A stretch of DNA of 50,439 nucleotides from the NCBI GenBank assembly GCA_026388255.1, contig JAPLKC010000133.1, forward strand, positions 1 through 50,439, read 5' to 3'. Positions 1-50,439 of this stretch are shown piece after piece (position 1 is the first letter of the stretch; every line of letters begins with the position of its first letter). The DNA is from Pseudomonadota bacterium (GTDB lineage: Bacteria; Desulfobacterota; Syntrophorhabdia; Syntrophorhabdales; Syntrophorhabdaceae). The notes under the pieces are model-generated. The model was not told the DNA's origin and ran no database searches. It saw nothing but the letters and a program-made list of their open reading frames with translations. Both the position numbers and the translations under genes were made by a program.

Positions 1-88
1 CACCGTAAAATCGATTTTCTAATGTTTTTACTTTTCACTATTCACCTTTTTTTACCTTTAGCCTTTATCCTTTCACCTTTAGCCTTTC

Positions 89-2035
89 TTATACCAGCGC
101 CCTTCTCATGGCCATATCGAAAAGCACCCGCTCTCTTGCTTTGTCAATCCCCAGCGCTTTTCTCTTTTTATCAATGTGGTCGATCATAAGATGGGCTGCC
201 TTTACAGGGTCAGCCTCGAATGCCCACATGCCCCCTAACATATCCTCGTACTCTTCAAAAAGATGGCGGGTAACATGGTCGCTCCCTGTTGTGGGCCATG
301 TTGTTCCAAAGACCGTATAAACGCCTGAGGCTACAAAATACTGTCCGATGGCAAGGGCCTTTTCGCTCATCCATTCCGGCGCAGCACCTGCAGCAGGCAG
401 ATCGCTGATATCGTCACCGAGTCCCCCTTCCTTCACCATGGCCGTTGCGGCTATGAGAATCCTCGAATTGTCAACACATGCGCCCATGTGTAAAACAGGC
501 GGGATACCCACTGTCTCGCAGACCTCGGCCAGTCCTGCACCGGCATACTCGCGGGCCGCTTCCGGCGTCAGGAGTCCTGCCTTTCCGCATGCCATTGCCG
601 CACACCCTGTTGTCAATACAAGTACATCGTTTTTAATAAGTTCTTTTATCATTGCAAGGTGCGCTGCATCGTGGGGCGTCCTTACATTGTTGCATCCCAC
701 AACACCAGCCACTCCTCTAATCCTTCCGTTTATGATATTGTCGTTCAAGGGTCTGTAGCTTGCCCTGAAAAGTCCGCCCAGGAGATAGTTGATCGTTTCA
801 TGACTGAAACCTGCCACAATGTCCTGTGAATAGTTGGGTATATACACCTCATGCCGCCTGTTAGGGTAATTTTCTATCGCCATCTTCAGGATGCTTTTTG
901 CTGTATCAAGACCATTTTCAGGATGGAATTCCATATGGGTTGCGCCTTCTATCTTCGCCCTGTCGGATGTACTGACAAGCCGTGTATGAAAGCACTCTGC
1001 CACACTCTGGAGACCCTGCATCTGGCACTGCACGTCAACAGTCATCAGTTCCACTGCGCCGGTAACCAATGCAAGCTCCTGCTGAAGAAAATTCCCCGCG
1101 CAGGGGATGCCGTGTCTCATGAGCACTTCGTTGGCAGAACAGCACATGCCGGTAAGGTTCAGACCTTTTGCGCCGACTTTCTCGACAAGCTCTTTGATCT
1201 GGGGGACCCTGCTCGCAGTAACGAGCAGCTCGGGCAGTAAAGGCTCATGGCCGTGGACTATCACATTTACCTGGTCCTCCTTTAAAACACCGAGATTTAT
1301 GCTGCCAAGGACAGGCACCGGGGTGCCGAACATAATATCCTGTAAATCGGTGGATATCATGGAACCGCCCCATCCGTCGGCAAGGGCGCATCTCGTTGCC
1401 TGAAGGAGTATGTGCCGGTAATCCTGGTCAACGCCCATATGCGTCCTGTGCATGACCTCCACAACTTCCCTGTCAATGCCCCTCGGCATAACACCGTGTT
1501 TTCTCCAGATTTCCTGCCTTTTCAGTGGGGCCTTCTTTGTGTAGACAAGTTCACCGTGTTGTTTTCCAAATTCTTCCAAAGCCTTGCCGCCAAGTTCAAC
1601 GGCTATGTCCTTCATCTCTCTGTTCTCAATTTCAATACCGAAATCGAGGGCAACCTCAAGGAGTTTTACTTCATCTTGAATCGCAAACCCCTGGGCTTCA
1701 CCGCGCGCTGTTTTGATAAATGTCTCTGCCACCTCTCTCGCATGGTCGGAGTGAGAGGCAGAACCTGCTGCAATCTTCCGGGCAAAGTTCCTTGCGACAA
1801 CCGTGTCGATTGTAGCGCCGCATACCCCTCTGCGTTCCTTCTGCTCATCTTTTTTAGACCTGGGAAGCCTGCATGGTCCCATAGCACATACCTTACAGCA
1901 GCTTTCCTCAATGCCTATAGGACATGGCTTTATTTCATCTGCACGGGAAAAAGCTGTGCTTATCCCATCTTTCTGAGCTTTGTCCAGAAGTTCAATAGTT
2001 GCCCCGTCTACACTTCTTATCTTATTATCAGACAT
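89..2035 (-). CDS. cooS: Anaerobic carbon monoxide dehydrogenase catalytic subunit (CooS/AcsA type)
   Basis: This 648-aa protein is a Ni-Fe-S CO dehydrogenase, which interconverts CO2 and CO and supplies CO to acetyl-CoA synthase in the Wood-Ljungdahl pathway. The length is typical of the monofunctional CooS family, shorter than archaeal CdhA. Cysteines at 38, 46, 47, 50, 55 and 72 match the N-terminal B/D cluster region. Candidate C-cluster ligands are the HGH at 261-263 and cysteines near 299, 337, 448, 478 and 520, in segments GMCCSANE, VQCQMQ, VVGCNN, TTGCAAMACGKAG and GACVDNSR. It starts 9 bp after the acsD stop, so it is the last visible gene of the C1 operon. All expected metal ligands appear present. 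The family call is firm. A role in acetyl-CoA synthesis or cleavage rather than CO-driven hydrogen production is inferred from the acsD neighbour. Confidence 0.97.
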   Translation of the reverse strand: MSDNKIRSVDGATIELLDKAQKDGISTAFSRADEIKPCPIGIEESCCKVCAMGPCRLPRSKKDEQKERRGVCGATIDTVVARNFARKIAAGSASHSDHAREVAETFIKTARGEAQGFAIQDEVKLLEVALDFGIEIENREMKDIAVELGGKALEEFGKQHGELVYTKKAPLKRQEIWRKHGVMPRGIDREVVEVMHRTHMGVDQDYRHILLQATRCALADGWGGSMISTDLQDIMFGTPVPVLGSINLGVLKEDQVNVIVHGHEPLLPELLVTASRVPQIKELVEKVGAKGLNLTGMCCSANEVLMRHGIPCAGNFLQQELALVTGAVELMTVDVQCQMQGLQSVAECFHTRLVSTSDRAKIEGATHMEFHPENGLDTAKSILKMAIENYPNRRHEVYIPNYSQDIVAGFSHETINYLLGGLFRASYRPLNDNIINGRIRGVAGVVGCNNVRTPHDAAHLAMIKELIKNDVLVLTTGCAAMACGKAGLLTPEAAREYAGAGLAEVCETVGIPPVLHMGACVDNSRILIAATAMVKEGGLGDDISDLPAAGAAPEWMSEKALAIGQYFVASGVYTVFGTTWPTTGSDHVTRHLFEEYEDMLGGMWAFEADPVKAAHLMIDHIDKKRKALGIDKARERVLFDMAMRRALV

Positions 2036-2044
2036 ATCTACCTC

Positions 2045-2989
2045 TTAAAGAGTTAGCTCTTTAATCATATCCTTAATGAGTGCCGCACTGTCGGGGTGTC
2101 TCATAATCGCAATATCTGCTCCGGCAATCAGAAGGCTCATGGCCGTAACAGCCTCCATCAGCACAGACCTCTTCTTTTCATCCCCGAGCTTCGGTTCTTC
2201 TGCTTTAGTCAATCTTGTCTCCCTCGTCTTCCAGACCTCCTGGGCAAGATTACAAACAATGGGATACTGGAGTTTCGCATCCTCCTGGGTAAGGGCTGCC
2301 ATCCTGTCGCGCTCAATCACAGAATAAGAATATTCAAGACCATAACCCAGCCCGCCGGTTGTGGGGTCCATAGCGATTTTTTCATCAGGCACACCAAGGT
2401 TCCCTAAGAGGATATTTAACTGTTTTGCAAGGTTTACGTCTATCGGGGTTGATGCAAGCACAACATGATTATATGCAATAGCTACTGCCCCGATCTGCTT
2501 GTAGTTTTTTTCTGTTACCGGGCCGATTGCAACATTCTTCCCTTCGCACACCTCGGCTACCCTTCTTAATAAAACAATGTCCTTTTCGTCATCACCTGTT
2601 CCCCAGATGATAAGAGGGACATCAACAGCATCGGCAACCCTCTTGACCACAGCCACAACCTCTTCCACGTCCCTGTTCATACCGTTAGGGTCAGCGCTCT
2701 TAAGCTGCAAAGCAATGATCTCGGCATCATATACATCTACGCATTTTTTTGCCCATGCGGCAGGGTCATTGATAACATCCGCAAAAGGCTCTATGGCCCA
2801 TGCCTGCCATTCCTGCGGCTCGTTGTCCCACACTTCAAAGGCTATTCTCGGCTGATTGACCATTTCCCCTTCAAAAAGATAAAAGGGATAGCAGTTCCCG
2901 CCGCCTATAGTAATTGCCTTTGGTCCAACACCGATTTTTATATCCTTTATCTTCCCTGAATATTTTATTTTTGGAATTTCAAAAGCCAT
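2045..2989 (-). CDS. acsD: Corrinoid iron-sulfur protein small subunit (acetyl-CoA decarbonylase/synthase delta)
   Basis: This 314-aa protein is the small subunit of the corrinoid iron-sulfur protein, a TIM-barrel protein that pairs with AcsC to carry the methyl group from methyl-tetrahydrofolate to acetyl-CoA synthase. Recognisable family segments are the N-terminal IGGGNCYPFYLFEG, the AIEPFADVINDP segment and the late barrel segment MDPTTGGLGYGLEYSYS. The length matches bacterial AcsD. It has no iron-sulfur motif of its own, as expected for this subunit. It lies directly upstream of cooS with a 9-bp gap. The partner acsC and the synthase acsB are not in the window and probably lie beyond the left edge. 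The family call is firm. Confidence 0.93.
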   Translation of the reverse strand: MAFEIPKIKYSGKIKDIKIGVGPKAITIGGGNCYPFYLFEGEMVNQPRIAFEVWDNEPQEWQAWAIEPFADVINDPAAWAKKCVDVYDAEIIALQLKSADPNGMNRDVEEVVAVVKRVADAVDVPLIIWGTGDDEKDIVLLRRVAEVCEGKNVAIGPVTEKNYKQIGAVAIAYNHVVLASTPIDVNLAKQLNILLGNLGVPDEKIAMDPTTGGLGYGLEYSYSVIERDRMAALTQEDAKLQYPIVCNLAQEVWKTRETRLTKAEEPKLGDEKKRSVLMEAVTAMSLLIAGADIAIMRHPDSAALIKDMIKELTL

Positions 2990-3004
2990 TGCCCCTCCTT
3001 TTTA

Positions 3005-3220
3005 CTATTCACTACCTTTTCGTTTTTCGCTCCCATACCAATCTTTACTGTACCAGTACCGGAGAGCTGTCTTTATATAGCCGAGCCTTTCTTCGCGGGT
3101 TGCAAGCTTTGTCCTCCAATCCTGCTGACCTTCAGGTTTGCCTTCCTCAAAGGTAGCACCGAGTACTTTCACTTTTTTCCCGTCAAAGCCTTCTTTTTCA
3201 TCATATTGGTAATCGGTCAT
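3005..3220 (-). CDS. Small unknown protein of the CODH/ACS operon
   Basis: This is a 71-aa acidic and aromatic-rich protein that I do not recognise. A GAGGGG ribosome binding site lies about 5 bases before the ATG, and the stop is only 15 bp before acsD, so translation as part of the operon is likely. It has no cysteine, signal peptide or membrane segment. The C-terminal half is rich in Trp, Tyr and basic residues (QQDW, RYWYSKDWYG). The last few codons run into a short repeat that also occurs in other spacers. Position suggests a small accessory or assembly factor for the CO dehydrogenase or corrinoid protein, but this is inferred from context only. A chance ORF is less likely given the ribosome binding site and tight spacing. 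Confidence 0.6.
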   Translation of the reverse strand: MTDYQYDEKEGFDGKKVKVLGATFEEGKPEGQQDWRTKLATREERLGYIKTALRYWYSKDWYGSEKRKGSE

Positions 3221-3261
3221 ATTATCCCCTCATTGCTTACTCTTTTTCACCTGCTCTTCTT

Positions 3262-3483
3262 TCAGGCGACCTTGGTCTCCACCATTACCTTATCAAAAGA
3301 TTGTATAATAAGTTGTCCTATATCAACAGTTTTTGATACTGAAAGAATTTCAATCCCAACCACACTGCCGTTTACGTCGTAATCCAATATAACGCCATCC
3401 GCTATTTCGTCTGTATTTTCTATTTTTGTTTCTTTTAAACGGATATAAAGCGCATCTGCATCTTGTGAGTAATGCATCCTCAT
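3262..3483 (-). CDS. DUF2283 family protein (antitoxin-like partner)
   Basis: This 73-aa protein has the DUF2283 signature: an N-terminal YSQDADALYIRL strand, a central DEIADGVILDYDVNG segment and VVGIEILSVSK. DUF2283 proteins are small beta-rich proteins commonly encoded just after a DUF4258 RelE-like protein, and are thought to act as its partner. Here the start overlaps the stop of the upstream DUF4258 gene by 4 bp (ATGA), which implies translational coupling. The pair sits inside the C1 operon between folD and the small acsD-proximal gene, so it would be co-transcribed with metabolic genes unless it has its own promoter. The family call is good; the antitoxin function is inferred. Confidence 0.8.
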   Translation of the reverse strand: MRMHYSQDADALYIRLKETKIENTDEIADGVILDYDVNGSVVGIEILSVSKTVDIGQLIIQSFDKVMVETKVA

Positions 3484-3728
3484 TTTTGTTCCCCTTTCGT
3501 GTATTTTTTTATTTTGTCAGTCAAACACACAGTTATAAGTTTATTTCCCTCAAAGATTACTCTAGCAAGTTTATTTTCTACTTTCTTTTGATACGCAATG
3601 CGTCCGTATTTTTCCGGTGTCACTTCATCGGGTTCATTTATCGTTAATTCCACCAATTTCTTCGGTATCTCTCTTTCCTTAATTTGTTCTTCTATATGAT
3701 CAAGCCAAAGCCATTCTTTAGACTTCAT
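3480..3728 (-). CDS. DUF4258 family protein (RelE-like toxin candidate)
   Basis: This 82-aa protein resembles DUF4258: an N-terminal helix with HIEEQIKEREI, then a segment around EVTPEKYGRIAYQKK, and a closing beta-hairpin ARVIFEGNKLITVCLTDK. DUF4258 proteins have a RelE/ParE-like fold and are usually paired with DUF2283, as here. The gene begins 78 bp after the folD stop and overlaps the DUF2283 start by 4 bp. Toxicity has not been shown for most members, so mRNA interferase activity is inference. No truncation is visible. Its place inside a Wood-Ljungdahl operon suggests a later insertion. Confidence 0.75.
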   Translation of the reverse strand: MKSKEWLWLDHIEEQIKEREIPKKLVELTINEPDEVTPEKYGRIAYQKKVENKLARVIFEGNKLITVCLTDKIKKYTKGEQK

Positions 3729-3806
3729 TCAATATTTACCATTTGTTGTTTTCTGTCAACTCCCCACCAGATTTTCCACCTAAAGAACACAGGCTAAAGT
3801 CTGCGC

Positions 3807-4691
3807 CTACGTGTCTATCCTCATTTTCGCTGCCTGTATCGTATTCAGCATTAACATCGTTATCGTCATCGGTCCAACGCCGCCCGGTACCGGCGTTATC
3901 ATGGATGCCTTTTCCTTAACGCCATCGAAATCCACATCCCCGCACAGCTTTGCCTTTCCTTCCGGCGTCATCCCTATTCTGTTTACACCTACATCTATAA
4001 CAACAGCACCTTCTTTTACCATGTCAGCAGTTATCGCCCTGGGTCTACCCGCAGCCACTATGAGAATATCGGCACGTTTTGTGTGAGAAGCAAGGTCTCG
4101 TGTTCCTGTATGGCACAAAGTGACCGTTGCGTTTGCGCCTTTTGCCTTCTGGACAAGCATCATTGCAATAGGTTTCCCTACAATATTGCTCCTCCCGACA
4201 ATCACTACCTCTGCACCGTCTATCTGTACACCGCTTCTCATGAGCAGATGTTGGATTCCATATGGCGTACAAGGATAGAAACGGGCTTCTCCAATCATAA
4301 GCCGCCCAACGTTCGTGGGGTGAAAACCATCTACATCCTTGTCGGGATCTATTGCATAAAGAACCCTGTTTTCATTTATCTGCTTCGGTAGCGGCAATTG
4401 TACGAGTATTCCATGTATCTTTGGATCTTTGTTGTATTTTTGAATGATTTCAAGAAGCGCCTCTTCGGAAACATCTTCCGGCAGATCCTCCTGAACTGAA
4501 TAAAACCCGAGGTCTTTTGCCGTCTTCTGCTTTGCCGTCACATAACTCACAGATGCAGGGTTCCTGCCCACAATAATCGTTGCAAGCCCGGGCGCAATTC
4601 CATGCTGCTCCATTAACCTTGCAGCATCTTCTTTGATCTCTTCTCTGATCCGGGATGCAATCTCTGTCCCGCTTATGATCTTCGCCGTCAT
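3807..4691 (-). CDS. folD: Bifunctional methylene-THF dehydrogenase / methenyl-THF cyclohydrolase
   Basis: This 294-aa FolD interconverts methylene-, methenyl- and formyl-tetrahydrofolate in the methyl branch of the Wood-Ljungdahl pathway and in one-carbon biosynthesis. The catalytic Tyr50 and Lys54 fall in SYVTAKQK, the substrate loop VQLPLP is at 98-103, Asp121 is in KDVDGFHP, the nucleotide-binding turn is GRSNIVGKP, and the C-terminal signature is TPVPGGVGPMT. Length and motif order are normal. It lies 48 bp downstream of cooC, the gap being filled by a 7-bp microsatellite. Its place in the CODH/ACS operon points to a catabolic or autotrophic C1 role in addition to biosynthesis. Confidence 0.96.
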   Translation of the reverse strand: MTAKIISGTEIASRIREEIKEDAARLMEQHGIAPGLATIIVGRNPASVSYVTAKQKTAKDLGFYSVQEDLPEDVSEEALLEIIQKYNKDPKIHGILVQLPLPKQINENRVLYAIDPDKDVDGFHPTNVGRLMIGEARFYPCTPYGIQHLLMRSGVQIDGAEVVIVGRSNIVGKPIAMMLVQKAKGANATVTLCHTGTRDLASHTKRADILIVAAGRPRAITADMVKEGAVVIDVGVNRIGMTPEGKAKLCGDVDFDGVKEKASMITPVPGGVGPMTITMLMLNTIQAAKMRIDT

Positions 4692-4723
4692 ATAAACTCC
4701 TGATTTTGTTAAAATGTTAAATA

Positions 4724-4760
4724 TTCTACATTCTACATTCTACATTCTAAATTCTAAATT
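4724..4760. repeat. Seven-base microsatellite at the cooC stop
   Basis: The unit TTCTACA is repeated about three times and followed by two TTCTAAA variants. The array spans the folD-cooC spacer and the last codons of cooC, whose stop codon at 4740 lies inside it. Similar short AT-rich arrays occur in other spacers of this window. Confidence 0.75.
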
Positions 4761-5504
4761 CAGCGTTTTCTCAAATATTTTATATGCATCAACAAGGACT
4801 GCCGATTTTTTATCAAGGGAAAATATGGGTTTCCCTTCAATATCATCTCTTGCAAGCACATCGTCGTCCCTTATAGTGCCTGCCACCTCTCCGCCGTTTT
4901 GTGCGGCTATACCTGTCAGCTTATCCCCCTGACCATCTTTTAATCTGTTGATCACAATCTCAACCTTTTTTATATTCAAGCCCAGATCCCCGATCAGGTC
5001 AAGGATACGTTTTGCAGTCATCACGCCCCTCGGTGTCGCATCCGAAACAACATATAATTGGTCTATATCCTGGGTAACAAGCCTGCTGATGTGCTCCATG
5101 CCGGCTTCATTATCCACAACCACATAGGCATAGTTCTCTTTCAAGGTATCAATAGATTTTTTTGCAAGGCTGTTTGCAGCACAATAGCAACCCGGTCCTT
5201 CAGGCCTGCCCATGACAAGGAGGTCAAAACCCTTGCTCTCGATAATTGCCTCGTGTACCTTGTATTCGAACCAGACATCCTTTGTCATACCCTGGGGCAC
5301 ATCCTTCTTCATAAGCTCGCGTGTCTCACCGATCGTTGCTGTGACGTCTACGCCGAGCAGTTCATTCAGGTTTGAATTCGGATCGGCATCTACGGCAAGG
5401 ACAGTCCCATCTTTCACTTCCTCAATAAGATACCTTATCAGAAGTCCGCAGATTGTTGTCTTCCCGACTCCGCCTTTTCCGGCAATTGCTATAACTTTTG
5501 GCAT
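4740..5504 (-). CDS. cooC: CooC-type nickel-insertion ATPase for CO dehydrogenase
   Basis: This 254-aa protein is a MinD/ParA-family P-loop ATPase that matures the Ni-Fe-S cluster of CO dehydrogenase. It has a deviant Walker A, GKGGVGKTT at residues 9-17, the AVDADPNSNL segment near 37-46, and the CooC-specific Cys-x-Cys at 106 and 108 (GPGCYC), which binds metal at the dimer interface in characterised CooC. The stop codon falls inside a 7-bp microsatellite, so the extreme C-terminus may be variable. It sits between the RACo-like gene and folD in the same operon as its expected client, cooS. Confidence 0.94.
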   Translation of the reverse strand: MPKVIAIAGKGGVGKTTICGLLIRYLIEEVKDGTVLAVDADPNSNLNELLGVDVTATIGETRELMKKDVPQGMTKDVWFEYKVHEAIIESKGFDLLVMGRPEGPGCYCAANSLAKKSIDTLKENYAYVVVDNEAGMEHISRLVTQDIDQLYVVSDATPRGVMTAKRILDLIGDLGLNIKKVEIVINRLKDGQGDKLTGIAAQNGGEVAGTIRDDDVLARDDIEGKPIFSLDKKSAVLVDAYKIFEKTLNLEFRM

Positions 5505-5625
5505 TATTTACACCTTTATTTTTGATTGCCGATTTCCGATATTAAAACCGGTAATGTTTTAACTCATTTTACATTGCGCAAGCTGAACCCTGTCTGCCTA
5601 CTATCCGCCGTTCACTATTCACTAT

Positions 5626-7590
5626 TCACTGCTTTTTAAGCTTCTCCATCACCCCCGGAAATTCCTCCTGATTAGTATGGGGCAGAAACATTGCCGCTAT
5701 ATACTCGTCCATAAACTTGTTGTTATTTGAAAGCTCAACATTCATCATTGTTTTTGCAATTTTCTCCGTCTCATTTAGAAATCTCTTGCTGAATGAGAGT
5801 AACCGGGCACCCAGAAGAGAGCCATTCCCTACAAAAATAAATTTATTCAGAGGCAATCCGGGCAGCAACCCGATAATCTGCGCCTTTTCAAGGTCGATAT
5901 AATGACCGAATCCGCCTGATATTATAACCATATCTACATCCTTAAAGGCAATACCAACATTGTCGAGGAGAACCTTGCAGCCGGCATATATAGCTGCTTT
6001 TGCCCTCATCAGGTTGTTTATATCCACTTCGGTGATTACAATATCTCTGTCAATACAGGTCTCGGATGTATAGCAGACCACATATTCATAACCGCTGTCC
6101 CCTTCTCTTATTCTCTTTGTCTGAATATCTCTTTTAAACTTGCCGTTCTGGTCTATCAGGCCAACTTCAATAAGTTCTGCAACAAGATCGATCAAACCCG
6201 AGCCGCATATGCCCATAGGCTTTACCCGTCCGATAGTAAGCGTCATAGGCTCAAAAGTAGAAGGTTTAATCCTGATCTGTTCTATTGCGCCCTTTCCTGC
6301 CCTCATACCGAACTTAATCCCGCCACCCTCAAAGGCAGGGCCGGCAGAGCATGATGCGCATACAAGCCAGTCTTTATTCCCGAGTACAATTTCACCGTTC
6401 GTTCCTATATCCATAAACAGGGTTGTCTTGTCTCTTTGAAAAACCCCTGAACCGAGGACTCCTGCAACAATATCTCCACCTACATATGAAGCTACACAGG
6501 GAAAAACATATACATGGACATGGTTCTTCACATTTATACCGAGCGTTTCTGCTCTGACAGGGGGAAAAATTGTTGTTGTCGGCGTATATGGCGAAAGCAT
6601 AATATATTTAGGGTCCAGACCAAGGACAATATGCGTCATGGTGGTATTTCCGGCAAATACGAGATGCGATATGTGTTCCGCATTAACGCCGCTTATTTCT
6701 ATAAGTTCTTTTATCAGGTCGTTGATCGTGCGGATCACAACTTCCTGCAGCTTCTTCAGCCCTCCTTTTTTTTGAGAGTACATGATCCTTGATATCACAT
6801 CTTCCCCGTAACTGATCTGGGCATTGTAATCGGATGATTCTGCCAGTGTGCACAAATCTCTGCCGGCACCCGTCGGCGCCTTGAGCTTAAACACACTGCA
6901 GTTTGCAAGGTCGAGAAGCTGTGCGCAAACTGTCGTCGTTCCAATATCTATCACTATTGAATAGTTTTTTTCCTCAGTATTGCCGGGCTCAACGTTAATC
7001 AGTTTATACCCTTCTCTTATTTGAACTATTGTAACCGTGGCCTTCCAGGCGGCATCCCTCAGGACCCTGCTCAACCTTGCAAGAACTTTAAAGTCAACAG
7101 AGATGCCGTCAATACCATATTTCTCCTTCAGCGCCCTCGCAAGTCTCGCGAGGTCTGATACATTATCCTCCATAGACGGTCGCTCAAACTCAATATATCT
7201 CTTAGATACTGCAGGATCCACATCCCATCCCGTTACAAGCTCACCGATGTCTGATGCAGAGAGAATAGAGGTTGCCTTACTTCTCCTTTTTAGCGCAAGT
7301 CTATCCACCTGCGACTCAAGAGGCACTTCGATTGTCATATCTGTATGTGGGATCGTCATGCATGCGAGTCTTATGCCCGAATCGTACTCCGATTCCGATA
7401 TTTCAGGATGAACCCCGGAAGGTGCGTTGCCTTTCAGCACCTTGATCCTGCACTTCCCGCAAGAGGCATTACCACCGCAGGAAGCGTTAATATGGATGCC
7501 GGACTTCATTGCTGCTTCAAGTACAGTCTCTCCGTTCTCAGAAAAACATACCCTGTCTATGGGAAGGAATTTAATCTTATATTTTGCCAT
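5626..7590 (-). CDS. acsV: Reductive activator of the corrinoid protein (RACo / AcsV-like ASKHA ATPase)
   Basis: This 654-aa protein has an N-terminal plant-type 2Fe-2S domain (Cys38, Cys44, Cys47 and Cys77) followed by a linker and a C-terminal ASKHA-type ATPase of the DUF4445 family, with the phosphate loop VIDIGTTTVCAQLLD near residue 211 and later glycine-rich segments MDIGTNGEIV and IISGGFGHYI. RACo proteins use ATP to reduce inactive cob(II)amide of the corrinoid iron-sulfur protein to cob(I)amide. The client subunit AcsD is encoded downstream in the same operon, which favours this role over activators of methylamine or O-demethylase corrinoid proteins. It is the first gene of the operon and is divergent from an IclR regulator. 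The gene symbol follows the acetogen usage and is less certain than the family. Confidence 0.88.
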   Translation of the reverse strand: MAKYKIKFLPIDRVCFSENGETVLEAAMKSGIHINASCGGNASCGKCRIKVLKGNAPSGVHPEISESEYDSGIRLACMTIPHTDMTIEVPLESQVDRLALKRRSKATSILSASDIGELVTGWDVDPAVSKRYIEFERPSMEDNVSDLARLARALKEKYGIDGISVDFKVLARLSRVLRDAAWKATVTIVQIREGYKLINVEPGNTEEKNYSIVIDIGTTTVCAQLLDLANCSVFKLKAPTGAGRDLCTLAESSDYNAQISYGEDVISRIMYSQKKGGLKKLQEVVIRTINDLIKELIEISGVNAEHISHLVFAGNTTMTHIVLGLDPKYIMLSPYTPTTTIFPPVRAETLGINVKNHVHVYVFPCVASYVGGDIVAGVLGSGVFQRDKTTLFMDIGTNGEIVLGNKDWLVCASCSAGPAFEGGGIKFGMRAGKGAIEQIRIKPSTFEPMTLTIGRVKPMGICGSGLIDLVAELIEVGLIDQNGKFKRDIQTKRIREGDSGYEYVVCYTSETCIDRDIVITEVDINNLMRAKAAIYAGCKVLLDNVGIAFKDVDMVIISGGFGHYIDLEKAQIIGLLPGLPLNKFIFVGNGSLLGARLLSFSKRFLNETEKIAKTMMNVELSNNNKFMDEYIAAMFLPHTNQEEFPGVMEKLKKQ

Positions 7591-7682
7591 TCAAATCCTC
7601 AGTTTATAATATTAACAAATTATTGGCAATTTTCAACATATTACATCCATATATTGCATAAAAACAGACTATTTATTATTTT

Positions 7683-7761
7683 ACCTCGATAAACCTGACT
7701 TCAGGCATTTCCCGAGGTCATGACTGTTTGCCAACCCTTAAAGGGGACATGATGACAAACA
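7683..7761. promoter_or_regulatory. Nested palindromes in the RACo-IclR divergent region
   Basis: Two nested inverted repeats lie in the 286-bp divergent spacer. In the first, ACCTCG (7683-7688) pairs with CGAGGT (7713-7718), and inside it CCTGA (7694-7698) pairs with TCAGG (7701-7705). In the second, the 9-base arms at 7725-7733 and 7753-7761 match at 8 of 9 positions (outer TGTTTG and CAAACA), with CCCTT and AAGGG inside. They could be IclR operators or structured leader elements of the C1 operon. The function is inferred from position only. Confidence 0.45.
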
Positions 7762-7830
7762 CAAAAAGATAAAGTTTACCATTAAAAACACGGCTAATGC
7801 TTTGTGTATCACATTTACTCCATATTATTA

Positions 7831-7869
7831 TTGACGTTCAAAGAATATCATCGTATAGTGTTTACTATA
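7831..7869 (+). promoter_or_regulatory. Sigma70-like promoter of the iclR gene with overlapping palindrome
   Basis: A -35 TTGACG (7831-7836) and a -10 TATAGT (7854-7859) are separated by 17 bp. The -10 is itself one arm of a perfect inverted repeat, TATAGT (7854-7859) and ACTATA (7864-7869). The predicted start of transcription lies only about 10 bases before the ATG at 7877 and no Shine-Dalgarno is visible, so the mRNA would be nearly leaderless. The palindrome over the -10 fits autorepression, which is common in IclR regulators. Confidence 0.6.
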
Positions 7870-7876
7870 GTGAATT

Positions 7877-8641
7877 ATGTATAACGCGCCTATTCTGAAA
7901 AAATCGCTTGAAGTTCTCAAGTTTATCGTTGACAGTGGGACCCCCCTCGGCGTCACAGAAATATCAAAAAACCTGTCTGTAAGCAAAAGCACAATATACG
8001 GGATATTAAACGCCCTGAAAGACGAAAAATTTGTTGATAAAGACAACAAAACCAAGAAATATATCATCGGGACAGAGTTGTATGAGCTTGCAAAAAAGGT
8101 ATTTAAGGGTGGAGAGATCGTAATGGTCGCCAGACCTTTCCTGGAAAAGCTCGTTTCACTCGTGGATGAAACCACCTTTCTTTGCATAAGAGAAGCTGCT
8201 GTTGCCAGGGTACTCGATGCCATAGAAGCAAAAAAAGCGCTCAAAATATCCTCTCCGATAGGCACACGATTCCCGATTACCGCATCTGTTCTCTGCAAGG
8301 CATTTCTTTCCCCTATGGACAACGAAAGTATAAAGATGTTTTTGAAAGAGAAGGGGCTGCCGCGATATACTGAAGACAGCATTACCGATATTGATGAATT
8401 TCTTAAAGAGATTGATAAAATGAGGGAAGCGGGCTACAGTCTTGATCTTGAGGAATATTTAAAGGGGGTACGGGCCGTGGCAACACTTATTTATTCAGGC
8501 GGTGTGCCTGTCGGGGCCATCTGTATAATCGGCTTCTCAACCTCAATGTATGACGATAAGCTGCCTTCCATAATCCAGCATTTGAAGAACACGGCTCAGC
8601 AGATAAGCGAAAGACTATCTCAATTAAAAATATTATTGTAG
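7877..8641 (+). CDS. IclR family transcriptional regulator
   Basis: This 254-aa protein has an N-terminal winged helix-turn-helix (about residues 5-60, including LGVTEISKNLSVSKSTIYGI) and a C-terminal IclR effector-binding domain (about 75-250) with the family segments GTRFPITAS and VRAVATLIYSG. IclR proteins bind small ligands such as aromatic or organic acids and act as repressors or activators of adjacent genes. It is divergent from the RACo-cooC-folD-acsD-cooS operon, so control of that operon is the simplest hypothesis; this is inferred from position. The ATG at 7877 is chosen because it begins directly at the conserved N-terminal helix and a promoter lies just upstream. Confidence 0.93.
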   Translation: MYNAPILKKSLEVLKFIVDSGTPLGVTEISKNLSVSKSTIYGILNALKDEKFVDKDNKTKKYIIGTELYELAKKVFKGGEIVMVARPFLEKLVSLVDETTFLCIREAAVARVLDAIEAKKALKISSPIGTRFPITASVLCKAFLSPMDNESIKMFLKEKGLPRYTEDSITDIDEFLKEIDKMREAGYSLDLEEYLKGVRAVATLIYSGGVPVGAICIIGFSTSMYDDKLPSIIQHLKNTAQQISERLSQLKILL

Positions 8642-8682
8642 CAACAGACGCCGAAACAATCCTGACCTTATCTCCAACAATA

Positions 8683-9744
8683 TTATAGCCACTTTTTTCT
8701 CTTGAAATAAGCCAGCATAAAAGCTGCAATAACTGCCATAAGAATAAGCACGGCGGGATAACCCCATTTAGATTCAAGCTCCGGCATAAACTTAAAATTC
8801 ATGCCGTATAAACCGACTATAAACGTTAATGGTATAAAAATGGTAGCGATCATGGTCAATACTTTCATAATCTCATTTGTCTTATTGCCGATGCTTGAAA
8901 GGTAAATGTCAAGCATCCCGGAAAGCATTTCCCTGAAAGTCTCTACCGAATCAATAACCTGAATCGTATGGTCATAGACATCCCTCAGGTAAAGGCGTGT
9001 TGATTTTTGTATAAGTGCAGACTCTCCTCTTTCAAGAGTCCCGATCAACTCCCTTAACGGCCAGACAGATCTGCGTAAAAATATCATCTCACTCTTTAAT
9101 TTGTGAAGAAAACTCAATGTTTCCGGTTTAGTGTTTCTAATCAATTCTTCCTCTAAGATGTCTATGGTTTCTCCAAGCTTCTCAAGGACAATAAAATAAT
9201 TATCAATAATTACATCAATCAGGGAATATACAAGGTAGTCAGCCCCCAGTTTTCTAATCCGCCCTTTATTGTTTCTTATTCTGTCCCGAATATACTCAAA
9301 TACGCCGCCTCCCGTTTCCTGAAATGAAATGACATAATTGTGTCCCAGTACCAGACTGACCTGTTCAGTTTTTATTTCCCTGTGAGCATCATCGTAAGAG
9401 ATCATCTTTAATACAATATAAATATAACTATCATAATCTTCTATTTTAGGGCGCTGGTCGGTATTTAATATATCTTCCAGTAAAAGAGGGTGTAAATTAA
9501 AGCACTGTCCTGTTTTTTCAATGACCTCCACATCATGAATGCCTTCTATGTTTATCCAGGTAATTGTCGGTTTGTCCTTAAAAGAAGAACATTCCTCAAT
9601 GCTGCTGATTTCCATTTCCTTAAATTGCGTTTCATCATAGTCAATAAGCGTGATTCTGGAATTTTCCGTTTTTTGCTCTCCGATATGAATGAGGGTTCCA
9701 GGAAGTAAACCCGTTTTTTTAGACCGATTTTTTACATTTTTCAA
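8683..9744 (-). CDS. corA: CorA family magnesium/cobalt transport protein
   Basis: This 353-aa protein is a CorA channel: a long N-terminal cytoplasmic domain, then two C-terminal transmembrane helices separated by the periplasmic GMN loop (YGMNFKFMPE). The first helix contains the TIFIPLTFIVGLYGMN segment and the protein ends in the basic tail FKRKKWL. It moves Mg2+ and possibly Co2+ or Ni2+. Cobalt and nickel import would suit the corrinoid and CODH enzymes encoded nearby, but selectivity cannot be read from the sequence. It converges on the IclR gene with a 41-bp gap and appears monocistronic. Confidence 0.95.
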   Translation of the reverse strand: MKNVKNRSKKTGLLPGTLIHIGEQKTENSRITLIDYDETQFKEMEISSIEECSSFKDKPTITWINIEGIHDVEVIEKTGQCFNLHPLLLEDILNTDQRPKIEDYDSYIYIVLKMISYDDAHREIKTEQVSLVLGHNYVISFQETGGGVFEYIRDRIRNNKGRIRKLGADYLVYSLIDVIIDNYFIVLEKLGETIDILEEELIRNTKPETLSFLHKLKSEMIFLRRSVWPLRELIGTLERGESALIQKSTRLYLRDVYDHTIQVIDSVETFREMLSGMLDIYLSSIGNKTNEIMKVLTMIATIFIPLTFIVGLYGMNFKFMPELESKWGYPAVLILMAVIAAFMLAYFKRKKWL

Positions 9745-9857
9745 ATTTATAGCCCTCCTCTCTGGCCCGTTCGTTCAAATCAGCTTAAGATCGCTGAGTA
9801 AAATCGCTGATGATAGACCTTCCCCCCTCCTCCCCGGCCTGACAGAATGAACCTCCA

Positions 9858-9975
9858 CGCAGCAGAGCTGCGAGGTATCATAGGAATGGGGAGCATTATT
9901 ATTCCCCCTCACCCTGCCCTCTCCCTCAAGGGGCGAGGGAATTTGGTTAACCCGAAGCAAAGCTTCGAGGAATCA
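9858..9975. repeat. Paired palindromic intergenic repeats upstream of corA
   Basis: Two copies of a related hairpin flank a third imperfect one. CGCAGC-AGA-GCTGCG followed by AGGTATCA is at 9858-9880 and CGAAGC-AAA-GCTTCG followed by AGGAATCA is at 9953-9975; both share the same layout and tail. Between them a C-rich/G-rich imperfect hairpin (about 9919-9941) reads as a run of CCCTCTCCC against GGGGCGAGGG. The rest of the 270-bp corA-truA spacer shows no gene. Confidence 0.6.
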
Positions 9976-10014
9976 ATTGATTGTAATAAAAGTCTCTGTT
10001 TATCCGGCAATAAA

Positions 10015-10749
10015 TCAATATTTTATCCTTCTCAGGAACAGTCCTTTAGCCGGCGCCGTTGGGCCTGCCTTCTCGCGGTCTTTTGATTCAAGGATCGCCC
10101 GGAAATCATTCTCGGTGAGCTTCCCTGATCCTACAAGCATAAGTGTCCCGACAATATTTCTAACCATATAACGTAAAAAACCGGTACCCTCTATCACAAC
10201 GTATATCAAATCTCCTCTCTTTTTTACACCTGCTTGTAATACTTCCCGTATAGGATTTTGATAAAATGTATTCTTTTTTTTAAAAGCAGAAAAATCGTGA
10301 GCCCCTGTAATCCGTTTGATTGTCCGGTGCATTGACAACACGTTGAGGGCATACGGTATATGCCACACATACCGTGTATAAAAGGGTGAACTGCATGACG
10401 AGTTTAAAATAGAATATGTATAAATTTTACTCCTTGCAGAATACCGTGAGTGGAAATCCTCGTCTGCTTTACGTGCATCGCTTATCCTGATATCCGGGGG
10501 CAACAGGCTGTTTAAGCCTCTGATAAGCCCCTTAAGCTCTATGACGCTATTGGTAAAAAAATTTACTGTCTGCCCGTATGCATGGACCCCGCTGTCCGTT
10601 CTTGCCCCTGCAAAAAGTTTAATATGATGATTGACGATTTTTTCAATTCTTTCTTGTAAGGTTTGTTGTATGGTTATCAAATCCGGCTGGCATTGCCATC
10701 CATGATAATTAGTCCCATCGTATGAAACAATAAGAGATATATTTTGCAT
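10015..10749 (-). CDS. truA: tRNA pseudouridine(38-40) synthase TruA
   Basis: This 244-aa enzyme converts uridines 38-40 of the tRNA anticodon arm to pseudouridine. The catalytic Asp52 lies in GARTDSGVHAYGQ, and the N-terminal strand ISLIVSYDGTNYHGWQ and the late segment GTGFLRYMVRNIVGTL are family signatures. Length is normal. The upstream lipoprotein gene ends 9 bp before the truA start, so the two are probably co-transcribed on the minus strand, divergent from gyrA. Confidence 0.96.
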   Translation of the reverse strand: MQNISLIVSYDGTNYHGWQCQPDLITIQQTLQERIEKIVNHHIKLFAGARTDSGVHAYGQTVNFFTNSVIELKGLIRGLNSLLPPDIRISDARKADEDFHSRYSARSKIYTYSILNSSCSSPFYTRYVWHIPYALNVLSMHRTIKRITGAHDFSAFKKKNTFYQNPIREVLQAGVKKRGDLIYVVIEGTGFLRYMVRNIVGTLMLVGSGKLTENDFRAILESKDREKAGPTAPAKGLFLRRIKY

Positions 10750-10758
10750 TTACTAATT

Positions 10759-11055
10759 CTATCGTGGCTTCTTTTTAACACCTTGCTCTATTTTTATGCC
10801 TTCTTTCGGCTTTTCAGCTTCTTTTGTCTCAGGCTTCAGTTTAATCTTCCCTTTTTCTTCATAATTGATATTTTCATCAAGTTTTGTATAAAGCTTCTCT
10901 AATTCTTTTTTTAACCCGATGTTTTCAGCCTTTAAAAAATTATTCTCCTCTTTCAAAAGTCTTGTTTCCTCTTTCAAGCCTTTTACTTCCTTGCCGCAGG
11001 AGAAGCATCCTGTCGCGATCAGGGAAAGTACCATAAAAATTGTTATAGCTTTCAT
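10759..11055 (-). CDS. Small predicted lipoprotein with coiled coil
   Basis: This 98-aa protein begins at the ATG at 11055 because that start gives a clean signal peptide, MKAITIFMVLSLIATGC, with a lipobox-like cysteine at 17 and another at 20. An upstream in-frame start would add 26 residues with no such signal. Residues about 25-55 form a strongly predicted coiled coil of repeated Leu and Glu/Lys (GLKEETRLLKEEN and so on). The tail is Lys/Glu/Pro rich. It is probably anchored in a membrane, possibly as a periplasmic spacer or scaffold. No family was recognised. It is likely co-transcribed with truA. Confidence 0.6.
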   Translation of the reverse strand: MKAITIFMVLSLIATGCFSCGKEVKGLKEETRLLKEENNFLKAENIGLKKELEKLYTKLDENINYEEKGKIKLKPETKEAEKPKEGIKIEQGVKKKPR

Positions 11056-11087
11056 ATAAACATTATTTTCTATCAATGCGTTCCTAT

Positions 11088-11117
11088 TTGTCAACAGGTT
11101 AATGTTTATGCTAAAGT
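11088..11117 (+). promoter_or_regulatory. Candidate gyrA promoter
   Basis: TTGTCA (11088-11093) and TAAAGT (11112-11117) are separated by 18 bp, about 40 bases before the gyrA ATG. A clear GGAGG ribosome binding site (11143-11147) lies 8 bases before the start. The -10 match is weak, so this is tentative. Confidence 0.35.
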
Positions 11118-11155
11118 AATATAAAAAAACCACGCTAATAATGGAGGCGTCTTAA

Positions 11156-13600
11156 ATGCACACATCTGTAATAACTATCCCGATTGAAGAGGAAATGAAA
11201 AGATCTTACCTTGACTATGCAATGAGCACAATAATAGGCAGGGCATTGCCGGACATCAGAGACGGCTTGAAACCGGTCCATAGAAGAATTTTGTTTGCAA
11301 TGTACGATTTGAACAACATGCACGACAAACCATATAAAAAATCTGCAAGGGTTGTCGGCGATGTCATCGGTAAGTATCACCCGCACGGAGATCAGTCAGT
11401 ATACGATGCAATCACGAGGATGGTGCAGGATTTTTCCCTCAGATATCCCTTGATAGATGGTCAGGGCAATTTTGGCTCCATAGACGGAGATGCACCTGCT
11501 GCAATGAGGTACACGGAAGTAAGACTTACAAGAATGGCCGAAGAGATACTGAAGGACATGGAGAAGGAAACGGTCTCTTTTAAGACAAACTATGATGACT
11601 CTCTCGTTGAACCTGTTGTCATGCCGTCAAAAATACCGAACCTGCTAATTAACGGCTCCTCCGGCATTGCAGTCGGTATGGCAACAAATATACCTCCCCA
11701 CAACCTCACGGAAATCATCAATGGCATAATATCGTATATTGATAATCCCGCTATTACGCTGGATGAACTTATAACGCTTATACCGGGACCGGATTTTCCC
11801 ACACATGCCATCATTTACGGCAGACAGGGGATAAGGGAAGCCTACGAAACAGGAAGAGGGCATATCATCCTGCGTGCGAGAGCCCAGATAGAAAAGAAAA
11901 AGGAGCACAAAGAGGCGATAGTCATAACGGAAATACCGTATCAGGTCAACAAGGCACGTCTTATTGAAAATATCGTAGAACTGATAAATGCAAAGCGGAT
12001 TGAGGGTATATCAAACATAAAAGATGAATCAAACAGGGAAGGTATGAGGATCGTTCTGGAGTTGAAAAGGGGTGAGATGGCCGAGCCCATTTTGAATCAA
12101 CTCTATAAGCACACCCAGCTCCAAACAACCTTCGGCATTATTTTCCTTGCAATTGTGAACAATGAGCCTAAAACCCTCACCCTGTTCCAGTTGATCGAAG
12201 AGTTTGTAAAATTCAGAAAAGATATAGTAACTAAAAGATCTATCTTTGAGTTGAATAAAGCCCTGGATCGGCTACATATCCTTGAAGGGTTCAAAATAGC
12301 GCTTGACCACATAGATGAAGTAATCAGTCTTATTAAACAGGCAAAAACGGTTGCAGAAGCACGGGCCTCACTGATAGAACGTTTTACCTTTTCCGAAAAG
12401 CAGGCTACGAGCATTCTGGAAATGCGTTTGCAACGCCTTACATCCCTTGAAAGAACAAAAATTCTTGACGACTATACCAGCACCTCAGAAGAAATAGCAA
12501 AATTGCAGCAGATTCTTGGAGACGAAACGCTCCTCATTGGAGTAATAAAAAAAGAGCTTATTGAAATAAAAGAAAAATATGGCGACGGCAGACTGACGGA
12601 AATAGTCGATCAACTGCCTGACATCACCAAGGAAGACATGATTAAAGAGGAAGAGGTCGTTGTAACTATCACATACCGTGGTTATACAAAGCGAACCCCC
12701 CTGGATCAGTACAAACACCAGGCAAGGGGCGGCAAAGGGAAAATAGGTTTTATAGTAAAGGAAGAAGATTTTGTAGATCATCTGTATGTTGCTTCCACAC
12801 ATTCCTATATAATATTCTTTACCAACTCCGGGAAGGCACACATTGTAAAAGTTCACACCATCCCCGAAGCCCCCATGTCATCAAAGGGGAAACCGATTAT
12901 TAACCTTGTAAACATCGATAAAACCGAAAGGATAACGGCTGTAGCACACGTGAAAGATTTTTCAGAGAACAAATATCTTTTCTTAGTCACAAAAAAGGGG
13001 CAGGTAAAGAAGATAAGTCTCGACTCCCTGAAGCACTTACGAGCTCCTGGCATACGCGTAATCAGCCTTCCGGAAGATGACAGCCTCATAGGGGTACTCG
13101 AAACTGAAGGACAAAACGAAATCGAGATTGCCACAAAAAAAGGCAAGTCAATAAGGTTTGAGGAAAAAGAGATACGGCCTATGGGCAGGGTTGCATACGG
13201 GATACGAGGCATAAGACTTACAAAAAATGATGAGGTGGTTTCTGTTGAAATTGTCAACCAGGACTGCAATGTTTTTACAGTAACCGAAAAGGGTTATGGA
13301 AAACGTGCGCCCTGCAGCGAATACAGGGTCCAGGCAAGAGGCGGTAAGGGCATCATAAGTGTAAGATGCGGGGCAAAAAACGGTGAAGTAGTATGTTTAA
13401 GACAGGTAAGCGAAAATGATGAAGTAATACTTACAACGGATAACGGAAGGACAATACGATTCAAAATCCAGGATATCCCTGTCCAGAAAAGAGGCGGTCT
13501 CGGAGTAAAACTTATGGACTTAAGGGGTGCTGAAAAAATAGTCGGCGCCGTGGTCACATCGGCAATGGCTGAGATAGCAGACACAACATTTGAGGAGTAA
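11156..13600 (+). CDS. gyrA: DNA gyrase subunit A
   Basis: This 814-aa protein is the breakage-reunion subunit of DNA gyrase. The N-terminal region (1-500) holds LDYAMSTIIGRALPDIRDGL, the quinolone region YHPHGDQSVYD and the active-site Tyr119 in AAMRYTE. The C-terminal beta-pinwheel has the GyrA box in the form QARGGKG near the domain start, which supports GyrA over ParC. The residue matching E. coli Ser83 is Gln80, while the Asp87 equivalent (Asp84) is kept. The gene is not adjacent to gyrB here. The ATG at 11156 has a GGAGG ribosome binding site and starts at the conserved N-terminus. Confidence 0.97.
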   Translation: MHTSVITIPIEEEMKRSYLDYAMSTIIGRALPDIRDGLKPVHRRILFAMYDLNNMHDKPYKKSARVVGDVIGKYHPHGDQSVYDAITRMVQDFSLRYPLIDGQGNFGSIDGDAPAAMRYTEVRLTRMAEEILKDMEKETVSFKTNYDDSLVEPVVMPSKIPNLLINGSSGIAVGMATNIPPHNLTEIINGIISYIDNPAITLDELITLIPGPDFPTHAIIYGRQGIREAYETGRGHIILRARAQIEKKKEHKEAIVITEIPYQVNKARLIENIVELINAKRIEGISNIKDESNREGMRIVLELKRGEMAEPILNQLYKHTQLQTTFGIIFLAIVNNEPKTLTLFQLIEEFVKFRKDIVTKRSIFELNKALDRLHILEGFKIALDHIDEVISLIKQAKTVAEARASLIERFTFSEKQATSILEMRLQRLTSLERTKILDDYTSTSEEIAKLQQILGDETLLIGVIKKELIEIKEKYGDGRLTEIVDQLPDITKEDMIKEEEVVVTITYRGYTKRTPLDQYKHQARGGKGKIGFIVKEEDFVDHLYVASTHSYIIFFTNSGKAHIVKVHTIPEAPMSSKGKPIINLVNIDKTERITAVAHVKDFSENKYLFLVTKKGQVKKISLDSLKHLRAPGIRVISLPEDDSLIGVLETEGQNEIEIATKKGKSIRFEEKEIRPMGRVAYGIRGIRLTKNDEVVSVEIVNQDCNVFTVTEKGYGKRAPCSEYRVQARGGKGIISVRCGAKNGEVVCLRQVSENDEVILTTDNGRTIRFKIQDIPVQKRGGLGVKLMDLRGAEKIVGAVVTSAMAEIADTTFEE

Positions 13601-13630
13601 CGGCAATTCCGGATTCTGGATGTTAGATGT

Positions 13631-13777
13631 TGATGCACTCGTAAAAGTCCAAAACCTGTCACTCCGGTGAAAACCGGAGTCCAGAACACATTGAAATCAC
13701 TGGATTCCCACGCTTGTGCCCTTCAGGGTATTCGTGGGAATGACAAAACGACAGAAATACGACTTTTCACGAGTTCA
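13631..13777. repeat. Dispersed palindromic element with terminal inverted repeats (copy 1)
   Basis: The element starts with TGATGCACTCGTAAAAGTC (13631-13649) and ends with an imperfect inverse, GACTTTTCACGAGTTCA (13761-13777). Inside are two hairpins: CTCCGG with CCGGAG (13662-13679), and ATTCCCACG with CGTGGGAAT enclosing CCCTTCAGGG (about 13704-13741). Related copies lie at 33413-33580 and, left-truncated, at 49112-49212. A stray end (TGATGCACTCGTAAA) is at 28024-28038. It has no coding capacity and fills most of the gyrA-gpsA spacer. Confidence 0.8.
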
Positions 13778-13830
13778 TTAGATGTTGGATTGTACATGAA
13801 AAAACAGATTAGAGTATGTAAACAATTCAA

Positions 13831-14847
13831 ATGTTAGAAAATAAAACAAAGTTGAAAATCGGGGTAATCGGCGCCGGTGCATGGGGGACTGCATTTTCCA
13901 TGCATCTTGTAAGAAAAGGCTACAAGGTACTTCTGTGGGTTTTTGAAAGGGAACTTTATGAAATACTTAAAAGAGAGCGGATAAACAGGTACTATCTGGA
14001 AGGTTTTTCATTACCTGCACAAATTGACTTTACCGATAATCTCTCTGAGCTCGCAGATTATTCAGATGATATCGTTATCGCAACACCTTCCTTTGCTTTG
14101 CAGGAAACCCTGGAAAAGGTATCCTGCCCCCTTTTGAATAAAAATATATTGCTCCTCACAAAAGGATTTGAAACAGAAACGCTGCTGCGCATGAGTGAGG
14201 TTGTAGAAAAATGCCTGGGCAGAAGAAATACCCGCATCGCAGTACTTTCAGGCCCATCCTTTGCAAAAGAGGTCGCCTTGGGTGCATTCACATCCGTTGT
14301 TGTGGCATCAAAACACAGCAAGCTTTCCTCATATTTTCAAAAACATATGCATGATGATAATTTTCGTATATATACAAGCAAAGACATTGTAGGTGTAGAA
14401 CTGGGCGGCGCAATGAAAAATGTCATGGCTATAGGCGCAGGCATTATAGAAGGTTTGGCGCTCGGCACAAACACCCAGGCAGCCTTCATAACACGAGCCC
14501 TTGCTGAAATCAAAAGACTCGGCAAGGCCCTTGGCGCAAAGGAAACCACCTTCATGGGTCTTTCCGGCATAGGCGACCTGATGCTCACATCCTATGGACA
14601 GCTCAGCAGGAACAGAATGTTCGGGGTAGAACTCTCAAAAGGAAAAAGACCGGAAGATATTATAAAATCACAGAACACTGTTGTTGAGGGGTACTACACG
14701 ATTAAGGCCGCATATAGACTCTCTAAAACACTGAACATAGAGATGCCTATCACTGAGGAACTGCATAAAGTCGTCTTTGAAGGGAAAAGCCTCCAGACGT
14801 CTCTCAAAGATATTAAGAGCAGGGCTCTTAAAGAAGAAGATATATAA
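13831..14847 (+). CDS. gpsA: Glycerol-3-phosphate dehydrogenase [NAD(P)+]
   Basis: This 338-aa enzyme reduces dihydroxyacetone phosphate to sn-glycerol 3-phosphate for membrane lipid synthesis. The Rossmann motif GVIGAGAWGTAFS is at about 12-24, followed by LSGPSFAKEV and the GVELGGAMKNVMAIGAGI segment with the catalytic lysine, then FMGLSGIGDLMLT. Length is normal. The start at 13831 lacks an obvious ribosome binding site, but it is the first Met before the Rossmann strand. It stands alone between a repeat element and a DUF6125-like gene. Confidence 0.96.
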   Translation: MLENKTKLKIGVIGAGAWGTAFSMHLVRKGYKVLLWVFERELYEILKRERINRYYLEGFSLPAQIDFTDNLSELADYSDDIVIATPSFALQETLEKVSCPLLNKNILLLTKGFETETLLRMSEVVEKCLGRRNTRIAVLSGPSFAKEVALGAFTSVVVASKHSKLSSYFQKHMHDDNFRIYTSKDIVGVELGGAMKNVMAIGAGIIEGLALGTNTQAAFITRALAEIKRLGKALGAKETTFMGLSGIGDLMLTSYGQLSRNRMFGVELSKGKRPEDIIKSQNTVVEGYYTIKAAYRLSKTLNIEMPITEELHKVVFEGKSLQTSLKDIKSRALKEEDI

Positions 14848-14957
14848 AACCGATTTGTAATTTAGAATTGCGAATTGCGAATTTTAAAATGCAAAATCAC
14901 AGTCAAATATCAAAGAAAAACGCAGATTTTGAATACATCATGGTATAAGGGGGTTAT

Positions 14958-15464
14958 ATGGATTTGAGAGTTATTGAAAATATGGAAGCGCCCGAGTTGA
15001 GAAGCTATATTGAGTTCCTCCTCTGGCATTACAGGGTTGTCGATGCGTTCTGGTTTTTATATGTGGCAGAAGATTTCGATCAACCAACTGCGGAACATCT
15101 TAACGAAAAGGTCTGGGGGCGTGTACCACAAATGGCAGCAAAAGATCTGATCAGGCGTTTCAATATTAAAGAAAAAGGGTTGGCAGGCTTTGTTAAAACC
15201 CTCAGACTTTTTACATGGACAATTATTGTAGGATATGAGATTGAAGAAAAGGAAAATGAGGTGATCATAACCATACCTCACTGTCCCACGCAGGAAGCCC
15301 GTTTAAAACGCGGCATCGGAGAATTCGTATGCAAGGAGATGCATAAAGCTGAATTTACAGCCTTTGCTCATGAGATTGATCCTGACATCAAAGTCGAGTG
15401 TCTCTTTGCGCCTCCCGACCCTCATCCGGGCGATACTTTCTGCAAGTGGAGATTTACCATTTAA
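14958..15464 (+). CDS. DUF6125-like conserved protein
   Basis: This 168-aa protein begins [26 protein letters not shown], cited here in part: an N-terminal helical segment with [11 protein letters not shown], then a region near 75-120 and a C-terminal half with several conserved cysteines ([43 protein letters not shown]). The cysteine and Asp-Pro pattern looks like that of the DUF6125 and L-2-amino-thiazoline-4-carboxylate hydrolase-like proteins frequent in anaerobic deltaproteobacteria. The substrate is unknown. A strong AAGGGGG ribosome binding site precedes the ATG. It appears monocistronic. The family name is from memory of the motif and should be taken as probable. Confidence 0.6.
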
Positions 15465-16104
15465 TATTTGTGGACCCCCGCAGTTCGTTGATAAAGGTTT
15501 TACTTATTAAGCTGAATAATTCATTCAATCTTGCCAGAGCTCAATAAAAAATCTCCTTCGACTTATGTAAAAAGTAAAGATACGCGGGTTTGCCTGCCTG
15601 CGGCAGACAGGCCGTAATGAATCTTTCTCTCGTTCCGGCAAAAAAACCTGCTTTAACTCTGCGCTCTCTGTGGACTTGAACGACCGTAAGGGAGTGGGCC
15701 TGTCCTCGCTTGGCGGGGGCCTGTCCCCTGCCAAGGGGGCGAGAGAGAAAAGCATTAAAAGCATTTACCTCTTACAGGGGCAACATAGTACACGGAGAAA
15801 GGCAAGATATTTTGATATTTTTTATTTAGACGAAGCATCCTGACCCCTGACACCTGTCCGCGGAAGCGGGAGATCATTCGAGGGCAGGCAATGGCTATAA
15901 TTTGGATGGGGTGATGGGTGTACTGGTTGTATATGAAAAAAGACATAAAGATTTGCCTCAGGAAATCCGTGTAACAGTTACACAGATTTCTGAAATAGTC
16001 GGAAAAACAATAAGGACGCTGTTTAACGGGCTATCTCTTTTAAAACTTGTTTTAAAAATATTGGAAGCATGAACTCGATATCCATATAAATTATCTTTTA
16101 ATTT
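15465..16104. other. Gene-poor spacer with palindromic repeats
   Basis: No convincing gene lies in these 640 bp. They hold a hairpin GCCTGCCTGC/GGCAGACAGGC (15592-15612), and a second hairpin with arms at 15709-15719 and 15725-15735 (CTTGGC against GCCAAG) inside a G/C-rich block flanked by CTCTCT and AGAGAG. A 52-codon open frame at 15914-16072 (plus strand) has no ribosome binding site and no recognised similarity, so it may be a gene remnant. Confidence 0.5.
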
Positions 16105-16908
16105 TTACTGCCCATTATTTCCGTTTTTTATTGCCTCCCAACCGTTTTTTATCTTATCCGGGCAGTGTTTTTTTCCATGTTTCAGACATTCATAATATTT
16201 TTTCGGGATTTCCGATTTATCAACTGCTTTTGGGTCATAATAAATATTTGCACCAATATCTTCAGCCACATATTCCTTAAATAATTCTTCCAGTCTATTC
16301 TGCAACATCCCTTTGATTTCCACGACACGGACATCATATCCGATGTTGCGGAGGTTTTCCCGAAGCATGTGGTTTATATGGCCGGTGCATATTTCAATTC
16401 GATGGGTGACCGGGGCCGCATTGAACTGAGCAAGGACTTGTAGCGCAAGCTCAGTATACTTTACGAGATATCTCCCTGTTTGAATACCAACCTCGGGATC
16501 ATCTCTGAAATACTCAACAGGCACTACGGCACTTAAAACATTTTTTTCGTCTGAAACACCCACCATTACGCCGCACAAGGGGAACCCCCATCCGGCATCG
16601 TCTATTCGTAATACAGGGAGGTTCGGCAAAACAAAACTTTCATAATCTTCTTCCAGGAGTTTCTCCAGAATGTGCATGTCAATGCACACCAGACTATGCC
16701 CTTCTTTTTTTTTATTATAACGATATATTTTTATATTCCATTTCGGGGTAATTACCCCTTCTTCCGCTCCACAATACGATACTTTTAAAGATCTATTATT
16801 TTCTGTCTTTGGAACTATTAACCCCTTCTCGGAAGCACATGTGAGTTTGGCCTGGATAAAGTCCGCTTCTTCCCGGGAGAAAACTCTCTTTGAAAGGTTG
16901 ATTTGCAT
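16105..16908 (-). CDS. Conserved-looking hypothetical protein, possible RNase H-like fold
   Basis: This 267-aa protein is not recognised. Residues about 97-135 read as two hydrophobic strands around an acidic turn, VLRIDDAGWGFPLCGVMVGV then VLSAVVPVEYF. A later strand-helix-strand, RIEICTGHINHMLRENLRNI then YDVRVVEIKG, follows near 170-205. Together these resemble an RNase H-like fold, with Asp at the end of strand 1 and Glu at the end of a later strand. The C-terminal 60 residues are basic with a Cys/His cluster (YYECLKHGKKHC), possibly metal or nucleic acid binding. It is flanked by repeat-rich spacers, so it may be accessory. This is pattern-based inference only. Confidence 0.55.
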   Translation of the reverse strand: MQINLSKRVFSREEADFIQAKLTCASEKGLIVPKTENNRSLKVSYCGAEEGVITPKWNIKIYRYNKKKEGHSLVCIDMHILEKLLEEDYESFVLPNLPVLRIDDAGWGFPLCGVMVGVSDEKNVLSAVVPVEYFRDDPEVGIQTGRYLVKYTELALQVLAQFNAAPVTHRIEICTGHINHMLRENLRNIGYDVRVVEIKGMLQNRLEELFKEYVAEDIGANIYYDPKAVDKSEIPKKYYECLKHGKKHCPDKIKNGWEAIKNGNNGQ

Positions 16909-17430
16909 TAATTACGCCTACTTTAATTGTTTCCGATAAAACCCCCACTAAGAGGATTGCTTGTTTTAAAAAAAGAATTTTTACGGGGGCTATGCAGGCA
17001 AGGCTTCCTGGGAGAACGGTAGGGACGTTGGAACGGTAGGGACGTTGTTTCATACGTTGCATTGCAGTTCTTAGAGCACAGCTTTCAGGTGGTAATCCTT
17101 ACTCTTGCGAAACCGCGCAGGGCATTGATAAGTAGGTGTAAGAAAAATCATACCTGTGATGATGTGACAGACATATTTCTATTGATAATCCTTGCCCTTG
17201 GGAAACTGCGAAGCTCACCAGGCGGGAAATCTCCCCGGATGGACAGCAGGATATTATAAATAAGTAAATAACTCCCCGATATTACGGCAAGAAGCTCAAA
17301 ATATAGGACAAGTGATGGGAAACTACAAGAGATTGCTATTGCGGAAGCTAAAAGGTATAATGTTTGAAATACTTTTGGCTTATCAATCGAAACCATATTT
17401 GCACATTGAAGGCAAAAGGAGGGAATATGT
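16909..17430. other. Gene-free spacer with a 17-bp tandem duplication
   Basis: No supported gene. An exact tandem duplication of GAACGGTAGGGACGTTG occupies 17014-17030 and 17031-17047. A second, diverged pair (GGTAATCCTTACTCTTGCGA at 17091 and GATAATCCTTGCCCTTGGGA at 17184) is spaced 93 bp apart. The spacer ends in an AAAGGAGGG ribosome binding site for the next gene. Confidence 0.5.
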
Positions 17431-17748
17431 ATGGTGCCTGAACCGTTTCTTGAAAAGATAATTCAGCGAATAGTAAGCAAATTTAACCCTTATAAAATCA
17501 TTCTCTTCGGCTCACACGCTTATGGTACCCCGTCTGAACATAGCGATATATACTTGCTCGTTATAATGGATACCAATGAGAAACCTCACAAAAGGGCGAT
17601 ACCGATAAGAAAGTTGCTTAAAGACATCGGTATCCCAAAAGATGTTATTGTGAAGACACCGGAAGAATTCGAAAAGTTCAAAGATATTATAGGCACAATA
17701 GTTTTCCCTGCTGCTCACAAAGGAAAGGTAATCTATGAACAGCGATAA
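17431..17748 (+). CDS. MNT-type nucleotidyltransferase domain protein with a degenerate active site
   Basis: This 105-aa protein belongs to the small minimal nucleotidyltransferase family (MntA-like antitoxins). The GS motif is FGSHAYG at 26-32. In active members the following acidic motif is Asp-x-Asp (usually SDIDLLV); here it reads SDIYLLV, so the second Asp is Tyr41. That loss should impair metal binding and AMP transfer. A strong ribosome binding site lies just upstream. It overlaps the start of a HEPN-domain fragment by 14 bp, the usual arrangement of MNT/HEPN toxin-antitoxin pairs, in which the MNT enzyme AMPylates the HEPN toxin. Both partners look damaged. Confidence 0.8.
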   Translation: MVPEPFLEKIIQRIVSKFNPYKIILFGSHAYGTPSEHSDIYLLVIMDTNEKPHKRAIPIRKLLKDIGIPKDVIVKTPEEFEKFKDIIGTIVFPAAHKGKVIYEQR

Positions 17749-17896
17749 ATTGAATGTGGTGAAATCCTGGTTTATGAAGGCTAACAATGACCTCAGAGTT
17801 GCTGAGCATATAATTACCATTGACGATCCACCCTGTGATACAGTCTGTTTTCATGCCCAGCAATGTGCCGAAAAATACCTTAAAGGGAAAATATAA
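17735..17896 (+). pseudogene. Truncated HEPN-domain toxin
   Basis: A 53-codon frame starting inside the MNT gene encodes MNSDKLNVVKSWFMKANNDL and continues through DPPCDTVCFHAQQCAEKYLK before a stop. This is the N-terminal half of a HEPN protein (intact members are about 120-140 aa). The C-terminal half with the catalytic Arg-x4-6-His motif is missing, and the DNA after the stop does not resume the HEPN sequence in any frame I checked. It is therefore probably a decayed toxin. Confidence 0.75.
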
Positions 17897-18072
17897 CGGG
17901 GATCATATAACCATCTGAAGATGGGAAAACGGACGTGGTATACAAAAAAGTCTTCCTCAATCAACAACCTCATCAATCAGGGTAAGGTATACCGAATAAG
18001 GGTGATGATATATAAAGGTTAATCCGGGTTGACCAACCAAGAGAAAAATACAGACAAAATTGCTTAAAAACG

Positions 18073-18822
18073 CTACTGCTTTTTCTCCGGCTCTTTAGTG
18101 CCCCCGCCGAGGAGTTTCTCAATCAACGGGATATCCGCGCCTTGCACATGCATTCCCTTTATCCAGAGCTGAGGAGTGCTGTTGATGCCCATTGCCTTTG
18201 AAATCCGCCTGTGTTCATTGATAAGGGCTTCCACTTTTTCGTCATCACATATTGCAAACTTCATCCCGTCGAGATCACCGTTCATCGCCTCTTTATAAGC
18301 CGCTTCACTGTCTTTTGCGCAAAAGATATATTTTATTTTCTGCTCCGCATCTTTATGCATTGCCAGCGAGACAAAAAACACGTATCTAATAATGTTTTCC
18401 TGTTTCGAAAGATATTTTGAAGCATCCCTGCAATATGTACAATCCGGATCGGTAAATTCAATGATAATACGTTCACCCTTCCCGATTTTTAAAGCCTTTT
18501 CAAGAGATAGGGTCTTGACTTTTTCCGTTATTATTGCGCTCTCGCGCTCATCCGTCAGGTTCTTGCCTGTCGAATTCCATATGGAACCGGCAAACAGATA
18601 GTTTTTCTCAGGAAAATAGTATAGTATCCTTCCCGGCATGTTTATCTCATACATGCCTTCAATATCTGCTCTTCTGATACTTTCGGCCTTAACCCTCGGA
18701 AAGGCTTCTTTAAATTTTTCCATTACTTTTGCATCCAAATCACTCTGCGCAAATCCTGGTATTGAAAAACCCGGCAAAATAATAAATATTAACAGCCCAC
18801 CGGCTAACAGTCTTCCAAGCAT
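18073..18822 (-). CDS. DsbC/DsbG-like periplasmic thiol:disulfide interchange protein
   Basis: This 249-aa protein has a signal peptide (residues 1-25, ending GFAQS), an N-terminal dimerisation-like region (about 28-110, with GMYEINMPGRILYYF) and a thioredoxin domain with the active site DPDCTYC, Cys128 and Cys131. The cis-proline loop is STPQLW near 215. A second cysteine pair (FCAKD and AICDDE) matches the structural disulfide of DsbC. It would isomerise disulfides in the periplasm, or supply reductant for c-type cytochrome or metal-site assembly. The CTYC dipeptide differs from the CGYC of E. coli DsbC. It is divergent from eno and appears monocistronic. Confidence 0.85.
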   Translation of the reverse strand: MLGRLLAGGLLIFIILPGFSIPGFAQSDLDAKVMEKFKEAFPRVKAESIRRADIEGMYEINMPGRILYYFPEKNYLFAGSIWNSTGKNLTDERESAIITEKVKTLSLEKALKIGKGERIIIEFTDPDCTYCRDASKYLSKQENIIRYVFFVSLAMHKDAEQKIKYIFCAKDSEAAYKEAMNGDLDGMKFAICDDEKVEALINEHRRISKAMGINSTPQLWIKGMHVQGADIPLIEKLLGGGTKEPEKKQ

Positions 18823-18854
18823 ATCGCTCCTCCTTGCAGCATAATATAAATTAT

Positions 18855-20262
<1,408 letters not shown>

Positions 20263-20268
20263 CAAAAA

Positions 20269-20320
20269 CTGTGGAGCCTGATACCCACAAGCACGGGCAA
20301 GAGGTTATCAGGCTCCACAG
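20269..20320 (-). terminator. Intrinsic terminator between eno and the receiver gene
   Basis: A perfect 15-bp stem has arms CTGTGGAGCCTGATA (20269-20283) and its inverse (20306-20320). Read on the minus strand it is followed by TTTTTGCT, the form of a rho-independent terminator for the receiver gene at 20330. On the plus strand it would also slow transcription from eno, but without a T-run. Confidence 0.8.
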
Positions 20321-20329
20321 GCTTAATTC

Positions 20330-20737
20330 CTATCCGTTCATTTCTATAAGTCCGAATTTGGACAATTCTCCAAGCAGGCTTTGTTTTCCGATGGGTTTAA
20401 TCAGATAAGATGTAGCCCCTTCCTTGTATAGGGCTTTCATAACATTTTTTGGATCTCCAAGGGCAGTAGTCATAATAACCTTTACCTCTGTTGAATTTAC
20501 AATGCCCATCTCTGCCTCTATTCCCCTTATTTTCGCCAGGGCTTCGTGTCCGTCCATGTTCGGCATCATAATATCCATACAGATAAGATCATAAGGGTTG
20601 CCTTCCGTCCAGGCTACCTTAAAAGCTTCGACAGCCTCTTCTCCATTAATGGCGATATCACATTCACCGTATTTGGAGAGAATTCCCTGCATCAATTTGC
20701 GGCACGTAAAATCATCTTCTGCGATCAAAACTTTCAT
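20330..20737 (-). CDS. Single-domain CheY-like response regulator
   Basis: This 135-aa receiver starts at the ATG at 20737, which has AGGAGG 8 bases upstream; an upstream GTG at 20746 overlaps the ribosome binding site and is unlikely. The acidic pocket EDD is at 7-9, the phospho-acceptor Asp55 is in ICMDIMMP, and the conserved Thr and Lys are in MTTALG and LIKPIG. There is no output domain, so it probably shuttles phosphate or acts by protein contact. It is the last gene of the chemosensory cluster, 77 bp after a hybrid kinase. A paralogue lies at 40699. Confidence 0.92.
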   Translation of the reverse strand: MKVLIAEDDFTCRKLMQGILSKYGECDIAINGEEAVEAFKVAWTEGNPYDLICMDIMMPNMDGHEALAKIRGIEAEMGIVNSTEVKVIMTTALGDPKNVMKALYKEGATSYLIKPIGKQSLLGELSKFGLIEMNG

Positions 20738-20814
20738 AGACAACACCTCCTGACTGATTTATTGTAACAAGGTTGCCCTTGTTTGCCCGTCTTCGTTGCA
20801 CTGTGATTACTAAT

Positions 20815-23475
20815 TTATGCATTGCCTGCCAAATGTTCAGTTATATTATCCGGCGCCTTGCCAAGTTCTTTCTCTAACCCCTCATAATGTGTATAAATCT
20901 CATCTATTTTTCCCTTGTTAATTGCATGAACAGGGCTTTTGTGTCCGTATTTCTCAACAACTTCAATAAGCTCCTGCATGTTGAATGGCTTGGATACAAA
21001 ATCATCCATCCCGGCCTCAAGAAACCGTTCTTTATCGCCACACATAGCATGGGCTGTCAATGCGATAATGGGGATTCTCCCGTTTTTATGCAGAAAGTCG
21101 GGATGCCTGATAATACGGGTAGCCTCCAGTCCATCCATTTCGGGCATCTGTATATCCATAAGTATCACATCAAATTGCTTATTGCGCAAAACATCAATGA
21201 CTTCCCTGCCATTCTTTGCGCATACCACAGCATGTCCCCGTTTTTTTAAAATGCTTTCGGCAAAGTACTTATTTATAGTATCGTCTTCGGCGAGGAGTAT
21301 CTGTAATCTCTCTATGTCGCCGTCGCTTGTGCTGCTTTCTTCTATTGTCCCCTGACTGCAGACGGAGGAAGGCGGGCTTGTAAAGGACGGAGTAGTAGCA
21401 GATTCGGCAAATCCATACACAGGGGAGACATCCTGCCTTTCGCAGGAAGATTTCAATATTACACTGAAATAAAAGGTGCTTCCCTCGCCCGGTTTGCTTT
21501 CAACCCATATATTCCCGCCCATAAGTTCTACAATCCTCTTTGATATGGTAAGACCGAGGCCTGTTCCGCCATATTTCCTTGTTGAAGAACCATCTGCCTG
21601 GGTGAAAGCATTAAAGATGGTTCCAAGCTTGTCTTCCTGAATTCCTATGCCGGAATCATGGACCGAGAAGAGAAGGATAACCGTTTCTAATTTAGAATCT
21701 AATAAACCTTGAACACTGGATTCCGAACCCCGAATCTCACTTGCTGAATCTTGTTTGCTCACTTCAACAACAATCTCTCCCTTTTCGGTAAATTTGACGG
21801 CATTCCCGATAAGGTTGATAAGCACCTGGGTCAGGCATCGCGCATCACCTTTCAGGCTTAAGGGGATATTCTTGTCCATGTTATATGAAAACTTTAACCC
21901 CTTTCTTTCCGCCTGAATGGAAAAGGGTTTTATTACACCTTCCAATCCATCATGAAAATCAAACTCAGTTTCTTCAAGTTCCATCCTTCCTGATTCAAAC
22001 TTTGAAAAATCAAGGATACTGTTAAGAAAATCTAAAAGCAATTTGGAAGACTGTAAAACCAATTCAAGATTTTCCCTTTGGTCTCCTGATAAATCCGAAT
22101 CTAAAACAAGTTCGGTAAATCCGATAACAGCGTTCATCGGGGTCCGTACCTCATGGCTCATATTAGCAATAAATTGGCTCTTTATCAGGTTTGATGCTTC
22201 AGCCGCTTCTTTTGCATTCCGTATTTCCTGCTCTACCAGCTTGCGCTCGGTAACATCCCTGAGAAAGGCTAAAGTCACTGTTTCTTCATAATAAATTGTC
22301 GTTGTCACAGAGATTTCAATATCGAAATACGTGCCGTCCTTCCTGACCCCCCTGAACTCATATCTTGTCGGCGCCTGTCCCCCGCTCTCTCTTAATCTTG
22401 CGTATACCATCACCCTTTCAAGATCATCGGGATGGACAGTTAACAAAAACTTTTTTCCAACAATTTCTTCAGGCTTTGTATAACCGAACATTTCCACGAA
22501 ACGCTGATTAACAAAGATGTGTATGCCGCCCTTCATAATTCCTATCCCTTCACTTGAACCCTCGATCAACGTCCTGTAGCGTGTTTCTGATGCCACAAGT
22601 TTTGTTTCCGACTTTTTGTTGGCAGTAATGTCACGTATGATTTCGATGGCGCCGATAATATTCCCATGTGTATCCCTTAACGGTTTCGACTTAAGCCACA
22701 GGTATGCCCCGAAGGGTTTTATTTTGTCTGAATAGGTTTCTGCGGTAATGGTATCGCCTTTTTTATCGATGGAGAAGTATAATTTTCGGGCAGTGTCGTC
22801 GAATTCCCTGTTCACAAAATCAATCAGCATAGGCATCCTTTCCCCGCGAAACGGTATAGCATACTCATAATCGCCTTTACCCATCATTTTTTCTGCCTGG
22901 ATGCCCGTCAAATCCTCCATTGCCTTATTCCAGATTATCACCTTGCCTTCAAGATTAATAGCAAAGGTCGGGTCAGGGAGAAATTCAATAACGCTGTGGA
23001 GTTGGTGATAGGCGGCCTGAATTTTATCCTGCGATGTTTTTAGTTCCGTTATATCCTCACAGGTTACAAAAAGTTCTTCACTATCCAGCAATACGGTATT
23101 AAAATTGATGATTTTTTCAGTACCATCCCTGCATTTCACCGTAAATGTCCTCGGTATCAACTCACCGACACTTGCTGATGAATGATTATTCAGCCAGATT
23201 GCAATAACTTCATGCCTGTACTCAGGATCAGGATAAGCCTTCCTGAACCATGTTCTTCCATCGGGTATGTCCGACAGGTCATACCCGAATAGCTCAACAA
23301 ACTTATCGTTTATATAGCTGAACGTGCCGTTATTGTTTATTATCGCAATACCAAATGGCGCGCATTTAGTGAGACCTTTAAACCTTTGGATCTCATCCTG
23401 GACTATATCAATTTTTTTATCTTTTTCTTCCAAAAGCACTCCGATCACCATAGCGCTTTGATTTGAAACTGGCAT
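20815..23475 (-). CDS. Cytoplasmic PAS-PAS-PAS hybrid histidine kinase
   Basis: This 886-aa protein has no transmembrane segment. The order is PAS (about 28-147), PAS (158-290), PAS (296-414), HisKA with phospho-His441 in MSHEVRTP, a HATPase (about 545-675, with DSGIGI and YGGTGLGL) and a C-terminal receiver (724-845) with Asp774 in LMDIQMP. The ATPase carries an extra 20-residue segment (576-597) before the first G-box. The start codon overlaps the cheW stop by one base (TAATG), so translation is coupled and a partnership with the chemosensory array is plausible. Its first PAS closely resembles the seventh PAS of the giant kinase at 34472 (shared IPDGRTWF and KAYPDPE). The likely phosphate acceptor is the receiver gene just downstream. 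Confidence 0.95.
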   Translation of the reverse strand: MPVSNQSAMVIGVLLEEKDKKIDIVQDEIQRFKGLTKCAPFGIAIINNNGTFSYINDKFVELFGYDLSDIPDGRTWFRKAYPDPEYRHEVIAIWLNNHSSASVGELIPRTFTVKCRDGTEKIINFNTVLLDSEELFVTCEDITELKTSQDKIQAAYHQLHSVIEFLPDPTFAINLEGKVIIWNKAMEDLTGIQAEKMMGKGDYEYAIPFRGERMPMLIDFVNREFDDTARKLYFSIDKKGDTITAETYSDKIKPFGAYLWLKSKPLRDTHGNIIGAIEIIRDITANKKSETKLVASETRYRTLIEGSSEGIGIMKGGIHIFVNQRFVEMFGYTKPEEIVGKKFLLTVHPDDLERVMVYARLRESGGQAPTRYEFRGVRKDGTYFDIEISVTTTIYYEETVTLAFLRDVTERKLVEQEIRNAKEAAEASNLIKSQFIANMSHEVRTPMNAVIGFTELVLDSDLSGDQRENLELVLQSSKLLLDFLNSILDFSKFESGRMELEETEFDFHDGLEGVIKPFSIQAERKGLKFSYNMDKNIPLSLKGDARCLTQVLINLIGNAVKFTEKGEIVVEVSKQDSASEIRGSESSVQGLLDSKLETVILLFSVHDSGIGIQEDKLGTIFNAFTQADGSSTRKYGGTGLGLTISKRIVELMGGNIWVESKPGEGSTFYFSVILKSSCERQDVSPVYGFAESATTPSFTSPPSSVCSQGTIEESSTSDGDIERLQILLAEDDTINKYFAESILKKRGHAVVCAKNGREVIDVLRNKQFDVILMDIQMPEMDGLEATRIIRHPDFLHKNGRIPIIALTAHAMCGDKERFLEAGMDDFVSKPFNMQELIEVVEKYGHKSPVHAINKGKIDEIYTHYEGLEKELGKAPDNITEHLAGNA

Positions 23476-23978
23476 TACTCATTGCCTGCCATCTGCATCT
23501 CCATCCCCTGGGCAGCAGTCAGCTCCTCAGAGGAGAATACCTTATCAATATTAAGGATTATAATAAAGTTATCATCCCTTTTACCCATACCTTTGATAAA
23601 CTCTGTTTTGAGCTGCATCCCTATCTGCGGGGCAGGTTCTATCTGGTCGGGTTCCAATTCGAATACCTCCTGGACTGAATCTACAAGTGCGCCGATGATG
23701 GTTGTCTCTCCTTCAAAAGATACTTCTACAACTATGATACAGGTATTGACGGTCTTTTCTGTCCGGGTCATGCAGAATTTTAATCTCATGTCAAGGACAG
23801 GTACTACACTGCCCCTCAGGTTGATAACTCCCCTCATATACTCCGGGGTCTTCGGCACTTTTGTAACTGTGGAAAACTCAAGTATCTCCCTGACATGCGA
23901 GACATCTATTCCAAAAACCTCCTCTGCAAGCTGGAAGGTAAGATACTGTCTTGTGTCTGTTATTGATAAAACGCTCAT
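23475..23978 (-). CDS. cheW: Chemotaxis scaffold protein CheW
   Basis: This 167-aa protein is a CheW adaptor that links CheA to chemoreceptors. It has the beta-barrel signatures YLTFQLAEEVFGIDV, VREILEF, MRGVINLRGSVVPVLDMR and ALVDSVQEVFEL. The C-terminal 20 residues go slightly beyond the usual end. A GAGGAGGT ribosome binding site precedes the ATG by 5 bases. It lies 89 bp after the broken chemoreceptor and overlaps the hybrid kinase start by one base, which places the kinase under chemosensory co-expression. Confidence 0.96.
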   Translation of the reverse strand: MSVLSITDTRQYLTFQLAEEVFGIDVSHVREILEFSTVTKVPKTPEYMRGVINLRGSVVPVLDMRLKFCMTRTEKTVNTCIIVVEVSFEGETTIIGALVDSVQEVFELEPDQIEPAPQIGMQLKTEFIKGMGKRDDNFIIILNIDKVFSSEELTAAQGMEMQMAGNE

Positions 23979-24067
23979 GGGTTACCTCCTCTTTGAGGCA
24001 GGAATCAGTTATCGGAATTCCGAGGCCTGATCGGCGACTTACTCCAGAACCCTGATTCCTGCTTTTG

Positions 24068-25675
24068 TTAAAATGTTTCAAATTCTTCATCCAGCTTGTC
24101 CTTGCCGTTGCCGAGATCAATCGGGACGCCGCCCGGTTTCATTCCGTTGCCGCTCTTGGTAACCCTGGCAGGAGTATGGGCAATTGTGCGCTGCGGCGCT
24201 TTATATTGTTCTTTGTGCGCCTTTGTCCCTGCAATTCTGTGATCCACAACTCCGGATTTTATCGCTGTTTTCTTTTTCCCGACCTCTTCAACTACGAAGA
24301 AGGCTATTGTATCCTGCAACTGCTCAGCCTGGGAAGATAGCTCTTCTGTCGTTGATGCCATCTGCTCTGTGGCCGAGGCATTCTGCTGGATAACTGAATC
24401 GAGCTGCTGGATGGCTTTATTGATCTGTTCCGCTCCGGTATTCTGTTCGTTGCTTGCAGCATTAATTTCACTGACAAGTTCCGCTGTTTTCTGGATATCA
24501 GGAACAATCCTTGTAAGCATTTCCCCTGCCTTTTCTGCAACTTCCACACTTGAACCGGATAGCTTGTTGATTTCTGCCGCTGCTGTCTGGCTTCTCTCTG
24601 CAAGCTTTCTTACCTCTGTTGCAACTACGGCAAAGCCTTTGCCGTGTTCACCGGCCCTGGCTGCTTCAATTGCGGCGTTTAAGGCAAGGAGGTTTGTCTG
24701 ACGGGCTATCTCTTCAATAATATTGATCTTTGTGGCAATCTCTTTCATGGCGGAAACAGTTTCCATCACTGCCTTGCCGCCTTCCCGTGCATCCTGGGCA
24801 GCTTTGAGCGCTATCTTTTCTGTCTGCTGCGCGTTATCGGCATTCTGTTTTATATTTGAGACCATCTGCTCCATGGAGGAGGATATCTCTTCTGCTGACG
24901 CTGCCTGTTCTGTTGCGCCCTGGGACATCTGCTGGGAGGAGGAACTCATCTGCTGGCCTCCTGTGGCAACATTATCGGAGGCGGTTTTAACATCATTTAC
25001 TACCTCGGTCAATTTCGCAACCATTTCAGCCAAAGCCCTCATCAGTTCATCCTGGGGTGAGCGCTCCCTTGCTGTTACCATAAGATTGCCGCCGGCTATC
25101 TCCTGCGCCATCTTTGTGACCTCATTCATTGCATCGATGAGCACATTCAGGTTATTCTTAATGATGTTGTACTGACCCTTATACTCTGCCGTGATATTAG
25201 AGGGGATGTCGCCTTTTGAAATCCGATCCACATACTCGGCCGTAACCATCAGAGGATTGACAATGTTGGTAATCGTGTCGTTCACCCCAGCCACCAGCTT
25301 GTTCCAACCACCGACAAAAATATCGGCATTGGCGCGCTTGTCAAGCTCACCATTAGCAGCCGCCTTAATGATCTTGTCCGTTTCTGCCAAAAGCTCGCTC
25401 ATCATTTTAACCACAGCGTTCAGATTGTTTTTGATGACGTTGTACTGGCCCTTGTACTCTACCGTGATCTCAGGCGGGATAATCCCCTTGCTGACTTTTT
25501 CCACGTAATCGGCCGTAACCATCAGAGGATTGACAATGTTGGTGACGATCTCGTTTATACCAACTACCAGTTGCTTCCACCCGCCAACAAACAGATCGGC
25601 ATTGGCACGCTTGTCAAGCACACCATCAGCAGCAGCTTTGATTACATGATTCGCCTCATTAAGAAGACCGCTCAT
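24068..25675 (-). CDS. Chemoreceptor 3' segment: two HAMP-like modules plus signalling domain
   Basis: This open segment of up to 535 aa starts at an internal Met ([11 protein letters not shown]). It holds HAMP-like modules (about 1-95 and 96-190, each with EYV(D/E)(R/K)(I/V)SKG and EYKGQYN(V/I)IKNNLN), a linker, then a coiled-coil signalling domain (about 215-470) with the hairpin tip [20 protein letters not shown] and [14 protein letters not shown]. Gln- and Glu-rich heptads on both arms are candidate methylation sites. The extreme C-terminus ends in EFETF, similar to the NWETF tail that tethers CheR and CheB in enteric receptors. If translated alone it would still be a soluble receptor able to contact CheA and CheW, but no ribosome binding site is evident at its Met. 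Confidence 0.8.
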
Positions 25676-25761
25676 TGTATCGATGCAGGCATTGAGGTTA
25701 TTCTTGATCTCATTAAAGTCACCGTTATAAATGTCGGTGATCTTCGGGGGAATATCTCCCT

Positions 25762-25841
25762 TACTTATTCTGTCTACATATTCAGCTGTGACATTGATGG
25801 GTACTTATTCTGTCTACATATTCAGCTGTGACATTGATGGG
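25762..25841. repeat. Exact 40-bp tandem duplication (frameshifting)
   Basis: Copies at 25762-25801 and 25802-25841 are identical and both begin TACTTATTCTGTCTACATAT. Because 40 is not a multiple of 3, the duplication moves the chemoreceptor frame and creates the tail THQCHS and a stop. Confidence 0.95.
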
Positions 25842-25972
25842 TCCGACAAAGGCATCGCACAAATTGTTGACGCCTCCGATCAGCTTACCCCATCCGCCGG
25901 CAAACCTGGCTGCTTCGCCGCGTGTTGCCAACTGACCTGCTACTGTCGCATTGACCAGTTTGTCTGTTTCTG

Positions 25973-26202
25973 CCAGAAGACCGCTCATTGTATCGATGCA
26001 GGCATTGAGGTTATTCTTGATCTCATTAAAGTCACCGTTATAAATGTCGGTGATCTTCGGGGGAATATCTCCCTTACTTATTCTGTCCCAGAAGACCGCT
26101 CATTGTATCGATGCAGGCATTGAGGTTATTCTTGATCTCATTAAAGTCACCGTTATAAATGTCGGTGATCTTCGGGGGAATATCTCCCTTACTTATTCTG
26201 TC
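25973..26202. repeat. Exact 115-bp tandem duplication (frameshifting)
   Basis: Copies at 25973-26087 and 26088-26202 are identical, beginning CCAGAAGACCGCTCATTG. A third copy of most of this sequence, from a neighbouring HAMP module, is at about 25669-25775. The added 115 bp shifts the chemoreceptor frame and gives the tail GQNK and a stop. Confidence 0.95.
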
Positions 26203-27891
26203 CACATATTCAGCCGTGACATTGAGAGGACCGATGACTGCATCAAGGGTTTCATTGAAACCTTTCAGAATTTTACGATATACACCTTGAAGTTTTTCCG
26301 CATCTGCCCTGGTTGCAAGCTTACCTTCTTTGGCTGCACCGATAATGACTCCTGTTTCATCAACAAGCGTATTCAATGTATCTATACACTGATTAAGGTT
26401 ATTTTTAATCTCATTAAAGTCACCTTTGTACTCATCTGTAATCCTCTGTGGTGTATCCCCCTTGCTGATCCTGTCCACATACTCTGCCGCCACGTTTAGA
26501 GGCCCGATGACTGCGTCGAGGGTCTGATTAACGCCTTCCACGATCTTTTTATATTCTCCCTGATGTTTTGATGCATCTGCTCTTGTTGCCAGTTTACCTT
26601 CTAAAGCAGCCTTAGCCAGCATACCGGTATCGTTTATCAGCAATTCAACAGTCTCCATGCATCCCATGACTGCAGGCAGCAGGTGATCTTCTTCGCTTCT
26701 TTTGCCCACCTTTTTCAGTTCTGCAAGCTCAGAAGTATTTCCTACAGCTATCTCGTTGATCTGTCTTGTTACGCCACGTAAACGGTCTCTCACCTCATTT
26801 GTTGCCTTGGCTATGGATGCAAATATTCCCTGATAGTTGCCTTCCACTGTCTTTGAATGGTCGTTGACCGTCATCCGGTGTAATACCGCATCAGACTCAA
26901 CCAAGCCCTGGAGTCCATCTATACAGTTGTTCAGGTTGTTCTTGATCTCGTTGAAGTCTCCATTGTATGTGTCGGTGATTTTCTGGGGGATTTCGCCCTT
27001 GCTGATCCTGTCTACATATTCGGCTGCTACGTTCAATGGCCCTATAACTGCGTCGAGGGTCTGATTAACACCTTCCACGATCTTTTTGTATTCTCCCTGA
27101 TGTTTGCTTGCATCTGCCCTTGTTGCCAGTTTACCTTCTAAAGCAGCTTTAGCAAGCATGCCGGTATCGTTTATCAGCAATTCAACGGTCTCCATGCATC
27201 CCATGACTGCAGGCAGCAGGTGATCTTCTTCGCTTCTCTTACCCACCTTTTTCAGTTCTGCAAGCTCAGAAGTATTGCCGACAGCTATCTCGTTAATTTG
27301 TCTTGTCACACCACGCAAGCGGTCTCTTACCTCATTTGTTGCCTTGGCTATAGATGCATATATTCCCTGATAGTTGCCTTCCACTGTCTTTGAATGGTCG
27401 TTGACCGTCATCCGGTGTAATACCGCATCAGACTCAACCAAGCCCTGGAGTCCGTCTATACAGTTGTTCAGGTTGTTCTTGATCTCATTGAAGTCTCCAT
27501 TGTATGTGTCGGTGATCTTCTGGGGGATTTCACCCTTGCTGATACGATCTACATATTCAGCCGCCACATTCAATGGCCCGATGACGGCATTAAGGGTCTG
27601 GTTAACACCTTCAACGATCTTTTTGTAGTCTCCCTGATGTTTGCTTGCATCGGCACGGGTTGCCAGTTTACCCTGTACTGCCGCATCTACAAGCATACCT
27701 GCATCGGCCACGAGGGCATTCAGAGGATTTGTGAAAGCTTCAATAATACCATTTACAGACTGCACAATTGTTTTGAGTCCATCATCGACCTTGGCTGTGT
27801 CACAGCGTTCACTCAACTTCCCGCCTGCAATAGCGCTACATACCCGATCTAATTCACTTTGAAGCAACTGAACTTTTCCGCTACTTAACAT
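26074..27891 (-). CDS. Chemoreceptor 5' segment: tandem HAMP-like modules
   Basis: This 605-aa open segment is the N-terminal part of the receptor. It starts MLSSGKVQLLQSEL without a signal or membrane helix, then carries repeated modules of the form ATRADA...VEGVNQTL(D/N)[19 protein letters not shown] (given in part) and [16 protein letters not shown]. Between modules lies a segment (VLHRMTVNDHSKTVEGNYQG) that recurs 179 residues later, reflecting a 537-bp tandem duplication. The frame ends in the aberrant tail GQNK caused by the 115-bp duplication. Alone it would lack a signalling domain. Confidence 0.8.
   Translation of the reverse strand: MLSSGKVQLLQSELDRVCSAIAGGKLSERCDTAKVDDGLKTIVQSVNGIIEAFTNPLNALVADAGMLVDAAVQGKLATRADASKHQGDYKKIVEGVNQTLNAVIGPLNVAAEYVDRISKGEIPQKITDTYNGDFNEIKNNLNNCIDGLQGLVESDAVLHRMTVNDHSKTVEGNYQGIYASIAKATNEVRDRLRGVTRQINEIAVGNTSELAELKKVGKRSEEDHLLPAVMGCMETVELLINDTGMLAKAALEGKLATRADASKHQGEYKKIVEGVNQTLDAVIGPLNVAAEYVDRISKGEIPQKITDTYNGDFNEIKNNLNNCIDGLQGLVESDAVLHRMTVNDHSKTVEGNYQGIFASIAKATNEVRDRLRGVTRQINEIAVGNTSELAELKKVGKRSEEDHLLPAVMGCMETVELLINDTGMLAKAALEGKLATRADASKHQGEYKKIVEGVNQTLDAVIGPLNVAAEYVDRISKGDTPQRITDEYKGDFNEIKNNLNQCIDTLNTLVDETGVIIGAAKEGKLATRADAEKLQGVYRKILKGFNETLDAVIGPLNVTAEYVDRISKGDIPPKITDIYNGDFNEIKNNLNACIDTMSGLLGQNK
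26461..27534. repeat. 537-bp tandem module duplication in the chemoreceptor
   Basis: Segments 26461-26997 and 26998-27534 are highly similar over 537 bp (179 codons, in frame), each starting at CTTGCTGATCCTGTC. A third partial copy begins at about 27535. Differences are mostly synonymous, so the duplication is recent or kept uniform by gene conversion. Confidence 0.85.
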
Positions 27892-28052
27892 ACCCGATCC
27901 CTCCTTTTTGTTTGCTCCTTATTATCTAAAGCCATCTTTTTCTTCTGATATCCATTATTTTGGTTTATTCTATTTGTCTGTCCCATTGTTTATATCTCCT
28001 CCATTCTTTGTTTCAAAACACCTTTGATGCACTCGTAAATAGTCGTGCTCCG

Positions 28053-28658
28053 TTAAAAGCATTGCAATGCCATGCTGCTTTTCATGTTTTTCAGCGTTGT
28101 TGTCATCATCTCACGCGCCCTTTCCATGATTGGTGTTTCGTGACCCGGATAGATAGTATGAATGTTTCTTCTCGTAATCTTCTCAAAGGCGCTGATAAAC
28201 TCTACAGAATATGAACCGCCTACGGTCATGATCCGGACCGGCGTATCGCCCGAAAAGAGCGCCTTTTCTTTCTCGCAGTAGAGGCATACGGAGTCGCTGG
28301 AATGACCCGGCGTATGTATTACCTCGAACTCCCGGTCACCCATGCTGATAATCTGACCGTCTTTCAGAACTTCATCTACACCTTCAGAATCCTTATAGGC
28401 GTATATCTTCGTGTTATATCTCGATTTTATCTCCCTTATACCTCCTGCATGGTCGAAATGGTTATGGGTAATTACGACCTGTTCGACCGGCTTTTTTCCT
28501 ACGCCGGTGTTTATTGTCTCGATCTCTTCAATAATAGATCCGTCGGTTCCAACATCCACCAGGGTATTGATATCCTGCATGGTATTCCAGCTTCCAAGCA
28601 CCAGATAGGAATTGCAGGAATAAATACGGTTATCGCCTCTCAGGGGTATGACTTTCAT
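28053..28658 (-). CDS. MBL-fold metallo-hydrolase
   Basis: This 201-aa protein is a metallo-beta-lactamase-fold hydrolase. The metal site THNHFDHAGG (His65, His67, Asp69, His70) is followed by HTPGHSSDS and a later SGDTPVRIM with the bridging Asp and YPGHETPI. It is a short member of the glyoxalase II-like group, with no flavodoxin domain and no signal peptide. An AAAGGA ribosome binding site precedes the ATG. It lies between cheR and the chemoreceptor gene; a link to chemosensing is not obvious. Possible roles include thioester or nucleotide-ester hydrolysis, and the substrate cannot be told from the sequence. Confidence 0.9.
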   Translation of the reverse strand: MKVIPLRGDNRIYSCNSYLVLGSWNTMQDINTLVDVGTDGSIIEEIETINTGVGKKPVEQVVITHNHFDHAGGIREIKSRYNTKIYAYKDSEGVDEVLKDGQIISMGDREFEVIHTPGHSSDSVCLYCEKEKALFSGDTPVRIMTVGGSYSVEFISAFEKITRRNIHTIYPGHETPIMERAREMMTTTLKNMKSSMALQCF

Positions 28659-29095
28659 TTCATCCTTTCGATGAAGACAGTGAATAGTCGTTAGTGAATA
28701 GTGAATAATTTAAAGAAAGCAAATAGTGATTCATATCGCCTATTGCCTGCCTTCCTGCCAAAGCAGGTTTGTCAAAAGCAAAACCTCTATTTTCTTTTAT
28801 TTTGCCGCCCGCTATCGCTCGACAAATGCGGACAAGGGCGGATGAATATTGATGAATAGTGTTTTGATAGCCGGTGACATTGCCGCCTATCAAATATTCA
28901 GCCCTAACGGGCGAATATATTAAATTTTTACTCTGCCCTAAGGGCATGGAGTATATCGGGTGCCAGGTCGGCAGCCGATATGAAATACTGTCCAGCTTTT
29001 GTCTGCGTCCGTCTGCGGCTGAATAAAAAAGGTTTTTCATGCAGCCTTTGAGAATACCCTTGCCTTTATTTCGATATTAGGGTTTGCATTTGCAT
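28659..29095. other. Gene-free spacer with dispersed repeats
   Basis: This 437-bp gap between the MBL gene and cheR has no convincing gene. It holds a short repeat built on GTGAATAGT (about 28680-28707, also at 33391-33416). It also holds a 39-bp repeat (28803-28841) whose inverse occurs at 49941-49977, with the shared core TTGTCGAGCG. A run of short inverted repeats such as TTCGCCCGTTAGGGC against GCCCTAACGGGCGAA lies at about 28895-28920. Confidence 0.55.
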
Positions 29096-29698
29096 TTATT
29101 TCTTCTTATATATCTGTCCATCAGAGGCTACCTGGTCGAACAGATGGTTCAGTTCCTGGGGCATCTTCTGGGTTTGTTCGGAAGCAAAATACCCTCCGGG
29201 CGCAAGGGATTCATGGAACATCCGCATTACCTTGACACGCTCATCCTGCTGGAAGTGAAGGAGGACATTCTTGCACATGATAAGGCTGAAATCGTTGCCG
29301 ATGGGTTGAAAAGACAGGAGGTTGTGTTTCTGAAATACAATTCTCTCCTTTATGGCGCTTGCAATCTGGAAATAGCCGGGCTTGCCGTTCGGTGCAAAAT
29401 AATTTTTGAATATCTCTTCGGGAATCCTCTTGAGTTCATCTTCCGGATAAATGCCGTTCTTTATGATAGTCCCGAATGTATCCTGTTCATCAATATCCGT
29501 TGCGTAGAGAGTGAGGTTTTTGAATGAAAAATGGCCCATGTTTTCAGCAAGTATAATTGCAAGGGAGTATGGCTCGGGTCCCATGGCGCATCCCGCATCC
29601 CAGACCTTGATGCGGCTTCTGCCCATGGCATAGGGGATAACGTGCCTTACGGCAAGGTCAAGTATCTGTATGTCGCGAAAAAAGAATGTAAATGCCAT
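29096..29698 (-). CDS. cheR: Chemotaxis methyltransferase CheR lacking the N-terminal domain
   Basis: This 200-aa protein carries the SAM-dependent methyltransferase domain of CheR. It begins almost at the FFRD motif (MAFTFFFRDIQ), then has the SAM loop WDAGCAMGPEPYSLAI (usual form SAGCxxGEEPYS), an ATDID strand, a beta-subdomain region about 85-125, and the NVLLHF motif. Typical CheR proteins are near 270-280 aa with a helical N-terminal domain that is absent here. The ATG at 29698 is preferred because GAGGT lies 7 bases upstream; a longer frame from 29761 would overlap cheA by 32 bp and add no CheR_N sequence. It follows cheA by 31 bp. Its client is probably the nearby chemoreceptor, whose tail is EFETF. 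Confidence 0.85.
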   Translation of the reverse strand: MAFTFFFRDIQILDLAVRHVIPYAMGRSRIKVWDAGCAMGPEPYSLAIILAENMGHFSFKNLTLYATDIDEQDTFGTIIKNGIYPEDELKRIPEEIFKNYFAPNGKPGYFQIASAIKERIVFQKHNLLSFQPIGNDFSLIMCKNVLLHFQQDERVKVMRMFHESLAPGGYFASEQTQKMPQELNHLFDQVASDGQIYKKK

Positions 29699-29729
29699 AA
29701 TCAATACCTCAAATCTGTTTTCTGTGTTT

Positions 29730-31841
29730 TCAATTAAACACCGCCTCTGAAAGCCCGACATTTTGTATCATCTTCAGAACATCCACAATAAGCGCCACAC
29801 TCCCGTTGCCCAGTATGGTTGCGCCGGATATGCCTTCTATATCACTGTAAAGCTTCCCGAGGTTCTTGATTACCGTCTGGTGCTCCCCAATAACATTATC
29901 AACAACAAAGCCGATCCGCTCTCCGTTGGCGCCGGTAATAACAATTTGTTCCACGGCAGGGGGTTCGCCTTTGATATTGAATTCTTTTCTAAGGTTGATG
30001 TATGGAACGATCTCTCCACGGACATGGGCAATATTCCTTCCGTGTGATTTCCGTATATCCTCACGGGTAAGCTCCACACACTCCTCAACAATGGAGAGCG
30101 GAAGTACAAAATGGTCTTCTCCGATATTGACAAGGAGTCCTTCCACTATAGCCAGCGTAAGAGGCAACTTCACAGTAACGGTTGTACCTTTGCCCTTCTC
30201 GCTATGTATATCAATGGAACCACGTAATGTTTCTATTGCCCTCTTCACCACATCCATGCCTACTCCCCTTCCGGACACACTTGTCACGGTCTGTGCCGTG
30301 GAGAATCCCGGTGCAAAAATGAGACGTTGCAGCTCCTTTTCAGAGAGCTCGCTCCCCTGAGAAACGAGGCCCTTTTCAATCGCTTTGGCCCGTATGGTGT
30401 CTCCATCCAATCCTTTGCCGTCATCTTTTATCTGAAGCACCACGTTTCCGCCTGAATGGGCGGCAGTCAGGTGAATAGTGCCCGCTCTCGGCTTTCCCTG
30501 TGAAATCCGTATATCAGGGGTTTCTATGCCGTGGTCTATGCAGTTTCTGATGAGATGGACCATGGGGTCATTTAATTTTTCAATGACCGTCTTATCCAAT
30601 TCCGTCTCTGCGCCCTCCGTAGTAAGCTCAATCTCCTTACCAAGTTCCTGTGATAAATCCCTCACTAACCTTTTGAATCTTCCGAAGGTGGTTCCTATGG
30701 GAAGCATACGGATATTCAGGGTATTGTCTCTCAGTTCCGACGTCAACCTCTCTACTTCTTCTGCAATAGAGATAAGCTCAGCGCCAGCAAAAGCCAAGGC
30801 TGTCTGGGTAAGCCTTGCCTGAACGGTTACCATTTCACCTACAAGGTTTACCAGGATGTCGAGTTTGTCTGCAGGCACCCGTATACTGGAAGTCTCTTCC
30901 TTTGCCTGGGTCTTTTCTTTCAACTTTCGTATCTGCTGCTGTTCCATAAGGGCTGATTCTATCCTGTCAGGCGTGACAAGTCCCTTTTCAACAAGTATTT
31001 CACCGATATACTTTTTTTCCTGGAGCACCTCCTCCAATTGTTCTTCCTGTATATCGCCCCGTTCAATGAGGATTTCGCCAAGCTTCTTATATGTTTCATC
31101 AAAGGGCGAGGCGGATTTACTGTCAATAACATCTATCTTGAGTTCACAATCATCCTCCATGAAGATGAAAATATCCCTTATGGCATCGATCCCCCGATCA
31201 GTGGAAAGGATGATGTCCCAGGAGGTATAACAGTGCTCGGGATTGATATCTTCCAGAACGGGAATCCTGTCTGCATGTGATATTACCTGGCATTCCCCCA
31301 GGGAACGGAGTTCATCGAGTAAACGCAGGGGGCTTGTCCCTGTGAAGAAAATTCCCGGGGCAGGGGTAAAGCAGATGCGATAGATAACAGATTCTCCATC
31401 ATTATTTGAATAGGCAGGAGGTGAAACCCCGATAGAAGGAGAGGGCTTTGTCGGGGAGGTGGTTGATTCTCCTCCTGACGCTAAACGGTGGAATGCAGAA
31501 ACAGTTACCGCAAGCTCAGCAGGGGCTTCACCCGGAGAGGTTGTTAAAAGTTCTCGTATCTGGTCTTTTGCAGTAAGAGTGAGATTGATAAGCTCCAGGG
31601 TGACAGGTATTTTCCCGTCGCGCACCTTGTCGTAAACTGTCTCTATCTCGTGGGTAAATGAGGCAATATCCTCAAAACCGAACATGGCGCCTGAGCCCTT
31701 GATGGTATGCATGGCACGGAAGACCCTGCCGATAATGTCATTGTCATCGGGGCTTTCTTCCAGTTCAAGGAGCGACGTCTCAAGCTCCGCAAGAAGTTCA
31801 TAAGCCTCTTCTTTAAATGCTTCTCTGTGAGCATCTATCAT
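29730..31841 (-). CDS. cheA: Chemotaxis histidine kinase CheA with MshEN-like repeats
   Basis: This 703-aa kinase has an N-terminal HPt domain with phospho-His45 in RAMHTIKGSG, a low-complexity Ser/Pro linker (about 120-147) and a P2-like region (about 150-245). Two adjacent 25-residue repeats (about 253-302) follow, of the form LGEIL(I/V)E(R/K)G with a Gln-rich end. Then come the dimerisation helices (about 325-400), a HATPase with the N-box NCIDHGIE and G-boxes DDGKGLDG and GRGVGMDVVK (about 425-560), and a C-terminal CheW domain (about 565-697). The start overlaps the cheY stop by 4 bp (ATGA). It phosphorylates CheY and, in systems with CheB, that too; no cheB is seen here. The repeat pair resembles MshEN/GspE-N segments that bind c-di-GMP. 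Confidence 0.96.
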   Translation of the reverse strand: MIDAHREAFKEEAYELLAELETSLLELEESPDDNDIIGRVFRAMHTIKGSGAMFGFEDIASFTHEIETVYDKVRDGKIPVTLELINLTLTAKDQIRELLTTSPGEAPAELAVTVSAFHRLASGGESTTSPTKPSPSIGVSPPAYSNNDGESVIYRICFTPAPGIFFTGTSPLRLLDELRSLGECQVISHADRIPVLEDINPEHCYTSWDIILSTDRGIDAIRDIFIFMEDDCELKIDVIDSKSASPFDETYKKLGEILIERGDIQEEQLEEVLQEKKYIGEILVEKGLVTPDRIESALMEQQQIRKLKEKTQAKEETSSIRVPADKLDILVNLVGEMVTVQARLTQTALAFAGAELISIAEEVERLTSELRDNTLNIRMLPIGTTFGRFKRLVRDLSQELGKEIELTTEGAETELDKTVIEKLNDPMVHLIRNCIDHGIETPDIRISQGKPRAGTIHLTAAHSGGNVVLQIKDDGKGLDGDTIRAKAIEKGLVSQGSELSEKELQRLIFAPGFSTAQTVTSVSGRGVGMDVVKRAIETLRGSIDIHSEKGKGTTVTVKLPLTLAIVEGLLVNIGEDHFVLPLSIVEECVELTREDIRKSHGRNIAHVRGEIVPYINLRKEFNIKGEPPAVEQIVITGANGERIGFVVDNVIGEHQTVIKNLGKLYSDIEGISGATILGNGSVALIVDVLKMIQNVGLSEAVFN

Positions 31842-32203
31842 CCAAGCACCTTCTTTATGACAGCAACAAGCTGTTCAGGTTTAAATGGTTTTACTATCCA
31901 TCCTGTGGCGCCTGCCTGTTTGCCTTCCATCTTTTTAGATTCCTGGGATTCAGTTGTGAGCAGAATAATGGGAATAAACTTATATGCCGGATTTGCCCTT
32001 AACCCTTTTACCAGACCTATGCCGTCGAGATTGGGCATATTGAGGTCTGTAATCACCATATGAACAGGGTCGCCGTTTAGCTTGGATAAGGCATCTTTGC
32101 CGTCTACTGCTTCAACAACCTCATATCCTGCCCCTTTCAGGGTGAATGTCACCATCTGCCTGATACTTGCAGAATCATCTACTGCGAGAATCCTTTTACT
32201 CAT
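31838..32203 (-). CDS. cheY: Chemotaxis response regulator CheY
   Basis: This 121-aa receiver starts at the ATG at 32203 with GGAGG 7 bases upstream. A longer frame to 32299 overlaps the STAS gene and adds non-conserved residues. The acidic pocket VDDSASIRQM, phospho-acceptor Asp in VITDLNMPNLDG, Thr in LLTTES and Lys in IVKPFKPEQL are all present. It overlaps the STAS gene by 8 bp at its start and cheA by 4 bp at its end, so it sits in a tightly coupled operon as the obvious CheA target. Confidence 0.95.
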   Translation of the reverse strand: MSKRILAVDDSASIRQMVTFTLKGAGYEVVEAVDGKDALSKLNGDPVHMVITDLNMPNLDGIGLVKGLRANPAYKFIPIILLTTESQESKKMEGKQAGATGWIVKPFKPEQLVAVIKKVLG

Positions 32204-32525
32204 GGGATGCCTCCGACCAGAAACATTTCTCGTTGCCGGCACACCCCGTATGACGGACACATCCTGCCTGCAGGAGAATCTCTGTGATAACAGAGGCACG
32301 GCTATAGTTCAGGGTGACTATTTTCCCTGCCTGCATGGCACTTTTGTGTAATGCACAGAGAAGCTGGAGACATGAGAGGTCAGCCTCTGAAACCTCCTCT
32401 ATATTAAGGGAAAGGTAGTCTCTATTTGCAAGCAACTCCAGCAGAAGCGACTTTGCCTCCAGGGCACATTCGATTGTCATTGCACCAACGAGCCTTACGT
32501 GCTTTCCATTATCGTGTACTTCCAT
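32196..32525 (-). CDS. STAS-domain protein (anti-sigma factor antagonist-like)
   Basis: This 109-aa protein starts at the ATG at 32525, which has AAAGGGGG about 8 bases upstream; an in-frame ATG at 32597 has none. It has the STAS fold pattern: MEVHDNGKHVRLVGAMTI, then LSLNIEEVSEADLSCLQLLCAL, where Ser51 is at the position phosphorylated in SpoIIAA-type proteins. The C-terminal tail has two extra cysteines (HTGCAGNEKC). STAS proteins encoded in chemosensory clusters of alternative-function systems are common, but the partner kinase or anti-sigma factor is not visible here. It overlaps the cheY start by 8 bp. Confidence 0.8.
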   Translation of the reverse strand: MEVHDNGKHVRLVGAMTIECALEAKSLLLELLANRDYLSLNIEEVSEADLSCLQLLCALHKSAMQAGKIVTLNYSRASVITEILLQAGCVRHTGCAGNEKCFWSEASHE

Positions 32526-32606
32526 AATACAATCCCCCTTTGTAAAAAAGTCCTGCATTGCCTCTATGTTTTTTACCGGATTTTTTACCGGCTGCATTAA
32601 TAAACA

Positions 32607-32972
32607 CTAATTTAAACCTTTCATCACATCCCGGAGTACCTTCGTGGAGACACATTTTTCATAGTAATATGCTGCCCCTATAGAAAGGGCTTCCTCTGTC
32701 ACCTTGGAGTCTCCATATCCTGTCAGGAGCACTATGCCCGTCATTGCGTTGTTTTCCTTGATACGCTTCAGGATTTGGAGTTCTTTTTCGCCCAGAGAAT
32801 TCGTAAACTTAAGCCCTACTATCACAAATTCGTACTCCCGCATGTTCAGCAATGTTAGAGCCTCTTCCATCGTCTCTGCAACATCGATTGCAGTTCCATG
32901 GTCCTGTATCAGTTTTCTTGACTCAGGCAGGATGGTTGCTTCATCATCAACAATGAGTACACGTTTTTTCAT
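32607..32972 (-). CDS. Degenerate receiver-domain protein (pseudo-response regulator)
   Basis: This 121-aa protein has a receiver fold: RVLIVDDEATI at 4-14, the expected third strand FVIVGLKFTN, TGIVLLTGYGD, and the last strand YYYEKCVS. The phospho-acceptor Asp is replaced by Gly53 (IVGLKF) and the conserved Lys-Pro is Lys-Cys. The first acidic pair and the Thr are kept. It cannot be phosphorylated in the usual way and may act as a constitutive binding module. It is the first gene of the chemosensory operon, 81 bp ahead of the STAS start, and no promoter was identified with confidence. Confidence 0.9.
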   Translation of the reverse strand: MKKRVLIVDDEATILPESRKLIQDHGTAIDVAETMEEALTLLNMREYEFVIVGLKFTNSLGEKELQILKRIKENNAMTGIVLLTGYGDSKVTEEALSIGAAYYYEKCVSTKVLRDVMKGLN

Positions 32973-33150
32973 ATACCTTCCTTTTTATATATGACCGGCA
33001 TTTTCAGAAAAAAGGTTGTCCGGTCATAACTGATTGATCGCACTATCTCAGCAGCAATACCCACAGGATGCTTTTGCACGTTCAAAGCCACCGGCACATG
33101 TCGTTACAAAAGAAATATAGAAAGGAAAACCTGATAGGCTGTTTAAGAAA

Positions 33151-33200
33151 GAGCCCCTTTCCGTTTAAGTGGGGGGGTTGGTGGGTTTGGAAAGGGGCTC
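33151..33200. repeat. 12-bp-arm inverted repeat
   Basis: GAGCCCCTTTCC at 33151-33162 is exactly complementary to 33189-33200, with a G-rich loop of 26 bases. It lacks a T-run, so it may be a structured leader or a repeat rather than a terminator. Confidence 0.7.
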
Positions 33201-33319
33201 GAAGGGGCTGCTTTGTGTTGTTTTCCATCATTAGTATACATAAAGCAAGAAGCAGGCCATTCCGCTCGTCTTGATAACAAACTAATTTAACTTATCTTTT
33301 TAAAAGGAAGGGGATAGTG

Positions 33320-33364
33320 AACTATCCCATTTTTAATAACTGCTATAGCAAAAATGGGATAGTT
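33320..33364. repeat. 15-bp perfect inverted repeat
   Basis: AACTATCCCATTTTT at 33320-33334 pairs with AAAAATGGGATAGTT at 33350-33364. The 15-base loop contains the smaller palindrome GCTATAGC. It could be an operator or a transcription-blocking hairpin between the divergent operons. Confidence 0.75.
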
Positions 33365-33412
33365 TAAGGACCGTGAATAGTAAAGAGGCAGTGGATAGTC
33401 GTTAGTGAATAG

Positions 33413-33580
33413 TGATGAACGCGTAAAAAGTCTTACGTCGTTTTGTCATTCCCATCTGTCGTTTCGTCATTCCCGCGAAAGTGGGAATCCGGTGATTTTA
33501 ATTTGTTCTGGACTCCCGTGCTTGTGCCCTTCAGGGTATTCACGGGAGTGACGGTTTTTTTACTTTTTACGAGTGCATCA
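33413..33580. repeat. Dispersed palindromic element (copy 2)
   Basis: The ends are TGATGAACGCGTAAAAAGTC (left) and TTTTTACGAGTGCATCA (right), forming imperfect terminal inverted repeats. The inside holds CATTCCCGCGAAAGTGGGAA and a hairpin GACTCCCGTG with CACGGGAGTG enclosing CCCTTCAGGG. It shares its right half, nearly base for base, with 49157-49212 and the overall layout with 13631-13777. Confidence 0.8.
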
Positions 33581-33968
33581 AAATGGATATTAAGCAGAAA
33601 TTCTCCTTAACTCATAAGAATAATTGTGCGATAATGACAATGAAGCGTATACGGCGCTACTGACCTTGCATCTTATTGGCGGACACAACGATGTACACGC
33701 GGATACCAGTTTGAGATTTTCGTATTCAAAAGATAGTATTCCTGACCAGGCTGCAAGAGAGCAGAGCAGGCACTGCAGAAGAGCGTGGAACGGTTTAATT
33801 TTCCTATCGAAGGCATCAACACCACCGTTTTCATACATGATTTGGATACTTTTTTGCGATAGGAGATAATTTGCGATAGGAGATAAGATGGATAGGAGAT
33901 AAGATGGATAGGAGAAAATTCGGACATCATATTTTCTGTATAAGCCGTATTTTTTTCATGGAGGGTGT

Positions 33969-34475
33969 ATGTCTTTTCTAAAAACCTTATTAGTCGTTGG
34001 CGTATTAACCGCATTAGGTTACTTCGGCAATGTATTAAGCCTGCCGGTTGCCTTCAGCATCAATTTCCTGTTCGGCAGCATTTTCGTGATCATTGCAGTC
34101 TCTTTATTCGGCCCCTTGCTTGGGGGACTCTCGGCGTTGATCGAGTCAAGTTATACCTACATACTCTGGAATCATCCCTACGCTATTATCATTTTTGTCT
34201 GTGAAGCGCTTTGGATGGGTTTCTTTTTGAAAAGAAAGTACATGAACATCGGTCTTATCGACACAGTCTACTGGATGGTCATCGGTCTTCCCCTGGTTTT
34301 CATTTTTTATTTCGTCGTCATGTCAGTTGGCTTTCAAAGAACCGTGATCATTTTTCTGAAACAGTCCGTCAATGGGATTATAAATGCCTTGATTGTCGGC
34401 ATCCTGCATCTGCTGCAAAGTCTGGCAGCACAACAAGAAAATCAGAGCTATGCCTTTTCCGGGAGACCATCATGA
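33969..34475 (+). CDS. Orphan integral membrane sensor domain protein
   Basis: This 168-aa protein is almost entirely hydrophobic, with about five transmembrane helices (including TLLVVGVLTALGYFG, FLFGSIFVIIAVSLFGPLL and VYWMVIGLPLVFIFYFVVM). It resembles the N-terminal membrane sensing domains (MASE-like) usually fused to PAS or kinase proteins; the segment NFLFGSIFV and the late FLKQSVNGIINAL are of that type. Here it ends in its own stop, which overlaps the start of the giant kinase gene by 4 bp (ATGA). It could be a separate subunit of the kinase or half of a fusion split by a frame change. GGAGGG precedes the ATG. Confidence 0.75.
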   Translation: MSFLKTLLVVGVLTALGYFGNVLSLPVAFSINFLFGSIFVIIAVSLFGPLLGGLSALIESSYTYILWNHPYAIIIFVCEALWMGFFLKRKYMNIGLIDTVYWMVIGLPLVFIFYFVVMSVGFQRTVIIFLKQSVNGIINALIVGILHLLQSLAAQQENQSYAFSGRPS

Positions 34476-37400
34476 GTGCCTCACCATCTGCCAACGCCAC
34501 TGGAACCAGCACTACACCCACTTTATTACATACCACGCAGTCAGCTCTCCAGAACTGGCGCACGGCTTGGATCGTGCTGGTGATCGGTCTGATGATTACC
34601 ACCGCTGCAGCCCTGTACATGAAATCGAGCATTGAAAGGATTGCGGAGCGGAATTTCGCCTTTCAGTGCAACGAGATTCAAAATAAAATTACAGACAGGC
34701 TTGATGACCATGCTCGCATCCTGCAGAGCGGTGCGGCGTTATTTAAGGTATCAGAAATAGTCACGCGCGAAAAATGGCGTATTTTTACTCAAACCCAGGA
34801 GTTTGAGAAACAACTTCCCGGTATTCAGGGTATTGGTTTCTCGCTTCTGATCCCGCGTGAAGAGCTACCCCGACACGTCCAGAAAATACGCCGTGAAGGT
34901 TTCCCGGAGTACAAGCTGAAACCTGATGGTAATCGTGAAGTCTATTCCTCCATCATATATCTGGAGCCGTTTTCCGGTCGCAACCTGCGGGCTTTTGGCT
35001 ATGACATGTTCTCGGAACCGGTGCGCCGGTCAGCCATGGAACGGGCGAGGGATATGAATGCTGCTGCGCTCTCCGGCAAAGTTGTTTTGGTTCAGGAAAC
35101 CAGTATCGAGGCTGTCCAGGCCGGCACACTGATGTATTTTCCGGTCTACCGCAAAGGCATGCCCATTGAAACGGTAGAAGAGCGGCGTGCGGCAATCTAT
35201 GGATGGGTCTACAGTCCCTACCGGATGAATGACCTGATGCAGGGAATACTTGGTGGCCACAAACCGGAGAAAGACAAACAGCTTTATCTTCAGGTCTTCG
35301 ATGGTGTGCAGCCTTCACCTCAGAGTCTGCTTTATGAAAGTCTTACTACCGGGGATAAGAAACTCCGCGCTGAAGAGCGTTTCACTCGACAGATTCCGGT
35401 TGATTTCAATGGTCAGAGCTGGACGCTGCGCTTTACACAAACCGGCGGCGGGTTCTCCACGGCGGCTTACATAAACGTATGGCTCATCATGATCGGCGGT
35501 ATGCTCATCACGTTACTGCTGTTCGTCCTGATCCGTACCCTGCTGAACACCGGCGCCAAAGCGCAACGTATAGCAGAGAATCTGACAAAGGAACTGCGGG
35601 AGAGTGAAGATAAGTTCCGTCTGCTTATCGAGAACAGCCACGACATTATCTATACGATGACTACGGATGGAGTATTCACCTTCGTTTCTTCTTCTTGGAC
35701 TATACTGCTGGGGCATCCGGTAAATCAGGTGGCTGGACATCCATTCCAGCCATTCGTCCATCCGGATGATCTTACGGAGTGCATGGTATGGCTGCAAAAA
35801 GTGATCGAAACGGGACAACGACAAGAGGGCGTTGAGTATCGCGTGAAACACATTGACGGATCCTGGCGTTGGCATACCTCAAGTGCTGTTCCTTTAAGAG
35901 ACGGAACCGGCAGAATCATTGGTTTCGAGGGCACTGCACGAGATATCACCGGGCGCAAGCATGCCGAGGATGCGCTGAAACAAACCCGTAAAAATTATGA
36001 AACCTTTTTTAACACAATTGATGAATTTCTTTTTGTCCTTGATGAACAAGGGAACATAATCAGTACTAATGCTACAGTTATTGACCGTCTCGGCTACGCA
36101 AGAGAAGAACTTTCAGGTCAATCTGTTTTAATGGTTCATCCGCCGGAACGGCGCGATGAGGCTGGCAGAATTGTTGGTGAAATGTTAAGCGGAGAAACAG
36201 AGTTTTGTCCTGTTCCGATTATTACAAAATCTGGTGTTCAAATTCCTGTTGAAACAAGGGTTTCCCATGGATTTTGGGACGGCAAACCTGTAATTTTTGG
36301 AGTTACCAAGGATATTTCAAAAATCAAATTATCAGAAGAAAAATTTTCGAAATTATTTTATATCAATCCTTCTGCTTGTGGTTTAAGCGATTCGGACAAC
36401 CACGAATACGTTGAAGTAAATGAAGTATTTTACACTTTACTGGGATTTGGTAAAGATGAAGTAATAGGCAAAACACCTATGGATTTAGGTATTATAAAAC
36501 TTGAAGCATTGAATGCCATATTTCTTAAAGCAGATAGTAATGGAAATGTAACCAATGCAGAAGCCGATTTAAAAGCGAAGAACGGCGATATCAAGCACGT
36601 GTTGTTATCATCAGAAAATATTAATATCCAGGATAAAAAATACCGCTATGTTGTTGTTCATGATATCACCGAACGTAAGCAGGCAGAGGAGCAAATAAAG
36701 GAGAATGAAACAAGGCAACACACTTTGCTGGCCAATCTCCCGGCCGGTGTGGTTATTATTGATCCCGTAACCAGAATGATCGAGAATGTGAATGATGCTG
36801 CCGCAACCATGTTTGGAGTTCAGGCAGAGCACATTGTCGGACACCGGTGTCACGCATTTCTCTGTCCGGCAAATGAAGGCGCGTGCCCTGTTTGCGACTT
36901 GGGACAGGAAGTGGACAATATGGAACGAGTGATGCTTTGTATCGATGGCAGCAAACGCCAGGTTCTGAAGTCTGTCAAACGTATACGAATAAAAGGTCAG
37001 GAAAAGCTGCTGGAGTGCTTTATTGATATCACTGAACGTAAGCAGGCTGAGGAGCAGCTAAGGGAAAGCGAGGAACGGTACCGCCTGCTGTTCGATGGCT
37101 CGCGGGAAGCTATGATGACCCTTGCTCCGCCTTCGTGGATGTACGCTTCCGGCAATCCGGCAGCATTAGAGATGTTCGGTGCCAGGGATGCGGCAGAATT
37201 CAAAACACTGATGCTAAAGGATATATCCCCTGAATTTCAGCCCGATGGCAGTCTCTCAGTCAAAAAAGGACTGGAACAAATTGGGGTGACAATGCGCGAG
37301 GGTTCCCACTTTTTCGAGTGGACGCACCGGCGGCTTGACGGCACGGTTTTCCCGGCTACCGTGTTGCTGACCAAAATCGAGATGGGCGGCCATAAAATTG

Positions 37401-40400
37401 TTCAGGCTACTGTGCGCGACATCACCGCCCAGAAGCAGGTGGAGGAATCTTTACAACAGATTACCAACCGCCTGAAGCTGGCCACAAGCGCCGGCGGTGT
37501 GGGTATATGGGATTATGACATTGTTAACAACCGACTGGTCTGGGACGACCAGATGTTTTGTCTCTATGGAATCACGCAGGATCATTTCAGCGGTGCTTAT
37601 GAGGCATGGCAGGCAGGGCTCCACCCGGAAGACAGGCAAAGAGGCGATGAAGAAATACAGCTTGCGCTGCATGGTGAAAGAGATTTTAACACCGAGTTCC
37701 GTGTAATCTGGCCGGACGGAAGTATTCGAAATATACGTGCTCTTGCCGTTGTGGAGCGAGACGACTCCGGTCAACCACTGCGCATGATCGGTACAAATTG
37801 GGACATTACAGCGCAAAAGCAGGCAGAGGCGGCGCTCCTCCAGGAGAAGAAACGATTTAGTACTCTTTCTGAGAATGCACCTTTTGGAATGGTTATGATT
37901 GATACAAAAGGAAATTTTATCTACATCAATCCAAAATTCAAAGAGTTGTTCGGATATGATATAGAGGATATTCCTGATGGGCGAACATGGTTTAAAAAGG
38001 CATACCCTGACCCTGAGTGCAGAAAAACAGCTACATCAACCTGGGTAGTAGATTCAAAGCAGGCAAAAGTAGGTCAAAAAAGACCGAGGATATTCAAGGC
38101 AAACTGTAAGGACGGTACAGAAAAAGTCATTAGCTTCATCACTGTCCAGCTCGAAACAGGGGAACATATGATAAGCTGTGATGATATCACCGACCGCAAG
38201 CGGGCCGATGATGCGCTGCGGGAAAGCGAGGAAACAATCCATCTTCTGCTGGATTCCATGGCCGAAGCAATATATGGCATTGACATGAATGGCAACTGCA
38301 CCTTCTGTAATAACACCTGTCTACGCCTGCTTGGATACAAGCACTCTGATGACTTGCTCGGCAAAAACATGCACTGGCAGATTCATTCAAAACGCCCGGA
38401 CGGAACCTCTTTCCCGGTGGAAGAATGCCGGATTTTTCAGGCGTTCCATGAAGGGAAAGGTACACATGTGGACGACGAAGTGCTTTGGCGCTCTGACGAC
38501 ACATCTTTTCCCGCCGAGTATTGGTCATATCCGCTACTCCGCGACGGTGCGGTTGTAGGCGCTGTAATAACATTTTTTAATATCACCGACCGCAAGCGGG
38601 CCGATGATGCGCTGCGGGAAACCAACCGCCTCCTTAAAGAGACCACGAAACATGCAAACGACATGGCCGAACAGGCTGAGGCTGCCAACATGGCCAAGAG
38701 CGAGTTCCTGGCCAACATGAGCCACGAGATCCGCACACCTATGAATGGGGTGATCGGTATGACAGGGCTGTTGCTGGATACGGAACTGAACGATGACCAG
38801 CGACGATATGCCGAAGTGGTACGCACAAGTGGCGAGTCGCTCCTGGGGTTGATTAATGATATCCTCGATTTTTCGAAGATTGAGGCGGGAAAGCTGGAAC
38901 TGGAGACGCTGGATTTTGACCTGCGCGGCCTCCTCGACGATTTTGCCGCCATGGTAGCTATGCGCGCCCATGACAAGGAGCTTGAATTCATCTGCGCCAT
39001 TGCTCCTGATGTACCAACCTTCCTTAGCGGCGACCCCGGTCGTCTGCGGCAGATTCTCACAAACCTGGTTGGCAACTCTGTCAAATTTACAAATAAAGGC
39101 GAGATCGTCATACGGACGAGTCTGGTATCAGAGACTGACGGAGAAGCCATAATACATTTCTCAGTGAGAGATACCGGCATCGGTATCCCTGCCGACAAGC
39201 AGGAACAACTTTTTCAGAAGTTCACACAGGCAGATGCCTCAACAACGCGCAAATATGGCGGCACTGGCCTGGGGCTGGCTATTTCGAAACAATTAGCCGA
39301 GATAATGGGCGGTAAGATCGGCGTAATCAGCAAAGAAGGGCATGGCTCAGAGTTCTGGTTTACCGTGCGGTTTGCCAAACAGCCCGCACAGGAACGTATT
39401 GAGATGCCGCTAACCGATATTCGCGAGGTGCATGTTCTGGTGGTAGACGACAACGCCACTAACCGCGAGGTACTCATGATTCAGCTCCTATCCTGGGGCG
39501 TACGGGCAAAAGAGGCCCATGATGGTCATGCTGCACTTAAGGAACTCTCACTGGCAAGGGATGCAGGTGATCCCTTCCGGATAGCCATTATAGACATGCA
39601 AATGCCCGGTATGAATGGCGCAGTTCTGGCCCGGACCATCAAAGCAGATGAAACGCTGAAGGATACCCGTCTGGTGCTTTTTTCCTCTCTGGGCCAACGT
39701 GGCGACGCTAAGCAAATGGAGGGGATTGGCTTCTCTGCCTACCTGACCAAGCCGGCGCGGCAGTCGGAGCTCTCCGGGTGTCTATCCGCCGTGCTGGCAG
39801 GGACTGACGTGACCTGGCAGGCGCAGCCTATCATCACACGTCACACAATACATGAGATGCGACGGGGTTCAATTCGCATTCTATTAGCCGAAGACAACAT
39901 CACTAACCAGCAGGTGGCCATGGGCATCTTGGAGAGACTGGGCCTGCGCGTTGATGTTGTGGCTAACGGCGAGGAAGCCATCAAGGCCATGGAAAACCTC
40001 CCTTATGACCTGATGCTGATGGATGTGCAGATGCCTGTGATGGATGGACTGGAGGCAACGCGCCAAATCAGAAATCCACAATCTATAGTCCACAATCACC
40101 AGATTCCCATTATCGCAATGACTGCTCATGCCATGCAGGGCGACCGGGAGAAATGTTTGGAAGCGGGGATGAACGACTATGTGTCCAAGCCCGTTTCTCC
40201 TCAGATCCTGGCCGAAGCGCTGGAGAAATGGCTGCCCAAAGAAGAAACTGGAAACCGGCAAGCCTCAATCCTGCCAAAAGCAGGACAACCGGAAACCGTG
40301 GAACAACCCCTCCAGGATTCAAGTCACAAGTCACAAATTCCTATTTTTGACAAGGCAGGCATGATGGCACGCCTTATGGACGACGAAAATCTGGCACGCA

Positions 40401-40672
40401 AGGTGGTAAAAGGTTTTCTTGATGATCTCCCCCGGCAGATAGCAGCGCTGAAAGAATATCTGAAAGCCGGTGATGTGGTTCAAGCCGAGCGTCAAGCCCA
40501 TACCATCAAGGGTGCCTCAGCCAATGTCGGCGGCGAGGCCTTGCGCGCGATAGCTTTCGAGATGGAAAAAGTCGCAAAGGTTGGCGGCCTGGAATCCGTT
40601 ACTGCCCGCTTGCCTGAGTTGGATTCACGATTCGCCCTGCTGAAGGAAGCGATGAACAAGTTTATTAACTAA
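34472..40672 (+). CDS. Giant CHASE / eight-PAS hybrid histidine kinase with two receivers and HPt
   Basis: This protein has 2066 aa from the ATG at 34472, chosen for its ATGA overlap with the upstream gene; an in-frame start at 34211 lies inside that gene. The order is TM helix (about 32-50), periplasmic CHASE domain (60-330), TM helix (336-360), eight PAS domains (about 376-490, 510-617, 626-740, 743-856, 864-992, 993-1120, 1128-1250, 1250-1385), HisKA with His1418 in MSHEIRTP, and HATPase (1520-1636, DTGIGI and YGGTGLGL). Two receivers (Asp1708 and Asp1851) and a C-terminal HPt with His2010 in AHTIKGASANVG follow. All phosphorelay residues are intact. PAS 4 has four cysteines (793, 798, 805, 808). 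The HPt can pass phosphate to the separate receivers encoded just downstream. Confidence 0.95.
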   Translation: MSASPSANATGTSTTPTLLHTTQSALQNWRTAWIVLVIGLMITTAAALYMKSSIERIAERNFAFQCNEIQNKITDRLDDHARILQSGAALFKVSEIVTREKWRIFTQTQEFEKQLPGIQGIGFSLLIPREELPRHVQKIRREGFPEYKLKPDGNREVYSSIIYLEPFSGRNLRAFGYDMFSEPVRRSAMERARDMNAAALSGKVVLVQETSIEAVQAGTLMYFPVYRKGMPIETVEERRAAIYGWVYSPYRMNDLMQGILGGHKPEKDKQLYLQVFDGVQPSPQSLLYESLTTGDKKLRAEERFTRQIPVDFNGQSWTLRFTQTGGGFSTAAYINVWLIMIGGMLITLLLFVLIRTLLNTGAKAQRIAENLTKELRESEDKFRLLIENSHDIIYTMTTDGVFTFVSSSWTILLGHPVNQVAGHPFQPFVHPDDLTECMVWLQKVIETGQRQEGVEYRVKHIDGSWRWHTSSAVPLRDGTGRIIGFEGTARDITGRKHAEDALKQTRKNYETFFNTIDEFLFVLDEQGNIISTNATVIDRLGYAREELSGQSVLMVHPPERRDEAGRIVGEMLSGETEFCPVPIITKSGVQIPVETRVSHGFWDGKPVIFGVTKDISKIKLSEEKFSKLFYINPSACGLSDSDNHEYVEVNEVFYTLLGFGKDEVIGKTPMDLGIIKLEALNAIFLKADSNGNVTNAEADLKAKNGDIKHVLLSSENINIQDKKYRYVVVHDITERKQAEEQIKENETRQHTLLANLPAGVVIIDPVTRMIENVNDAAATMFGVQAEHIVGHRCHAFLCPANEGACPVCDLGQEVDNMERVMLCIDGSKRQVLKSVKRIRIKGQEKLLECFIDITERKQAEEQLRESEERYRLLFDGSREAMMTLAPPSWMYASGNPAALEMFGARDAAEFKTLMLKDISPEFQPDGSLSVKKGLEQIGVTMREGSHFFEWTHRRLDGTVFPATVLLTKIEMGGHKIVQATVRDITAQKQVEESLQQITNRLKLATSAGGVGIWDYDIVNNRLVWDDQMFCLYGITQDHFSGAYEAWQAGLHPEDRQRGDEEIQLALHGERDFNTEFRVIWPDGSIRNIRALAVVERDDSGQPLRMIGTNWDITAQKQAEAALLQEKKRFSTLSENAPFGMVMIDTKGNFIYINPKFKELFGYDIEDIPDGRTWFKKAYPDPECRKTATSTWVVDSKQAKVGQKRPRIFKANCKDGTEKVISFITVQLETGEHMISCDDITDRKRADDALRESEETIHLLLDSMAEAIYGIDMNGNCTFCNNTCLRLLGYKHSDDLLGKNMHWQIHSKRPDGTSFPVEECRIFQAFHEGKGTHVDDEVLWRSDDTSFPAEYWSYPLLRDGAVVGAVITFFNITDRKRADDALRETNRLLKETTKHANDMAEQAEAANMAKSEFLANMSHEIRTPMNGVIGMTGLLLDTELNDDQRRYAEVVRTSGESLLGLINDILDFSKIEAGKLELETLDFDLRGLLDDFAAMVAMRAHDKELEFICAIAPDVPTFLSGDPGRLRQILTNLVGNSVKFTNKGEIVIRTSLVSETDGEAIIHFSVRDTGIGIPADKQEQLFQKFTQADASTTRKYGGTGLGLAISKQLAEIMGGKIGVISKEGHGSEFWFTVRFAKQPAQERIEMPLTDIREVHVLVVDDNATNREVLMIQLLSWGVRAKEAHDGHAALKELSLARDAGDPFRIAIIDMQMPGMNGAVLARTIKADETLKDTRLVLFSSLGQRGDAKQMEGIGFSAYLTKPARQSELSGCLSAVLAGTDVTWQAQPIITRHTIHEMRRGSIRILLAEDNITNQQVAMGILERLGLRVDVVANGEEAIKAMENLPYDLMLMDVQMPVMDGLEATRQIRNPQSIVHNHQIPIIAMTAHAMQGDREKCLEAGMNDYVSKPVSPQILAEALEKWLPKEETGNRQASILPKAGQPETVEQPLQDSSHKSQIPIFDKAGMMARLMDDENLARKVVKGFLDDLPRQIAALKEYLKAGDVVQAERQAHTIKGASANVGGEALRAIAFEMEKVAKVGGLESVTARLPELDSRFALLKEAMNKFIN

Positions 40673-40698
40673 AATAATATTTTGAGGAGATATTAATC

Positions 40699-41094
40699 GT
40701 GAAAATACTGATAGTTGAGGATGATTTTACGAGCCGCATGCTCCTGCAGGAAATACTTAAATACTACGGAACCTCGCACGTTGCCGTCAACGGCAAGGAG
40801 GCAGTCGAGGCCGTACGCATCGCTCTGGAGATTGGCGAACCATATGATCTTATTTGCCTGGATATCATGATGCCCGAAATGGATGGTCTGGAGGCATTGA
40901 GTATAATACGACAAATGGAAGCATCTGCCGGCACTACCGGTATAAACCGCACAAAAATTGTAATGATGACTACAGTTGCCGATAAGGCAACTGTCATAAA
41001 CGCAGCCCAACGTCAATGTGACTACTTTTTTTCCAAGCCCATCCATAAAGCAAAGGTGCTTGAAGAATTACGCAAGATGAAGTTAATTATATGA
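40699..41094 (+). CDS. Single-domain CheY-like response regulator
   Basis: This 131-aa receiver starts with GTG at 40699, 9 bases after GAGGAG, giving MKILIVEDDFTSR. The phospho-acceptor Asp is in YDLICLDIMMPEMDG, Thr is in MMTTVAD and Lys is in FFSKPIHK. It has no output domain. It is the first of three receiver genes after the giant kinase and is the most direct candidate acceptor of its HPt phosphate. It is a paralogue of the receiver at 20330 (shared PYDLIC(M/L)DIMMP and similar length). Confidence 0.92.
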   Translation: MKILIVEDDFTSRMLLQEILKYYGTSHVAVNGKEAVEAVRIALEIGEPYDLICLDIMMPEMDGLEALSIIRQMEASAGTTGINRTKIVMMTTVADKATVINAAQRQCDYFFSKPIHKAKVLEELRKMKLII

Positions 41095-41110
41095 TAAGGA
41101 AGGTATTCCA

Positions 41111-42031
41111 ATGCGCATCCTGATTGCTGAAGATGACTTCACATCCCGAAGCATCCTTGTGGGAGTGTTGACAAAGTGCGGCCACGAAACAGTAGCGACG
41201 GAGAACGGCGCGGAGGCTTGGGCGGCAATGCAACAGCCCGATGCGCCCCGTCTGGCCATTCTCGATTGGGTAATGCCGGAAATGGATGGAATTGAGGTGT
41301 GCCGCCATATCCGTACCCTGGAAACAGACCAACCACCCTATATTATTATACTGACGTCCAAAGACGAAAAGGCGGACATCGTCGCAGGACTGGAAGCTGG
41401 AGCAGACGATTACCTGATCAAACCTTATGACCCGGGGGAACTCCATGCACGGGTCAACGTCGGTCAACGTATGATAGAAATACAGGCCAAACTGGCAGAA
41501 GTGCGGAATGCGCTGGCACACGAGGCTACACACGACCCGTTGACAGGTATTAATAACCGCCGTGCCATTCTTGATGGCTTGGCAAATGAGCTGTCCCGTG
41601 CCAGGAGAAATGGCAGAACGGTGGGTATCGGCATGTGCGACCTTGACCACTTCAAACAGATCAACGACAGTTATGGGCATCAGGCTGGAGACGAAGTGCT
41701 TTGCGGTTTTACGCGCATCATTCAAGACAGCTTACGGGAATATGACCTTATCGGCCGGTACGGCGGGGAGGAGTTTCTGGTGGTTACTCCTGAGTTCGGG
41801 GGGCTTATGCTCGAAAGAGTTTACGAGCGGTTGTGCGAAAGGGTAGCCAAAAGCCCGATACATACAAGGGCAGGCGACATTTCCATCACTGTGAGTATCG
41901 GTGTTTCCAGCGGAACCGGTGACGATACGGTAGATGCCCTACTGAATGAAGTAGATACCGCCCTGTATCAAGCAAAGAAAGACGGTCGCAATCGAGTATC
42001 CTATGCTGACCCTCAGATTATGGAGGATTAA
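41111..42031 (+). CDS. Response regulator diguanylate cyclase (REC-GGDEF)
   Basis: This 306-aa protein has a receiver (1-120, Asp52 in AILDWVMPEMDG, Lys in LIKPYDPGE) and a GGDEF domain (about 140-300). The active-site loop is RYGGEEF, an active variant, with HDPLTGINNRR at the start of the domain. The inhibitory I-site RxxD is present as REYD, five residues before GGEEF. Phosphorylation of the receiver should drive dimerisation and c-di-GMP synthesis, with product feedback. It lies 16 bp after the preceding receiver gene. Its receiver is near-identical to that of the next gene. Confidence 0.95.
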   Translation: MRILIAEDDFTSRSILVGVLTKCGHETVATENGAEAWAAMQQPDAPRLAILDWVMPEMDGIEVCRHIRTLETDQPPYIIILTSKDEKADIVAGLEAGADDYLIKPYDPGELHARVNVGQRMIEIQAKLAEVRNALAHEATHDPLTGINNRRAILDGLANELSRARRNGRTVGIGMCDLDHFKQINDSYGHQAGDEVLCGFTRIIQDSLREYDLIGRYGGEEFLVVTPEFGGLMLERVYERLCERVAKSPIHTRAGDISITVSIGVSSGTGDDTVDALLNEVDTALYQAKKDGRNRVSYADPQIMED

Positions 42032-42036
42032 TTACA

Positions 42037-42681
42037 ATGAAAATTCTGATCGCTGAAGACGACTTTACGTCGCGCACTGTCCTGATGGAGGTGCTCAAGA
42101 AGCACGACCACGAGGTAGTGGCGACTGTGAATGGCGCGGAGGCCTGGGCGGCAATGCAACAGCCCGATGCGCCCCGTCTGGCCATTCTCGACTGGATGAT
42201 GCCCGAAATGGACGGAATTGAGGTGTGCCGCCACATCCGTACCCTGGAAACCGATGAGCCTCCCTACATCATCATGCTGACCACCAAAGGCGAGAAGTCG
42301 GATATCATCGTCGGACTCGAAACCGGGGGCAACGATTACCTGGCCAAGCCCTTCGACCCCGAGGAACTCCGTGCCAGGGTCAACGTCGGTCGGCGTATGA
42401 TCGAGATGCAGGCCAAACTGGCAGGGCGCATGCTGGAACTGCAAAAAGCACTGTGGGAACAGGAGAAACTTACCCTTGAACTCAGAGATGCGCTTTCTCA
42501 AGTCAAGATTTTAAGTGGATTGCTCCCCATTTGTGCTTCCTGTAAGAAAATACGAAACGACGAAGGATATTGGGAGCAAATGGAAATGTACATAAGAGAC
42601 CATTCGGAAGCGGAATTCAGTCATAGTATCTGCCCGGAGTGTGCAGAAAAACTGTATCCTGAGTTCTATAAAAAGAAATGA
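42037..42681 (+). CDS. Response regulator with C-terminal C4 zinc-ribbon-like domain
   Basis: This 214-aa protein has a receiver (1-120, Asp52 in AILDWMMPEMDG, Lys in YLAKPFDPEE), a coiled-coil linker (about 120-158), and a C-terminal module with two CxxC pairs: LLPICASCKKIR (Cys166, Cys169) and SICPEC (Cys199, Cys202), spaced by GYWEQMEMYI. This module recurs at the ends of REC and PAS proteins in deltaproteobacteria, and its role is unknown. It lies 5 bp after the GGDEF gene and its receiver is a recent duplicate of that one. Zinc binding is inferred from the four cysteines. DNA binding is possible but no known output family was matched. Confidence 0.88.
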   Translation: MKILIAEDDFTSRTVLMEVLKKHDHEVVATVNGAEAWAAMQQPDAPRLAILDWMMPEMDGIEVCRHIRTLETDEPPYIIMLTTKGEKSDIIVGLETGGNDYLAKPFDPEELRARVNVGRRMIEMQAKLAGRMLELQKALWEQEKLTLELRDALSQVKILSGLLPICASCKKIRNDEGYWEQMEMYIRDHSEAEFSHSICPECAEKLYPEFYKKK

Positions 42682-43013
42682 ATGGTTATTTATGTTACTT
42701 GCTGATTTTGTCCTGCAATTTCATTCAATAGATTCCGGCTTCCGCCGGTAGAGCGAAGCGGGCATTAATCCCGTGCAGACGGGACATGACAGAAAATAGT
42801 AATCCGGGTGCTTTTGCAAAAGTCTCAATGCAAAGCGCTTTTTGTTCTTTATTTAAGAAAAACTATTATCTTTCGTACTGCTTTCAGCTTGATATTAATT
42901 CAAAACTGGAGGACAATAAATCTATGAGCTTAAGGTGCAAAAATAATTAAAACGTAGAATCGGGAAGTTTGTCACGATAGTCCATTTTGTCTCCAACAGG
43001 AAGGTTTATTTAC
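42682..43013. other. Gene-free spacer with two small hairpins
   Basis: This 332-bp gap has no supported gene. It holds CCGGC-TTCC-GCCGG (42735-42748) and TCCCGT-GCAG-ACGGGA (42769-42784), which resemble other short repeats of the window and could help end transcription. The next kinase has an AGGAAGG ribosome binding site at about 42998-43004. Confidence 0.5.
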
Positions 43014-45152
43014 ATGGAAAAAGATAAAATCATCGGGTCCATCCTTTTACAGTGGATTACAATTTTTTTTCTGGTAGCCATCGTATTCATTTCTCTCGGC
43101 AGTTTATATTACCGCTATGAGGCTCAACGCATAAAAGACGATAAATACGAGGATTTATCCACGATTGCCAAATTGAAGGCAGATTCTATACAGGACTGGC
43201 GTAAACACAGGCTTGCCGATGTTCGCAGGGTGCCGGGTCCCCTTGTAAGGAAGGAGATGGCGCGCCTGCTTCACGATCCAACCGGCCCCGGCGCCAGAAC
43301 AGCGCTTCAGACACAGTTGAATATCAACAAAAAAGGCACTGTCTATGCAGATGCACTTTTTCTGGATACAAAGGGCAACATCCTGTTATCGGACAATCCC
43401 TACTCCGCACCTGTTGACCAGACCACGATGAGGGCGATAGAGCTTGCCCTTAAAGACCGTAGAGAGGTTTTGAGTGATTTTTTCCGTGATCCTAAGGGTC
43501 TTGTTTGCATAGACGCCGTGGCGCCGGTTCCTGATGACAGCGGCAAGCCTATAGCGATTGTGGTCCTCCGTAGCAAGGCAGCGGACTTCCTCTTTCCTCT
43601 CATCCAGACATGGCCTACTCCAAGCAAGACCGCCGAGACACTCCTTGTCTGCCGGGATGGCGATTCCATCCTGTTTCTGAATGATCTCAGACACAGGTCT
43701 GATACGGCGCTTAACCTGAGATTCCCCTTGAGCAACACTACTCTTCCGGCTGTTCAGGCCGTCCTCGGCGAATATGGCAGTTTTTTTGGCAGAGACTACC
43801 GGGGGATTGAAGTACTGGCTATATTGTTGCCGGTTCCACAATCGCCCTGGTTCGTCGTGGCAAAGGTAGATGCAGAGGAGATACTGGCAGAGATTAAATA
43901 CAGGGCATGGGTAATCACCATCATCGTAATCCTTCTCATGCTGATCGCAGCGGGGCTCATCAGTGGCGTGTATCAAAAGCGACAGGAAGTTGAGCGTAAA
44001 CTCGCGGAAGATGTTCTGAAGGAATCTGAGAGCAGGTTCCGGATTATCTTTGAGAGCAGCAAAGACGGCATCATCTTATTCGACGGAAAAACCAAAAATA
44101 TCATCCATGGAAACAACGCCATGGCTGAGCTGTTAGGATGCTTCAGTGAGGACCTGGTTGGCAGGTCCATTTCATCCCTGCACCCCGCAGAAGAGTGGTC
44201 AAACATTAAACATGAATTACAGAAACATTTGAGCGGTGAGCTTTCGGTTTCTTATGGGATTCCTGTTATCCGCATTGACAGCTCCGTCTTCTACGCGGAC
44301 ATCAGCTCAAGTCTCATAACGCTTGATGAAAAAGCCTACTTCTCCGCCTTCTTTCGCGACATTACCGAGCGTAAGCTTGCAGAGGAAACTATTAAATCCT
44401 CCCTCCGTGAAAAAGAGATCCTTCTGAAGGAAATCCAGCACAGGGTAAAGAATAACCTCCTTGCCATATCAGGCATCCTTGCCCTCCAGTTAGAGCGCAT
44501 AAAGGACAGCGAGTCAAAGGATGCCTTCATTACAAGCATGAACCGGATAAAGGCAATGACAAAAATACATAACAGACTATATCAATCCGAGGACTTCTCC
44601 CTTGTTGGCTTCAAGAAATATATGGAGGAACTCCTCTGGGAGCTTTCCCGTACTTACGGTTTCCCACAGAAAGACATCATAACGGATATCCAGGATATCT
44701 CCATTGACATCAATACGGCCATCCCGGCAGGTCTCATTATAAACGAGCTTGTGAGCAATGCCATGAAGCACGCCTTCCCCCCGGAGGGACGTGGGACCCC
44801 GGATCACCCGCAAGCGGGTACCCGCACTCCGGTGCAGGCGTGGGACGAGAGAAACCAAAGAGCGGAGGGTGAAGAGCAAAGAAACGTGATAACCGTCACC
44901 CTGAAAAAGGATGGAGAAAATGATGCTCGATCCCCCGCTAAACGAGGACAAGCCTCGCAACTCGTAACCCTTACTGTCTCCGATAACGGGATCGGATTCC
45001 CTGCCCATATAGATATCAAAAACACGGAATCAGTGGGGTTTTCACTGCTTGTCCAACTGGTGGAGCAAATTAACGGCACAATAGAATTAATAAAAGAAAA
45101 TGGTACACGATTCACGATCACCTTTTCCATTGATCAGGAGAAAACACCATGA
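43014..45152 (+). CDS. Membrane sensor histidine kinase (dCache-like, PAS, HisKA_2)
   Basis: This 712-aa kinase starts at the ATG at 43014, close after AGGAAGG; an upstream TTG would add nine residues. It has a TM helix (about 8-30), a periplasmic double-Cache-like domain (35-295), a TM helix (about 300-322) and a PAS domain (335-455). A HisKA_2 region with phospho-His476 in KEIQHRVKNNL and a HATPase (about 565-708, DNGIGF) follow. Compared with the adjacent kinase, the ATPase carries two extra segments (about 589-624 and 635-650), the second encoded by DNA similar to a nearby intergenic repeat. The core boxes look intact. It overlaps the next gene by 4 bp (ATGA), so the two form a unit. There is no receiver of its own; the REC domain of the next protein is a likely partner. 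Confidence 0.93.
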   Translation: MEKDKIIGSILLQWITIFFLVAIVFISLGSLYYRYEAQRIKDDKYEDLSTIAKLKADSIQDWRKHRLADVRRVPGPLVRKEMARLLHDPTGPGARTALQTQLNINKKGTVYADALFLDTKGNILLSDNPYSAPVDQTTMRAIELALKDRREVLSDFFRDPKGLVCIDAVAPVPDDSGKPIAIVVLRSKAADFLFPLIQTWPTPSKTAETLLVCRDGDSILFLNDLRHRSDTALNLRFPLSNTTLPAVQAVLGEYGSFFGRDYRGIEVLAILLPVPQSPWFVVAKVDAEEILAEIKYRAWVITIIVILLMLIAAGLISGVYQKRQEVERKLAEDVLKESESRFRIIFESSKDGIILFDGKTKNIIHGNNAMAELLGCFSEDLVGRSISSLHPAEEWSNIKHELQKHLSGELSVSYGIPVIRIDSSVFYADISSSLITLDEKAYFSAFFRDITERKLAEETIKSSLREKEILLKEIQHRVKNNLLAISGILALQLERIKDSESKDAFITSMNRIKAMTKIHNRLYQSEDFSLVGFKKYMEELLWELSRTYGFPQKDIITDIQDISIDINTAIPAGLIINELVSNAMKHAFPPEGRGTPDHPQAGTRTPVQAWDERNQRAEGEEQRNVITVTLKKDGENDARSPAKRGQASQLVTLTVSDNGIGFPAHIDIKNTESVGFSLLVQLVEQINGTIELIKENGTRFTITFSIDQEKTP

Positions 45153-48100
45153 ATAAGCAACAGGAATACAAAAAGACCATCCTTCTCGTTGAAGATGAAG
45201 CATTGATCGCTGTCATTGAGAGGGAGACATTAAAACGGCATGGCTTCAATGTCATTCTTGCCTACAGTGGAGAAAAGGCAATTGAAGCTGCGCAAACCGC
45301 CGCGGATATTAACCTCATCCTTATGGATATCAACCTGGGGAAAGGAAAGATGGACGGCACAGAGGCGGCAGAGGCCATTCTCAAAGAGAGAGACATCCCC
45401 ATACTCTTTCTCTCAAACTATACCCTGCCGGAGGTAGTAGAGAAGACCGAGAAGATTACCTCCTACGGGTATGTGGTAAAAGATTCAGGAGAGACGGTGC
45501 TTCTGGCTTCCATCAAGATGGCATTCAAGCTGCATGAGGTCCTCAATAAGTTACAGGAACAGAAACATAAAATTGAGACAGCAAATGAAGAACTCCATGC
45601 CGCGTTGACTCAGATCGAAATGTCAAACCTGATGCTCACTGCCTCTTACGCGGAGATACTGGAAGGGAAAGAACTGTTCCGAACAACCTTATACAGTATT
45701 GGCGATGCTGTGATTACCGCCAACACGCATGGCATTGTCCGGCATATGAATCCTGTGGCTGAAGCTTTGACCGGATGGACTGAAGGAGAGGCAAGAGAAA
45801 AAAACATTGATGAGATTTTCCATATTATAAACGAAGAGAAACGCGATATTGTTGAAAACCCTGTTAAACGTGTACTGAGGGAAGGAACGGTGGTGGGGCT
45901 TGCCAATCATACTCTTCTTATATCAAAAGATGGCAATGAAATCCCCATCGCTGACAGCGGTTCACCAATAAAGGACGCGGCGGGAAAAATCTTCGGCGTC
46001 GTGCTTGTCTTCAGTGATCAGACAAAGGAACGGGCAGCCGATAAAAAGATTCAGGCAAGCGAAAAGCTCTTCAAAAACCTGTATCAGGAAAGTTCCATCC
46101 CGACCTTCACCTGGCAGAAAAAGGATGAAGACTTTATTCTTGTAGATTTTAACCGCGCAGCAGATCATATTTCTAACGGCAAAGCACGCGGCTTTCTTGG
46201 AAACAGCGCTGCGTGTATGTATGAAAACAGACCGGAAATTCTCAGCAAAATGAGCCTTTGCTTCAAAGAACACCGCACCTTGATGCATGAAGCAGTTTCC
46301 ATGAACTTCGCGCCGGGAAGATTCCTGTCAATAAATTATAGTTTCATTCCTCCGGATATGATCATCGTCCATTTTCAGGACCAAACAGACCGCAAGCAAG
46401 CTGAAGAAAAATTGAAAGAATCTGAGGAGAAATACCGTGCCTACATGGACAACGCAAGTGACGCAATCCTGATTTCAGATTCTGAGGGGGGTTTTCTTGA
46501 GGCAAACAAGAAAGCAGAGGCCCTTCTGGGCTACACGAAGGAAGAACTGACGGGCATGGACATTAACCGGATTCACCCGAAAGAGGAACTTGCGAGGGTT
46601 ATGGACGTTTTCAAGGGTATAATGGAAGCAAGGTTGATTTGCTGTAACGATACGAGGGTGTTGAGAAAAGACGGATCGTTCGTTCCTGTTGATATATCGG
46701 GTTCTGCTATTGATTATCTCGGGAAAAAGGTGGCCCTGGGAATTTTTATAGACATCACCGAGCGCAAGCAAGCTGAAGAAAAGCTCCGTGCGTCAGAGAG
46801 ACGTTTTGCAGACATTATCAATTTTCTTCCCGATGCAACACTTGCAATAGATAATAAAGGCAGGGTTATCGCATGGAATAAGGCGATTGAAGAAATGACC
46901 GGTGTTCCTGCAGAGGAGATGCTCGGCAAGGGTGATTATGAATATGCTATTCCTTTTTATGGGAATCGGCGGCCCATCCTGATTAATTTTGTTTTTACCT
47001 GGAATCAGGATCTTGAAAAACAGTATGACTTTATCAAAAAGGAAGGCGACACCATCACCACGGAAACAAGTGTGCCATTTGTGCGCGGACAGAACAGAGT
47101 CCTCTGGGCAAAGGCCGGCCCTCTTTACGACACCCTGGGGAATGTTATCGGTGCGATTGAATCCATCCGTGATATAACCGAACGCAAACAGGTTGAGGAA
47201 AAGCTTAAACGACAAACCGATGCCATGGAAGCTTCGATGGATGGTATGGCCATAACTGACAAAGATCAAAAATTCGTTTATATGAATGAATATCATGCCA
47301 GAATTTATGGTTATGATACGGCTCAGGAATTAATAGGAAAATCATGGCATGTTTTCTATGATGAAGATGAGATGCACAGATTCAGACAAAATATTATTCC
47401 GGATTTCATCCGGGAAGGACATTGGCAAGGCGAGATAACAGGAAAGAAAAAAGATGGAAGCGTCTTTCATCAAGAGTTATCATTAACGGCAATCGAAAAT
47501 GGCGGGCTGATTTGTGTTGTCCATGACATCACAAAACGCAAACATGCAGAGGAGGCGATACGAGAGGCCGAGGAGAAATATCGTAACATCTTCGAGAACA
47601 TCATTGTAGGCTTATACCAGGTAAGCCCTGAAGGACGCTTCATAACCGCTAACCCTGCCGCTGCCCGTATACTCGGATATGAGTCGCCTGAAGAATTAAT
47701 CAGCACAATTACGGATATCGGGTCCCAAATCTATGTATGTCCTGAGGACCGTGCCGGGGCGCTCGAGCTTTTAAGAAAAGATGGGTTTTTCAAGAACTTC
47801 GAGGTGCAAAACCGCCAAAAAGATGGAAATATTATCTGGGTCATGGCCAATATCCATGTTGTTCGAGATGATCAGGGTAAAGTATTATACTATGAAGGAA
47901 CAATCCGGGACATCACCGACCGCAAACTCGCCGAAGATAAGATCAAAACCCTCCTCTCCCAAAAGGAACTCATTCTCCGCGAGGTTCACCACAGGATCAA
48001 GAACAACATGAACGTTATCATGAGCCTCTTCTCCCTGCAATCGAGTACGCTCAAGGACCCGGCAGTCATCTCTTCACTTGAAGATGCGAGGAGCCGTGTC

Positions 48101-48556
48101 CAGAGTATGATGATTTTGTACGATAAGCTCTACCGGTCTACAGATTTTAGAGCAATATCAGCGAAGGAGTACCTCACCTCTCTGGTTGATGAAATTGTCA
48201 TGAATTTCCCCAACCGGATATCAATAACAGTTGAGAAACAGATTGATGACCATATCCTTAGCGCAAAGATATTATCTCCTATCGGCATCATCCTTAATGA
48301 ATTACTTACGAACGCAATGAAACACGCCTTTATAGAGAGAGAAAACGGAATCCTGGGGATATCCCTTTTGATAAAGGACAACCATGCAACCATCATTGTA
48401 CAGGATAACGGCACAGGTATTCCTGAATCGATTGATATTGCAACCTCTACCGGATTCGGGCTACAGCTTGTCGACATACTCACGGAACAGCTTGAAGGAA
48501 CCGTCAGGATTGAACGGGAGAAGGGGACAAGGTTCGTTTTGGAATTTGAAATATAG
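45149..48556 (+). CDS. REC / six-PAS / HisKA_2 sensor kinase
   Basis: This 1135-aa cytoplasmic protein starts with a receiver (8-130, Asp60 in LILMDINLGKG, Lys in YVVKDSGE). Six PAS domains follow (about 172-300, 305-415, 425-545, 547-680, 685-800, 805-930). The HisKA_2 domain has its phospho-His at 948 (EVHHRIKNNMN, usual HisKA_2 spacing), and the HATPase covers about 1040-1133 (DNGTGI and FGLQL). There is no membrane segment. The N-terminal receiver lets it accept phosphate from another kinase, plausibly the one encoded just upstream, and then act as a kinase itself. Its fourth PAS shares GKGDYEYAIPF with the second PAS of the kinase at 20815, a sign of domain shuffling. Confidence 0.93.
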   Translation: MNKQQEYKKTILLVEDEALIAVIERETLKRHGFNVILAYSGEKAIEAAQTAADINLILMDINLGKGKMDGTEAAEAILKERDIPILFLSNYTLPEVVEKTEKITSYGYVVKDSGETVLLASIKMAFKLHEVLNKLQEQKHKIETANEELHAALTQIEMSNLMLTASYAEILEGKELFRTTLYSIGDAVITANTHGIVRHMNPVAEALTGWTEGEAREKNIDEIFHIINEEKRDIVENPVKRVLREGTVVGLANHTLLISKDGNEIPIADSGSPIKDAAGKIFGVVLVFSDQTKERAADKKIQASEKLFKNLYQESSIPTFTWQKKDEDFILVDFNRAADHISNGKARGFLGNSAACMYENRPEILSKMSLCFKEHRTLMHEAVSMNFAPGRFLSINYSFIPPDMIIVHFQDQTDRKQAEEKLKESEEKYRAYMDNASDAILISDSEGGFLEANKKAEALLGYTKEELTGMDINRIHPKEELARVMDVFKGIMEARLICCNDTRVLRKDGSFVPVDISGSAIDYLGKKVALGIFIDITERKQAEEKLRASERRFADIINFLPDATLAIDNKGRVIAWNKAIEEMTGVPAEEMLGKGDYEYAIPFYGNRRPILINFVFTWNQDLEKQYDFIKKEGDTITTETSVPFVRGQNRVLWAKAGPLYDTLGNVIGAIESIRDITERKQVEEKLKRQTDAMEASMDGMAITDKDQKFVYMNEYHARIYGYDTAQELIGKSWHVFYDEDEMHRFRQNIIPDFIREGHWQGEITGKKKDGSVFHQELSLTAIENGGLICVVHDITKRKHAEEAIREAEEKYRNIFENIIVGLYQVSPEGRFITANPAAARILGYESPEELISTITDIGSQIYVCPEDRAGALELLRKDGFFKNFEVQNRQKDGNIIWVMANIHVVRDDQGKVLYYEGTIRDITDRKLAEDKIKTLLSQKELILREVHHRIKNNMNVIMSLFSLQSSTLKDPAVISSLEDARSRVQSMMILYDKLYRSTDFRAISAKEYLTSLVDEIVMNFPNRISITVEKQIDDHILSAKILSPIGIILNELLTNAMKHAFIERENGILGISLLIKDNHATIIVQDNGTGIPESIDIATSTGFGLQLVDILTEQLEGTVRIEREKGTRFVLEFEI

Positions 48557-48660
48557 GGAATAGTTTAGAGGCAGTGAATAGTGGATAGGGGAAAGAAAAA
48601 AGGCAGGGTGAAGGTGATTTGATTTCGGATTTTGGATATCGGATTTGCGATTGCGGATCT

Positions 48661-48696
48661 TTTCCGTCACTCCCGTGGAAACGGGAGTGACGGAAA
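48661..48696. repeat. 16-bp perfect palindromic repeat
   Basis: TTTCCGTCACTCCCGT (48661-48676) and its exact inverse (48681-48696) surround a GGAA loop. It belongs to the same general class as the hairpins inside the dispersed element. Downstream (48742-48757) is CGAGGACAAGCTTCGC, which also occurs, with one change, inside the kinase gene at 44943-44958. Confidence 0.8.
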
Positions 48697-48807
48697 GAAC
48701 ACCGGATACCCTCTGGGTTCCCGCTCCCCGATAGAACCATTCGAGGACAAGCTTCGCGGGCATGACGGGCAAGCGGATGCGTGGACGGGCAAGCGATTGG
48801 GAATGAA

Positions 48808-49098
48808 ATGAAACAATTCTATGTCTATATGCTATGCAGTAAACGAAACGGAACCCTCTATACAGGCGTAACCTCCGACCTCATAAAACGTATCTATGAA
48901 CATAAAAACAACCTGGTTGAGGGCTTTACCAATTCATACAGTGTCCACCGACTTGTCTGGTATGAACAACATGAATCAGCCGAATCAGCTATTACCCGTG
49001 AAAAACAGCTAAAAAAATGGAACAGGGCATGGAAGTTGGATTTGATTGAAAAAAATAATTCTGAGTGGAATGATTTATATGAGAATATATGTAAGTAA
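48808..49098 (+). CDS. Single-domain GIY-YIG endonuclease (UPF0213-like)
   Basis: This 96-aa protein starts at the ATG at 48808, where the family homology begins. It has the motif in the form YVYMLCSKRNGTLYTGVT, a catalytic-type Arg in LIKRIYEHKN, and Glu residues in WYEQHES and AITREKQLKKW, as in the UPF0213 group of small GIY-YIG proteins. These are stand-alone nuclease-like proteins of uncertain role. The gene is flanked on both sides by palindromic repeats (48661-48757 and 49112-49212), and an in-frame upstream GTG at 48781 lies within repeat-like sequence. Link to repeat mobility is inference. Confidence 0.9.
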   Translation: MKQFYVYMLCSKRNGTLYTGVTSDLIKRIYEHKNNLVEGFTNSYSVHRLVWYEQHESAESAITREKQLKKWNRAWKLDLIEKNNSEWNDLYENICK

Positions 49099-49111
49099 GG
49101 ATTTGATAAAA

Positions 49112-49212
49112 CCTCTGGAATCCAGTGCTTCAATGTGTTCTGGAATCCAGTGCTTGTGCTCTTCAGGGTATTCACGGGAGTGACGGTTTTTTTACTTTTT
49201 ACGAGTGCATCA
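49112..49212. repeat. Dispersed palindromic element (copy 3, left end lost)
   Basis: It contains the half-element GGAATCCAGTGCTTGTGC, then CTTCAGGGTATTCACGGGAG, and ends TTTTTACGAGTGCATCA, almost the same as the right half of 33413-33580. No left terminal repeat is visible. It lies between the GIY-YIG gene and cheD. Confidence 0.75.
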
Positions 49213-49240
49213 ATTACGAGTGGTGAATAGGTAATGTTAA

Positions 49241-49837
49241 ATGAAAATTAAAATTTTGAAAAACTATAAGCATATTACTATTAGTCCTGGTGAATATTAC
49301 GTTTCTAATGAAGAGGTTTTGATTACCACACTATTGGGTTCTTGCGTTTCGGCTTGCCTTTATGACCATTACAATAAAATCGTCGGGATGAACCACTTTC
49401 TGCTTAGCAGCAAGCGTTACTCCAGAGACATGCCTATTCATACTACAGACGCAGGCCGTTATGGCATCCATTCAATGGAGTTGCTGATCAATGAGATGCT
49501 GAAACGGGGCGCAGTGCGAGGTAATTTAAAAGCCAAAGCCTTTGGAGGGGGTTCTGTTCTGAGAACCATCAATTCACCCACAAGTAATTATTTTGCGGTT
49601 GGAGAAGTAAATGTACGATTTATTCGGGAATTTCTTAAAAACGAAAATATACCCTTGGTTTCTTCCGATTTAGGAGGCTTTGCCGGAAGAGTGATTTATT
49701 TTTATTCAGAGGATTTTTCCGTTAATGTAAAAAAAATGGCCAAAACAGGCGGCAGCCTGATAAAAAAAGAAGAGCAATACTGGAAAAAATCCATGCAGAA
49801 GCAAGAGGAAACAGAAACACAGATCGATCTGTGGTAA
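49241..49837 (+). CDS. cheD: Chemoreceptor glutamine deamidase CheD
   Basis: This 198-aa protein deamidates (or demethylates) receptor glutamines to fit the methylation system. The catalytic triad is visible: Thr29, Cys35 in LLGSCVSACLYD, and His52 in GMNHFLL, with the same 6- and 17-residue spacings as in characterised CheD. Further family segments are TTDAGRYGIHSMELLI and AKAFGGGSVL. The C-terminus is about 30 residues longer than in minimal CheD and rich in Lys and Gln. It is about 17 kb from cheA and 250 bp ahead of a CheY-like gene, so it probably serves the cluster at 20-33 kb, or another one beyond the right edge. Confidence 0.95.
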   Translation: MKIKILKNYKHITISPGEYYVSNEEVLITTLLGSCVSACLYDHYNKIVGMNHFLLSSKRYSRDMPIHTTDAGRYGIHSMELLINEMLKRGAVRGNLKAKAFGGGSVLRTINSPTSNYFAVGEVNVRFIREFLKNENIPLVSSDLGGFAGRVIYFYSEDFSVNVKKMAKTGGSLIKKEEQYWKKSMQKQEETETQIDLW

Positions 49838-49940
49838 AATAGATAATGTTTTAAGCGGTAAACGGTTTTGTATTATTTTGTTGACATATTTTTAGCCGCA
49901 GACAAGATCGGACAAGTGGTAAATCCATTTTTTTTGTCTG

Positions 49941-49977
49941 CCGTTGTCCGCAGTTGTCGAGCGCAAGCGGGCGGCAG
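49941..49977. repeat. Dispersed 37-bp repeat (inverse of 28803-28841)
   Basis: Sequence CCGTTGTCCGCAGTTGTCGA and the following GCGCAAGCGGGCGGCA match the inverse of 28803-28841 with few changes. It lies in the spacer between cheD and the last receiver gene. No coding potential is visible. Confidence 0.7.
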
Positions 49978-50089
49978 AAAAAGATTTTTAAACAATAACT
50001 GAGGAAATATTTTACATTCATTTTTTATCATTTTCTATCTCGACAATGGGTAGCACCCGAATGTATGGTAAAGGAGGAACATAAATTAT

Positions 50090-50439
50090 ATGATAAAAAA
50101 AATCTTAATTGTTGACGATGCTCCTGTAGCACGGAGAATTCTTAAGAGTTGCATTCCAAGGGCTGAAGAGTACGATTTTTATGAAGCCGAAGACGGAGCT
50201 GCAGGGTTGGCAACATTCAAAAGCATTCAGCCGGATGTGACATTTCTGGATATCAATATGCCGAATATGAACGGTACGTTATGTCTAAAAGAGATTAAAA
50301 AAGTTGATCCCAATGCCATTGTCATTATATGTTCGTCAGAGACTAATCCGGAGTTACTTACAGAAGTGACGTCTCTTGGGGCATTTGTTGTTGTTAAAAA
50401 ACCGCCAACCAGAGAATCCATTCAAGATGCTCTATCCAA
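50090..50439 (+). CDS. CheY-like response regulator, cut by the window edge
   Basis: This partial receiver (116 residues visible) starts at the ATG at 50090, 12 bases after AAGGAGG. The acidic pocket is in ILIVDDAPVARRIL, the phospho-acceptor Asp54 in TFLDINMPNMNG, Ser in ICSSETN and Lys in VVKKPPTRESI. The stop lies beyond the window. It follows cheD by 252 bp and probably belongs to the same chemosensory unit. Confidence 0.9.
   Translation, partial: MIKKILIVDDAPVARRILKSCIPRAEEYDFYEAEDGAAGLATFKSIQPDVTFLDINMPNMNGTLCLKEIKKVDPNAIVIICSSETNPELLTEVTSLGAFVVVKKPPTRESIQDALS

Follow-up and report, generated by a model that had tools for sequence, protein, structure and literature searches.

The intergenic region between gyrA and gpsA in the window (the whole stretch of DNA analysed, 50,439 nucleotides) contains a short element with inverted ends, and two further copies and a solo end are located elsewhere in the window (Table 1). 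Copy 1 is bounded by TGATGCACTCGTAAAAgtcc and GACTTTTcACGAGTTCATTA, with GATGT at either flank; a terminator- or promoter-like site was looked for in this copy and none was found, and no Rfam family matched in the window. Copy 3 has retained an intact right end, the best left-end match in the stretch searched having six mismatches. The solo end deviates at one of the 17 specified bases; within the next 560 bases every candidate partner has at least seven mismatches, and this end is probably a relic.

Table 1. Coordinates of the element copies and of their parts in the window.
Feature	Position	Strand	Remarks
Left target-site duplication GATGT	13626..13630	.	Sister species has a single copy, one base shorter
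Copy 1 (putative MITE)	13631..13780	+	Both ends; between gyrA (11156-13600) and gpsA (13831-14847)
Left terminal inverted repeat, copy 1	13631..13650	+	A-run one base shorter than in the consensus
Inner hairpin A, copy 1	13658..13684	+	GTCACTCC..GGAGTCCAG
Inner hairpin B, copy 1	13700..13744	-	Nested CCCTTCAGGG
Right terminal inverted repeat, copy 1	13761..13780	-	
Right target-site duplication GATGT	13781..13785	.	
Copy 2 (putative MITE)	33413..33580	-	Both ends; no target duplication
Inner hairpin B, copy 2	33508..33552	-	
Copy 3 (putative MITE)	49117..49212	-	Left part lost; directly upstream of cheD (49241-49837)
Inner hairpin B, copy 3	49140..49184	-	
Solo end	28025..28044	+	

An earlier note on this DNA had placed copy 1 at 13631-13777, copy 2 at 33413-33580, a truncated copy 3 at 49112-49212 and a single end at 28024-28038, with shared ends of 19 bases in inverted orientation. 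The coordinates of copy 2 hold. The start of copy 1 was correct and its true end is at 13780; the right end and the truncation of copy 3 stand, its extent now being about 49117-49212; and the solo end is real, with its coordinates shifted to 28025-28044. The ends are indeed inverted, their length being 20 bases, of which three are free positions. The hairpin core described there, CCCTTCAGGG, was found in copies 1 and 2, and copy 3 has CTCTTCAGGG instead.

Several other features were observed in the window. A small gene with a GIY-YIG nuclease domain (48781-49098) is located directly upstream of copy 3. A separate dispersed repeat, similar to GTGAATAGTCGTTAGTGAATAGTGA, occurs at 28675-28704 and 33386-33415 and also to the left of the element at locus L005; it adjoins the left end of copy 2 and that of the copy on contig C75. 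Long direct repeats (four of 300 nt and seven of 136 nt) occupy positions 25116-27753, a gene region with several HAMP domains.

The end search proposed in the earlier note was run over the complete assembly of the same genome (3.83 Mb, 147 contigs), where the ends do recur: a 16-base end, allowing two mismatches, gave 30 matches vs none in the reversed control. Both ends are kept in 12 copies of 125-168 bp, seven of which have an exact 4- or 5-bp duplication, and one end is kept at six further places (on contigs C75 and C114, at C24:12491, at a contig end of C122, and, in the window, copy 3 and the solo end). The ends would have looked accidental if the hairpins had recurred without them, as the earlier note argued; all 24 strict inner hairpins of the genome (pattern GTCANTCCN{6,30}GGANTCCAG) lie inside elements in which one outer end or both are kept. 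BLAST also gave six weaker matches to the interior (C96, C25, C80:19447, C33, C93 and C11; E-values 4e-6 to 2e-4), located on contigs with no end at up to three mismatches, except for one at C80:19669. A pair of ends spanning 795 bp on contig C114 was rejected as a chance match, since its right end has three mismatches, a number at which the reversed control also gives matches (19 in this genome), and there is no duplication.

In the sister species G001, which belongs to the same genus and has zero exact ends in its genome, gyrA and gpsA are adjacent and the element is absent. Removal of the element and one GATGT from the window yields the empty site TTAGATGTTGGA, which aligns with TTAGAT-TTGGA of G001, the only genome used for this alignment. 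The gpsA loci were fetched for 12 of 13 relatives, and an apparent 3' part of gyrA is seen by eye directly upstream of gpsA in three of them (L388, L395 and L397).

Across relatives, the end consensus is TGATGnnnTCGTAAAAAGTC, inverted at the opposite side. Exact ends were found in 33 of 148 relatives (none in the reversed control), with a maximum of 198 in G136, followed by 81 in G083 and 56 in G064. For the analysis of insertion sites, 123 distinct short elements were collected (60-320 bp, both flanks present, both ends with at most four mismatches per end and five in total). In this set, which is non-random, as places were picked from listings, often for looking unpaired, and in which one locus of the own genome is counted twice because of a second end 65 bp upstream, exact duplications of 4 bp flank 59 elements and those of 5 bp flank eight (67 of 123 together, the target-site duplications that the earlier note had advised looking for); the other 56 have neither. 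In an earlier set of 119 elements the 4-bp duplication was present in 56, vs a mean of 2.1 and a maximum of 7 with shuffled pairing. The target is A-N4-T: A precedes the left 4 bp in 110 of 123 elements, and T follows the right 4 bp in 105. Where a right end and a left end are neighbours within 60 bp, they are exactly 4 bp apart in six of eight pairs. Two of these tandems (L271 and L283) consist of an insertion sequence and a MITE, with ACCT occurring three times; the hairpins beside these two insertion sequences were considered as a part of them, and this was rejected given the tandem arrangement.

The ends remain constant across species, and the folded middle is replaced by unrelated sequence. 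Under a strict rule the interiors form 23 clusters (52, 35, 9, 6, 2 and 2 members, and 17 singles); under a looser rule there are 13, with REP-type and other elements chained together. As some of the singles are variants of larger clusters, we read, without computing it, about ten unrelated kinds. Compared with their own shuffles, cluster representatives fold better (median z -2.8), which is hardly so for neighbouring DNA (median -0.23 over 118 stretches); the exceptions among the 23 are three representatives, including the 112-bp type of G049, which fold no better than chance. The interiors comprise many unrelated sequences, most of which form hairpins, the REP-like pair of the window copies among them. 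Yet another cargo was observed on an IMG/VR contig (L200, positions 1-117), where an end of the same type adjoins a different palindrome of the CTGAGCCCGTCGAAGGGTGA type.

The REP-like interior brings up another explanation, namely that these are REP/BIME elements which a Y1 (RAYT-type) transposase has spread and which acquired their outer ends by accident. In its favour, two REP-like hairpins in inverted orientation make up the interior, with co-varying arms (21 REP-type elements, chosen from the 25 that measure 133-135 bp, show changes on both sides in some sequence at 8 of 35 predicted pairs), and two Y1_Tnp genes are present in the own genome (C120:8008-8367 and C53:5081-5401; L039 and L040), one with a 149-aa and one with a 227-aa open frame. 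However, none of the 24 strict hairpins is located on the contigs of these genes, the same ends enclose unrelated interiors, and the elements have 20-base inverted ends and 4-bp duplications; this explanation is already disfavoured, and we regard it as very improbable.

A transposase gene bounded by the same ends, which the earlier note had suggested looking for, was found in other genomes. G049 has a 1428-bp element between these ends with a decayed IS1182-like gene, and relatives of this gene in G077, G041, G129 and G080 are likewise located at such ends. One contig scan for the transposase gave 38 loci, 28 of them evaluable, i.e., with sufficient flanking sequence to the left and right. At 20 of the 28, two of which (L267 and L281) appear to be the query copies themselves, both ends are present with three mismatches or fewer each, vs none with 60 shuffled decoys; the eight others are L273, L284, L290, L295, L298, L301, L302 and L303. 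The 20 two-ended loci have duplications of 4 bp (11 loci), 5 bp (one) or 6 bp (two), or none (six), and include three separate insertions in one Desulfosarcina widdelii genome, all of which have exact 4-bp duplications. For L271 and L283 the measured span took in the tandem MITE; their own right ends, at 2060 and 4077, give about 1.9 kb. The end-sharing insertion sequences are about 1.9 kb in length and encode an intact IS1182-like DDE transposase of 555-584 aa. Pfam domains DUF772 (PF05598) and DDE_Tnp_1_6 (PF13751) score above cut-off in all five intact transposases. The best NCBIfam model is NF033551 (IS1182), with 142-184 bits, below the cut-off of 270 in all five, and the transposase is therefore named IS1182-like. 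D173, D377 and E501 are invariant across the five and fit a DDE triad, by our own assignment. The interiors of the MITEs do not resemble the end-sharing insertion sequence: in a BLAST comparison with 14 of its copies, the matches listed were to the MITE adjoining L271 and L283 and to the end sequence.

A transposase of the kind postulated as unseen in the earlier note is present in other genomes, but the genome of the window has no recognisable copy of it, with no match to the end-sharing transposase at E <= 1e-3. Matches of at least 50% identity were found in seven of the 33 genomes with exact ends (G041, G049, G064, G077, G083, G129 and G143) vs two of the 115 without them (G060 and G080; Fisher p = 4e-4). 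The remaining 26 of the 33, including G136 with its 198 ends, have no such match, which could mean that the MITEs are moved by some other, unseen transposase family whose end is similar, and that the IS1182-like insertion sequences merely share this end by common descent or convergence. Against this, MITEs and insertion sequences agree in the 17 specified bases, in duplication length and in the A-N4-T pattern, and at L271 and L283 they stand in tandem on the same ACCT target; a different family thus seems most unlikely. In G083, with its 81 ends, the same transposase C-terminus is cut off at seven or more contig ends, directly before the end sequence, and such breaks show how transposase copies can hide. 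The scan records include Deltaproteobacteria, Nitrospinaceae, Gammaproteobacteria, SAR324, Neomarinimicrobiota, Glassbacteria, KSB3 and Planctomycetales; they are mostly metagenome bins, and misbinning is therefore possible.

Several other candidates for the partner were rejected. In the own genome, the IS1182-like fragments on C8 and C103 have no such ends and do not match the transposase of this clade, and the candidate on C106 looks IS5-like by eye. The fragments on C8 and C103 (L350 and L351) represent a different IS1182-like element, which is apparently present in several copies and interrupted where the contigs stop. Intact IS1182-like genes with about 33% identity in the family and order of the window's genome (G018, G028, G032, G036 and G037) have no ends at up to three mismatches. 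In G136, an IS1182 gene above the NCBIfam cut-off is encoded on contig C106, but the nearby ends are those of a separate MITE. Finally, a candidate of 2.7 kb bounded by two ends in G083 (L123) showed no ORF resembling a transposase on inspection and lacks a matching duplication.

The MITE reading of the earlier note is supported by the terminal inverted repeats, the target-site duplications, the empty site in the sister species and the intact transposase gene between the same ends. We consider it highly probable from these sequence comparisons that the elements are MITEs whose 20-base ends are worked in trans by an IS1182-like DDE transposase with an A-N4-T target and a 4-bp, sometimes 5-bp, duplication. 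In such a mechanism the enzyme would cut and join the inverted ends and insert the element at A-N4-T, giving rise to the duplication; since the first base of an element is T and its last base A, every insertion would re-create A-N4-T at both of its junctions. The IS1182-like transposase would be what moves these MITEs, and the species of the window may have lost it or met it only briefly. The ends alone would appear to suffice, so that unrelated palindromic DNA between two of them could become a new MITE. A broader version, which we put forward as tentative and rather doubtful, is that the 20-base ends are all that the transposase requires and that hairpin cargo is tolerated or favoured, many REP-like palindromes being repeatedly captured cargo of one IS1182-like group; with the target rebuilt at both junctions, elements would therefore stack in tandem on one target.

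The proposed relationship would connect the abundant unclassified palindromes of these genomes with a single group of transposases, for which the recognition end and the target rule are named. Moreover, constant ends with a free interior provide a natural system in which to study the requirements of a MITE beyond its ends and the reasons for the predominance of hairpins in the interior. Literature searches on IS1182 with MITE found no account of this element family, and the end core was found in print only in two papers, both with unrelated titles.

The closest known systems include the IS1182 family (e.g., IS1272 of staphylococci), which has the same transposase domains, DUF772 and DDE_Tnp_1_6, and gives the best NCBIfam match. 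According to PMC5678879, some members of the family, as cited there, target palindromes, and IS1272 is reported to replace inverted repeats without target duplication. Compared with IS1272 as described there, the present group duplicates 4 bp at A-N4-T and scores under the NCBIfam IS1182 cut-off; the palindrome targeting offers a lead, and only a lead, to the origin of the palindromes between the ends. The interior of the window copies is, like REP/BIME palindromes, a pair of inverted REP-type hairpins, but the elements described here are bounded by 20-base ends and target duplications and have no adjoining Y1 transposase gene. The Chunjie MITE of Geobacter uraniireducens, as described in the review PMC10969869, is likewise multi-copy and intergenic, with conserved ends and variable size; it measures 178-235 bp, in contrast to 125-168 bp for the two-ended copies of the own genome. 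Finally, in archaeal MITEs only the terminal repeats match the autonomous partner insertion sequence (PMC3852290), and here, too, the ends alone are common to the MITE and its presumed partner; unlike the archaeal elements described there, the present ones have a single type of end around many unrelated interiors, in different families of one phylum.
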